From assembly GCA_944324655.1 (NCBI GenBank), contig CALUXF010000015.1, positions 1 to 42,456 of the forward strand: 42,456 nt of DNA. Reading direction: 5' to 3'. The notes under the pieces are model-generated. The model ran no database searches and was not told where the DNA came from. It saw only the letters and a list, made by a program, of their open reading frames with translations. The stretch is from Candidatus Avelusimicrobium aviculae. Lineage in GTDB: Bacteria > Elusimicrobiota > Elusimicrobia > Elusimicrobiales > Elusimicrobiaceae. Position 1 is the first letter of the stretch, and each line of letters opens with the position of its first letter. Shown here one piece after another: positions 1 through 42,456 of this stretch. The translations under genes were made by a program, and so were the position numbers.

Positions 1-14
1 AGAACCATTTTAAA

Positions 15-89
15 TGGTGCGCCCAACAGGAATCGAACTTGTATCTTCAGCTCCGCAGGCTGACACTCTATCCATTGAGCTATGGGCGC
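15..89 (-). tRNA. tRNA-Arg (anticodon GCG), CCA encoded
   Basis: Cloverleaf read on the minus strand. The acceptor GCGCCCA pairs with TGGGCGC, the D-arm carries GGATA with the A20 typical of tRNA-Arg, and the anticodon stem TCAGC/GCTGA closes the loop CTGCGGA, giving anticodon GCG (codons CGC/CGU). The variable loop is 4 bases and the T-loop is TTCGATT. The discriminator A and CCA are encoded (positions 15-18). The T-stem has one apparent A-C mismatch. GCG is not the usual bacterial CGN decoder, which is ACG (inosine). The isotype call rests on the anticodon and A20. Confidence 0.93.
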
Positions 90-121
90 GGAAATCTACC
101 TCAAATTCTTACTACCCAAAT

Positions 122-150
122 ATTTTAACATTTTTGTGTAGGGGTTTCAA
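122..150 (-). promoter_or_regulatory. promoter of tRNA-Arg
   Basis: On the minus strand: -35 TTGAAA (145-150), a 17-base spacer, and -10 TAAAAT (122-127) preceded by TG (extended -10). It lies about 33 bases upstream of the mature tRNA 5' end. Confidence 0.7.
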
Positions 151-230
151 GAAATCCTTTGGGAGGGTTTTTATCCCGCGGTGTTTCTATAAAATATTAT
201 AGCATTTCTGCCGGGAGCCGGGCGGGAAAC

Positions 231-239
231 TGGTATAAT
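231..239 (+). promoter_or_regulatory. extended -10 of the small Cys-rich gene (leaderless type)
   Basis: TGG followed by TATAAT (234-239). Exactly six bases separate the -10 from the ATG at 246, so the transcript would begin at or next to the start codon. No Shine-Dalgarno sequence is present. Confidence 0.55.
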
Positions 240-245
240 AAAAAT

Positions 246-392
246 ATGAAAGAAAATAATACAGGTACTTACATGTACGATAAAAAATTAGGCAAAATGG
301 TGAAAATATCTTCCTGCGTGCCTTCTGTTTCCAAGCAGGGAAAAGGACACGTTTGCCACGGGTGCTGCGGGCACTGCCGGCATGAAGATTAA
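246..392 (+). CDS. small Cys/His-rich protein, 48 aa, unknown
   Basis: I do not recognise this protein. It is basic and hydrophilic, with no signal peptide or membrane segment. The C-terminal third is packed with potential metal ligands: Cys 24, 37, 40, 41 and 44 and His 35, 38, 43 and 46, arranged as C-x2-CC-x2-C with interleaved histidines. That suggests binding of zinc, iron-sulfur or another soft metal, which is inference. The ATG at 246 was chosen because an extended -10 (TGG-TATAAT) ends six bases before it, so a leaderless mRNA is likely; an in-frame ATG at 273 is the alternative. Its 3' end overlaps the next gene by 11 bases, implying co-transcription and translational coupling with the membrane protein that follows. 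It could be a spurious ORF, but the promoter and the clustered Cys/His argue against that. Confidence 0.6.
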   Translation: MKENNTGTYMYDKKLGKMVKISSCVPSVSKQGKGHVCHGCCGHCRHED

Positions 393-1095
393 GTTATCCG
401 GGCAAAATTCCCTTTCTGCCGCCCGGGAGGCGCTGCGCGCTTGCCTGCGGTTTTTGCTGCAGGCGTTGACATGGGTTTTTTTGCCTCATATGTTGCTGGG
501 AGCCGTTATTTTTGTAACGGTGGGTATATCGGCATATCAAACCGGGAGGCCATGGCTGGCAAATGCCCCCATATTGCTTGGTTTATGGGCGGGAATCATT
601 TTTTTGATATGCGGTTCTTTTGCTTTTGTTTATGCGTTGCTGACGGCGGGTTTATTTGCTTTGCGCAGCGCCAGTGAACGGGTGGAAGATTTGTTATACG
701 GGCTGTTTGGGGCAGTAAAAGAACGAATTGCCGCTAAAATAGACAGTATGGACGAGGGACTGGCTAAAGACCAAGCCAAGTTATTACTGACTACCAACTT
801 GACTGAAGTGATAGCGGAGTTAAAAAAGTCCAATTTGCGCTCGGTTGCGGCAATGGCGGCCAATGTTTTTTTGGGGCTGGTGTCTTTTGCTGCCAAATCG
901 GTGTTAATAAAGAGGGTAATGGATGTTTCCGGTACGACCGTAAGCATGGGTTCTGTTTTTGCCAGCCGGGTTACATTGGTTGGGGCTATTTTTTTAAATA
1001 TGTCTTTGATTTGTACGGTTTTATTGTGGTTTTTATATTTTGTAGGGGTTTTAGTGTTTGGCAGCAGTATTTGGTTTGTTTTTATGGGAAAATAA
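382..1095 (+). CDS. integral membrane protein, 237 aa, unknown
   Basis: I do not recognise the family. Hydrophobic segments lie at about residues 25-50, 62-93, 155-172 and 195-230. An amphipathic, charged stretch at about 97-150, rich in Lys, Asp and Glu, probably lies in the cytoplasm or periplasm between membrane pairs. There is no cleavable signal peptide. The ATG at 382 overlaps the tail of the Cys-rich gene by 11 bases, and the stop at 1095 abuts the TPR gene, so all three look like one operon. The function may concern the envelope, but nothing in the sequence fixes it. Confidence 0.75.
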   Translation: MKIKLSGQNSLSAAREALRACLRFLLQALTWVFLPHMLLGAVIFVTVGISAYQTGRPWLANAPILLGLWAGIIFLICGSFAFVYALLTAGLFALRSASERVEDLLYGLFGAVKERIAAKIDSMDEGLAKDQAKLLLTTNLTEVIAELKKSNLRSVAAMAANVFLGLVSFAAKSVLIKRVMDVSGTTVSMGSVFASRVTLVGAIFLNMSLICTVLLWFLYFVGVLVFGSSIWFVFMGK

Positions 1096-1104
1096 TTGTT
1101 TAAT

Positions 1105-2271
1105 ATGAATATGTCTAAGATATGGTTTTCTGTGGTATGCGTGTGTTATGCGGCTTATGCGTTTGCGGCGGTGCCGTCCTTGGCGTCCGCCCAAGCGGAA
1201 AAAGATCCGGCCAAACAAATTAAAATGTTAAACAGCATTATTAAAAAATCACCCAAGCTGCGCAAGGCATACCACTTGCGGGCGGACGCGTACCGCGCCC
1301 AAGGCCGTTACAAACAGGCTATTGACGATTACACCAAAACCATTAAGTTGAGTCCTAAACTGTCATTTTCCTATTATGCGCGGGCGTTGGCGTATATGGA
1401 TATGGGCCGCTGGTCCTTAGCGGAAGATGATTTAACCAAAGCCATTTCACTTAACAAAAGCTACCGGGATTTTTATTTAAACCGCGCCCGTGTGGAAATG
1501 GAGCTTAAAAAATATGACGCGGCTGTGGCGGACTATCAAAAATATTTGGGCCGCCGCCGTGCTACGCCGGAGATTTCTTTGGCGCTGGCGCAGGCGTATA
1601 TCGGCGCGTATAAATATGATAAAGCCCGCAAAGAACTTGCCTCTCTTGCCAAGCGCACGCCGGACAGCCCGGAAATGCTCTTTTGGCAAGGCCGTATAGA
1701 ACAGCTTACCGGAAAGCCCGATGAGGCCGTTTCTTTTTACAGCAAAGCCGTCAACCGGGACGCTACCTACGCCCCCGCCTATTTGCGCCGGGCGGATACG
1801 TTTAAAGAAATGGGGGATTTAGAGGCCGCCCTGGAAGATTTTACCACGCTGATTACGCTGGACTCCAAGGACGCTACCTATTACAACCGCCGCGGTTTGG
1901 TATATGAAGAAATGAAAAACTTTACCAAAGCGGTGGAAGATTATAACAAAGCCATAGAGTTAAACCCCAAATGGTCCATTCCGTACAATAACCGCGGTTT
2001 TGCGTATATGAATTTAAAGAAGTGGAAACAAGCCAAAGAAGATTTGGAAGCGTCTATTCGTTTAGAGTCTTCCGCCCCTACGCCTTACATTAATTTGGCG
2101 GGGGTTTATTGGCTTAGCGCAAAAGATAAAAAAAATACCTATCAAAATTTGGAAAAAGCCATTAAACATAATTTCCGCAATTTTGATTCTTTATACGATG
2201 AAGACCAAAAAGGCTGGATGTTTAAAGACATTAACAAAACGGCCGAGTTTCGCGCCATTATGTACCGCTAA
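1105..2271 (+). CDS. secreted TPR-repeat protein, 388 aa
   Basis: The N-terminus is a signal peptide of about 25-30 residues ending near Ala-Ser-Ala-Gln. It is followed by eight or nine tetratricopeptide repeats of 34 residues, with the usual small/aromatic pattern (for example YYNRRGLVYEEM and YNKAIELNPKW). TPR arrays are protein-protein scaffolds, and with an export signal this one would act in the periplasm or at the outer membrane. The frame is open from a TTG at 1096 directly after the upstream stop, but ATGs at 1105 and 1111 fit the signal peptide better. No strong ribosome site is seen, so coupling to the preceding gene is likely. It converges on the YqaA-like gene, with the two stop codons overlapping by 4 bases. 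The interaction partner is unknown. Confidence 0.88.
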   Translation: MNMSKIWFSVVCVCYAAYAFAAVPSLASAQAEKDPAKQIKMLNSIIKKSPKLRKAYHLRADAYRAQGRYKQAIDDYTKTIKLSPKLSFSYYARALAYMDMGRWSLAEDDLTKAISLNKSYRDFYLNRARVEMELKKYDAAVADYQKYLGRRRATPEISLALAQAYIGAYKYDKARKELASLAKRTPDSPEMLFWQGRIEQLTGKPDEAVSFYSKAVNRDATYAPAYLRRADTFKEMGDLEAALEDFTTLITLDSKDATYYNRRGLVYEEMKNFTKAVEDYNKAIELNPKWSIPYNNRGFAYMNLKKWKQAKEDLEASIRLESSAPTPYINLAGVYWLSAKDKKNTYQNLEKAIKHNFRNFDSLYDEDQKGWMFKDINKTAEFRAIMYR

Positions 2272-2696
2272 ATCCCGCTTTTCCACGCCAAAAACAGCCA
2301 CCAAATCATGATATAACGTACCCCCTTGCCCACGGTAACCAACGGCAAAAATACCCGCATAGGCACGTTTAATATGCCCGCGGCGGCGGTAAGAGGGTCT
2401 CCTATTACGGGGGCCCAGGCAAAAAGAAGCGTCCACCGGCCGTAACGGTTAAAGGTGCGCTGGGCTTTTTGAAGTTGTTGATCGGAAAACGGAAACCACT
2501 TTTTATGGCATAAAGAAGAAGCCCACTTTCCCAGCCACCAGTTTACCCAAGCTCCCAATACGTTGCCTGCGGTGGCGCAGAGTATCAGCGCCCAGGCGGG
2601 CCAATTTCCGGTGTATAACTGCCACCACAGAATTCCTTCGGATTGGGCTGGCAACAAGGTGGCGGCTAAAAAAGAGGCAAAAAATAAAATGACCAT
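2268..2696 (-). CDS. YqaA-like small membrane protein (DedA/VTT-related), 142 aa
   Basis: A multi-spanning membrane protein with the look of the YqaA/SNARE-associated (VTT, DedA-like) family: an early hydrophobic helix, a Gly/Ala-rich segment followed by a Trp-rich stretch (NWWLGKW), a Phe-x-Arg-Tyr-Gly-Arg loop and a Gly-Asp-Pro-Leu-Thr loop before the next helix. DedA-type proteins are linked to lipid-carrier recycling and proton-dependent homeostasis; the role here is inferred from family only. The frame is open to 2744, but the ATG at 2696 has AAAAGGA eight bases upstream and starts just after the glycosylase stop, so I use it. It probably forms an operon with the upstream glycosylase gene. 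Confidence 0.8.
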   Translation of the reverse strand: MVILFFASFLAATLLPAQSEGILWWQLYTGNWPAWALILCATAGNVLGAWVNWWLGKWASSLCHKKWFPFSDQQLQKAQRTFNRYGRWTLLFAWAPVIGDPLTAAAGILNVPMRVFLPLVTVGKGVRYIMIWWLFLAWKSGI

Positions 2697-2710
2697 GTTA
2701 TTATGTCCTT

Positions 2711-3202
2711 TTATACACAGGCTTGTTGGAGGGCGCTTTTCCATATAGCCAGCTTTTGCGGGTAAGAGAGAGCCGCGTTTGCCGGGCTGGTGGAAGGCAG
2801 CAAAAGATATGTTTTTCCGGGTATTTGCCCAAAATGGCGGACAAAAAGTTGATGTGCGGCCTGCCCGTTAAAAAGCAATGTCTTCACCGTGGGGTATTGT
2901 TTAAACAAACGGATAAAATCGTTTGGTTTCCCGTCCCGGATATGGGCGTCTAAGCTGCCGCTTCGGCGGCAGGCGGCTAGGGTGTCCCACAACGCGCCGC
3001 CGTGCTGAAGCAAAGTTTGCAGTTTGTCCGCATAGTCTGCCGGGGCCCGGCCCGGGGCAAAAACGTCAAAAATAATAGGCCAAAAAGCGTTGTGTTTATA
3101 GGCGTAATATTCCTGCGCCTCCAGAGAGGCTTTTCCCGGCATACTGCCTATTATCATAAACCGGCTTTGCGGGGTTATTACCGGCGGAAAGCTTTTTAAC
3201 AT
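2711..3202 (-). CDS. DNA-deoxyinosine (hypoxanthine)-type glycosylase, uracil-DNA glycosylase superfamily
   Basis: 163 aa. The N-terminal motif GSMPGKASLEAQEYYA followed by NAFW matches the family-6 (HDG) branch of the uracil-DNA glycosylase superfamily, which excises hypoxanthine formed by adenine deamination and starts base-excision repair. The C-terminal LLPSTSPANA motif is the second active-site loop (SPAN signature) of this branch. The length is normal for the family. A TATAAT box (3211-3216) stands 8 bases before the ATG with no Shine-Dalgarno, so the mRNA would have almost no leader. The YqaA-like gene follows 14 bases downstream. Activity on uracil or other deaminated bases is possible. 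Fold confidence is high, substrate confidence moderate. Confidence 0.88.
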   Translation of the reverse strand: MLKSFPPVITPQSRFMIIGSMPGKASLEAQEYYAYKHNAFWPIIFDVFAPGRAPADYADKLQTLLQHGGALWDTLAACRRSGSLDAHIRDGKPNDFIRLFKQYPTVKTLLFNGQAAHQLFVRHFGQIPGKTYLLLPSTSPANAALSYPQKLAIWKSALQQACV

Positions 3203-3210
3203 ATGGTTAA

Positions 3211-3241
3211 ATTATATGAAAGTTTTTAAAATTGCTACAAT
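3211..3241. promoter_or_regulatory. divergent -10 boxes between glycosylase and DUF2207 genes
   Basis: The minus strand reads TATAAT at 3211-3216, 8 bases before the glycosylase ATG. The plus strand reads TGC-TACAAT (-10 at 3236-3241, extended), about 28 bases before the DUF2207 start, which has its own GGGGGAAAG ribosome site. Confidence 0.5.
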
Positions 3242-3269
3242 AAAACCAATAGTTCAAAAGGGGGAAAGC

Positions 3270-5048
3270 ATGAAGAAACTTCTTTTTGCCGTTTTGTTTG
3301 CGTTTTTTTCCTGCGGCGCATGGGCGCAGGAGCGCATTACGCAGTTTGCGTCTAACGTGCGTGTGGATAACCAAGGCACCGCTTTGGTGCAGGAGGAAAT
3401 ATCTGTTGTGGCGCAACATCAAAACATTCGCCGCGGCATTTATCGGGATTTGCCTAATAGTTCCAAAGTGCCGGTGGAAGTATTGTCTTTGGAAATGGAC
3501 GGAGCGCCGCATCCGTTTTTTATAGAAAAACACAAAGATTTCCTGCGCGTTAATTTTGGGGACGATCATTTCATCCCCCGCGGGCCGCACACCTATCGTT
3601 TGACCTATATGATGAAAAATGTGGTGCGCTTTTTCCCAGAGTATGACGAGTTTTACTGGAACGTCACCGGAAATGGGTGGGTTTTTCCTATAGAACGCGC
3701 GGTTTTTGAGTTGGACCTTCCGCAAGGTGCCCAGGCCGATGAGGGGCGTATATCCTCTTATATCGGGTATTATGGGCAGAAAGGCTATCCGGCCGTGCGG
3801 GAAAATTTACAGTTTTGGACGCCTTCCCCTTTAGCGCCCCGCCAAGGGCTTACGGTGGCCGTCCCGTGGCAAAAAGGCGTGGTGGAACCCCCGGCGCTGG
3901 GCTGGTGGCAGCGCAATGAGCAAAACGTGGTGTTTGGCATTGTTTTAGCGGTTATTTTGTTATTATGGGGGTTTTATTACGTCAGCTGGCGCCGGGTGGG
4001 CAAAGACCCGGACGCGCGGGTTATCCGCTTGTTTGATCCGCCGGAAGGCTTTTCTGCCGTTATGACGAATTATGTGTATTATATGGGCATGTCTAACTCT
4101 TCGTTGGCGGTATGCATTACCAGCTTGGCGGTAAAAGGCGCGTTGGAAATAAAAGAAGACACTTCTTTTGTTTCCGGTACCAAATACACGCTGACATTAA
4201 AGAATAAAGACGCGGATATGTTGTCTTTGGAAGAAAAGGCCGTACTTGACACAATATTTGCCCACGGCCGAACAGAGGTGCAGATGGGCATGGCCTCCCG
4301 CTTTATATTTAAAGAAGCGCAGCTTGGTTTATCCAAATGTCTGCAGCAACGGGGCGGCAAACAGTATTTTGTGTTTAACTGGAAATACAATTTAGCCACG
4401 CTGGCGGCTTTAGGTGTTCTGTTGTTAGTGGGGGGAATTAGCAATCCTTCCATAGCGGCGGCAATGCTTGGGGTGTTTATTACGGCGGTCACTTATATTT
4501 GGGCCAACGCGCGCCGAAAAACCGTTTTGGGCACGTTGGGAGCGGTAGCTATTCTATTTATGTTAGGCGTATTTGTCCGCGCGGTGTTAGAAGAAACGGC
4601 TTATCCGCTTCCCGTATGGTTAGGAATTATGCTGGTTAGTATTTCCGGCGGTTTTTTTGCCTGCTGGATACAAAGCTATACCAAGCAGGGCCGCCTTATT
4701 ATGGACCAAATAGAAGGCTTTAAGGAGTACTTGGAAATTGGGGAAGGGGGACGGGTGGAAATGTCTAACCCGGCGCAGGCGGCGCAAGTGTTTTGCGATT
4801 ATTTGCCCTATGCCTATGCGTTGGGCGTACAAAGCAAATGGCTGAAGGCCTTTAAAAAACATATGGACGAGGCCGTCCTCACTCAAGCTATACACAGCCG
4901 CGGGTTGATGTTACGCAATGTGGGGATGTTAAGCTCCGTGGTGTCTGGTTTTACGGCGGCGGTCAATCAGTCGTCCGGTTCCAGCGGTTCGGGCGGAAGC
5001 GGTTTCTCCGGCGGCGGTTTTGGCGGCGGAGGCGGCGGAGGCCGTTAG
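3270..5048 (+). CDS. DUF2207 family membrane protein with Gly-rich tail, 592 aa
   Basis: Residues 1-19 form a signal peptide cut before Gln-Glu-Arg. The extracytoplasmic N-terminal domain (about 20-210) has the DUF2207 pattern: early Val-Arg-Val-Asp, then Arg-Arg-Gly-Ile-Tyr-Arg-Asp-Leu and a Trp-Asn-Val-Thr-Gly-x-Gly-Trp core. It is followed by a membrane helix at about 215-238, a cytoplasmic region and two to three further helices (about 390-470). The tail is glycine/serine-rich, with runs of Gly ending in Gly-Arg. The function of DUF2207 is unknown; in other bacteria these proteins are often encoded near LemA proteins, and this window has two lemA genes, though 34 kb away. The ATG at 3270 was chosen over 3216 because AAAGGGGGAAAG precedes it and it gives a proper signal peptide. 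Confidence 0.88.
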   Translation: MKKLLFAVLFAFFSCGAWAQERITQFASNVRVDNQGTALVQEEISVVAQHQNIRRGIYRDLPNSSKVPVEVLSLEMDGAPHPFFIEKHKDFLRVNFGDDHFIPRGPHTYRLTYMMKNVVRFFPEYDEFYWNVTGNGWVFPIERAVFELDLPQGAQADEGRISSYIGYYGQKGYPAVRENLQFWTPSPLAPRQGLTVAVPWQKGVVEPPALGWWQRNEQNVVFGIVLAVILLLWGFYYVSWRRVGKDPDARVIRLFDPPEGFSAVMTNYVYYMGMSNSSLAVCITSLAVKGALEIKEDTSFVSGTKYTLTLKNKDADMLSLEEKAVLDTIFAHGRTEVQMGMASRFIFKEAQLGLSKCLQQRGGKQYFVFNWKYNLATLAALGVLLLVGGISNPSIAAAMLGVFITAVTYIWANARRKTVLGTLGAVAILFMLGVFVRAVLEETAYPLPVWLGIMLVSISGGFFACWIQSYTKQGRLIMDQIEGFKEYLEIGEGGRVEMSNPAQAAQVFCDYLPYAYALGVQSKWLKAFKKHMDEAVLTQAIHSRGLMLRNVGMLSSVVSGFTAAVNQSSGSSGSGGSGFSGGGFGGGGGGGR

Positions 5049-5057
5049 GTAAATTTT

Positions 5058-5090
5058 AAACCCCGGGTTTTTGCGTAAACCCGGGGTTTT
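5058..5090. terminator. bidirectional intrinsic terminator
   Basis: A 13-bp stem, AAACCCCGGGTTT / AAACCCGGGGTTT, with a 6-base loop. It has T-rich tails on both strands and sits between the convergent DUF2207 and C_GCAxxG genes. Confidence 0.85.
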
Positions 5091-5115
5091 ATATATTCAT
5101 CACTTGAAGCGATTG

Positions 5116-5583
5116 TTAATTGTCCGCTTGTTTTTCTTCCTGCTCTTTTAAGTATTCTTCCAGCAGGCGCGCGGCGCAGCCTACCTTTTCCACACAGGGG
5201 CGCACTTTGTAATATTCGGGCGTTCTGGGGGAAGGAACCGGGGACCCTTCCGGCTTGGAAAGGCCCAATAATTCCCGGCAGATGATAGAGCCGTTTTCTT
5301 CTTTAAACCGGCGCACCAATTCCTGCACGCGGGCATACATTTGGGCTTTATGTTCGGGGGCGGCGTCCGCCTGGCCGTATTTCAACCCCAGCGCCATTAA
5401 CATGCCGCTTACCGCGCCGCATGTCTCACGCAAACGTCCAATGCCGCCGCCAAAAGGCAGGGCCAGTTTTAGGGCGGTTTGTTCATCCAGCCCTAATTCT
5501 TTGGCATAAGCGCCTAATACGGCTTGGGAACAGGCATGCCCTTTTAAAAAAAGTTGCTTGGCTTCTTCTTCGTGTTTTGTCAT
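5116..5583 (-). CDS. C_GCAxxG_C_C family putative redox protein, 155 aa
   Basis: The protein matches the C_GCAxxG_C_C family. Cys18 follows Gly-His-Ala (HACSQAV), Gly-Gly-Gly-Ile-Gly lies at 45-49, Cys55 sits in ETCGAVSGMLMALGL, Cys102 in CRELLG, and Cys130 and Cys136 in a C-x5-C pair. The conserved cysteines suggest a metal or redox centre; no reaction is established for the family, which is common in anaerobes. It is a single gene with its own promoter: TATAAT (5590-5595) ends six bases before the ATG and no ribosome site is seen, so a leaderless transcript is likely. It ends at the shared bidirectional terminator. Confidence 0.87.
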   Translation of the reverse strand: MTKHEEEAKQLFLKGHACSQAVLGAYAKELGLDEQTALKLALPFGGGIGRLRETCGAVSGMLMALGLKYGQADAAPEHKAQMYARVQELVRRFKEENGSIICRELLGLSKPEGSPVPSPRTPEYYKVRPCVEKVGCAARLLEEYLKEQEEKQADN

Positions 5584-5589
5584 ATATAA

Positions 5590-5595
5590 ATTATA
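5590..5595 (-). promoter_or_regulatory. -10 box of the C_GCAxxG gene (leaderless type)
   Basis: TATAAT on the minus strand, with six bases between the box and the ATG at 5583. Confidence 0.55.
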
Positions 5596-5682
5596 TAAAT
5601 AATTAAATATTTCTTTCCTTGGTATACCGATAAAATGCTATGATAATAAAAAATAAAAATAAAACTAGATGAGGTTATTATT

Positions 5683-5916
5683 ATGAAAAAAATCATGATG
5701 TTACTTGCTGTATTAGCCAGCGCCGGTTTATTAGCCGCCTGCGGCAATGCCGCCCAGGAAGACGCTGTCCCGGTGGAAGAAGCTGTTGCGGTGGAAGAAG
5801 TGGAAGTTATTCCCGCTGAAGAATCTGCTGCCGCTGAAGAAGCCGCGCCTGCCGAAGAAGCCGCGCCTGCTGAAGAAGCCGCCGCTCCGGCTGAACAACC
5901 GGCCGCCGCACAGTAA
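5683..5916 (+). CDS. small acidic lipoprotein, 77 aa
   Basis: The N-terminus is a lipoprotein signal: MKK, a hydrophobic core and the lipobox Leu-Ala-Ala-Cys with Cys20 as the acylated residue. The mature part is almost wholly Glu, Ala, Pro and Val, built of degenerate repeats around Pro-Ala-Glu-Glu-Ala-Ala. It is thus a low-complexity acidic chain tethered to a membrane, probably a spacer or surface/periplasmic polyanion, with no catalytic domain. A GAGG site precedes the ATG, and a TATGAT -10-like box lies at 5639-5644. An intrinsic terminator follows. Function unknown. Confidence 0.82.
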   Translation: MKKIMMLLAVLASAGLLAACGNAAQEDAVPVEEAVAVEEVEVIPAEESAAAEEAAPAEEAAPAEEAAAPAEQPAAAQ

Positions 5917-5940
5917 TCTGATAAGGCGGATTGTTGATTG

Positions 5941-5966
5941 CGCCCCGCAAGGGGCGTTTATATTTT
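5941..5966 (+). terminator. intrinsic terminator of the small lipoprotein gene
   Basis: Stem CGCCCC / GGGGCG with loop GCAA, followed by TTTATATTTT. The T-tract overlaps the likely -10 (TATATT, 5959-5964) of the ogt gene. Confidence 0.75.
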
Positions 5967-5972
5967 AAAATA

Positions 5973-6431
5973 ATGTCTAATGTTTGTTATTTAGGTACAC
6001 CGTGCGGCTGGCTGAAGATAGAGGATGACGGAAAGTTCCTTCTTTCTGTTCATTTTACGCCGGCACCCCAACAACCCCAAGGGGAAGTTTCCTTTGTGGG
6101 AAGCCGGGCCGTGCGCCAGTTAAAAGCTTATTTTGAGGGGAAGCGTCCCCTTTTTGATTTGCCGTTGGCCCCGGCCGGCACGCCCTTTCAGCAGGCGGTA
6201 TGGCGGCAGTTAAGCCGCATTCCGTATGGGCAAACGCGTACCTACGCGCAAATAGCCGCCGCTGTTGGGAGGCCCAAAGCGGCCCGCGCGGTGGGCCATG
6301 CTTGCCATGTAAACCCGTGGGGTATTGTTATCCCCTGCCACCGGGTGGTGGGCGCGGCGGGTAAATTAACCGGGTATGCCGGCGGCATAGATAAAAAACA
6401 ATGGCTTTTGGCGTGGGAACAAAACAGTTAG
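5973..6431 (+). CDS. ogt: methylated-DNA--protein-cysteine methyltransferase
   Basis: Suicide repair protein that moves the methyl group from O6-methylguanine in DNA to its own cysteine. The acceptor motif IPCHRVV contains Cys122. The helix-turn-helix region before it (YGQTRTYAQIA and RAVGHACHVNP) and the Asn-Pro hinge are intact. At 152 aa it is the usual length for Ogt-type single-domain enzymes. A TTG at 5931 would extend the frame, but the ATG at 5973 starts the conserved domain; TATATT stands 8 bases before it and no ribosome site is visible. Its stop overlaps the AlkD-like gene's stop by 4 bases, so two alkylation-repair genes converge tail to tail. Confidence 0.93.
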   Translation: MSNVCYLGTPCGWLKIEDDGKFLLSVHFTPAPQQPQGEVSFVGSRAVRQLKAYFEGKRPLFDLPLAPAGTPFQQAVWRQLSRIPYGQTRTYAQIAAAVGRPKAARAVGHACHVNPWGIVIPCHRVVGAAGKLTGYAGGIDKKQWLLAWEQNS

Positions 6432-7120
6432 GCCGCCGGGCGTTTTAGCGCCTTGGCTTGCTTTTTGACGTCTTGGGAAATACGGAAGGATTCGTTTATT
6501 TTTTGTATGGCTTTGTTGTGGGTAAAGGCGTCTAATTTGTTGTTTCTTAGAAAAGAAAGAGTTTCTTTTGGCATTCGGGCGCATAACACGCTAAGCGCCC
6601 AGGCAACGGCCATTTTGGCGTAAAAACCGTTTGCCCGGCTGGCATTTAGCAAAGGAAACAGCTCTTTGGCAAAAGGGCCTTGGGTAAAATGCGCCAAGGC
6701 GGTTACCGCGGCAAAACGGAAATAATATTCCCGCCTGTCTTTAAAATAGGGGGCCAGCAAGGCCCAGGTTTCCTGCGGAAAACGTTGGGCGATTTTCAGA
6801 CTGGTGCAAAAGCTGTCGCACACGCTCCAGCAATTTATTTTGGGGATGAACTGTTTTATCAGCGGAAACACCGTTTCCGGCTCCGGTTTTAACGCCCCTA
6901 TAATCATGCCTTGCAGCATACGCTCCTCAAATGTTTCATCCGTAAGCAAATTTAAGGCTTCTTTGCCGTGTTGGCGGGCCAGCTCTTTGGCCAGTTTGCG
7001 CAAGGACGGCAGGCGCACACCCAGCATGGGCGTTTTTAATCCGGGCAATAAAGCGGAGCTGAACTTCCGGTATTTGGGGTCCGCCAAGGCGGTTAGGCGT
7101 TTTTTGAGGACAGTATCCAT
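6428..7120 (-). CDS. AlkD-like DNA alkylation repair protein (HEAT-repeat glycosylase)
   Basis: 230 aa, all-helical, with the AlkD signature: an early Gly-Val-Arg-x-Pro-x-Leu-Arg-x-Leu-Ala-Lys, then a WSVCDSFC segment, an REYYFRFAAV helix and the terminal helix starting near NKAIQKINES. AlkD removes positively charged alkylated bases such as N7-methylguanine and N3-methyladenine. The conserved Trp-x-x-x-Asp and the Arg of the Tyr-x-Arg-Arg-type helix look present. TGC-TATAAT (7127-7132) ends six bases before the ATG with no ribosome site, so the mRNA is probably leaderless. The gene converges on ogt with a 4-base overlap. Confidence 0.88.
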   Translation of the reverse strand: MDTVLKKRLTALADPKYRKFSSALLPGLKTPMLGVRLPSLRKLAKELARQHGKEALNLLTDETFEERMLQGMIIGALKPEPETVFPLIKQFIPKINCWSVCDSFCTSLKIAQRFPQETWALLAPYFKDRREYYFRFAAVTALAHFTQGPFAKELFPLLNASRANGFYAKMAVAWALSVLCARMPKETLSFLRNNKLDAFTHNKAIQKINESFRISQDVKKQAKALKRPAA

Positions 7121-7126
7121 AAATAG

Positions 7127-7135
7127 ATTATAGCA
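7127..7135 (-). promoter_or_regulatory. extended -10 of the AlkD-like gene (leaderless type)
   Basis: TGC-TATAAT on the minus strand, with six bases between the box and the ATG at 7120. Confidence 0.6.
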
Positions 7136-7159
7136 GAGGGAGCCCGAGGGGGAAAATAG

Positions 7160-7165
7160 TATAAT
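7160..7165 (+). promoter_or_regulatory. -10 box of the methyltransferase/MFS operon
   Basis: TATAAT 32 bases before the ATG at 7198. The leader contains the ribosome site GAGAGAGG (7181-7188). Confidence 0.5.
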
Positions 7166-7197
7166 AAATTATTCTGAGTTGAGAGAGGTATTTGTAT

Positions 7198-7857
7198 ATG
7201 AAAGGCGGAACCACTACGGATTGGCGGGAAAAAGAATTGGCCCAATGGTATAACCAAAATATGCGCGGCAGTTTGGAAGGCTACGCCGCTTTATTTGGTT
7301 TTGAAAAGGCGGACCACGTGTTGGACCTGGGCTGCGGGGACGGCACGCTGCTTGCCATAGCCGCCCAGCAGGGGGCGCGTGTAACCGGGGTGGATATTTC
7401 CGACGAACAATTACACGCCGCCCGCGCCGCGTTGAAAGGGGTGAAAGGCGCTTCCTTAATTAAACAAACGCTGCAGGAAGTTAATTTCCCGGATAACAGT
7501 TTTACGAAAGTTTCCATCCGCAAGGCCATACACCACCTGACCAATGACGAAAAGGGCCTGCTGATAGATAAAATTTACCACTGGCTCAAACCGGGCGGCA
7601 TTTTAATTATTGAAGACATGATTTTAACTTTTGCCCTTCACCGCCGGGATGAAAACCGCCCCTTGGTGGAAAAAGACGCCGCCATTTATTACGGCGTCAA
7701 CTGGCCGGATTTTAGGGACGCTTTCTACACCACCATGTATCAGGAACTGCCTTGTGATTTGGCACAACTGAGCCACCATTTGCTGTTTACCGGGTTTCAT
7801 ATTTTAAAAATAGCCAGCCCGGCGTGTTTTATGTCCACCGTTATTGCGGAAAAATAA
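7198..7857 (+). CDS. class I SAM-dependent methyltransferase, 219 aa
   Basis: Rossmann-fold methyltransferase. Motif I VLDLGCGDGT lies at residues 41-50, the acidic ribose-binding end of strand 2 at VTGVDIS (about 62-68), and the post-IV region carries LKPGGILIIED. The substrate cannot be read from the sequence; the layout resembles the UbiE/Coq5-like Methyltransf_11/25 group. The ATG at 7198 was chosen over the TTG at 7192 because GAGAGAGG sits nine bases upstream. The stop is followed at once by the ATG of the MFS gene (TAAATG), so the pair is translationally coupled and may act in one pathway, for example modifying and exporting a small molecule. That last point is inference. Confidence 0.87.
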   Translation: MKGGTTTDWREKELAQWYNQNMRGSLEGYAALFGFEKADHVLDLGCGDGTLLAIAAQQGARVTGVDISDEQLHAARAALKGVKGASLIKQTLQEVNFPDNSFTKVSIRKAIHHLTNDEKGLLIDKIYHWLKPGGILIIEDMILTFALHRRDENRPLVEKDAAIYYGVNWPDFRDAFYTTMYQELPCDLAQLSHHLLFTGFHILKIASPACFMSTVIAEK

Positions 7858-9057
7858 ATGAAAGACATCTCTCTTGTAAAAGGGTGGACGTTGGTTGCCG
7901 CCTCGTTTATTGTGGTATTTGCTTTCAGCACGGTGGACCATGCCATCTCGCCTCTGGTGGAATGGCTGAGGGCCTTTTTTGGCGTAGCGGCGGAAAATGT
8001 GCTTTGGCTTATCAGTTCCTGCACGGCGGGGATAGTGGCCGGGCTTTTTGTGGGGCCGCAGTTTATTAAAAGCGTGCGGGTAAGCCGGGCGGTATGGATC
8101 AGCCTGCTTATGATGGCGGGCGGTGTATGGGCGTTTGTGGCTACCCCTGTATTTGCCTGGTCTTTGGTGGTGCGTTTTGTGTTTGGGTTGGGGGCGGGTA
8201 TTTTCAGCACCATTTTGTGGTGGCTTGCCTACGAAAGCATAGACCGCCGTTTTTACACCCCCATGATTACCGTTCTTACGGCGGCGCGCCCCATGGCGGT
8301 GGCGGCCGGGGTGCCGCTGGTGATGTACGGCGGGAAATACATCAGCTGGCGTTGGTCCTTTGCCGTTTTAGGTTTATTGACGGCTGTTTTTTGTTTGGCT
8401 TTTTTATGGGCGGCCCCCAATGACGCGGGGCAGAAAGTTCCTTTTACGCCAAAAGCTGTTTTGGCGCGTTACCGCTTGGCCTGGGCCACCCCGCGCCTGA
8501 AAACCTTTTTTGCCGCCATGTTTGTTAACCGGCTGTGTTATTTTGGGTTTTACTCTATGCTGGGGCTGTGGTTTATCGGGCATTATCATTTAGATACATT
8601 GGAAATTGCCCGCCCGCTTATGGCTATTGGCGTTTGTGAAACGCTGATAAATTTTGTGGTGCCGTTTTTGTTAAGGATAGGCCCTAAAAAATTATTTTAT
8701 CTGTCTGTGGCGGGCAACGCCGCGGCGTTTGGCGCGTTTGCGTGGGGGGTATTGCCTTTGTGGTGGGCCATTGCGTTTATCGGTCTGTTTGCCATGACGG
8801 ACCGCGTATATAATATGCTGTTGCTGCTGTTTATACCCAAGGTGTTTGATGCTTCTAAGGACCGCACCACCATAGGCAGTTTGGTGACGCTGGTTTCCTG
8901 GGCGGCGTTAATGGCGGTTTCCTGGCTGGAGGGGGCTTTTTTGCAGGCGGCGGGCCTAAACGTTACGGCCGCTTGTTTGTTGTTGGCCCTTGTGGCGGGA
9001 ACCGTCCTTTATATTAAAGTGCTTAAACGCACCGTGTTTGCTGTTCCGGCCGCTTAA
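7858..9057 (+). CDS. MFS transporter, 399 aa
   Basis: A twelve-helix membrane protein of the usual major facilitator length. It has a short basic loop after helix 2 (FIKSVRVSRAVW), the region equivalent to motif A, and a larger central loop at about residues 195-215 between the two six-helix halves. Conserved Gly-rich helices (LGAGIFSTI and AAGVPLVMYGG) support the family. The substrate is unknown. Its ATG directly follows the methyltransferase stop with no gap. It may export a methylated metabolite, or the pairing may be incidental. Confidence 0.87.
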   Translation: MKDISLVKGWTLVAASFIVVFAFSTVDHAISPLVEWLRAFFGVAAENVLWLISSCTAGIVAGLFVGPQFIKSVRVSRAVWISLLMMAGGVWAFVATPVFAWSLVVRFVFGLGAGIFSTILWWLAYESIDRRFYTPMITVLTAARPMAVAAGVPLVMYGGKYISWRWSFAVLGLLTAVFCLAFLWAAPNDAGQKVPFTPKAVLARYRLAWATPRLKTFFAAMFVNRLCYFGFYSMLGLWFIGHYHLDTLEIARPLMAIGVCETLINFVVPFLLRIGPKKLFYLSVAGNAAAFGAFAWGVLPLWWAIAFIGLFAMTDRVYNMLLLLFIPKVFDASKDRTTIGSLVTLVSWAALMAVSWLEGAFLQAAGLNVTAACLLLALVAGTVLYIKVLKRTVFAVPAA

Positions 9058-9064
9058 CTGTTTT

Positions 9065-9073
9065 TGCTAGAAT
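9065..9073 (+). promoter_or_regulatory. extended -10 before the NlpE-domain gene
   Basis: TGC-TAGAAT (-10 at 9068-9073), 28 bases before the ATG at 9102. The leader carries the ribosome site AAGGAG. Confidence 0.5.
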
Positions 9074-9101
9074 AATAAAAAAGATGGAACAAGGAGATTT
9101 T

Positions 9102-9560
9102 ATGAAAAAAATGATTTGGGTAGTACTGGTGATTTTATTAGCCGGCGGTTTGGTGTGGTTTGGCACGTTGGATCAAGAAGCGCAGGACGGACTATTGGAG
9201 CCGCAAGCGCAGCCCCAGCAAACCCAGCCCGCAGGCAACCCGCAGGAAACGGGGGAAACGGCTCCCATTCAAGTAGTATACGAGGGTGTTTTGCCCGCGG
9301 CGGACTGCCCCGGCATTAAAACTACGCTTACTTTGTATACCAACGGGACCTTTCAGCTGCAGGAAGAATATTTAGAAAGAGATACTTCCTTTACGCAAAC
9401 GGGTACGTTTACCATACAGCAGGATTTACTGACGTTAACCACGCAAGATAATGATGTGCGCTATTTCCACATGGGCGAGGGTACCGCCTCTATGCTGGAT
9501 GCGGACAAACAACCCATTACCGGGGATTTGGCTTCCTATTACATTTTGCGCAGCAAATAA
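9102..9560 (+). CDS. NlpE N-terminal-domain envelope protein, 152 aa
   Basis: Residues 6-22 form a hydrophobic segment that acts as a signal anchor or uncleaved signal; no lipobox cysteine is present. A Gln/Pro/Glu-rich linker follows (about 30-58), then an NlpE N-terminal domain: YEGVLPAADCPGIKTTLTLY, a Gly-x-Phe-x-Leu strand, a Gly-Thr-Phe-Thr-Ile strand and the terminal Tyr-x-Leu-Arg. NlpE-type domains are small barrels that sense surface attachment or copper in enterobacteria; here only one Cys (Cys70-Pro, in place of the usual C-x2-C) is kept. The ATG at 9102 has AAGGAG six bases upstream. A terminator follows, so the gene is monocistronic. Confidence 0.85.
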   Translation: MKKMIWVVLVILLAGGLVWFGTLDQEAQDGLLEPQAQPQQTQPAGNPQETGETAPIQVVYEGVLPAADCPGIKTTLTLYTNGTFQLQEEYLERDTSFTQTGTFTIQQDLLTLTTQDNDVRYFHMGEGTASMLDADKQPITGDLASYYILRSK

Positions 9561-9578
9561 CAATAATTTTTATCTTCT

Positions 9579-9626
9579 AACGGGAAAAGCGGAAAACTGG
9601 TTTTTGCTTTTCCCGTTTCTTTTTTA
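9579..9626 (+). terminator. intrinsic terminator of the NlpE-domain gene
   Basis: Stem AACGGGAAAAGC (9579-9590) / GCTTTTCCCGTT (9606-9617), then TTCTTTTTT. The following 210 bases to the glycosyltransferase stop hold no convincing gene. Confidence 0.75.
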
Positions 9627-9839
9627 AGAAAACGCCACTGGTTGCCGCGCCGCGGCGTGTTTGGATATCCGCCCACTGTATACGCTGGCGGCATTTTTAG
9701 CGGGGGGAAAAAAATAAAGATAATGCTTTATTGCCAGCGCCCCCGCATAAGGCCGGGGCCGTATTTGGGGTAAAATTTTACATTTGCCGGCTCTAAAAGG
9801 CAGGGCGAAAACCAACCGCAGTCCCCGTAGGAAAACCGC

Positions 9840-10982
9840 TTATTTTTTGTAATTTGTAAAAAACGGAAAGGGATTTTGTTTTTGGTATACGCTGGCGGAA
9901 AACGCCTGCAAAGAAAGGGTGTAACAGTCCTTTTCCTGCCGGGCTTTGGGCCCGTTAGGGACGTTTTTGGGGAACCCGGGGTATTTTAACGCCAAATATC
10001 TGCCCAGCACCACAAAACTGATTAACTGAAACAGCGGGTTTTTGCGGCAGGTGCGGATGGCTTTTTCCCCAAAAGGGTAGCGTTTTAAAAAGATTTTTCT
10101 GTTTTGTTTCATTAACTGGTTGTAATTTTCCTGCCCAAAGCTGACTTTTCCTTTGTGATATACAAATACATTGGCGCTTAAACGGTGCGCAAAGCCGGCT
10201 TTGGCGGCGCGGAAGCACCAGTCCGTCTCTTCATAGTAGCCGCGGCCGTAAACCTCGTCTAAGGGGCCGATTTGTTTTAGCGCTTGGCGGCTTACCGCCA
10301 TACAAAAACCCGCCGTGGCCGGCAGGTAAATGGGTAAATCGGGCGAGAAGTCCCGCACGGCCTTATCCATATCCGCCAAGGGGACGTCCAGCGTGGTTTC
10401 TTGGTGGGCAAAAAAGAAATTTTGGGAACTGCCGGAATTGGTCCACGGGCCGCAGGAGGCCACTTTATCATTCGTAAATATAGGGTAAAACAAGCGGGAG
10501 GCCCAAGCGGGGGGAACCTCGGTATCCATGTTTAAAAGGACAAAATCGTTTTGGGAGGCGGATATCAATTGATTGGCCGTTTTGGAAAAACCTTTGTTTT
10601 GTTGATTAATAAAAAGGGTTATTTTTTCAGGGAATTTTTCTTTCCACGCTTGTAAAAGCGTTGCCACTTGCGGGTCTGGGCTGCCGTCATCAGCCAGATA
10701 AATGTGAAAAGGCAAATCGGTATGTTGCAGGATGCTTTGCAAACAAGGGGTTATATAGGAATACCCGTTATATACCGGGATTAAAATGTCTATCGGCCGC
10801 GGGGCGGGGGCGAATTGGGGGGAAGCAAAAAGCCCCTGCGCTTGGCAGCGGCCAGTGGGGCGGGCTTCCCATCGGGCGGCCTGCTGTGTGGCCTGCCGCA
10901 TTTGCCGGGTAAAAAACTCCGCCGGCAGCAGGGGTTTGAATAAGCGGAGCAGTTCCCTTTTGAATTTTAGATAAAAAAGCAT
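9840..10982 (-). CDS. GT2-family glycosyltransferase, 380 aa
   Basis: The GT-A fold is recognisable after an N-terminal extension of about 60 residues: IDILIPVYNG, the nucleotide-binding DDG at 98-100, the metal-binding Asp-Thr-Glu (153-155, in place of a canonical DxD), the acceptor-loop pattern TAGFCMAVSR and a GYYEETDWCFR motif typical of rhamnosyltransferase-like GT2 enzymes. It is the last gene of the minus-strand rfb arm, 25 bases after rfbD, and probably uses dTDP-rhamnose; donor and acceptor are inferred from context. The C-terminal segment is basic and may be membrane-associated. Confidence 0.88.
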   Translation of the reverse strand: MLFYLKFKRELLRLFKPLLPAEFFTRQMRQATQQAARWEARPTGRCQAQGLFASPQFAPAPRPIDILIPVYNGYSYITPCLQSILQHTDLPFHIYLADDGSPDPQVATLLQAWKEKFPEKITLFINQQNKGFSKTANQLISASQNDFVLLNMDTEVPPAWASRLFYPIFTNDKVASCGPWTNSGSSQNFFFAHQETTLDVPLADMDKAVRDFSPDLPIYLPATAGFCMAVSRQALKQIGPLDEVYGRGYYEETDWCFRAAKAGFAHRLSANVFVYHKGKVSFGQENYNQLMKQNRKIFLKRYPFGEKAIRTCRKNPLFQLISFVVLGRYLALKYPGFPKNVPNGPKARQEKDCYTLSLQAFSASVYQKQNPFPFFTNYKK

Positions 10983-11007
10983 AGTACTTTTCCGTTTATG
11001 GCGTTGT

Positions 11008-11853
11008 TTATTCTGTTAGTTTGTTTAAACAGCAGTCTGCCCCTTGTGTCCAATGTTTTAAAGACAGGCCAAATGTTTGGGTTATTTTGCTTTTATTTAA
11101 GACGCAAAAAGCCGGACGCGCGGCTTTAGTGGGGTACTGGGAGGACAAAACCGGGCGCACGCAGCACGAAATGTCGGCTTTTTTCAATACGTACCAAGCC
11201 AAATCATACCAGGAGCAGACTCCATCGTCCGTAAAGTGATAAATTTCTTTGCTGCCGGCTTTTATTTGAGGCAGAATCTCTATAATGGCCTGCGCCAAGT
11301 GCCCGGCATAGGTGGGGGTGCCTATTTGGTCAAACACCACGTTAATTTCCGGCCTTTCCTTCCCCAGCTTAAGTATTGTTTTTACAAAATTTTTTCCGTA
11401 CGGGCTGTACAGCCACGCCGTGCGTAAAACAACGGCGGTGCGGGCGTATTGCAAAACGGCTTGTTCCCCTTCCTGTTTGGTTTTGCCGTATACGTTTAAA
11501 GGGCGGGTGGGGGCGGTTTCGCTTAGCGGCGTGTTGACGGAGCCGTCAAACACGTAATCGGTAGATAGATGAATAAGCGGAATATTTTGGGCCGCGGCCA
11601 GCTTGGCCAAATTGGCCGGCCCGCAAGCGTTGATTCGGCGGGCGGGTTCCGGTTCGGCTTCCGCCTGGTCTACGTTGGTATAAGCGGCGCAGTTGATAAT
11701 GGCGCTGAAGGATTTGTCCTGTCCGTAAGACAAAACGGCGGCTTCCTGGGTAATGTCCAAGTCAGCCGCGTCCGTATACAGGGCCTCCCCCCGCGGCAGA
11801 ATGTCCCGCAGGCAGCGCCCTAATTGCCCGTTAGCGCCGGTGATTAAAAGCAT
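11008..11853 (-). CDS. rfbD: dTDP-4-dehydrorhamnose reductase
   Basis: The last step of dTDP-L-rhamnose synthesis: NAD(P)H reduction of dTDP-4-keto-L-rhamnose. 281 aa, normal length. The N-terminal dinucleotide motif GANGQLG lies at 6-12, the INCAAYTNVDQAE segment is typical of RmlD, and the catalytic Tyr-x-x-x-Lys is in VYGKTKQEGE. STDYVFDG is present. The gene overlaps rfbC by 10 bases, in the order rfbA'-rfbC-rfbD-GT2 on the minus strand. Confidence 0.95.
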   Translation of the reverse strand: MLLITGANGQLGRCLRDILPRGEALYTDAADLDITQEAAVLSYGQDKSFSAIINCAAYTNVDQAEAEPEPARRINACGPANLAKLAAAQNIPLIHLSTDYVFDGSVNTPLSETAPTRPLNVYGKTKQEGEQAVLQYARTAVVLRTAWLYSPYGKNFVKTILKLGKERPEINVVFDQIGTPTYAGHLAQAIIEILPQIKAGSKEIYHFTDDGVCSWYDLAWYVLKKADISCCVRPVLSSQYPTKAARPAFCVLNKSKITQTFGLSLKHWTQGADCCLNKLTE

Positions 11854-12398
11854 GGGTTTTCCTTATAGGCGGCAAAGGAGCCGCTTTTTAAATCTTTGGC
11901 TGATAAAACGGCTTTAGATGGGCTGATTTTCCAGTCTATATTCAGTTCCGGGTCATCAAAACGGATGGAGCCCTCGGCCGCTTTGTTGTAAAAGTTATCG
12001 CATTTATAAGCGAATTTTGCCGCAGGCGTTAATACGCTAAACCCGTGGGCGAAACCGCGCGGAATAAAAAATTGTTTTTTGTTCTCGGCGCTGAGTTCCA
12101 CCCCAAACCACTGGCCAAAGGTGGGGCTGCTGCGGCGTAAATCCACGGCTACGTCCCAAACGGCTCCTTCCAATACGCGCACCAATTTGGCCTGCGCAAA
12201 CGGAGGTTTTTGAAAATGCAGCCCGCGTAATGTATTTTGAGCGGAAAAAGATTCATTATCCTGTACAAAATCGGCTTGGAGACCTATCTCTTCGCAAGTG
12301 CGTTTATTGTACGATTCAAAAAAATATCCCCGGTTATCCGTAAAAACCGCAGGGGTTAAAATCAAAAGCCCGGCAATAGGGGTATTAGAAAAATCCAT
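11844..12398 (-). CDS. rfbC: dTDP-4-dehydrorhamnose 3,5-epimerase
   Basis: Cupin-fold epimerase that inverts C3 and C5 of dTDP-4-keto-6-deoxyglucose. 184 aa. The motif LRGLHFQ carries the catalytic base His61. The strands around DVAVDLR and GFAHGFSVL, and the Tyr in the FAYKCDNFY region, are as expected. ESYN near residue 30 and the terminal PELNIDW also fit RmlC. Its ATG overlaps the end of the rfbA copy by 14 bases and its end overlaps rfbD by 10, so it is firmly in the operon. Confidence 0.95.
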
Positions 12399-13267
12399 TT
12401 TTTTCGTCCTCGGGTATATTGGATAGGTAAGCGCCGTATTCCGTGTTTTTCATCAGTTGGGCGCGGCGGGCCAGGTGTTTGGCGTCTATCCAGCCGTTTC
12501 TGTAAGCGATTCCTTCCAAACAGGCGATTTTTAGCCCCTGGCGGTTTTCTAACGCTTCAATGAATATGGAGGCTTTGATTAAATCGGCATGGGTGCCCGT
12601 ATCCAGCCAGGCCATGCCGCGCCCCATTAATTGTACGGATAGTTCCCCGTGTTTTAAATACCAGTTGTTGACGTCTGTAATTTCTAATTCCCCGCGGGGA
12701 GAAGGAGTTAAATTTTTGGCAATGTCCACCACCCGGTTGTCATAAAAATAAAGCCCGGTTACCGCCCAATTTGATTTGGGTTGTAACGGTTTTTCTTCTA
12801 TGGAGACGGCTTGGTTGTTTTTATCTACTTGCACGATGCCGTAAGCGGAAGGGTTTTTAACGTGATAAGCAAACACGGTCGCTCCGCTGGGTTGGGAGGC
12901 CGCTTCGGTGAGTAATTTTTTTAAGTCCCGCCCATAAAAAATATTATCCCCTAAAATAAGGCATACATTGTCTTTTGCGATGAATTTCTCCCCTAAAATA
13001 AAAGCTTGGGCCAGCCCTTCCGGCTTGGGTTGTTCCGCGTAAGATAGACGTATGCCGTTCTTCCCCGGTGCCTAAGAGGGCTTTATAGAGGGGAAGGTCC
13101 TTGGGAGTGGATATAAGTAAAATATCGCGTATGCCGGCCAGCATTAATACGGACAGCGGATAAAAAATCATGGGTTTATCATAAACGGGAATAAGCTGTT
13201 TGGAAACGGCAAATGTGGCTGGATATAAACGGCTGCCGGTTCCTCCCGCTAAAATAATGCCTTTCAT
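12385..13267 (-). pseudogene. rfbA: glucose-1-phosphate thymidylyltransferase copy 1, frameshifted
   Basis: Two frames together give one RmlA protein. The first (13267 down to about 13060) reads [16 protein letters not shown] through LLGTGEE; the second resumes with [19 protein letters not shown] and runs to 12385. The break lies at about 13056-13064. Compared with the intact copy at 21485, two bases appear to be missing between the Glu-Glu and the Gly-Ile codons. No stop-free reading links the halves, so the enzyme should be dead unless ribosomal frameshifting or a sequencing error is involved. The downstream half could start internally at 12876 but would lack the nucleotide-binding site. 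The intact second rfbA would cover the loss. Confidence 0.85.
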
Positions 13268-13299
13268 GCTTTCTCCTTATACAGCGCTATTTTATGGTT

Positions 13300-14289
13300 T
13301 TATTTAAACCAGTTGGTAAAATAGAGCGCATAATAGGGTAAATTTTCGTCTTTGATAAATTTAGAAAAACGGCAAATCATTTTTACCTTTTTTCTTTTTA
13401 TCGGGCTGCAGTAAGAAATGTTTTTTTGAATGGTTTCAAAAGCCCGCCGGCACAGTTTCCCGGTTTCATACGAAGGGGGAAAAGAATATTTGCGCATTCT
13501 TTTTACCGCTTTTAAAGTCAGGTTGACAATACGGTTATAAAATAACGGTTCCGCTAATTGGCGGTGGGGCAAGTCCTGACACAGAAAAATCATATTGCCT
13601 AACGTGCTGTATGCACGGGGGGCGGGATTGGCTGATAAAGAAAGGTTGTTCCCCATACGGTAAACGTATAAATGCTCTGGAACAAAGGCAATTTTAGCGG
13701 CATATTGATAAAGAAGAATTTCAAAAGGGAAATCTTCCGCAATGGAATGCGGGCGAAAAGAAAGCTTATTTTCTTGTATCAGTGAATTTTTAATTAGTTT
13801 TAGCCATACCTGGGTGTCGTCTATGGCGGCTTGCAGGTGGGCCTTGCGGGTGGGGGCAGGGACGTCTCTTAAAAACCCTTTAAACTTTTTCTCACAGGGG
13901 GTTCTGTTGCCTGTTTTTATGTCTTCACATAAAAACAGGCAGCGTACAAGGTCCGCGTCGTTTTCTTGCGCCGTTTTATACAATGTTTCCAAATAAGCGG
14001 GTAGAATAATGTCATCGGCGTCCACAAAAGCGATGTATTTGCCTGTGGCGCTGCTTAACAAGATGTTGCGGGTTTGGGCCACCCCCTGGTTAACGGACTG
14101 CGTGATAATGCGCACGCGCGGGTCCCGCTGGGCGTATGTTTGAAGAATTTGTAAACTGCTGTCGGTAGAAGCGTCGTCTACACAAATAAGCTCAAAATCT
14201 TTATAAGTTTGCGTTAAGATGCTGTCTAGGCAAGCGGATAAAAATCGTTCGGCATTGTATACAGGTACCAGTACGCTGATTTGTGGCAT
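13300..14289 (-). CDS. GT2-family glycosyltransferase, 329 aa
   Basis: Canonical GT2 N-terminal half: ISVLVPVYNAERFL, ICVDDASTD (Asp38-Asp39), the NQGVAQTRN loop and the metal-binding Asp-Ala-Asp at 90-92 (FVDADD). The C-terminal part is helical and basic, ending with aromatic residues, and may bind the membrane or a lipid-linked acceptor. It is the first gene of the minus-strand arm, behind a good promoter (14347-14375) and a GGGAGATGAG ribosome site. The sugar donor is unknown. Confidence 0.9.
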   Translation of the reverse strand: MPQISVLVPVYNAERFLSACLDSILTQTYKDFELICVDDASTDSSLQILQTYAQRDPRVRIITQSVNQGVAQTRNILLSSATGKYIAFVDADDIILPAYLETLYKTAQENDADLVRCLFLCEDIKTGNRTPCEKKFKGFLRDVPAPTRKAHLQAAIDDTQVWLKLIKNSLIQENKLSFRPHSIAEDFPFEILLYQYAAKIAFVPEHLYVYRMGNNLSLSANPAPRAYSTLGNMIFLCQDLPHRQLAEPLFYNRIVNLTLKAVKRMRKYSFPPSYETGKLCRRAFETIQKNISYCSPIKRKKVKMICRFSKFIKDENLPYYALYFTNWFK

Positions 14290-14346
14290 GTAATCTCATC
14301 TCCCGTTACTTACCAAAGGCCAACCCTACTGAGATACTTTCTATAC

Positions 14347-14375
14347 ATTATGGCAAATTTTGATTTTATTAACAA
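14347..14375 (-). promoter_or_regulatory. promoter of the minus-strand rfb arm
   Basis: On the minus strand: -35 TTGTTA (14370-14375), a 17-base spacer ending TGC, and -10 CATAAT (14347-14352). The start codon is about 58 bases downstream. Confidence 0.65.
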
Positions 14376-14444
14376 CCAAAGAAAAGCCTTAATTATTCAA
14401 AATTTTTTTGTTTGTTCTTAAGGCGCTGAGGCTGAAATGCACGA

Positions 14445-14473
14445 TTGCAAACCCCCTTGCTTTATGCGATAAT
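14445..14473 (+). promoter_or_regulatory. promoter of the plus-strand rfb arm
   Basis: -35 TTGCAA (14445-14450), a 17-base spacer ending TGC, and -10 GATAAT (14468-14473), the same architecture as the opposing promoter. It leaves a leader of about 80 bases before rfbB. Confidence 0.7.
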
Positions 14474-14558
14474 ATATATTTGGTATTGTTATAGAAATAT
14501 TGTGGTTGAATTACTATATATAAATGATGTCTTTTAAACGGATATAGAGGGGCTTTAA

Positions 14559-15572
14559 ATGCCTGCAAAATATATTTTAGTGACCGGCGGAGCCGGATTT
14601 ATTGGTTCTAATTTTATTCCTTATTTTTTAGATGCCTTTCCACAGTACCACTTAATTAATTTAGATAAGCTGACTTATGCCGGGAATTTGGACAATTTAA
14701 AAGAAAGTGAAAAAAATCCCCGTTATACTTTTGTTCATGGGGATATTTGCGACGCGGGGTTGGTAAACGGCCTGTTTGCCCAATACGATATTGGCGGCGT
14801 TTTTCATTTTGCGGCGGAATCCCACGTGGATAATTCCATCTCCGGGCCATTGCCGTTTATTAAGACGAACATAGAGGGAACTTTCACCCTGCTGGAAGCC
14901 GCCCGCAAACATTGGATGAGTTCCCCCGGCCAGGCAAAACCCGGGTATGAGGGCTGCCGCTTCCATCATGTTTCCACGGATGAGGTATACGGCTCTTTAG
15001 GGGAGACGGGTTTATTTTCGGAAAATACCCCTTATGCGCCTAATTCCCCGTATTCCGCCTCTAAAGCCTCCAGCGATTTTTTGGCCCGCGCCTATTATCA
15101 TACGTATGGCATGAATATAACCATCAGTAATTGTTCCAACAATTACGGGCCTAAACAACATGCGGAAAAATTAATCCCCACCATTATCCGCAACGCCCTG
15201 GCCGGGCAGCCTATCCCTATCTATGGGGACGGTAAAAACGTGCGGGACTGGCTGTATGTGTCAGATCATTGCAAAGCCGTGGCGCTTGTGTGGCAGAAAG
15301 GCCGCGCGGGGGAGACATATAATATAGGCGGCCGCAACGAACGCAATAATTTGCAAATAGCGGATACGGTGTGCGGTTTGCTAGATGAGTTGGCCCCTTC
15401 TAAAAAAGGCCAATCTTACAAAGAGCTGGTGACTTTTGTGAAAGACCGGGCCGGGCATGACCGCCGCTATGCCATAGACGCGGCTAAACTGGAAACGGAA
15501 CTGGGGTGGAAAGCGCAGGAGAATTTTGAATCAGGCATACGCAAAACGGTAGCGTGGTATTTGAAAAAATGA
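14559..15572 (+). CDS. rfbB: dTDP-glucose 4,6-dehydratase
   Basis: Extended short-chain dehydrogenase that makes dTDP-4-keto-6-deoxyglucose. 337 aa. The NAD motif GGAGFIG is at 10-16, FHFAAESHVDNS is characteristic, the catalytic Thr-Asp-Glu is in HVSTDEVYG and Tyr165-x3-Lys169 in YSASK. NNYGPKQHAEKLIP and the RDWLYVSDH motif confirm RmlB over other epimerases. It leads the plus-strand arm behind a strong promoter. Its TGA overlaps the next ATG (ATGA). Confidence 0.96.
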   Translation: MPAKYILVTGGAGFIGSNFIPYFLDAFPQYHLINLDKLTYAGNLDNLKESEKNPRYTFVHGDICDAGLVNGLFAQYDIGGVFHFAAESHVDNSISGPLPFIKTNIEGTFTLLEAARKHWMSSPGQAKPGYEGCRFHHVSTDEVYGSLGETGLFSENTPYAPNSPYSASKASSDFLARAYYHTYGMNITISNCSNNYGPKQHAEKLIPTIIRNALAGQPIPIYGDGKNVRDWLYVSDHCKAVALVWQKGRAGETYNIGGRNERNNLQIADTVCGLLDELAPSKKGQSYKELVTFVKDRAGHDRRYAIDAAKLETELGWKAQENFESGIRKTVAWYLKK

Positions 15573-16420
15573 AGCCAACAGCCATACATTTACATTTGCA
15601 TTATACAAACCGGTGGCCCGAAATACAGCGGTATTTACAAAACATGGGGGCCCATCCATACCATTTGTATGTAACGCTTACGCAAGAGAACGCTTCTTTA
15701 GTGAAAGAAATAAGAAAGTTCCAGCCGCAGGCTGTTATTTGGCGTACGGAAAACCGGGGATATGACATCGGCCCGTTTGTGGATTTTTTGCATAGGGTAG
15801 ATTTATCTCAATATGATTTGGTGTTAAAAATACATACCAAAAGCAAGTCCGGCCTGCAAAAAACCTGGATTAACGGCCGGTATATCACTAAAAAACGTTG
15901 GGTACAGCTTTTGTTTGACGCTTTGCTGGGGACGCAAGAAGTATGGCGCCGTAATGCGGCCGCTTTTGAACAGCGGCCCCAATTGGGCATGTTGTCTTCC
16001 CGGTATTTAATCACGTCTGAGCCGGGGTGTTCGGAGTATTTAAGAGAGCAAATTAATCCGGTAATGGATAAAATGGGCCTCCCAACGCCGGAGAAAATTA
16101 CGTTTGCCGCGGGAACGATGTTTTTAACGCGCGCCAGCTTGTTGGAGCCTATAAAACGATGTTTTACAATGGGGGACTTTCCGGTGACGGATGTTTCCGC
16201 GCAGGACGGTACGCTGGCCCATGTTTTTGAGCGGGTGTTAGGCTGTATAGTTGCCGCGCAAGGTTATAAAGTGGAAGGCTTTGATAAAAACAGGTGGTTT
16301 GAAAGCATAGCTAAGTTTCAACGGGTGATTAACTTTTTTTACAGCAACAATATTACCCGTTCCCGCCACCAGATTATCAAAATATGTAAAATTCCAGTAT
16401 ATTACAAAAAAGTAAATTAA
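15569..16420 (+). CDS. RgpF-like rhamnan synthesis protein, 283 aa
   Basis: Matches the rhamnan synthesis F (RgpF) family: an N-terminal HLHLHYTNRW segment, ENRGYDIGPFVDFL, the DLVLKIHTKKS-like stretch (here LVLKIHTKSK) followed by a conserved Trp, and a FAAGTMFLTRASLL strand. RgpF proteins take part in assembling rhamnose-containing polysaccharides, probably as glycosyltransferases. The frame is open from a GTG at 15554, but the ATG at 15569 overlaps the rfbB stop as ATGA and begins the conserved region. The C-terminus is basic. With the full rhamnose pathway beside it, a rhamnan-type product is the simplest reading. Confidence 0.85.
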   Translation: MKPTAIHLHLHYTNRWPEIQRYLQNMGAHPYHLYVTLTQENASLVKEIRKFQPQAVIWRTENRGYDIGPFVDFLHRVDLSQYDLVLKIHTKSKSGLQKTWINGRYITKKRWVQLLFDALLGTQEVWRRNAAAFEQRPQLGMLSSRYLITSEPGCSEYLREQINPVMDKMGLPTPEKITFAAGTMFLTRASLLEPIKRCFTMGDFPVTDVSAQDGTLAHVFERVLGCIVAAQGYKVEGFDKNRWFESIAKFQRVINFFYSNNITRSRHQIIKICKIPVYYKKVN

Positions 16421-16433
16421 AAGAGGTTTCTGT

Positions 16434-16930
16434 ATGTTTAAATATTATGCGTATAAATTATTACGGGGGCTGCGCCTTATTTCTAAAGAGAAATATGCCG
16501 AAAAACGCCTTAAATACGGTTATAAAAAGACAAAGGATTATAAAGCCATAGCCCGCTCCCCTTTGTTTGACGCGCAGTGGTATTTGGAGCACAATCCCGA
16601 TGTAAAGGCGGCGGGGAAGACCCTATTATGCATTATTTAATACACGGCTGGAAGGAAAACCGCCCTTGCACCCCGTATTTTGACGGGAGACAATATTTGG
16701 AAATGTACCCGGACGTAGCCCAAGCCAATATGAATCCTCTTTTGCATTGGGAAAGGTATGGCCAGTTTGAGGACAGATACGCGGAAATTAAAGGCAAAAA
16801 AACAAACCGCCGGGGACGTTCTGCCAGTTTTAAAGAAAAAATCAGGCAAATTCTGTTATATCCCATTGAATTGCAGCAAGAGGTGGAGCGTTTAGAAGCG
16901 GAAGTGGAACAACTGCGCCAAGGAAGATAG
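16434..16930 (+). pseudogene. polysaccharide-locus repeat protein, frameshifted at a G-run
   Basis: The first frame (16434-16640) ends in FDAQWYLEHNPDVKAAG; the second picks up as EDPIMHYLIHGWKENR and runs to 16930. Joined, they give the tandem repeat found beside rhamnan and other glycosyltransferase domains: Phe-Asp-x2-Trp-Tyr-Leu ... Asn-Pro-Asp-Val ... Pro-x2-His-Tyr-x3-Gly, twice, followed by a coiled-coil tail rich in Glu and Leu (about 140-165). One base is missing in the G-run at 16613-16616: five Gs instead of four would restore one 165-residue protein. Sequencing error, decay or slippage-based switching are all possible. The gene sits between rgpF-like and GT2 genes in the same direction. 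Confidence 0.8.
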
Positions 16931-16941
16931 GTTTTGGGAAT

Positions 16942-17844
16942 ATGAGGGCAAGCAAAGTATCCGTTATTGTTCCGGTTTATAATCAGCAAGCTTATTTGAA
17001 ACCATGTTTGCAAAGCTTGCAAAACCAGACGTTGCCTGATATAGAAATTATATGTGTAAATGACGGTTCCACCGATGAGAGTTTAACGCTTATTAATCAT
17101 TTTGCCCAGTCTGATAAACGTTTTAGGGTGATTAATCAAGCCAATCAGGGCTCCGGCGCGGCGCGCAACGCGGGCATAGCGGCGGCGCAAGGGGAGTACT
17201 TGGGCTTTGTGGATGCGGACGATTGGGTGGATAAAGATTATTTTGAAAAATTGTATGATAAAGCCAAAGAGCAAAACGCCGAAGTTTGCTGTGCGGTATG
17301 CAGGAAAGAAATAAGGGGGACGCAGGAACAAGCCGTGTCCACCCCGGTATTTAAAGACACGGAACGATTTAAAAAACAGCTGGTATTTACAGCGGCGCAT
17401 GTGTGGTCTAAACTGTTTTTGCGCCGGTTTATTGAAGATAAACACCTTAAAAACGCGGAAAGCAGGAGGGAGCAGGAAATTGCATTTTCTATTCCGGCCG
17501 TTTTATTGGCCCGGCGGATTGGCTGGACGGATGAGGCGTATTATTATTACCGCGTGCAGAAAGGAAGCGCCTGCCGCCGGCCGCTTTCCCTGCGGGACTG
17601 CCAAGAACTGCCCGGCATATATGCCCAAATGCTTAGCTATCCATTAAGCGAAAGCCAGCGGCATATCGTTCAGGAGCGGCTTAAAACCAATATACAGTAT
17701 TACTTAAGACAGGTAGGGTTTAAAGGCAGGGTGGCTTTATTTAAATCTGTTATGGAAAAAATTCCTTCTTTTGTGTGGGAAGGCCCCTATCAAACGGCGT
17801 ATATTTGCGCGAAAATTTTCACAAAAAGACGTATACAAGGATAA
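16942..17844 (+). CDS. GT2-family glycosyltransferase, 300 aa
   Basis: GT-A domain with VSVIVPVYNQ, ICVNDGSTDES (Asp41 binds the nucleotide), the GSGAARNAGI loop and Asp-Ala-Asp at 91-93. The C-terminal region of about 150 residues is variable and basic. It starts 11 bases after the broken repeat gene and ends 4 bases before the epimerase gene, so it is part of the plus-strand operon. Donor and acceptor are unknown. The N-terminal 100 residues resemble the GT2 half of the chimera at 18823. Confidence 0.9.
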   Translation: MRASKVSVIVPVYNQQAYLKPCLQSLQNQTLPDIEIICVNDGSTDESLTLINHFAQSDKRFRVINQANQGSGAARNAGIAAAQGEYLGFVDADDWVDKDYFEKLYDKAKEQNAEVCCAVCRKEIRGTQEQAVSTPVFKDTERFKKQLVFTAAHVWSKLFLRRFIEDKHLKNAESRREQEIAFSIPAVLLARRIGWTDEAYYYYRVQKGSACRRPLSLRDCQELPGIYAQMLSYPLSESQRHIVQERLKTNIQYYLRQVGFKGRVALFKSVMEKIPSFVWEGPYQTAYICAKIFTKRRIQG

Positions 17845-17848
17845 ATAA

Positions 17849-18751
17849 ATGAAAGTATTGGTAACAGGTGGAAGCGGATTTATTGGCTCGCATACGGTGG
17901 ATAGCTTAATTTCTTTGGGTCTTGAGGTGGTGGTGGTAGACAAAAAGGCGCCTCTTTATCCCAACCCAAAGGCACGATACTATCAGATGGATATAAATGA
18001 TTTTTCTTTTGAGTCTGTTTTTAAAGAAAATGCTATTGATAAAATCATCCATTTGGCGGCGCAGCCGTCGGTTTCTTTTTCTAACCAAAACCCGGAGGAA
18101 GACGCCCAAAACAATATACTAGCGTCTATCCGGGTAATTGAGCTGGCTAAAAAATACCAAATCCAAAAGCTGGTGGTATCGTCTTCCGCCGCGTTATACG
18201 CTAACCCGCAGTACTTCCCGGTGGATGAGCGGCACCCTACTTGCTGTCTTTCCCCTTACGCTATTTCTAAGCATACGATGGAAGAATACGTGAAGTGGTC
18301 CGGCTTAAAGTATATTATCTTCCGTTATGCTAACGTATACGGCCCCCGGCAAGACAGCACGGGCGAAGCCGGCGTGATAGCCATTTTTACCGACGCGATT
18401 TCCCACAATAAACCTATTTACATCCATGGGGACGGGAATCAAACCAGAGATTTTGTATACGTGCAAGATGTGGCGGACGCTAATTGCAAGGCGGTGCTTT
18501 CTGAGGTTTCTGGGGAAACGATCAATATATCTTCCCAAACTGAAATTACCATTAATCAGGTAGCCCGTACCATTATATCCGCGGCGGCGGGATATACGGG
18601 GAGCGTAGTGCATAGCGCTTCGCGCCTGGGGGATATTTACAAAAGTATTTTATCCAACCAAAAAGCAAAACAGTTATTGGGTTTTGAGAACAAAACCAAT
18701 TTTGCGCGCGGAATACAGGAAACCGTAAAATTTTTTGAAAGAAAGAAATAA
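17849..18751 (+). CDS. NAD-dependent sugar-nucleotide epimerase/dehydratase (GalE/WbpP-like)
   Basis: Extended SDR fold, 300 aa. GGSGFIG is at 7-13, Asp31 ends the second strand (prefers NAD), the catalytic Ser is in SSS at 111-113, and Tyr137-x3-Lys141 (YAISK) is intact. FRYANVYGPRQ and RDFVYVQDVADA are typical of UDP-hexose 4-epimerases. It probably supplies UDP-galactose, a UDP-uronic acid or a related sugar for the polysaccharide. The neighbouring fragment of UDP-glucose dehydrogenase makes a uronic-acid substrate plausible, but the sequence alone does not decide it. Confidence 0.88.
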   Translation: MKVLVTGGSGFIGSHTVDSLISLGLEVVVVDKKAPLYPNPKARYYQMDINDFSFESVFKENAIDKIIHLAAQPSVSFSNQNPEEDAQNNILASIRVIELAKKYQIQKLVVSSSAALYANPQYFPVDERHPTCCLSPYAISKHTMEEYVKWSGLKYIIFRYANVYGPRQDSTGEAGVIAIFTDAISHNKPIYIHGDGNQTRDFVYVQDVADANCKAVLSEVSGETINISSQTEITINQVARTIISAAAGYTGSVVHSASRLGDIYKSILSNQKAKQLLGFENKTNFARGIQETVKFFERKK

Positions 18752-18822
18752 ATCATGGCATGCCTTAGCTTGTGAATTATTAAACATTGGAAAAACTGAT
18801 AATAAGTGAGAAAAGATGAATT

Positions 18823-19551
18823 ATGAAAAAAGTAAAAAATAAACAGGGAAAGACGAGTCAAAAAATTAAAACTAAAAAACAGTCCGCGCAGGTCATTATA
18901 GTCAAAAACGCGGAAGGGGAGGCTGACACTAAAGCCCAAATACTCGTACAAAACAAAATAAACTATACGCCCAAAGTATCCGTTATTATCCCTGTTTATA
19001 ATGTGGAAGCTTACTTGCGCCAATGCTTGGACAGTGTTATCAAGCAAACCCTAGAAGAAATTGAAATCATCTGCGTAGATGACGGTTCTACGGATAATTC
19101 TTTGGAAATTTTGAAAAAATATGCGGCCAAAGATAAACGCATAACCATCTTAAAGCAAAAGAACTTGCATGCCGGTGTAGCGCGCAATGCGGGGCTGGCG
19201 TTTAAGAACGGAACGGACGACTGCCGTCAAAGCCCTGCAATGGATATTATTTCGGAATTGATTAATAAAAATATTGCTATTACGGCGTATGACCCAAAAG
19301 CCATGGATACGGCAAAGGCCCTGGTGGGGGATAAAATACATTATGCCCAAGATATGTACAGCGCGGTGAAAGGGGCTGATGTTTTGGCTATTTTAACGGA
19401 ATGGCCGGAATTTTCCGCTCCGGACTTTTCTAAATTGGAAAAATTAATGAAAAGAAAAGTTATTTTTGACTTGCGCAATATGCTTCCGTCCAAAGAGGCG
19501 GCTGAATGGGATTTTACGTGTTATTCCGTAGGAAGAAAGAGAAAACGTTAA
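18823..19551 (+). CDS. chimera: GT2 N-terminal half fused to UDP-glucose dehydrogenase C-terminal domain
   Basis: Residues 1-43 are a Lys-rich lead. Residues 44-126 are a normal GT2 start (VSVIIPVYNVEAYL, ICVDDGSTDNS, HAGVARNAGLA) that stops before the metal-binding Asp-x-Asp. From about residue 124 the chain becomes the UDP-binding C-terminal domain of UDP-glucose 6-dehydrogenase: GLAFKNGTDDCRQSPAMDII, then ITAYDPKAMDTAK, ADVLAILTEWPEF and a terminal IFDLRNML ... YSVGRK. The dehydrogenase's NAD domain and catalytic Cys are missing. The junction falls on GLAFK, a stretch both families approximate, which suggests a deletion through short homology. The product should have neither activity. ORF integrity is clear; whether it is expressed is not. 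An assembly join is an alternative. Confidence 0.8.
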   Translation: MKKVKNKQGKTSQKIKTKKQSAQVIIVKNAEGEADTKAQILVQNKINYTPKVSVIIPVYNVEAYLRQCLDSVIKQTLEEIEIICVDDGSTDNSLEILKKYAAKDKRITILKQKNLHAGVARNAGLAFKNGTDDCRQSPAMDIISELINKNIAITAYDPKAMDTAKALVGDKIHYAQDMYSAVKGADVLAILTEWPEFSAPDFSKLEKLMKRKVIFDLRNMLPSKEAAEWDFTCYSVGRKRKR

Positions 19552-19700
19552 CGGGGAGCATCTCTTAGTAAACTAAGGAAAGCAAGCGGCTGCCTGGGAA
19601 AATATATCTTCTGGAGGGGTAATCGCTAAATAATAATCGCTCCCGTTGGGATACGCGCTGCTTCCATATTTTAAAGGACAAAATTTAAGATATATATTTT

Positions 19701-21488
19701 ATGAACATACAAACTAAAAAAGTTATTACACAAAACGCATTGGTTAAGAATTTTCTTCGGATGTGGCCCTATATTAAGCCGTATTGGTTTAGGGCGTGTC
19801 TAGGCGTGGCGTTAACGCTGCCCGTTGGGGCGCTGGACGGGGTTGTGGCCATGTTTTTAAAGCCGTTTATGGATAAGGTAATGGTAGACAAACAGCCGCA
19901 TTTCTCTTCCATGATTCCTTTTTTAATTGTTGGTTTTACGGTGGTGCAGGGGGTGTTGATTTACGCTTCCAACTATTTTAATACCTGGGTTGCCAATAAA
20001 ATCACCATTGGGGTTAAACGCAAACTGTATGATAAACTTCTGTCTATGGATACCTCTTATTTTGACAGGAATAATTCCGGCACTATTTTAATGCGCTATT
20101 CCAACGATGCCGAAACCGCCTCCAACGGTTTAATAGACAATTTAAAACAGTTTTTATCCAAAACGTTTTCTTCCCTTTCTTTAATATTTGTTTTGTTTTA
20201 CAATTCCTGGCAATTAGCGTTTATTGCCATTGCCGTATTGATATTTTTTGTGTACCCCATGGCGGTTGTGCGTAAAAAAATGAAAGAAATTATGACTAAA
20301 ACCGTGGGGAATCTTTCTTATGTAATGACCATTTATAATGAAACATTCGCCGGCAATAAGACCATTCGTTCTTTTACGTTGGAAGACGAGTTTAAGGGCC
20401 GGTTTAAAGATTTAACCGACATGCGTTTTGCCCTAGCGATGAAACTGGTGAAAGGGACGAACTGGCTTTCCCCTTTAATGCATATCATTATGTCTATCGG
20501 GATTGCCTTTGTTATCGGATATGGGAGCTATCTTATCGTTAGCGGAACCATTACCAGCGGTAACTTTGTGGCTTTTATTGCGGCGTTAATGATGTTGTAT
20601 ACGCCGCTTAAATCCGTGGGGAATAATTATATTTCCATGCAGCAGTCTTTCTTGGCTATTGACCGTATTTTTGATATTTTGGATTTACGGCCTACCATTC
20701 AGGACTCCGCCCAATCCAAAGAGTTGACAGCAGTAACTAAAAATATTGTTTTTGAGCATGTTCATTTTGGCTATACCCCCGGACGGGAAGTATTGCATGA
20801 CATTAATTTGGAAATCCCGGTGGGAAGCACGGTGGCTTTGGTGGGCAATTCCGGCGGGGGAAAAACGACCATTTCCTCCCTTCTGCCCCGTTTGTATGAC
20901 ATTAAAAAAGGCGCCATTAAAATTGACGGGGCGGACATACGCAACATATCCCAAAAATCCCTTCGCAAACATATTGCCATGGTGTTTCAGGATAATTTTT
21001 TATTTTCCGGCACCATACGGGAAAATGTACTTTTGGGCAACGGCCACGCCGATGAAGACACCATTTGGCAAGCGCTTAAAAATTCCTGCTTGGACGATTT
21101 TGTAAAAGGTCTGCCCCAAAAACTGGATACGCAGATAGGGGAGCGCGGTATTTTGCTGTCCGGAGGCCAAAAACAGCGTTTGGCCATTGCCCGCGCGTTT
21201 GTTAAAAACGCCCCTATTGTTATTTTGGACGAGGCCACCAGCGCGTTGGATAACAAGTCAGAAAAAGTGGTGCAGGAAGCGTTGGATAACCTGATGAAGA
21301 ACCGTACGGTAATTGTTATTGCCCACCGTTTAAGCACCATTCAAAACGCGGACAAAATTGTGGTGATTAACGACGGAAAAATAGCCGAGCAAGGCACGCA
21401 CGAGGAATTGTTAAAGCTCCATGGAGCGTATTATTCCCTCTATTCCATGCAGTTTAAAAAACAAGAAAAAGAGGAGGCAAAAGTATGA
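19701..21488 (+). CDS. MsbA-like ABC exporter (fused membrane and ATPase domains), 595 aa
   Basis: An N-terminal six-helix ABC transmembrane domain (about 20-320) is followed by a complete ATPase domain: Walker A GNSGGGKTT at about 382-390, the Q-loop VFQDN, signature LSGGQKQR at about 485, Walker B IVILDEATSALD at about 507 and the switch His in IAHRLST. This is the architecture of MsbA and related lipid or polysaccharide flippases, so export of lipid A or of a lipid-linked glycan is likely. It is encoded inside the polysaccharide locus and overlaps the intact rfbA by 4 bases (ATGA). A weak A-rich ribosome region precedes the ATG. The substrate is not readable from sequence. Confidence 0.92.
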   Translation: MNIQTKKVITQNALVKNFLRMWPYIKPYWFRACLGVALTLPVGALDGVVAMFLKPFMDKVMVDKQPHFSSMIPFLIVGFTVVQGVLIYASNYFNTWVANKITIGVKRKLYDKLLSMDTSYFDRNNSGTILMRYSNDAETASNGLIDNLKQFLSKTFSSLSLIFVLFYNSWQLAFIAIAVLIFFVYPMAVVRKKMKEIMTKTVGNLSYVMTIYNETFAGNKTIRSFTLEDEFKGRFKDLTDMRFALAMKLVKGTNWLSPLMHIIMSIGIAFVIGYGSYLIVSGTITSGNFVAFIAALMMLYTPLKSVGNNYISMQQSFLAIDRIFDILDLRPTIQDSAQSKELTAVTKNIVFEHVHFGYTPGREVLHDINLEIPVGSTVALVGNSGGGKTTISSLLPRLYDIKKGAIKIDGADIRNISQKSLRKHIAMVFQDNFLFSGTIRENVLLGNGHADEDTIWQALKNSCLDDFVKGLPQKLDTQIGERGILLSGGQKQRLAIARAFVKNAPIVILDEATSALDNKSEKVVQEALDNLMKNRTVIVIAHRLSTIQNADKIVVINDGKIAEQGTHEELLKLHGAYYSLYSMQFKKQEKEEAKV

Positions 21489-22345
21489 AAGGCATTATAC
21501 TAGCAGGCGGGGCGGGCACGCGGTTGTCCCCGGCTTCTTTGCCTATTTCCAAGATTTTGCTCCCAATTTATAATAAACCGATGATTTATTACCCTTTATC
21601 GGTGCTGATGATGGCGGGGATTAAAGATATTTTGATTATTACCAACCCGGAAGATGACGCTAATTTCCAAAAACTCCTGGGGGACGGCACCCAGTGGGGT
21701 ATGCATTTTAGTTATCAAATACAGTACATTAAAAAAGGCATTGCCGACGCTTTTTTGCTGGGAGAAGATTTTATCGGGGGGGAGGAGTGCGCTTTGATAT
21801 TGGGGGACAATATCTTTTACGGCAGCGGCTTTGAGCATTTGCTGGGCCAGGTGTCCCAACATGTGAACGGCGCTACCGTATTTGCTTATGAAACCAGCGA
21901 ACCGGAACGCTTTGGCATTGTGGAATTTGACGCAAAAGGCCAGGCCGTTTCTTTAGAAGAGAAACCCGCCCACCCCAAAAGTAACTTTGCCGTAACGGGC
22001 TTATATTTTTATGATAATCAAGTGGTACAGTATGCCAAACAGCTAAAACCTTCCGCCCGCGGAGAGCTGGAAATAACGGATTTAAACAAAATGTACTTGG
22101 CGGACCAAAAATTGCAGGTGGCCCGTTTGGAGCGCGGATTCGCCTGGTTGGATACCGGAACGCATGAAACATTGCTGCAGGCGGCTAATTTTGTGCATAG
22201 TATGCAGCTAAACCAAGGGATAGAAATTGCCTGCCCGGAAGAAATTGCCCTGCAGAAAGGATTTATTTCCAAAGAACAGCTAAAAAATTATTTAGCCAAT
22301 AAGCCTAAAAACTCCTATTTTGACTATGTTCGGCATTTAGTATAG
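21485..22345 (+). CDS. rfbA: glucose-1-phosphate thymidylyltransferase (intact copy)
   Basis: Makes dTDP-glucose from dTTP and glucose-1-phosphate, the first step of the rhamnose pathway. 286 aa. The nucleotide-binding loop LAGGAGTRLSP is at 6-16, the Lys of ISKILLPIYNKPMIYYPL fits Rml[11 protein letters not shown] carries the metal-binding Asp, and [20 protein letters not shown] and [11 protein letters not shown] are intact. The start is an ATGA overlap with the ABC exporter. It is the functional counterpart of the frameshifted copy at 12385-13267. The two differ enough (for example LGDGTQWGMHFSY against LGTGEE..GIRLSY) to be old duplicates or independent acquisitions. Confidence 0.95.
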   Translation: MKGIILAGGAGTRLSPASLPISKILLPIYNKPMIYYPLSVLMMAGIKDILIITNPEDDANFQKLLGDGTQWGMHFSYQIQYIKKGIADAFLLGEDFIGGEECALILGDNIFYGSGFEHLLGQVSQHVNGATVFAYETSEPERFGIVEFDAKGQAVSLEEKPAHPKSNFAVTGLYFYDNQVVQYAKQLKPSARGELEITDLNKMYLADQKLQVARLERGFAWLDTGTHETLLQAANFVHSMQLNQGIEIACPEEIALQKGFISKEQLKNYLANKPKNSYFDYVRHLV

Positions 22346-22649
22346 CGTATAGAAGTTTATCTTATGTTTCCCTAAAAGTTTTTTTCTTTGTAAAACGGGG
22401 AAATCAACGCTGACTGAACGCTGACAGTGAAAATGGGTGGAAAATTGGTGTAAAAATGAAAATAAGAGCCGCTTTTTACAAAGCGGCTTTTCATATAATA
22501 CGCCAACACATTGCATTTATTTGGCGTTTTCACACGGAAAGATTTTCTTATATTTGAAAGCTTATCTACAAAGTTGGCTTTACGGACAAGTTTTATTTTT
22601 CTGTTTTTGCCTCGTATTGTTTTATATAGAGCCCAAACTCCCAGTTTGG
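22346..22649. other. gene-free gap between rfbA and the DUF1796 gene
   Basis: AT-rich and 304 bases long. Besides the terminator at 22467-22491 it holds an imperfect tandem repeat AACGCTGACTG/AACGCTGACAG (22406-22427), a second hairpin ACGCCAA/TTGGCGT followed by TTT (22500-22530), and a hairpin at 22630-22651 that overlaps the DUF1796 stop. No convincing coding sequence. Confidence 0.5.
22467..22491 (+). terminator. intrinsic terminator of the plus-strand polysaccharide arm
   Basis: Stem AGCCGCTTT (22467-22475) / AAAGCGGCT (22480-22488) with loop TTAC and a short T-run. Confidence 0.75.
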
Positions 22650-23408
22650 CTATTTTCTATAAATATGCCATTTTTTTCTTACATTTTTCCGCATTTGTTT
22701 ATTGGGAATCAACATGGCCGTTAATCTTAGACAGCTAATCTTTAGTTTTTTTGTTAATGGTAAATTCAGACGATAGCTTTTTAGTATCTTGTACAGTGTA
22801 GAAAAACAAACCACATGATCTAGTTGCGGCGGGCCGGCTTTGTAATCGCAGGAAATGACCTTAATATCTTTGGTTAACTGTTTCTCTTGCAAAACGGAAT
22901 TTCTTTCATTACGTATATACATTAAATGGATGTCTTTCCCCGCGTAAGCTTGCTGGATATAAGCAAACCCCGCCACAATGTCTTTTTCCTTTATTTTAGC
23001 GTGATTGGTAATAGGTGTTTCAAGGTAAACAATTAAAATTTTCTGAGCATTTTCTATTTCTTTCAGCAAACGTGTAATACGTCGCTCATATTTTTCTTTC
23101 ACTTGGGGGTACATCTCTTCAAAGGGGATATCTTTATGAAAATCATGATTAAAAGTAAGGTCAGTTAATTTATTATGATAGGCTTTGCAGTGAATGTTTC
23201 TTTCTTCAAAAGAAAATTCCAAATCTTTCTTTTCTATAAAAGAGGCTAATCTTTCGGCCAGGATTTTGCATCTTCCAACAAAATCAGAACCAAATAACCA
23301 ATCAAAAGGATATGCTTTTATTTGCAGCCCATTTTTCCTTAATAATTCCGAACAGGAACAGGCTTCCCCCAGGCTAAAAATTAAATCGTATTTGTGAATT
23401 TTAGACAT
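22650..23408 (-). CDS. DUF1796 putative cysteine-peptidase-fold protein, 252 aa
   Basis: Matches DUF1796 (papain-like cysteine peptidase fold): FSLGEACSCSELLRKNGL near the N-terminus with the nucleophile-candidate Cys, then AYPFDWLFG, and later LDHVVCFSTLYKIL. The basic C-terminus is poorly conserved. DUF1796 genes are often found in polysaccharide or glycan loci; no reaction has been proven for the family to my knowledge. It converges with the plus-strand rfb arm, so it belongs to the locus edge but not to that operon. The promoter region upstream (23409-23460) is AT-rich with TAGAAT and TATACT boxes, of which neither is clearly better. Confidence 0.82.
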   Translation of the reverse strand: MSKIHKYDLIFSLGEACSCSELLRKNGLQIKAYPFDWLFGSDFVGRCKILAERLASFIEKKDLEFSFEERNIHCKAYHNKLTDLTFNHDFHKDIPFEEMYPQVKEKYERRITRLLKEIENAQKILIVYLETPITNHAKIKEKDIVAGFAYIQQAYAGKDIHLMYIRNERNSVLQEKQLTKDIKVISCDYKAGPPQLDHVVCFSTLYKILKSYRLNLPLTKKLKISCLRLTAMLIPNKQMRKNVRKKWHIYRK

Positions 23409-23637
23409 AGAAAATTCTGCGAATTTATATTTATTCTAACCGTCTCAGTATAGCTAAAAATTTTTATCTCTTCAAGCAAAGTTTTAAAAATAATTTCAGT
23501 AAATGTTTTTATAAGCTTCTAAACCATAGTGGGCACTGGCAATTATTTCAGGGGGTTCACATCTTATCCCTTCAAAACTATAGGAGCTTATGTTTACTTG
23601 CCGAAGCAAGGCATCAAATGTTTATCATACAGAATGC

Positions 23638-23667
23638 AAAAAAGCCGCTTAATAATAAGCGGCTTTT
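23638..23667 (-). terminator. terminator of tRNA-Val
   Basis: Stem AAAAGCCGCTT / AAGCGGCTTTT with loop AATAAT, just downstream of the tRNA on the minus strand, running into a T-run there (23638-23643). Confidence 0.8.
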
Positions 23668-23671
23668 AAAA

Positions 23672-23747
23672 TGGTGGACCGGAAGGGACTCGAACCCCTG
23701 ACCCCCTGCGTGTAAAGCAGGTGCTCTACCAGCTAAGCTACCGATCC
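23672..23747 (-). tRNA. tRNA-Val (anticodon TAC), CCA encoded
   Basis: 76 bases on the minus strand. The acceptor GGATCGG pairs with CCGGTCC (one G-T), the D-arm reads GCTTAGCTGGTAGAGC, and the anticodon stem CCTGC/GCAGG holds the loop TTTACAC (anticodon TAC). The T-loop is TTCGAGT, with discriminator A and encoded CCA. Confidence 0.96.
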
Positions 23748-23776
23748 TAAAACTGTTGTTATAAGAACCTATATTT

Positions 23777-23805
23777 ATTCTAGCATAAAAAAAGGTTGCG
23801 CTCAA
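23777..23805 (-). promoter_or_regulatory. promoter of tRNA-Val
   Basis: -35 TTGAGC (23800-23805), 17 bases ending TGC, and -10 TAGAAT (23777-23782) on the minus strand. Confidence 0.7.
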
Positions 23806-23823
23806 CAGCTTTTAACAAGCGTA

Positions 23824-24312
23824 TTATTGGTTTTCCACTTTAGGGGTGGTGCGGGCCCATTCTTCGGCTTCCGGGCCCCATTTGTCTTTTACCGCTTGCG
23901 GGATTTTAAACAAAATACTGGTGCATTTGGCGGAGACGGAACCGTCCGGCAATAAAATTTCACCTTCCACCTGCGCGCGGGAGCCGCCGTCTTTTATTAC
24001 GCGTCCCACCGCTTTTAATTTGGTGTTGGTGGGGGTATTTTGTTTGTAAACCACTTCCATTTTAAGGGTTACCATTAAGCGGTTAAAATCATTATTTAAT
24101 AAGATAGCCCGGCCGGAAGTTTCGTCTAATATAGTGGCAATAATGCCGCCGTGCATGGTGCCGGGGTAGGAACAATATTTATCATCCAGTGTAAATTCAG
24201 CTTCCACTTGGTTTTGGTCATAATTGTTGTACCATTCCAAATGCAGTCCAAACGGATTGTTTTTTCCGCAGGCAAAACATCCTAAAGACGTGGGTTGGCG
24301 TAATTTTTCCAT
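23824..24312 (-). CDS. PaaI-like hotdog-fold thioesterase, 162 aa
   Basis: The N-terminal GCFACGKNNPFGLHLEW has the Cys-x2-Cys and Asn-Pro-x-Gly-Leu pattern common in PaaI-type proteins. The hotdog core has GTMHGGIIATILDE (His54-Gly-Gly, Asp63-Glu64 catalytic region), followed by VTLKMEVVYKQNTP. It should hydrolyse an acyl-CoA or related thioester in the cytoplasm; the acyl group is unknown. AGGAGGAATT precedes the ATG, and TATAAT at 24332-24337 is its likely -10. It is divergent from the CYTH gene, with the two -10 boxes only about 10 bases apart. Confidence 0.88.
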   Translation of the reverse strand: MEKLRQPTSLGCFACGKNNPFGLHLEWYNNYDQNQVEAEFTLDDKYCSYPGTMHGGIIATILDETSGRAILLNNDFNRLMVTLKMEVVYKQNTPTNTKLKAVGRVIKDGGSRAQVEGEILLPDGSVSAKCTSILFKIPQAVKDKWGPEAEEWARTTPKVENQ

Positions 24313-24331
24313 AATTCCTCCTGAAAAATAT

Positions 24332-24352
24332 ATTATACTTTTTTGCTAAACT
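24332..24352. promoter_or_regulatory. closely spaced divergent -10 boxes (thioesterase / CYTH)
   Basis: Minus strand: TATAAT (24332-24337), 19 bases before the thioesterase ATG. Plus strand: TGC-TAAACT (-10 at 24347-24352), six bases before the CYTH ATG at 24359. The two polymerase footprints must overlap. Confidence 0.45.
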
Positions 24353-24358
24353 TAGAAT

Positions 24359-24982
24359 ATGCCTATTGAATGTGAATTTAAATGGAAAGCCCGCACACAA
24401 GAAGATTTTTCCCGCATGTTGCAGGTTGTCCGAGAGCATTTTCCCGGCCTGGTAAACGGGCCGCTTGCCGTGTTAAATGAAGATTTTTATTTAGATACCC
24501 CTCAAGGGGTGTGGAGTGCGCATAACACCGCTTTGCGCCTGCGTTGCGCCAACGGACGTTTTGAAGCGACGGCCAAATCCCAAACCAAAATGGTGGATGG
24601 TAAGGCGGTTAGAAAAGAGGAAACGCTCCCGCTGCCCGCCGCGGCCAATATAACCCAAGCGCTTAAAATGTTGCAAGGAAAAGGTTTTTGGCTGGGGTTT
24701 CCCGTAGAAAAGTTGGAGATTATTTTTACCATCACCAATCACCGCCGGATATACAATTTAACAGACATGAATGCCGTTTATGAACTGGCGTTTGACGATT
24801 GCATCCTGTCCGCCTGCGGCCGCCGGAAAGAATTAAAAGAAATTGAATTGGAGTTAAAGGCTGGAGATGAAAAAATATTTTCTTCTTTTGCGGGGGTGCT
24901 TAAGCAAAAGTCAGGCTTGAACGCGCCGGAAAAGTCTAAAGTGGCAAGTGCGCGGGCTTTGTTGGAGGATGAAAAGAAATGA
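24359..24982 (+). CDS. CYTH-domain protein (tripolyphosphate-binding fold), 207 aa
   Basis: The start IECEFKWK contains the CYTH signature Glu-x-Glu-x-Lys (Glu4, Glu6, Lys8). Later basic and acidic residues of the tunnel follow: LRLRC, EATAKSQ, VRKEE, then ELAFDDCIL and the EIELELK strand. CYTH enzymes bind triphosphates with Mg2+ and include class IV adenylate cyclases, thiamine-triphosphatases and inorganic triphosphatases; which one this is cannot be decided here. It looks leaderless (a -10 six bases before the ATG, no ribosome site) and overlaps the next gene by ATGA. Confidence 0.87.
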   Translation: MPIECEFKWKARTQEDFSRMLQVVREHFPGLVNGPLAVLNEDFYLDTPQGVWSAHNTALRLRCANGRFEATAKSQTKMVDGKAVRKEETLPLPAAANITQALKMLQGKGFWLGFPVEKLEIIFTITNHRRIYNLTDMNAVYELAFDDCILSACGRRKELKEIELELKAGDEKIFSSFAGVLKQKSGLNAPEKSKVASARALLEDEKK

Positions 24983-25416
24983 ATGGAATAATTGCGCTGT
25001 TTTTAAGCATGGTGGCTCCAGGAGCGGGGCAAATTTTTAACGGGGACTATTGGTTAGGAGCCTTGTTGGGGGGAATGTTTGCCTTAGGCAAAACAGCCGT
25101 TTTGCCGTTGCTGGTAAGGGGGCTGAGGTTAAAGACCGAAGAAAGTATTTTAAAATTATTTTACTGGTTTAACTGGCTGTACAGTTTATGTGTATTATTT
25201 GCTATTGTTCAGGCTGCTGTGCGTGGATTTAGCGTTACTGTTACACACCCGTGGACTGCCGTTTTGTGCGCGTTGATGATAATAAGCGTGTATAAAAATA
25301 CGCAAAAAGAAATTTTATTTTCTGCCTTGTGCGGAAGGCGCGGTTTGTATCAGGTAATTCGGCCTGTTAGAAAATCTCCGACGGAAAGTCAAGCTTCTGA
25401 CGGTAAAAAAGCGTAA
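24979..25416 (+). CDS. small membrane protein with PGAGQ motif, 145 aa
   Basis: Three or four hydrophobic helices (about 3-18, 25-45, 60-80 and 88-103) and a polar, basic C-terminus. The beginning, MVAPGAGQIFNGDYWLGAL, resembles the Pro-Gly-x-Gly-Gln-x-Tyr/Phe-x-Gly-x2-x-x-Gly pattern of TM2 and DUF5683-type membrane proteins of unknown role. It is coupled to the CYTH gene by an ATGA overlap. The last codons form the left arm of a 13-bp inverted repeat whose right arm lies next to the following promoter. Confidence 0.75.
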   Translation: MNGIIALFLSMVAPGAGQIFNGDYWLGALLGGMFALGKTAVLPLLVRGLRLKTEESILKLFYWFNWLYSLCVLFAIVQAAVRGFSVTVTHPWTAVLCALMIISVYKNTQKEILFSALCGRRGLYQVIRPVRKSPTESQASDGKKA

Positions 25417-25464
25417 AAAAAGCGCTTGCTTTTTTTTAAAAAATTATTTTACGTCGGAGATTTT
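25371..25464. repeat. 13-bp perfect inverted repeat flanking the gene end
   Basis: AAAATCTCCGACG (25371-25383) and CGTCGGAGATTTT (25452-25464), separated by 68 bases that contain a small A/T hairpin (25415-25436). The right arm ends one base before the -35 box of the histone-like gene. Confidence 0.7.
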
Positions 25465-25465
25465 G

Positions 25466-25494
25466 TTGCATTTTAAAATAATTTGTGCTATTAT
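25466..25494 (+). promoter_or_regulatory. promoter of the histone-H1-like gene
   Basis: -35 TTGCAT (25466-25471), 17 bases ending TGC, and -10 TATTAT (25489-25494). A ribosome site AGGAGA lies at 25522-25527. Confidence 0.75.
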
Positions 25495-25532
25495 TTTTAT
25501 GAGGTTAAAACTAATTGTCTTAGGAGATTAAA

Positions 25533-25811
25533 ATGGCCGTTAAAAAAACCGTAAAAAAAGCCGCTGCTAAAAAACCGGCTAAAAAAGTAGCCGTAAAGAA
25601 AGCCGCCGTAAAGAAACCGTGCGCCAAAAAAGCCTGCGCTAAAAAAGCCTGCGCAAAAAAGGTCGCGGTGAAAGCCGCCGCTGTTAAAAAAGCGGCTGCT
25701 AAAAAACCTGCTAAAAAAGCGTGTGCCAAAAAAGCCTGCGCCAAAAAAGCAGCTGTAAAAAAACCTGCCGCCAAAAAACCGGCAGCCAAAAAAGTTGCTA
25801 AAAAGAAATAA
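25533..25811 (+). CDS. histone-H1-like Lys/Ala-rich DNA-binding protein with cysteines, 92 aa
   Basis: The chain is almost only Lys, Ala, Val, Pro and Cys, in repeats such as AAKKPAKK, VKKAAVKK and ACAKKACAKK. Such H1-like tails (compare chlamydial Hc2 and the Bordetella BpH family) bind DNA through charge and condense the nucleoid; the assignment is by composition. Unusually, five cysteines occur in the repeat, three clustered near residues 30-41 and two near 64-70. It has a strong promoter, a good AGGAGA site and its own terminator, so it is probably well expressed as a single gene. Tandem codon repeats make the sequence slippage-prone. Confidence 0.85.
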   Translation: MAVKKTVKKAAAKKPAKKVAVKKAAVKKPCAKKACAKKACAKKVAVKAAAVKKAAAKKPAKKACAKKACAKKAAVKKPAAKKPAAKKVAKKK

Positions 25812-25826
25812 TTTAAGTACACACAA

Positions 25827-25858
25827 AGCCGCCGGTCATTAGGCCGGCGGCTTTTTTT
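25827..25858 (+). terminator. terminator of the histone-H1-like gene
   Basis: Stem AGCCGCCGG / CCGGCGGCT, then TTTTTTT. The next 130 bases hold weak hairpins but no gene. Confidence 0.9.
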
Positions 25859-25988
25859 GTCAGTATGCGCTATCTCGGGACATGGGGAAAGATAAAAACT
25901 CCGTCTGTAAGCAAACGCTTTTTTTTAATAGGGCTACGCAAGCCAAGGAGCTCCGGGAAAAGCCTTTTTAATTAGAATAGTGTACGAA

Positions 25989-26023
25989 AGAAAATATAAA
26001 AGCCCTGCTTTTGGCAGGGCTTT
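25989..26023 (-). terminator. terminator of the ispA-dxs-LOG operon
   Basis: Stem AAAGCCCTGC (25999-26008) / GCAGGGCTTT (26014-26023), with a T-rich tail on the minus strand, 27 bases after the LOG-family stop. Confidence 0.8.
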
Positions 26024-26049
26024 GCAATAACATAATGAAAAGCGCGGGG

Positions 26050-26859
26050 TTATTTTATATTGTAGAACTTGGCGATGATTTGCCAGGCTTCTTCGGGGGT
26101 ATCCACCACGTTGCAAGATTCGGCTTCCTCGGGGGAAATAACGCCGTAAGAGGCCAGGCCCGGTATATTAACCACCGTGTTCCAAAATTCTTTGCCCACC
26201 AGCACTATCGGGATATCCTGTTTCTTTCCTGTTTTTACCAAAGTTAAAATTTCAAACAGTTCGTCAAACGTTCCAAACCCGCCCGGGAATACCACAAATG
26301 CTTTGGAGCGCATCACCAAATGCAGTTTGCGTATGGCGAAGTAATGAAAGAGAAATGCCAAATCTTGGGTGATATACGGGTTGGGTTTTTGCTCGTGGGG
26401 CAAGGTGATGTTAAAGCCGATGCTTTTACCGTTTTTTTCAAAGGCGCCGCGGTTGGCCGCTTCCATAAGGCCCGGGCCGCCTCCGGTTACTACGGCAAAA
26501 CGGTTTCCGGCTTTTTCTATAACGATATTGGCAAACTTGCGTGCCGCGTCATAATATTTGGAAAGTTTTAACAGCCCCTGTGCTTCATATAAACGGTTTT
26601 GCAGGTTTTTGTCTTGCGGGTTTTTATCCAGCGCTTCTTGGGCCGCTTTTACTTTGGCTTGTGCTTCTTTTTCTTCCCGCACGCGGGCGCTGCCAAAGCA
26701 AACGATGGTTTCCTCAATTTTATGGTGCTGGAGGTATAATTCCGGTTTCAGCACTTCCAGCTGCATGCGCACCGGGCGCATGACGTCTTGTTTTAAAAGC
26801 TGAATATCTTCATATGCTTTAATATAAGAATGTTCATGTTCTATATCTTGTGTGCTCAT
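26050..26859 (-). CDS. LOG-family (TIGR00730-like) Rossmann protein, 269 aa
   Basis: Nucleotide-binding fold with the LOG signature: GGGPG at 126-130, Arg177-Lys178 in FAIRKLHL and PGGFGTFDE at 192-200. Family members release cytokinin-type bases from nucleoside monophosphates or cleave nucleotide 5'-monophosphates (PpnN-like). An N-terminal extension of about 50-100 residues, charged and coiled-coil-like, precedes the core. The gene follows dxs by 13 bases in an isoprenoid operon. That is notable because cytokinins carry isoprenoid side chains, though a general nucleotide-hydrolase role is as likely. Confidence 0.9.
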   Translation of the reverse strand: MSTQDIEHEHSYIKAYEDIQLLKQDVMRPVRMQLEVLKPELYLQHHKIEETIVCFGSARVREEKEAQAKVKAAQEALDKNPQDKNLQNRLYEAQGLLKLSKYYDAARKFANIVIEKAGNRFAVVTGGGPGLMEAANRGAFEKNGKSIGFNITLPHEQKPNPYITQDLAFLFHYFAIRKLHLVMRSKAFVVFPGGFGTFDELFEILTLVKTGKKQDIPIVLVGKEFWNTVVNIPGLASYGVISPEEAESCNVVDTPEEAWQIIAKFYNIK

Positions 26860-26872
26860 AAAGAAACCTCGC

Positions 26873-28726
26873 TTATTTCTTCCATTCTAGAATATGTGCG
26901 GCGATTTTTTCTGCGTTAATGCCAAGCTGCTCATAAAGCTGGGCAGATTTGGCGTGTTCCACAAATTCGTCCGGTATGCCTAAACGCAATAGTTTGCAGG
27001 CGGCTTGTTTGTCGGCGGTATATTCCGCCACGGCGGAACCAAATCCACCCACCAAGCTGTTGTCCTCCACCGTTACCAGGCGGGGGGATATTTTTAAAGC
27101 TTCGTCTAATAGGGCGCTGTCCAGCGGTTTTACAAAGCGCATATTGATTACCCCGCAATGCAGGCCTTTTTCTTCCAGCAGCTGGGCGGCTTTTAAGGCG
27201 GGGTGCACCCGGTTGCCAATAGCGGCTATGGTTAAATCTTTGCCTTGTTTGAGCCATACCCCTTTGCCAATTTCCAGGCGTTTGGGTTTGGCGTCCATTT
27301 CCACGCCGAATCCCGCTCCGCGCGGATAGCGAAGCACAAACGGCAGGTTGGCGTCCAGCCCGGTTTTAAGCAGGTGCTGGAGTTCATTTTCATCTGCCGG
27401 GGCGGAAATAATTAAATCCGGCACCGTGCGCAGAAAACTTAAATCAAACGCGCCGTGGTGGGTGGGCCCGTCCTCCCCTACAATGCCGGCGCGGTCCAGC
27501 GCGAAAACCACGGGCAGTTTTTGCAGGGCCACGTCGTGTACAATTTGGTCATAGCAGCGCTGCGCGAAAGAAGAATAAAGCGCGTATACCGGCTTTAGCC
27601 CGCAAGCGGCCATACCGGCGGCAAAGGTGGCGGCGTGTTCTTCGGCTATGCCTACGTCAAAATAACGGGAAGGAAATTTATCACGGAAAGCGTCCAACCC
27701 CGTGCCTTCCGGCATGGCCGCGGTAATGGCGTTGATGCGGTCGTCTTTTTCGGCCAGTTTTACCAATGTGTTGGAAAACGCCTGGGTAAATGTAATGCCG
27801 TTGGCTTTGCCGATCGTATCGCCGGTTTCCACGTCAAAAATGCCAATGCCGTGGAATTTGGTGGGTTTTTCTTCGGCGGGTTTATAGCCTTTGCCTTTTT
27901 TGGTGACGGCGTGCAAAATAACGGGGCCTTTTACGTCTTTTACGCTTTCCAGCACTTCTATCATTTCGTCTATATTATTGCCGTTTACGGGGCCGAAATA
28001 GCGCAGGCCCATTTCCTCAAAAATGGTGCCGGGGAACAGAATGGAGCGGGCCCTTTTAGCCAGTTTGGCGGCGTTGTTGCCCAGCTCGTCAAAACGTTTT
28101 AAAAATTTGGCGGCGCGTTCTTCGGCCATTTGCACGTATTGCTTGGTGAGCAGTTTGGTTAAAAATTTGCCCAGCGCCCCCACCCGCTGAGAGATAAACA
28201 TTTGGTTATCGTTTAAAATAATCAGCATATCGCTGGCTAACAGGCCCGCGTTTTGGAGGGCTTCATAAGCCATGCCGCCGGTAAGGCAGCCGTCCCCCAC
28301 AACGGCGATTACTTTGGAGTTTTCTTTCTTCTGGTCGCGCGCGATAGCCATACCCAATGCGGCGGAAAGCGCGGTGGAAGCATGCCCCGCGCCAAAAGCG
28401 TCGTAAGGGCTTTCGTAACGTTTGGGAAACCCGCTTATGCCGCCTTTTTGGCGGATGTGTTCAAATTCTTTCTGCCGCCCGGTAAGTAGTTTGTGGGCGT
28501 AGGCTTGGTGCCCGGTATCAAAAATGATTTTATCTTCCGGCGTGTTAAATACGTAATGCAGGGCGGTGATAATTTCCACCGCGCCCAAGCTGGAGCCCAA
28601 GTGCCCGCCGTTTTTGCTGATGGTAGAGATAATGGTATCCCTGAGTTCTTGGCATAAAGTGGGCAGGTGTTCTTTTTTAATAAGCCGTAAATCTTTAGGG
28701 CTGTGAATGCTGGGAAGCACTTTCAT
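26873..28726 (-). CDS. dxs: 1-deoxy-D-xylulose-5-phosphate synthase
   Basis: Thiamine-diphosphate enzyme that condenses pyruvate and glyceraldehyde-3-phosphate at the entry to the MEP isoprenoid pathway. 617 aa, standard length. GGHLGSSLGAVE (40-51), FDTGHQAYAHK, the ThDP motif GDGCLTGGMAYEALQNAG (about 143-160) with NDNQM, and the second domain's GIAEEHAATFAAGMA and DRAGIVGEDGPTHHG are all intact. AAAGGAGG sits before the ATG. Middle gene of ispA-dxs-LOG. Confidence 0.97.
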   Translation of the reverse strand: MKVLPSIHSPKDLRLIKKEHLPTLCQELRDTIISTISKNGGHLGSSLGAVEIITALHYVFNTPEDKIIFDTGHQAYAHKLLTGRQKEFEHIRQKGGISGFPKRYESPYDAFGAGHASTALSAALGMAIARDQKKENSKVIAVVGDGCLTGGMAYEALQNAGLLASDMLIILNDNQMFISQRVGALGKFLTKLLTKQYVQMAEERAAKFLKRFDELGNNAAKLAKRARSILFPGTIFEEMGLRYFGPVNGNNIDEMIEVLESVKDVKGPVILHAVTKKGKGYKPAEEKPTKFHGIGIFDVETGDTIGKANGITFTQAFSNTLVKLAEKDDRINAITAAMPEGTGLDAFRDKFPSRYFDVGIAEEHAATFAAGMAACGLKPVYALYSSFAQRCYDQIVHDVALQKLPVVFALDRAGIVGEDGPTHHGAFDLSFLRTVPDLIISAPADENELQHLLKTGLDANLPFVLRYPRGAGFGVEMDAKPKRLEIGKGVWLKQGKDLTIAAIGNRVHPALKAAQLLEEKGLHCGVINMRFVKPLDSALLDEALKISPRLVTVEDNSLVGGFGSAVAEYTADKQAACKLLRLGIPDEFVEHAKSAQLYEQLGINAEKIAAHILEWKK

Positions 28727-28741
28727 GGCAGCCTCCTTTTA

Positions 28742-29752
28742 TTAATAAGTGCGGGTTTTGAAAAACTCGGCCATTTCATACAAAGGCCACAGGTTTTTCT
28801 TTTTGGCGGTTTTTAGCCCGTCTAAGGCTTTTTGCGCGTTGGCAATCAGCAGTTGGGCGTGTTTGCGGCTGCCTTCTAAGCCGTATAGACTGACGAAAGT
28901 GAGTTTGCCGTTTTCTTTGTCACTGTTGGATTTACCTAACTGCTGGGCGGTGGAGGTAACGTCTAAAATATCGTCCACAATTTGAAACACGAGCCCGATG
29001 CAGTTGGCGTATTTTTTAATCAAGGTCAAATCTTTCCCTTTAACCCCAGCCAAAAGGGCGCCGCTTTCCACGCTGCCGCGGATTAAAGCCCCGGTTTTAT
29101 TGGCGTGGATGTAATTTAAAATGGTTTCCGGGGTGGTTTCTTTTACCGCGGAGGGGAGCATAAAATAATGCAGGGTTTTGTCCGCCAGCGGTTTGGAAAC
29201 TTTTTTTAATTTTTCCGCCCGGGTGCTGGAAGCGTCCGCCGCGCCCATGCCTTCGGCGTATACGTCGGCCGTTTGGCCGCCCACCATGCCGGAAGCGCCG
29301 GCGCAGTTGGCAAAGTGCAAAAGGGCGTTTAAGGTGTTTTCCGCCCCGATGGATTTTACTTTTCCGTTTTGGGCAAATACTTCAAACACGTAAGTAAGCA
29401 AAGCGTCCCCGGCCAGCAGGGCCAGGTCGTCCCCAAACACTTTGTGGTTGGTGGGTTTGCCGCGGCGGAGCGCGTCATTATCCATACAGGGTAAATCGTC
29501 GTGAATTAAGGAATAGGTGTGCAGCATTTCCACCGCGCAGGCGGCGGGCATAACGTCGGCGGGTTTTTTGCCAAAGGCTTCCGCCGTGGCCATAAGCAAA
29601 ATGGGGCGCACGCGTTTGCCGCCCGCTTGCAGAGAATAGGCCATGGAATCTGTTAAAATTTTTGGGGAATTTTTGATTTTACCAATGTATTTGGTTAAGT
29701 TCTTTTCCACCAATTTGGCGCGTTCTTTTAGATAAGCGTTAAAATCGTTCAT
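28742..29752 (-). CDS. ispA: polyprenyl synthetase (farnesyl/geranylgeranyl diphosphate synthase)
   Basis: Head-to-tail prenyl transferase. 336 aa, somewhat longer than typical IspA (about 300). GGKRVRP (44-50), the first Asp-rich motif DDLPCMD (85-91), RRGKPTNHKVFG and the second motif DDILD (260-264) are complete. It makes the C15 or C20 precursor for quinones and the undecaprenyl carrier used by the polysaccharide locus. The ATG at 29752 has AAGGA six bases before it; the ATG at 29758 would sit on that site. First gene of the operon. Confidence 0.93.
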   Translation of the reverse strand: MNDFNAYLKERAKLVEKNLTKYIGKIKNSPKILTDSMAYSLQAGGKRVRPILLMATAEAFGKKPADVMPAACAVEMLHTYSLIHDDLPCMDNDALRRGKPTNHKVFGDDLALLAGDALLTYVFEVFAQNGKVKSIGAENTLNALLHFANCAGASGMVGGQTADVYAEGMGAADASSTRAEKLKKVSKPLADKTLHYFMLPSAVKETTPETILNYIHANKTGALIRGSVESGALLAGVKGKDLTLIKKYANCIGLVFQIVDDILDVTSTAQQLGKSNSDKENGKLTFVSLYGLEGSRKHAQLLIANAQKALDGLKTAKKKNLWPLYEMAEFFKTRTY

Positions 29753-29791
29753 ATTCATTCCTTAAATAATGGGAATATACGTCTTATCTCT

Positions 29792-29797
29792 ATTATA
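29792..29797 (-). promoter_or_regulatory. -10 box of the ispA-dxs-LOG operon
   Basis: TATAAT on the minus strand about 40 bases before the start; no convincing -35. Confidence 0.45.
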
Positions 29798-29813
29798 CCT
29801 TATTGGAAAGCAT

Positions 29814-29842
29814 AAAAAGGCCCCGCGCTAAAGGGCGGGGCC
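29814..29842 (-). terminator. terminator after the secreted-paralogue cluster
   Basis: Stem GGCCCCGC (29819-29826) / GCGGGGCC (29835-29842), then TTTTTATG on the minus strand, 7 bases past the stop. Confidence 0.8.
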
Positions 29843-29848
29843 GGAAAG

Positions 29849-31066
29849 TTATGGGTTGTTTTGTAGTTGCTGACGTACCCGGAGGACCTCTTTTTGGTTT
29901 TTTTGGATATTGAAATTCCAAAACTTGAACCAAATTGTAGAGTAATATCTTAGGTGTTCAAGTCTTTCTCTTAGCTGGTAGTCGCTGGGACAGCCTAAGG
30001 CGGAAAAGTTCTGATAGAACTTGATAATAGAACGCAGCGTATTATCCGGCCAGGCTTTGGAACGCCATCCCAGCAACTCCATAGAATTGAAGGTTTTGTA
30101 TAGGTGTTCCAGCTCACTGGGCGTGTATTGATGTAAGTGCATGTTGTGATAGGCAAACTCTAAAAGGCCGCTTATGTCTCTTGAAGCATATAACTCGGTC
30201 CCATCAATTTGGCCGGCCTCTTGATGGACTTTAATAAATTGGCGGATGTCGGCGTCCGTCCAGCCCCAATCGCGCAAAATGGCACAGCCTGAAGAGTTTA
30301 AGGCCTTGTACAAGGCGTCGTATTCTGCGTTCGAATAGGAGTTTAATCCCAGTATTTGAGAAACGGTTTCAAAAGAAAAAGGAAATTTCTCTTCGCCGTG
30401 AGCCCAAGCCAGCATCTTGTTGTACAAATCTCTTATGTCTTGGTATTCAAATGTTATGACTTGAATAATGTCTTTTTCACCTAAAAGGTAGGGTTCTATC
30501 CACCACTTGCAATCATATTCATTATAGTGCGAGGTAAAGAAACTGATATTGAAATTTTTATTTTTTACCGCTTTCCAGTTTTTTTCAGCCTTTTGAAAGC
30601 GCTGCTCTGCTTGCAACAAACGGTTGCGTACGTCTATTGGGGCAAACGCCTCCTGCGGTGCCTTGCTTGATAGATTAGGCTGGGAAGAAGAAATAGGCCC
30701 ATGTTGTACAATTTCCGTATTTTTTATTAGTTCATACATAAAGTCATTAACGGCGGGAATAATGCCGTATTCTTTATCATACAGGCGGAAAAGCATAATG
30801 TCTTTGTAATGGGCAGTAGCGGCGTTTTTTGTCTGAATGGTTAGCAACTTAAGCACAGTGGGGTCTAAAGAGATTTTTTTATTTGGAAACTTCTTATGCG
30901 AAATGTTTGACTTAATTATGCCTTGCGCGGTTTTTGGTGCGTTCTTTGCAGCGGATTTTTCCAGCGCGGTTTTTATGATTTTGGGGGTATTTGATTTTTG
31001 AGAAAAAGCAGGGGTAGCTGCTGCACAGCCAAACAGAAACAAAAGAAAAAGGCGGTTTAAATACAT
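29849..31066 (-). CDS. secreted protein of a local paralogous family, copy A (405 aa)
   Basis: I recognise no known domain. Residues 1-22 form a signal peptide cut before Gln-Lys. A Lys/Ala-rich segment follows, then a mostly helical body. Features shared with the two neighbours: IMLFRLYDKEYGI (in place of F-x-MYNxEQGI), RNRLLQAEQRF, FPFSFETVSQILGL, and LRDWGWTDADIRQFI. It is longer than the others by an extra C-terminal helical region (about 290-390) that includes a second SELEHLYKTFNSMELLGW unit, so it may carry a duplicated repeat. The ATG at 31066 has AAGGAGA eight bases upstream. The promoter is TTGAAC-17-TAATAT (31098-31126). Probably periplasmic or extracellular. Confidence 0.75.
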   Translation of the reverse strand: MYLNRLFLLFLFGCAAATPAFSQKSNTPKIIKTALEKSAAKNAPKTAQGIIKSNISHKKFPNKKISLDPTVLKLLTIQTKNAATAHYKDIMLFRLYDKEYGIIPAVNDFMYELIKNTEIVQHGPISSSQPNLSSKAPQEAFAPIDVRNRLLQAEQRFQKAEKNWKAVKNKNFNISFFTSHYNEYDCKWWIEPYLLGEKDIIQVITFEYQDIRDLYNKMLAWAHGEEKFPFSFETVSQILGLNSYSNAEYDALYKALNSSGCAILRDWGWTDADIRQFIKVHQEAGQIDGTELYASRDISGLLEFAYHNMHLHQYTPSELEHLYKTFNSMELLGWRSKAWPDNTLRSIIKFYQNFSALGCPSDYQLRERLEHLRYYSTIWFKFWNFNIQKNQKEVLRVRQQLQNNP

Positions 31067-31097
31067 TTTTACAATCTCCTTATAAATAGATTTACTA

Positions 31098-31126
31098 ATA
31101 TTACAAAATAGATTTTTGATGTTCAA
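31098..31126 (-). promoter_or_regulatory. promoter of paralogue A
   Basis: -35 TTGAAC (31121-31126), a 17-base spacer, and -10 TAATAT (31098-31103) on the minus strand, 31 bases before the ATG. Confidence 0.65.
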
Positions 31127-31131
31127 TGTGT

Positions 31132-31151
31132 TAAAAGCGCCCGGTTAGACC
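31132..31151 (-). promoter_or_regulatory. shared upstream element, copy A (weak)
   Basis: Plus-strand reading TAAAAGCGCCCGGTTAGACC, 28 bases beyond the -10 box of paralogue A. It resembles the elements before B and C, but less closely, and can also be folded as the end of a terminator for B. Confidence 0.35.
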
Positions 31152-31160
31152 AAAGGCTAT

Positions 31161-32183
31161 TTAGCGGGCAGGTTTTAGCGTATTTATGAGTTGTTGGGTG
31201 TTTTCTAAATCTTTAGGAATCATTTGTAGCCAATATTGCCGCCAGCTGGAAATAAAATCATGCTGTTGCTTGATGATATCCCAGAAGTATTCGCTCCCGT
31301 ACACTTTGGCCCAGTCTTCAGAAAGGTAAAGCGTAATAACGCGGCGGATTTCACGGTCGCTCCAGCCCCAGCCGCGCAGTTGGTCACACTCTAACGAATT
31401 TAAATTTTTTTGCAAAAGCAATAAGTCTTCTGCCGGGTATTCATGTAAAGCAAGTATGCGGTATGCTTCGCTTAGGCGGAAGGGGAAAGCGCCCTTCCCA
31501 TGGGCAAAGGCCAGCATTTTGCGGTACAGGGCTTCAATCTCCGCTTGGCCGTTTGCCATCATGTGTATAGCGTCTTTGTGTTTGGAAATATAAAGCGCTA
31601 TTTCTTTGCTATAGTTGTCTAATTTGGGGGAAGTTTCAAAAAAGAAACTTGTGGCGGTATGGGGGGTGGCCATTTGTGTATATTGAGCCGGTACCGCCGT
31701 TTTTAATAAAACGGGTTTTAATGCGCGCACTTTTTTTAAGGCGTGGTTTAAACGGGCTTCGCTTTGCAGTAAATTTTTTCGTACCTCTAAGGGGGATACG
31801 GGGTTTACTTCACGGGGGCCGAAATAAGAAATGTGTAAGTCCGTTAATAATTCAGACCACATATCCGTGATAGTGGAAATAATGCCTTGCTCGTCATTAT
31901 ACATGCGGAAAGAGGCTATATCCACCAGCTGGGCCAGCTGCGCTTGGTTTGCCTTCAAAATGACTTGGCTAAAAAGGCGGTCCGTTTGTTTGGCTTCTTG
32001 CAAAGCCTGCGTTTTCCACTGGTTGCGCACGGTGGCTTGCAACGCATTTTCAACCTTCCGTTTGGCAGATTTTTCTGCGGCTGTTTTCGCCGCTTTGGTG
32101 ATGTTTGCTTTTTGGGCGAAAACCGGGGTTGTTAATAAACAACCCGCCAAAAATAAAAGATAAACATAGCGAGAATGTATCAT
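31161..32183 (-). CDS. secreted protein of a local paralogous family, copy B (340 aa)
   Basis: Close paralogue of copy C and a distant one of copy A. The signal peptide (1-23) ends Val-Phe-Ala before Gln-Lys-Ala. It also contains Leu-Ala-Gly-Cys at 12-15, which fits a lipobox, so a lipoprotein is an alternative. The body has a basic helical lead, then FRMYNDEQGI, MWSELLTDL, FGPREVNPVSP, LLQSEARLN, HTATSFFFETSPKLD, EIALYIS, FPFRLSEAYRIL, LECDQLRGWGWSDREI and a terminal ISSWRQYWL. The ATG at 32183 has AAGGA nine bases upstream. Function unknown; no catalytic motif is visible. Confidence 0.75.
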   Translation of the reverse strand: MIHSRYVYLLFLAGCLLTTPVFAQKANITKAAKTAAEKSAKRKVENALQATVRNQWKTQALQEAKQTDRLFSQVILKANQAQLAQLVDIASFRMYNDEQGIISTITDMWSELLTDLHISYFGPREVNPVSPLEVRKNLLQSEARLNHALKKVRALKPVLLKTAVPAQYTQMATPHTATSFFFETSPKLDNYSKEIALYISKHKDAIHMMANGQAEIEALYRKMLAFAHGKGAFPFRLSEAYRILALHEYPAEDLLLLQKNLNSLECDQLRGWGWSDREIRRVITLYLSEDWAKVYGSEYFWDIIKQQHDFISSWRQYWLQMIPKDLENTQQLINTLKPAR

Positions 32184-32231
32184 GAATAAGTCCTTAAATA
32201 TTAAATTAAGGTATGGCATTTTTACGTCAGA

Positions 32232-32284
32232 TTTATATTTTATTTTAAAATATTAACTTCCGTTATAAAAGGGCCATAAGACCT
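32232..32284 (-). promoter_or_regulatory. promoter region and shared upstream element of paralogue B
   Basis: -10-like TATAAA (32232-32237) on the minus strand. The element TAAAAGGGCCATAAGACCT (plus-strand reading, 32266-32284) lies 28 bases beyond it. The element also forms part of a small hairpin (CCATAA/TTATGG) that could end transcription from copy C. Confidence 0.4.
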
Positions 32285-32371
32285 ATTATGGGGGCAGGAC
32301 CTGCCAGCAACCTGCCTTTGCCCCTTTATTTGAAAAATCAAAATTCAGCCCCATCCGGCGCGGAAGTAATT

Positions 32372-33391
32372 TCAGCGGGAAGCGTTTAAACCGTTTAGCA
32401 ACTGACGGGTGGCCTCTAAATCTTGGTTACGCTGACTGTTCCAATATGCCCGCCAGTTGGAAATTAAATCATGCTGGAGTTGAACAAAATTTAAAACATA
32501 ATCCGTCTGATACGCCTCGGCCCAGTAATCTGATTGATACAGTTGGATTATTTCACGGATTGCGGCGTCATCCCAGCCCCATTCGCGCAGCTGGTCACAC
32601 CCCGGGGAGTTTAAATCAACGGCTAAAAGAGTTAACTCTTCCATGGAATATTGGGGTAATTCCAATATTCTGTACACTTCTTTGCTAAGAAAAGGAAACG
32701 GCTCTTTTTTATGGGCAAACGCCATCAAACGGCGGTAAACGTATTCCACCTCCGGCTGGCCGGCAGCTATAATGTGCATCAGGTCTTTTTCCCCGCTGAT
32801 GTATAAGGCAATTTCTCTTGCAAAAGGGTCCAGCCTGGGGGAATTCTCAAAAAAGAAACACGTGGCGGTATGCTCTTTGGCCAGGTCTGTACATTGCTGC
32901 TGTGAAACCTTGTTTAATAAAGCGGGTTTTAATTTACGCCATTTTTGCAGAGATTGGTTTAAAAGGGCTTCTTTTTGTAATAAATTTTGACGTGCTTCCG
33001 CTGGAGATATGGGATTTATCTGCCTGGGGCCAAAAAAAGATAAATAATAATCCGACAACAATTCAGACCAAATATTCGTAATAGATGCCAGCAGGCCCTG
33101 TTCTTCATTGTACATATGGAAGAAAGAATCTGTCAGCAGTTTGTGCAGCTGGGCTTGGTTTGATTTTAACATGAGGGGGTTTAAGATTCGCTCTGCTTGG
33201 GAGGCTGCTTTTACGGAGGAGGAGCTCCATGCGTGCCGCAGGGCGGCGTTAGAGGCGGAGGAACCCGATTGCTTGGTAACCTCCAACGCTTTTTTCACGG
33301 TTTTTTTTATGTTGGCTTTTTGGGCCCAGGCGGGCGCGTTAAACGCCCCGCAACATAAAAACATACAAAGATAAACACAAAGAAAACGCAT
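32372..33391 (-). CDS. secreted protein of a local paralogous family, copy C (339 aa)
   Basis: Aligns along its length with copy B: signal peptide 1-23 ending Ala-Trp-Ala before Gln-Lys-Ala, then FHMYNEEQGLL, IWSELLSDY, FGPRQINPISP, NLLQKEALLN, HTATCFFFENSPRLD, EIALYIS, FPFLSKEVYRIL, PGCDQLREWGWDDAAI and ISNWRAYWN. The conserved block with Trp-Gly-Trp-x-Asp-x2-Ile-Arg is the best family signature. GGGAGA lies nine bases before the ATG. The promoter has TATAAT (33428-33433) and two upstream elements. Function unknown. Confidence 0.78.
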   Translation of the reverse strand: MRFLCVYLCMFLCCGAFNAPAWAQKANIKKTVKKALEVTKQSGSSASNAALRHAWSSSSVKAASQAERILNPLMLKSNQAQLHKLLTDSFFHMYNEEQGLLASITNIWSELLSDYYLSFFGPRQINPISPAEARQNLLQKEALLNQSLQKWRKLKPALLNKVSQQQCTDLAKEHTATCFFFENSPRLDPFAREIALYISGEKDLMHIIAAGQPEVEYVYRRLMAFAHKKEPFPFLSKEVYRILELPQYSMEELTLLAVDLNSPGCDQLREWGWDDAAIREIIQLYQSDYWAEAYQTDYVLNFVQLQHDLISNWRAYWNSQRNQDLEATRQLLNGLNASR

Positions 33392-33427
33392 CTAAACATC
33401 TCCCGTATGGCAAATAACCGGCGTATT

Positions 33428-33433
33428 ATTATA
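33428..33433 (-). promoter_or_regulatory. -10 box of paralogue C
   Basis: TATAAT on the minus strand, 36 bases before the ATG. The -35 region is weak (TTAATC at 17-base spacing), which fits a promoter needing an activator. Confidence 0.55.
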
Positions 33434-33458
33434 GTATTCTAAAATACGGTGATTAATA

Positions 33459-33507
33459 TAAAAAGGGTCATTGGTCCTAAAATGCCTGGTAAAAAGGACC
33501 TAGACCT
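33459..33507 (-). promoter_or_regulatory. two shared upstream elements of paralogue C, 31 bases apart
   Basis: Plus-strand readings TAAAAAGGGTCATTGGTCCT (33459-33478) and TAAAAAGGACCTAGACCT (33490-33507). Their starts are 31 bases apart, about three helical turns. The first begins 26 bases beyond the -10 box. Both have an imperfect AGG...CCT dyad. Confidence 0.45.
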
Positions 33508-33530
33508 ATTTTAAAATAAACATTTTTATA

Positions 33531-33536
33531 TATAAT
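33531..33536 (+). promoter_or_regulatory. -10 box of hydF (leaderless type)
   Basis: TATAAT, seven bases before the ATG at 33544, with no ribosome site. Confidence 0.55.
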
Positions 33537-33543
33537 TTTAAAT

Positions 33544-34722
33544 ATGGTAAAAGTAAACAGACCTCATATAGGTATTTTTGGAAAAATGAACGTGGGCAAA
33601 AGCTCATTGATTAACGCGCTGACGGGCCAGCAGGTATCCGTGGTGGCTGAACACCCCGGCACCACCACCGACCCGGTAAAAAAAGTAATTGAAATTTTAG
33701 GAATAGGCCCCGTAACCATTGTGGATACCGCCGGATTGGATGACCACTCCGCCCTGGGTTCCCAGCGCGTACAAAGAACCAATGAGGCCTTATCCCAGGT
33801 GGATTTGGCCGTTTTGGTTTTTGCGGAAAAATTTGATGAGTATGACCAAACCCTCATGGAAACTTGCGTGGCGCAAAAAATACCTTTCTTTTTTGTACAC
33901 AACAAAAGCGATTTGCAGCCTTTAAATGTGGAAATAAAAGGGGCCGATATTGTGGATTTTTCCTGTAAAGAGCCCAATTTATCCCGTTTATTGCAAGCCA
34001 TTAAAACCCATTTGCCCAAAAGCGCTTATTCAACGGATGTGCTTCTGGACGATATTGTAGCCCCCGGCCAACAGGTGGTATTGGTGATGCCGGTGGATTC
34101 TTCCGCCCCGGAAGGAAGGCTGATTCTGCCCCAGGTGCAGACAATACGCAATTTGCTGGACATCGGCGCGGTGGCCGTGTGTCTAAAAGACAGCGAGCTC
34201 CGCTCCTGGCTGCAAACCCATACCCCGCATCTGGTGGTTACGGATTCCCAGGCTTTCGCTTATGTCAGTTCCATTGTGCCCAAAGAAATTGCCCTTACCA
34301 GCTTTAGTATTTTGTTTTCACGCATGAAGGGGAATTTTGAGGCTTTCTTAAAGGGAACCCGAACTATTGACAATTTAAATGATGGCGATAGAATATTAAT
34401 AATGGAATCCTGCTCCCACAGCGTAAACACCTGTGATGATATCGGCAGGACTAAAATCCCCGCGTTAATGCGCAAATACACGGGCAAGCGGTTAGAGTTT
34501 GACGTACTGGTAAATTTAGACCCTATCCCGCAGGACGCGGCCAAGTATAAGCTGGCTATACAATGCGGCGGGTGCATGGTAACGCGCAACCAAATTTTAC
34601 GCCGCTTGGACGTTTTGCAAAAGGCCGGCGTTGCGCTGACTAACTATGGAATGGCTTTAGCTTATTGTAACGGCATTTTTGACAGAGTAACGGCGGTTTT
34701 CCGCAGCCGTAAGCCGTTTTAA
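33544..34722 (+). CDS. hydF: [FeFe]-hydrogenase H-cluster maturation GTPase
   Basis: HydF is the scaffold that carries the 2Fe precursor and delivers it to the hydrogenase. 392 aa. The GTPase domain has the P-loop GKMNVGKSS at 13-21, HPGTTTDP (switch I), DTAGLDD at about 60 and NKSD at about 120. The C-terminal cluster domain has the metal ligands Cys290 and His292 (ESCSHS) and Cys341-x2-Cys344 (QCGGCM). No ribosome site is seen, and TATAAT ends seven bases upstream. hydG lies 0.7 kb downstream in the opposite direction, with a pilin gene between. HydE and the hydrogenase are not in the window. Confidence 0.95.
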   Translation: MVKVNRPHIGIFGKMNVGKSSLINALTGQQVSVVAEHPGTTTDPVKKVIEILGIGPVTIVDTAGLDDHSALGSQRVQRTNEALSQVDLAVLVFAEKFDEYDQTLMETCVAQKIPFFFVHNKSDLQPLNVEIKGADIVDFSCKEPNLSRLLQAIKTHLPKSAYSTDVLLDDIVAPGQQVVLVMPVDSSAPEGRLILPQVQTIRNLLDIGAVAVCLKDSELRSWLQTHTPHLVVTDSQAFAYVSSIVPKEIALTSFSILFSRMKGNFEAFLKGTRTIDNLNDGDRILIMESCSHSVNTCDDIGRTKIPALMRKYTGKRLEFDVLVNLDPIPQDAAKYKLAIQCGGCMVTRNQILRRLDVLQKAGVALTNYGMALAYCNGIFDRVTAVFRSRKPF

Positions 34723-34731
34723 CGGTATTTT

Positions 34732-34740
34732 TGATATACT
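34732..34740 (+). promoter_or_regulatory. extended -10 of the pilin gene
   Basis: TGA-TATACT (-10 at 34735-34740), 38 bases before the pilin ATG, just after the hydF stop. The leader holds a small GGGAAATCCC hairpin and the ribosome site AAAGGAGAG. Confidence 0.5.
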
Positions 34741-34778
34741 TTAAATACAAGAGGGAAATCCCTTTTAAAGGAGAGATT

Positions 34779-35222
34779 ATGAAAAAAGGTTTTACGTTGA
34801 TTGAACTAATGGTAGTGGTGTTGATTATCGGCGTGTTGGCGTCGGTAGCGCTGCCCCAGTATGAGCGTTCCGTTAAGAAATCCCGCACGGCGGAAGTGCT
34901 CATGCTGCTTAAATCTATTTCTGATTCCCAACAAGTGTATTTGACCACTTTTAAAAAATGCGCTGACAATTTAAGCAAGTTGGATATCCGCATTCCGACA
35001 GAAAACATGGCCGCCGATAACGGGGACGGCCGCTGGCATTATTCTTTGCCTACCCAAAATGGGAAAAACTGCTCCGCCATTGCAACCAATTCCAAATATT
35101 TTCCGGGGCTTACCGTGTCTATTACGGCTAATTTTGACCCGTATAAAGTATGTTGGAACTGCTCCGGCACGGAATGTGCGGATTTTTTGACTATGACGGG
35201 TTTGCAAGATAAAGCTTGCTAA
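34779..35222 (+). CDS. type IV pilin-like protein, 147 aa
   Basis: A short leader MKKG is cut before Phe5 by prepilin peptidase. The mature protein starts FTLIELMVVVLIIGVLASVA with Glu at mature position 5, the canonical class III signal and assembly helix, followed by PQYERSVKKSRTAEV. The globular part has six cysteines, three of them in VCWNCSGTEC near the C-terminus, and would form a disulfide-stabilised head. It may be a pilus subunit, a minor pilin or a type II secretion pseudopilin. The ATG at 34779 has AAAGGAGAG upstream. Single gene with its own terminator; Elusimicrobiota carry many such stand-alone pilins. Confidence 0.93.
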   Translation: MKKGFTLIELMVVVLIIGVLASVALPQYERSVKKSRTAEVLMLLKSISDSQQVYLTTFKKCADNLSKLDIRIPTENMAADNGDGRWHYSLPTQNGKNCSAIATNSKYFPGLTVSITANFDPYKVCWNCSGTECADFLTMTGLQDKAC

Positions 35223-35242
35223 CCGTGGTTCTTTGTAACGTG

Positions 35243-35276
35243 TTCCGGCTCCGCCTAGGCGGGGCCGGAATTTTTT
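35243..35276 (+). terminator. terminator of the pilin gene
   Basis: A 13-bp stem TTCCGGCTCCGCC / GGCGGGGCCGGAA (one T-G pair), a two-base nominal loop, then TTTTTT. Confidence 0.92.
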
Positions 35277-35296
35277 ATAAATGCTTTTGGTATAAA

Positions 35297-35316
35297 TCCC
35301 GGGGGTAACCCCGGGA
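35297..35316. other. GC-rich hairpin with GTAA tetraloop
   Basis: TCCCGGGG / CCCCGGGA with loop GTAA, in the gap between the pilin and hydG terminators. A similar hairpin is at 42411-42430. Confidence 0.6.
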
Positions 35317-35354
35317 AGTTTTATATTGTTGCAACGCGTTTTTATGGGAAAGAT

Positions 35355-35381
35355 AAAAACGCCCCGTCTGTTAAACGGGGC
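35355..35381 (-). terminator. terminator of hydG
   Basis: Stem GCCCCGT / ACGGGGC, followed on the minus strand by GTTTTTATC, 12 bases past the hydG stop. Confidence 0.85.
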
Positions 35382-35393
35382 ATTTGGGGCGGG

Positions 35394-36776
35394 TTAGAAG
35401 TATAAATCCCGTTTTCCTTCTTTTATTTTTTGCAGGTTTTCCTCTATCATCTTGCGGATAGGCGTTCCTTCCGGGAAGTTTTCCTGCGTAGTGCTGGCAA
35501 TCAGCGCCAAGCCCTTTTGTTTGAGCCCTTCCGGGGCGAAGTCATATAAATATTCCGCAAACGTAAACATGGCGTTGGGCAGGCAGTGGGTTTTTATCAG
35601 CCCCGGTTTAGCCATGTCCATAAAGTCTTTGCCTACGCGGCCCAAACGGTAACACCCCGTGCAGAAAGAAGGCATGTGTTTGGCGTCCACAATGGCTTCT
35701 ATTACCTGGTCCGTGGTGCGCCCGTCAGTAAGGGTAAATTGGCTTCCGTTTTCTTTGTCATATGAATAACCGCCCGGGTTGACGCGTGAAGCCGCCGATA
35801 TTTGCGATACGCCCAGCTCCAAGCATTCATTGCGGGTTTGGGGGGATTCGCGCGTGCTTAAAATAATGCCGGTATACGGCACCGCCAAACGCAGCACCGC
35901 TACGCATTTTTTAAATTCTTCGTCTGTCATCGGGTCATTGGGGTGCTGGCTGAAATCAGACCCTTCCGCCGGTTCTATGCGCGGTATGGATATAGTGTGC
36001 GGCCCTACGCCGTAGGTCTTGTCCAAGTAATTGGAATGTTCCAGCGTGGCTAAGATTTCGTATTTATGGTCGTATAATCCAAGCAGCGGGCCGATGCCTA
36101 CATCGTTAATACCGGCTTTTAGGGCGCGGTCCATGGCGTCCAGGCGGAATTGGTAGTCTTTTTTGGCTCCGGCCAGGTGCAGCTTTTGGTAAGTTTCTTT
36201 ATGATACGTTTCCTGAAACAGCTGGTAGGTGCCGATATGGCATTTTTTAAGTTCTTCAAATTCCGGCTCGGTCAACGGCGCGATGTTTACGTTTACGCGG
36301 CGGATGTTTTGCCCGTTCCAGCGGGTTTCATAAATGGCTTTTATGCTGTCATACACGTATTGCAGCCCGCCGCCGGGGTAGGCTTCGCCCGCTACCATCA
36401 GAATGCGCTTATGCCCTTGTTGCAATAGGGCGGTTACTTCTTGGTGGATTTCGTCCATCGTGCTGGCGTGGCGTTTAAGCGTGGTGTTGGAACGGCGGAA
36501 CGCGCAGTACACGCATTCATTGGTGCAGATATTGGATATATATAAAGGGGCAAATAATACAATGCGGTTGCCGTAAATGGCTTCTTTTACGTATTTGGCC
36601 GCTTCAAAAACTTTATTAAGAAGGGCCGGGTCCGTTACGTTTAAAAGCACGGCGGCTTCTTCCAAGGATATGCCTTTTAATTCTTTGGCTTTGTTTAAAA
36701 TTCCCGTCACCTCGGAATCTGTGTGCGATTTGGCGCGTTCCAAGGTTCGTTGCAGTTTTTCATCATCAATAATCAT
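35394..36776 (-). CDS. hydG: [FeFe]-hydrogenase maturase HydG (radical SAM tyrosine lyase)
   Basis: HydG cleaves tyrosine to give the CO and CN- ligands of the H-cluster. 460 aa. The radical SAM motif C-x3-C-x2-C is at Cys84, 88 and 91 (CTNECVYC). The C-terminal auxiliary-cluster motif is exactly C-x2-C-x22-C (FCTGCYR ... HCLPNA), which separates HydG from the related ThiH. The GEAYPGG region and IPRIEPAEGS are also present. TATCAT (36783-36788) ends six bases before the ATG and there is no ribosome site, so a leaderless transcript is likely. Confidence 0.95.
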   Translation of the reverse strand: MIIDDEKLQRTLERAKSHTDSEVTGILNKAKELKGISLEEAAVLLNVTDPALLNKVFEAAKYVKEAIYGNRIVLFAPLYISNICTNECVYCAFRRSNTTLKRHASTMDEIHQEVTALLQQGHKRILMVAGEAYPGGGLQYVYDSIKAIYETRWNGQNIRRVNVNIAPLTEPEFEELKKCHIGTYQLFQETYHKETYQKLHLAGAKKDYQFRLDAMDRALKAGINDVGIGPLLGLYDHKYEILATLEHSNYLDKTYGVGPHTISIPRIEPAEGSDFSQHPNDPMTDEEFKKCVAVLRLAVPYTGIILSTRESPQTRNECLELGVSQISAASRVNPGGYSYDKENGSQFTLTDGRTTDQVIEAIVDAKHMPSFCTGCYRLGRVGKDFMDMAKPGLIKTHCLPNAMFTFAEYLYDFAPEGLKQKGLALIASTTQENFPEGTPIRKMIEENLQKIKEGKRDLYF

Positions 36777-36782
36777 ATATTT

Positions 36783-36791
36783 ATGATACCA
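36783..36791 (-). promoter_or_regulatory. extended -10 of hydG (leaderless type)
   Basis: TGG-TATCAT on the minus strand, six bases before the hydG ATG. The same layout precedes the Cys-rich gene at 246. Confidence 0.55.
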
Positions 36792-36889
36792 CTTTTGAAC
36801 CGGCCGGGCACGTTTCCCAAGCGCAACCCGACAGCGCCGGGCAACAGGGTGTTTTATTCAAAGCCGGCGGTGCGCCGGACGGTTGATTT

Positions 36890-36898
36890 TGGTATCAT
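36890..36898 (+). promoter_or_regulatory. extended -10 of the LTA-synthase-like operon
   Basis: TGG-TATCAT (-10 at 36893-36898), 28 bases before the ATG at 36927. Ribosome site TTGGAGGAATT. Confidence 0.5.
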
Positions 36899-36926
36899 AT
36901 AAGTAATTATTACTTTTGGAGGAATT

Positions 36927-38948
36927 ATGAAAAAATTGGCCGTACCGCGCTGGATAAAAGCTTACGCTTCTTTTATTCTGGCCAACTGGTTGCTGTTTAC
37001 CGCATTTCGCGGGATTTTTTTGTTTGTATTCCGCTCCGCCCTGGTGCCGGAAGCGTATCATGAATTATGGAAAACTTTTTATTTGGGAGCCAAGTTTGAC
37101 GCCCGTTTTGCCTGCGCGTTGGCTATTCCCTTGGGTCTGTATTTAACCGTTTGCGCGTTTTGGAAGGGAGCCCGCTGGATAAAAAAAGGAGTGGGCGTTT
37201 TTTATGGCCTGCTGGAAAGCGCGGTGCTGTTGGTGTATTTTGCCGATTTTGCGCACTACGCCTATATTTCCATGCGTATTAATTCCTCTATTTTTAAATA
37301 TGCGGAAAACCCGCTTATTTCTTTACAAATGGCGTGGGAAACGTATCCCGTGCTATGGGGCGTTTTGGGCGTGTTGGTATGGGCGGCCCTAGTTTATTGG
37401 TTTGTGGTAAAACTGTGCAAATACGCGTTTTCTCGTGACGATAAATACCGCTGGAAAGGCAAGCTGGGCTGGTTTTTTGCCGGCTTGTTGGTTACGGGGG
37501 GGCTTATGTTTGGGCAAATCAGCCAGTATCCGCTTCGCTGGAGCAACGCCTATCACTCCACCAACAATTTTATTTGCAATTTAACGCTTAACCCGGGGTT
37601 GAATTTGTTTGATACGGCCCGTTTTGCCAAAAATGTTTCTTTTGATGAAGAGAAAACGGCTGAGTATTATGATGAAGTCTCCCGCTTTTTAGGCGTGCAA
37701 AACCCGGATAAAGAGAACCTAAACTTTACCCGTACGTTTGAAGGCAAACCCCAAGAAGACCAGAAAGACTATAATGTGGTGGTGATTTTTATGGAGTCTT
37801 TGGCTTGGAATAAAACTTCCATGACCAACCCGGATATTGACCCCACCCCGTTTGTAAAGGAACTGGCGGATAAAGGCATTTTGTTTAACCATTTCTTTAC
37901 ACCCACTTCCGCCACGGCGCGCGCCGTGTTTGCCACGGTAACCGGGATACCGGACGTCACCTCTTACAAAACCAGTTCCCGCAACCCGCTGATTGTGGAC
38001 CAGCATGTAGTGATTAACTCTTTAAAAGATTATGAAAAATATTATTTTATAGGGGGAAGCTCCAGCTGGGGTAACATACGCGGCATTTTGGAACACAATA
38101 TTTCCAATTTGCATATGTATGAAGAAGGCAAATTTGAAAACGAACACCGCAACGACGTGTGGGGCATTTCTGATTTGGATTTGTTCCGTGAAGCCAACCG
38201 CATTTTGGAACAGGAGCAAAAAGAAACCAAAAAACCGTTTTTCGCCATTATTCAAACGGCCGGGTATCACCGCCCGTATACCATACCGGAGGATAACGCT
38301 GGTTTTGAATCCCAAAACATTGGCGCGGACAAAGCCCACAAACGCAGCTTTGTAAGCGTAGAGGAGTATAATTCCCTGCGTTTTTCTGACCATGCTTTAA
38401 AAGAATTCTTTAAACTGGCTGAAAAATCCGATTATTGGGACAATACCCTGTTTGTGATTTTTGGGGACCATGGTCTTTCGGCTCCCCAATCTGAAAATAT
38501 GCCGCGCGGATATGTGGACCATAACCTGATTAACCACCAGGTACCGCTTATTTTGGCGGGGCCGGTGGTAAAAGAGCCCCGCGTAATTGAAAAAACAGCC
38601 AGCCAGGTGGATATCTTCCCCATTGTAATGGGTATGTTGGGCCGGCCGTATTTTACACGCGCCATTGGGCGCGACGTGTTAAGTAATGCCGCGCTGGAGA
38701 GCGGAGCCCTCATTTATGGCTGGGCCAACGAGCCCCACCCCATCGGTTTTGTTCAGGGGGAATATTTCTATAATAATAAAGGCGGTATGGAAGGCCTTTA
38801 TAAGTACGGGGCGGAAAATTACAATGAGGATCTTTCTAAGAAAGAACCCCAACGTTTTGAGCATATGAAAAAGCTGGCCTTGGGATTATTTGAAACATCC
38901 CAGTACTTAGAATATAATAATAAGAAAAAAAACGAAACGGATAACTAG
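36927..38948 (+). CDS. LTA-synthase-family sulfatase-fold membrane enzyme, 673 aa
   Basis: Five membrane helices fill the N-terminal third (about 12-205), followed by an external alkaline-phosphatase/sulfatase-like domain: VVVIFMESLAWNKTS (metal-binding Glu, about 285), a TPTSATARAV segment with the likely catalytic Thr (about 325), and FGDHGLS near 512. Enzymes of this family move phosphoglycerol from phosphatidylglycerol to polymers or glycans (LtaS, OpgB). In a diderm, modification of a periplasmic glucan or surface glycan is more likely than lipoteichoic acid. It leads an operon with lemA and an M48 peptidase. It has a strong GGAGG site. Confidence 0.92.
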   Translation: MKKLAVPRWIKAYASFILANWLLFTAFRGIFLFVFRSALVPEAYHELWKTFYLGAKFDARFACALAIPLGLYLTVCAFWKGARWIKKGVGVFYGLLESAVLLVYFADFAHYAYISMRINSSIFKYAENPLISLQMAWETYPVLWGVLGVLVWAALVYWFVVKLCKYAFSRDDKYRWKGKLGWFFAGLLVTGGLMFGQISQYPLRWSNAYHSTNNFICNLTLNPGLNLFDTARFAKNVSFDEEKTAEYYDEVSRFLGVQNPDKENLNFTRTFEGKPQEDQKDYNVVVIFMESLAWNKTSMTNPDIDPTPFVKELADKGILFNHFFTPTSATARAVFATVTGIPDVTSYKTSSRNPLIVDQHVVINSLKDYEKYYFIGGSSSWGNIRGILEHNISNLHMYEEGKFENEHRNDVWGISDLDLFREANRILEQEQKETKKPFFAIIQTAGYHRPYTIPEDNAGFESQNIGADKAHKRSFVSVEEYNSLRFSDHALKEFFKLAEKSDYWDNTLFVIFGDHGLSAPQSENMPRGYVDHNLINHQVPLILAGPVVKEPRVIEKTASQVDIFPIVMGMLGRPYFTRAIGRDVLSNAALESGALIYGWANEPHPIGFVQGEYFYNNKGGMEGLYKYGAENYNEDLSKKEPQRFEHMKKLALGLFETSQYLEYNNKKKNETDN

Positions 38949-38956
38949 GAGGGAGA

Positions 38957-39511
38957 ATGATTATTTTAATCGTAATAGTAGTTGTGTTAGTGGCTTATGT
39001 GGGTATGACCTATAACGGTTTTGTAACATTAAAAAACCGCGTAAAAGAAGCGTGGAGCGACATTGAAGTACAAATGAAGCGCCGCTATGACCTAATCCCC
39101 AATTTGGTGGAAACGGTAAAAGGGTATGCCGCGCATGAAAGCGGAACCCTGGAAAAAGTAATCCAGGCGCGTAATATAGCCATGGCTCCCCATGCGGATA
39201 TGAAAGAAGTGGCCAAGAGCGAAAATATGCTCACCGGTGCGCTTAAATCCATTTTCGCTTTGTCTGAAAACTATCCGGATTTAAAGGCCAATCAAAACTT
39301 TATGGAACTGCAGCGTGAACTGCGCGATACGGAAGACAAAATCCAAGCCGCCCGCCGTTTTTATAATGCCAATGTGCTGGCTTTAAACACCAAGGCGGAG
39401 ATGTTCCCCAGCAATATTATTGCTAATGCCTTTAATTTCCAGAAAGCGGAATTCTTTGAATTGGGAGAAGAAGAACAAGAAGCTAAAAAAGCCGTAAAAG
39501 TGCAGTTTTAA
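38957..39511 (+). CDS. LemA family protein, copy 1 (184 aa)
   Basis: One N-terminal membrane helix (2-20) is followed by the LemA helical-bundle domain: NRVKEAWSDIEVQMKRRYDLIPNLVETVKGYA (about 26-60), LKANQNFMELQRELRDTEDKIQAARRFYN and the terminal FPSNIIANAFNF-KAEFFE motif. LemA proteins are envelope proteins of unclear function, commonly next to M48 peptidases or TPM-domain proteins. AGGAGGG precedes the ATG, 8 bases after the LTA-synthase-like stop, and an M48 peptidase follows after 9 bases. Confidence 0.94.
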   Translation: MIILIVIVVVLVAYVGMTYNGFVTLKNRVKEAWSDIEVQMKRRYDLIPNLVETVKGYAAHESGTLEKVIQARNIAMAPHADMKEVAKSENMLTGALKSIFALSENYPDLKANQNFMELQRELRDTEDKIQAARRFYNANVLALNTKAEMFPSNIIANAFNFQKAEFFELGEEEQEAKKAVKVQF

Positions 39512-39520
39512 CGGTTGGAT

Positions 39521-40531
39521 ATGCTGACGGTTTACCAACATATAACACAAAACAAGCGGCGCAGTTGGCTGCTTGTTTTGTTGTTTCCGGCAACTATTTT
39601 CTTGTGGTTTTATGTTGGTGCGTGGGGGTATTGGTGGTTTAGCGTCGGTTCCTATAAGTATGATAAGGCCACTGATTCGCTGGTCAGGGTGTCGCGAGCC
39701 GTTTCTGTTATGGATTTGGTTAATCAAACCATGCTGGAAATATTGCCTTGGTTGGCGGCGGCTGTGCTGGTTTGGATGTTGGTGTCTTATTTCTGCGGGG
39801 ATAAAATGTTGATGTATTTTTCCGCCGCTACGGAGGTGACGCGGAATGAAGAACCGGAGGCCTACCGCTTGACTGAAAATCTGTGTATTTCCCAGGGAAT
39901 GCCTATGCCGCGGCTGTGTGTGATTAATGACCGCTCTTTAAATGCTTTTGCCGTTGGGCGGGACCCGCAAACGGCCGCCATTGTGTTAACGCGAGGCATT
40001 ATTGATAAACTGGAACGGGTGGAACTGGAAGGCGTGATTGCCCATGAGCTGGCGCATATTCAAAATAATGATACGCGTTTAATGCTGCTGGCGGTGGTTT
40101 ATGTGTCTTTTTTTACGTTTTTGTCTGAGGTATGTTTTCATTGGGCGTTGTTGTCTGCCAAAAGGGTGGAGACCCGTCATGGCCGGCCATCAGCCGTAGT
40201 TGGAGCTGCGGCGTTTGCCGTGTTGGGGGTGTTTTTGGCTGTGTACGGGTTTTTGGTGGCGCCTCTTGTTCGGTTGGCACTGTCCCGTACGCGGGAATAT
40301 TTGGCTGACGCTTCCGCCGCTTTAATGACGCGGCACCCTTTGGCGCTGGCCAGCGCTTTACAAAAAATAAGCAAAGACCCCCGGGTGGAAATTTTAGACG
40401 CCCACGCCTCTATGTCCGCCATGTGTATAGCTGACCCGCTGGATTCAAAGGGGGTGTTTGGTTTCTTGGCGGGGCTGAGGGCTTCCCATCCCCCTGCGTT
40501 TGAACGTATCAGACGCTTGAGAGAAATGTAA
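39521..40531 (+). CDS. M48-family membrane metallopeptidase, copy 1 (HtpX-like, 336 aa)
   Basis: Two N-terminal membrane helices (about 15-38 and 67-90) precede the peptidase domain. The zinc motif His175-Glu-Leu-Ala-His179 is in VIAHELAHIQNNDTRLM, and the third ligand Glu is in SRTREYLADASAA after two more hydrophobic segments. A NAFAVGRDP substrate-side loop is also typical. This is an HtpX-like layout, suggesting quality control of membrane or envelope proteins. The ATG at 39521 aligns with the start of copy 2; a TTG at 39515 is the alternative. Operon partner of lemA copy 1. Confidence 0.92.
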   Translation: MLTVYQHITQNKRRSWLLVLLFPATIFLWFYVGAWGYWWFSVGSYKYDKATDSLVRVSRAVSVMDLVNQTMLEILPWLAAAVLVWMLVSYFCGDKMLMYFSAATEVTRNEEPEAYRLTENLCISQGMPMPRLCVINDRSLNAFAVGRDPQTAAIVLTRGIIDKLERVELEGVIAHELAHIQNNDTRLMLLAVVYVSFFTFLSEVCFHWALLSAKRVETRHGRPSAVVGAAAFAVLGVFLAVYGFLVAPLVRLALSRTREYLADASAALMTRHPLALASALQKISKDPRVEILDAHASMSAMCIADPLDSKGVFGFLAGLRASHPPAFERIRRLREM

Positions 40532-40543
40532 ACGCGTTTTTAT

Positions 40544-40625
40544 TTTTTCCAAAGTCCCGCCGCGGGCTTTATCCGCCTAGGGCTGTTTTCTGCTGCAAAA
40601 CTTTGCCGGGTAATCTTTGGAAAAA
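40544..40625. repeat. inverted repeat in the gap between the two M48 genes
   Basis: TTTTTCCAAAG (40544-40554) and CTTTGGAAAAA (40615-40625), with a smaller AAAGTCCCG/CGGGCTTT hairpin just inside the left arm. The 220-base gap holds no gene. This may be a structured terminator region for the first operon. Confidence 0.5.
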
Positions 40626-40751
40626 TTTTTATATTTGCGCATTTGATTTTCTTAAAAAGCGGCGCAACGCCAAGGCGGGTAAAGTTTGGCTGGCTAAAAT
40701 ATTAAAATACAAGTAAAATAAATATAGTTTATTCTATTTGGGTGTAACATT

Positions 40752-41753
40752 ATGAATACATACGCGCATATTTCACAAAATAAATGGCGTTCCGGCCTTT
40801 TAATTTTATTGTTTCCCGTTACCTTTGCCATTACGGCCGCGGCGGTGATTGGGATAATAATGATGCTTGGCGGGGTGGATGCTCAAACGGTTGTGAATTA
40901 CTGCGGCCCATATGATGCGGGCTGTTTGCCTACTACCCGTCTAGAATTGATTGCGGAAATGGTGTTGCGTTGGGTGCCGGTGCTGTGGTTGTTTGCTATG
41001 GGGTGGATTTTGGTTTCCTATTACGTGGGGGATACTTTGATTATGCATTGCGCCGGCGCCGTAAAAGTAACGCCGGATAACCAGACGGAACTATACCGTT
41101 TGGTGGAGAATTTGGCCATTACCCGCGGTTTGCCTACCCCGGATATTTATATTATAGATGACTCTACGTTAAACGCCTTTGCCACAGGGAGGGACCCTCA
41201 GCACGCCGCCATTGCTTTCACTAGGGGAATTTTACAGAAGTTGGAACGGGCCGAGCTGGAGGGAGTGGCCGCCCATGAGCTGGCGCATATAGAAAACCGG
41301 GACATACGCCTCATGATGCTTACCGTGGCGGGGATATCCTTTTTTACTTTAATGGGGGAGATTTGCCTGCGTATTGGTTTGTGGGGCGGGCGCTCCAGCG
41401 GTAAAAGCGGCGGGAATGGCCGTTTGCTTTTGATATTGATTGGTTTGGGTTTTTTGATTTATGGATATATTATCGCCCCGTTAATCCGTTTGGCTCTTTC
41501 CCGCCAGCGGGAATACCAGGCGGACGCTACCGCCGCGTTAACTACGCGCCACCCGTTGGCTTTGGCCAGTGCGCTGCGTAAAATTTCGGGCAATTGCAAA
41601 ACAGAATCGCTTCAGCATTCGCACAGTATGGCGGCTATGTGTATTGCCAATCCGTTGACTAGCGTGGGGTTGTTTGATATGCTGTCTGGCATGTTATCCA
41701 CCCACCCGCCCATAGAAGAGCGTATTCGCCGCTTGGAAGAGATGAGCAGATAG
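40752..41753 (+). CDS. M48-family membrane metallopeptidase, copy 2 (HtpX-like, 333 aa)
   Basis: Tandem paralogue of copy 1, with the same start region (HISQNKWRSGLLILLFPVT), two leading helices and an intact zinc site: His175-Glu-Leu-Ala-His179 in VAAHELAHIENRDIRLM, and Glu in SRQREYQADATAALTTRHP. The middle loop differs: a short Gly/Ser-rich stretch (RSSGKSGGNG) replaces the MGRPSAV region of copy 1. An external loop near residue 50 has two Cys (Tyr-Cys-Gly ... Gly-Cys-Leu) that copy 1 lacks. It has its own upstream gap, so it is probably a separate transcription unit with lemA copy 2. Confidence 0.92.
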   Translation: MNTYAHISQNKWRSGLLILLFPVTFAITAAAVIGIIMMLGGVDAQTVVNYCGPYDAGCLPTTRLELIAEMVLRWVPVLWLFAMGWILVSYYVGDTLIMHCAGAVKVTPDNQTELYRLVENLAITRGLPTPDIYIIDDSTLNAFATGRDPQHAAIAFTRGILQKLERAELEGVAAHELAHIENRDIRLMMLTVAGISFFTLMGEICLRIGLWGGRSSGKSGGNGRLLLILIGLGFLIYGYIIAPLIRLALSRQREYQADATAALTTRHPLALASALRKISGNCKTESLQHSHSMAAMCIANPLTSVGLFDMLSGMLSTHPPIEERIRRLEEMSR

Positions 41754-41790
41754 TTTGGGTTAAGTTTATATATAAACGTAAGGAGTTATT

Positions 41791-42342
41791 ATGATATTTG
41801 ATTTATTGGTGCTGGGAGTGGCCGGGTATTTCGGCTACACTAAATTGTGGAATCCCGTCCATAGTAAAATTGTGGGGTTTCAGGCGGAGATCAACGCCTC
41901 TTGGAATGGCATTTGCGGCCAAATCCGCGTACGCCAAGCGGCGGGGGCCCGTATTTTGGATTTAGCAAAAGAAGCCGCCGCGCAAGACCCGTTTGTGCAG
42001 GATTTTGAAAAACCCCTTGCCGAACAAATCCAAAATTTGGATGACGTGCAGCTGGTCGCTTCCCGGGAGGAACCCTTTGTCTCTTTGTTAAAAAGCTCCC
42101 TTTTATTGCAGGAGGCTTTTCCCGCCTTGGCGGCGGATTCCCGTTGGACCGGCGCCCAACAGGCGGTGCAAAAGGCCAACAGCAACCTGGATATTCTGCG
42201 CAACCAGTATAATGGGGCGGTGGCGGCTTATAATAAATTGTTTGAAACTTTTCCCGCGAATATCGTGTGTTCCATTTGCCGGGTGCAGCCGGCCCCGCTG
42301 TTTGAAGCGCTTCCCGCCATTACTAAAGAGGACGTGGCTTAA
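41791..42342 (+). CDS. LemA-like protein, copy 2, divergent (183 aa)
   Basis: Recognisable as LemA by its N-terminal membrane helix and by the C-terminal SNLDILRNQYNGAVAAYNKLFETFPANIV followed by APLFEA, the counterpart of RRFYNANVLALN ... FPSNII ... AEFFE in copy 1. The central part has diverged: the usual Arg-Arg-x-Asp-Leu-Ile-Pro-Asn-Leu segment reads IRVRQAAGARILDL, so the most conserved LemA motif is lost. AAGGAG lies 7 bases before the ATG. It follows the second M48 gene by 37 bases and ends at a strong terminator. Confidence 0.85.
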   Translation: MIFDLLVLGVAGYFGYTKLWNPVHSKIVGFQAEINASWNGICGQIRVRQAAGARILDLAKEAAAQDPFVQDFEKPLAEQIQNLDDVQLVASREEPFVSLLKSSLLLQEAFPALAADSRWTGAQQAVQKANSNLDILRNQYNGAVAAYNKLFETFPANIVCSICRVQPAPLFEALPAITKEDVA

Positions 42343-42360
42343 AAACGGAGGCAACCATTT

Positions 42361-42390
42361 AAAAAGCCCGCTTTTAAGCGGGCTTTTTTA
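42361..42390 (+). terminator. terminator of the second M48-lemA unit
   Basis: Stem AAAAAGCCCGCTT / AAGCGGGCTTTTT with a short loop and a T-run. Beyond it, 42391-42456 holds only a small hairpin (42411-42430). Confidence 0.9.
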
Positions 42391-42456
42391 TAACTACTGC
42401 TCACAATAAACCCCGGGCGTAAGCCCGAGGGATGGAGTGTGTATCCCCAAATCTTC

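Follow-up and report, generated by a model that had tools for sequence, protein, structure and literature searches.

Elusimicrobiota are frequent inhabitants of animal guts, yet hardly any laboratory work has been done on the gut lineages. In the stretch of DNA from Candidatus Avelusimicrobium aviculae that we analysed (42,456 nucleotides, hereafter the window), three adjacent genes lying between hydF and ispA encode proteins with signal-peptide-like starts and no recognised domain. What are these proteins, how far does their family extend, and what do their spread and rate of change suggest about the place where they act?

Three paralogous genes for exported proteins

The three reading frames lie on the minus strand at the positions given in a preliminary description of this DNA (Table 1). 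The mechanical open reading frames of B and A are longer than the genes listed there (31161-32219 and 29849-31126, respectively); B likely starts at the internal ATG at 32183, which is provided with an AAGGAC Shine-Dalgarno sequence, and A at the ATG at 31066 behind AAGGAG. B and C can be aligned over their full length, as had been claimed, with 49% identity (E 4e-120), and A shows 30% identity to both (E 7e-31 and 8e-38). The common order of motifs noted earlier is indeed found in all three proteins, in a loosened form in A, where the motifs read FRLYDKEYGI, FPF and WGWTDADIR.

Table 1. Positions of the genes and sequence features of the cassette in the window
Feature	Position	Strand	Basis and remarks
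Gene C, first in the cassette	32372..33391	-	ORF; 339 aa; exported all-helical protein
Gene B, second paralogue	31161..32183	-	ORF and 49% identity to C; 340 aa
Gene A, third paralogue	29849..31066	-	ORF and similarity to both B and C (identity about 30%); 405 aa
Signal peptide of C, residues 1-23	33323..33391	-	Rule-based reading; cleavage AWA/QK
Signal peptide of B	32115..32183	-	Rule-based reading; cleavage VFA/QK
Signal peptide of A	31001..31066	-	Rule-based reading; cleavage AFS/QK
F-x-MYNEEQG motif of C, residues 91-99	33095..33121	-	Alignment and model; at the turn joining the first two long helices
Most conserved block of C, residues 227-288	32528..32713	-	Per-element conservation, invariant columns; HG..FPF ... 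LNS..C..LR.WGW.D..IR
Counterpart of this block in B	31317..31502	-	Alignment
Helical unit of A, first copy, residues 232-285	30212..30373	-	Alignment and model
Helical unit of A, second, diverged copy, residues 302-357	29996..30163	-	BLASTP and model
TATAAT, possible -10 element of C	33428..33433	-	Sequence reading; no clear -35; 37 nt upstream of the C start codon
Intrinsic terminator immediately following A, before ispA	29819..29842	-	8 G-C pairs, then TTTTT
TATAAT before ispA, possible separate ispA promoter	29792..29797	-	Sequence reading

The most conserved block of C corresponds to a small helical subdomain. The suggestion that the diverged protein A is extended by a second copy of this last unit is supported in two ways: with B and C as queries, BLASTP gave independent pairwise matches to it in A (E 2e-6 and 1e-5), and the model of A contains an extra three-helix unit (residues 316-357, with helices at 316-325, 329-336 and 341-357) that mirrors residues 246-285.

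The searches yielded 15 members of the family, and every one of them has a signal-peptide-like start by rule-based reading and, by a rule-based hydropathy reading, no further transmembrane stretch, in agreement with the view that these are exported proteins. The peak 19-residue hydropathy of the mature proteins is 0.6-1.4, with no stretch above a KD value of 1.4. Their pI is 9.0-9.8 in 14 of the 15 members, and that of the lead is 10.2-11.5. The arrangement of a signal peptide before Gln-Lys followed by a Lys/Ala-rich lead, which the preliminary description had counted among the marks of the family, is present but is not specific to it. The same N-terminal layout (signal peptide, Ala-Gln-Lys, Lys/Ala lead) is seen in further exported proteins of this genus, and an N-terminal profile run against 455 ORFs matched them with E-values down to 7e-8. 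Their bodies are unlike those of the family, and a core profile (residues 58 on) finds the family alone; the weak N-terminal matches reflect only the signal peptide and the Lys/Ala lead, and these proteins were not accepted as relatives.

One slot in one genus

Profile and genome searches found the 15 members in 9 species, all of one genus. Orthologues of gene C occur in genomes G099, G005, G093, G007 and G088, and an orthologue of gene B in G099. No member was found in the remainder of 341 Elusimicrobiota genomes, in an alignment-based scan of GTDB contigs (about 85,000 species) outside the 9 species, or among viral contigs, phages and plasmids, and a single-sequence scan of the GTDB contigs with C returned nothing. 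A weak profile match in G020 and G001, to a frame of 1129 residues, was traced to a UvrD-type helicase and was set aside as due to chance. With all members confined to one genus and to one slot, the hydF-ispA intergenic region, the family is lineage-specific, as had been proposed. The tandem expansion proposed along with this is modest: most species carry 1-2 copies, and three are found only in the Candidatus Avelusimicrobium aviculae cassette.

Across 53 genomes of the genus, the slot is empty in 31 (with a length of 64-233 bp), holds a pilin-like gene in 11-12 and the family in 9, and in one (G029) contains a decayed relic with broken frames (tblastn E 8e-8). The pilin-like genes of the slot are type IV pilin-like, and genes of this type also occur at numerous unrelated loci in genomes of the genus. 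Sequence identity drops sharply at the edge of the cassette, near 33,391-33,450. The TATAAT before C was not returned by a consensus scan; if it serves as a -10 element, then with the strong terminator behind A the three genes would make up a self-contained accessory cassette, probably inserted in the divergent hydF-ispA spacer in one clade of gut Elusimicrobiaceae.

Rate of change and exchange of alleles

The dN/dS of the family is mostly 0.12-0.42 vs. 0.02-0.07 for hydF, hydG, ispA and dxs. Gene-wide values range from 0.12 to 0.67, with too few close pairs for site models, and none exceeds 1, so that positive selection is not proven and relaxed constraint could also explain the fast change. 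Between the close species G000 and G099, the dS of gene C is 0.98 vs. 0.27-0.28 for the flanks (p 1e-16), and that of gene B is 0.66 over the first 200 codons and 0.015 over the last 114 (p 3e-12); between G021 and G014, the dS of A is 0.041 vs. 0.29 for ispA and 0.47 for dxs (p 4e-16). These contrasts, with the flanks and within gene B, indicate recombination of alleles. Most of the divergence between G007 and G035 looks vertical (family dS 0.96 vs. 1.03-1.07). Other genes, too, recombine between G000 and G099 (dS from 0.009 to 0.40), so the cassette is not alone in exchanging alleles, although its dS of 0.98 tops all seven other genes compared. The diversification that had been supposed thus takes the form of a raised dN/dS, nowhere above 1, and of alleles that recombine relative to the flanks.

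Fold, function and biological meaning

The AlphaFold models of C (pLDDT 79.6, pTM 0.71) and A (pLDDT 75.7) are all-helical, both with a confident core. We looked in Pfam, NCBIfam, PHROGs and PADLOC and by Foldseek for any known domain family that the C-terminal block would strongly match and found none, which upholds the earlier statement that no recognised domain is present. For the 15 members, no Pfam-A match rose above the gathering score (best E 0.013, no family matching more than two members), and NCBIfam, PHROGs and PADLOC gave scattered weak matches and no accepted one, acceptance requiring a score over the curated cut-off (NCBIfam) or strong E-values in a consistent pattern. NCBIfam NF047414 (BRANT) weakly matched three members (best E 0.00039) and was absent when eight members were re-scanned with cut-offs; it probably reflects the composition of the lead, and we did not accept it. 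With a fold match defined by a Foldseek E below 0.001 and a TM-score of about 0.5, nothing significant was found for C or A in PDB and BFVD: the best E-values were 0.15 (PDB) and 0.066 (BFVD) for C and 0.92 for A, and the highest query TM-score in the lists was 0.23. NasR, prenyl synthases, helical pore formers and TolC, which appear there as non-significant entries, were not taken as homologues. Literature searches brought up no description of a family of this type. It matches nothing described and is in this sense new; fast-evolving orphan exported families are already known as a kind.

Several functions may be weighed against these data. A periplasmic envelope-stress or scaffold protein, with a basic lead binding peptidoglycan, LPS or proteins and with a fast change that stems only from weak constraint, would suit a basic, soluble, helical product with a plain signal peptide and no surface-sorting signal; the dN/dS below 1 everywhere agrees with it, as do the losses and the relic, which mark the gene as dispensable. 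However, weak constraint predicts neither the two-way allele replacement, with dS both well above and well below the flanks, nor the intact reading frames of 15 of the 15 members over deep divergence, and we regard this explanation as rather unlikely. Less probable still is an enzymatic role, in which the secreted protein would have an all-helical active site of a type not yet described, formed by the invariant residues Glu (LLQxE), His (AxAHG) and Arg (LRxWGW): the corresponding E141, H227 and R269 of C are kept in nearly all members, the most diverged ones included, but three conserved polar residues are few, and no known enzyme fold was matched.

The long helices, the variable copy number and the fast change could also point to a secreted effector or antibacterial toxin, perhaps pore-forming, whose tandem copies would be variants or a toxin with its protective homologue. 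AhlB, SmhB, Cry6Aa and MakA, secreted proteins of very long helices, recur in the Foldseek lists, yet at non-significant E-values (1.0 or worse) and TM-scores of 0.09-0.16, no better than for any protein with long helices. The family lacks a hydrophobic head or tongue segment fit to enter a membrane, the cassette has no separate immunity-like gene, and no toxin family was matched, which makes a toxin improbable. An accessory role in a type IV pilus system, brought to mind by the pilin-like genes in the slot of other genomes and by the pilin with an N-methylation motif that follows hydF in the window (34776-35219), appears the most improbable of all, given that the prepilin N-terminal methylation motif is absent from all family members, that the slot seems merely insertion-tolerant, and that such pilin-like genes are scattered over the genus.

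The explanation that we favour, at about even chances, is a cassette for soluble, basic, secreted or surface proteins that diversifies under outside pressure. Each product would leave by the Sec pathway, be cut before Gln-Lys and fold into a soluble, basic, all-helical protein, in which three long helices are predicted on the N-terminal side and a single long one on the C-terminal side, with the conserved small FPF / W-G-W / I-R helical unit between them. Since the protein has no lipid anchor, membrane segment or enzyme signature, we infer that binding is its most likely mode of action, either in the periplasm or, with greater probability, beyond the outer membrane. Contact with a partner that changes (a phage, a competitor, host mucosa or diet glycan) would fall to the poorly conserved basic lead and the long helices, and the W-G-W unit would maintain the fold. 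Variety would arise as genes are duplicated or decay, as units are duplicated within a gene, and as alleles are replaced across species, the last by homologous recombination through conserved flanking DNA.

Among known proteins, helical sensor-type bundles such as the NIT domain of NasR (4akk) and the TorS sensor (3i9y) share with the family an all-helical bundle with long antiparallel helices. They are the top Foldseek match, a non-significant one (E 0.15, Foldseek probability 0.54, TM-score 0.21), and show no sequence match; unlike them, the family has no kinase or output domain and possesses both a signal peptide and a W-G-W unit that is separate. Gut and host-associated bacteria have surface protein families that recombine and are taxonomically restricted. 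Like these, the family is exported, patchy and variable in copy number, with mosaic alleles and a faster amino-acid change than in its neighbours, but no switching device, anchor or repeat-length variation was seen in it, and no described family matches it by sequence or fold.

With empty slots, a relic and 15 intact members within one genus, gain, loss and exchange can be put to a direct test, and a confident core with no match in PDB is a reasonable candidate for structure determination, as its helical fold may be new. Fast change or swapping of versions is expected of proteins that meet a host, phage or competitor; a small cassette that relatives gain, lose and swap, with a rate of change several times that of the adjacent genes, points to the place where these bacteria meet outside selection. 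Tentatively, the family may represent a new fold class: an exported all-helical orphan family of one genus, in which replacement of alleles across species and duplication of internal units, at a dedicated slot, maintain variability, and through which the clade would face its animal host, phages or competitors with a variable interface.

Three exported paralogues and their predicted fold

Pairwise protein alignment gave 49% identity between B and C along their full length and about 30% between A and either of them; the genome of the window (G000) contains no other member. A rule-based reading gave each protein a signal-peptide-like N-terminus, with cleavage before Gln-Lys, and found no second membrane segment in any of the three. 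The mature proteins are basic (pI 9.0-9.8 in 14 of 15 family members), particularly over their first 45 residues (pI 10.2-11.5). No acceptable match to the family was obtained in Pfam, NCBIfam, PHROGs, PADLOC or the PDB sequences, and literature searches found no description of such a family.

The AlphaFold model of C (mean pLDDT 79.6, pTM 0.71; residues 80-335 mostly near or above 90) consists of long helices (58-94, 100-120, 130-161 and 299-338) enclosing short ones (189-286), which carry the most conserved residues (FPF, LNS, LR-x-WGW, IR); the Lys/Ala-rich lead (25-57) was modelled at low confidence. Foldseek gave nothing significant for C against the PDB (best E 0.15, TM 0.21) or BFVD (best E 0.066), nor for A (best E 0.92); the comparison covered these two collections, and some cellular family of unsolved structure in the AlphaFold DB could still match. 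The preliminary description had proposed a second copy of the last unit in A, and this was borne out both by an additional BLASTP match after the main one with B and C as queries (E 2e-6 and 1e-5) and by the model, where helices 246-255, 259-266 and 271-285 are mirrored by 316-325, 329-336 and 341-357 before one terminal helix closes the structure. The A-type genes of G005 (401 aa, likewise bearing the extra segment) and G093 (397 aa) are close to A in length, and those of G007, G035, G021 and G014 are shorter (347-366 aa).

A TATAAT before C, a strong terminator after A and a second TATAAT before ispA suggest that the cassette forms a separate transcription unit, and the gaps of 188 nt (C-B) and 94 nt (B-A) make internal promoters possible. 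By eye, similar AT-rich stretches (ATGRCCCTTTT...ATTTTARAATA) precede C and B, as if the regulatory region had been duplicated together with the gene.

In many exported proteins of the genus, a signal peptide followed by Ala-Gln and a lead rich in Lys and Ala precedes a body unrelated to those of the others; this could be a shared localisation or trafficking lead. Most have no Pfam match, and one weakly resembles ChaN/Tiki (PF04187, E 4.6e-5, below cut-off). A second family of exported orphan proteins is tandem in G099 (458 and 479 aa) and single in its near relative G000, where the copy adjoins a phosphofructokinase-like gene and has no Pfam match.

Location of the features discussed (window positions unless an L-handle, a DNA stretch from a genome of the genus, is given)
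Feature	Position	Strand	Remark
Gene C	33391-32372	-	339 aa
Gene B	32183-31161	-	340 aa, from better start
Gene A	31066-29849	-	405 aa
hydF	33544-34722	+	C-side flank
ispA	28742-29758 (29758-28742)	-	polyprenyl synthetase gene, labelled ispA here; A-side flank, then dxs
TATAAT	37 nt before C		read from sequence
Terminator	29842-29819	-	after A
Second TATAAT	before ispA		read from sequence
AT-rich stretches	33428-33500; 32225-32290		upstream of C; of B
hydF-ispA slot	29759-33543; L080-L099		
Pilin-like gene	34651-35400		after hydF
Partial ispA	L024:3256-3948		G014
Lead-bearing exported proteins	L027:4455-6742; L070:4275-5558; L071:1316-1975; L073:3914-5666; L078:3528-4571; L079:3948-5081		
Second orphan family	L074:831-2207, 2400-3839; L069:3918-5357		G099; G000

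Distribution and the hydF-ispA slot

Profile searches recovered 15 members, spread over nine species that all belong to the genus of the window, probably Candidatus Avelusimicrobium (Elusimicrobiaceae). G000 has three, G005, G007, G093 and G099 have two each, and G035, G021, G014 and G088 have one each; the loci of G099 and G014 lie on broken contigs. The remaining genomes of the phylum (341 genomes and 100 genera searched) yielded none, and no member was found among the viral contigs, phages and plasmids searched. A GTDB r220 scan with the family alignment returned seven contigs, titled as uncultured Elusimicrobiales or bacterium, which matched the species already found.

Across the genus, the divergent hydF-ispA spacer is an insertion slot that is empty or holds a pilin-like gene, the family or a relic. 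Among 53 genomes with both genes on one contig, the gap is 64-233 bp in 31. A type IV pilin-like gene fills it in 11 and probably in one more, where the reading came from the opposite strand alone; the family fills it in seven, with two more on broken contigs. In G029 the slot (405 bp) retains part of a decaying A-type gene, interrupted by stops and with its frames broken (tblastn 42% over 57 aa, E 8e-8); the gaps of G089 (344 bp) and G095 (515 bp) were counted in no class. The bearers form two neighbouring groups on both the hydF and ispA trees; on the former, five make up a clade, and the rest are interspersed with the relic and with relatives whose slot is empty. This pattern, in weakly supported trees, fits a single gain with several losses, or exchange. 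In G014, a second, partial ispA beyond the family gene is either a duplicate flanking the insertion or an artefact of assembly. The hydF matches of G011, G004, G022, G098, G013, G016, G025 and G082 each apparently contain one in-frame stop, close to the match end or possibly the normal stop.

Evolutionary rate and allele exchange

By the Nei-Gojobori method, dN/dS of family gene pairs was mostly 0.12-0.42 (0.67 in one very close pair) vs. 0.02-0.07 for the flanking hydF, hydG, ispA and dxs; in no case did it exceed 1 gene-wide. Between G000 and G099, dS was 0.98 in C vs. 0.27-0.28 in hydF and hydG (p 1e-16), and in B it fell from 0.66 across 200 codons to 0.015 in the last 114 (p 3e-12). DNA identity is 87-100% outside the cassette, 57-73% from the start of C, and again 100% within B. 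The opposite direction was seen between G021 and G014, where dS was 0.041 in A, 0.29 in ispA and 0.47 in dxs (p 4e-16). Family dS lying above the flanks in one pair and below them in the other is best explained by replacement of alleles through recombination. Seven control genes varied in dS from 0.009 to 0.40 between G000 and G099, indicating that recombination is general in these genomes; the cassette exceeded all seven. The G007-G035 pair showed no excess of family dS. The pilin-like gene that follows hydF hardly differs between G000 and G099 (dS 0.019 vs. 0.27-0.38 in its neighbours), and thus was recently exchanged too.

What the family may do

Taken together, the results show that the paralogues form a genuine family. 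By their signals its members are exported; they are helical, restricted to one genus and confined to a fixed slot, and their evolution is fast and recombining, with duplication, loss and decay. We consider there to be an even chance that they act beyond the cytoplasm and bind a partner that itself changes, the likeliest site being the cell surface or the space outside it. The main rival, a periplasmic scaffold under weak constraint, would account for the family with appreciably lower probability. An enzyme is unlikely, a helical toxin rather more so, and an accessory of the pilus would be the most surprising outcome. The A/B/C family is new, and the kind of family it represents is already known.
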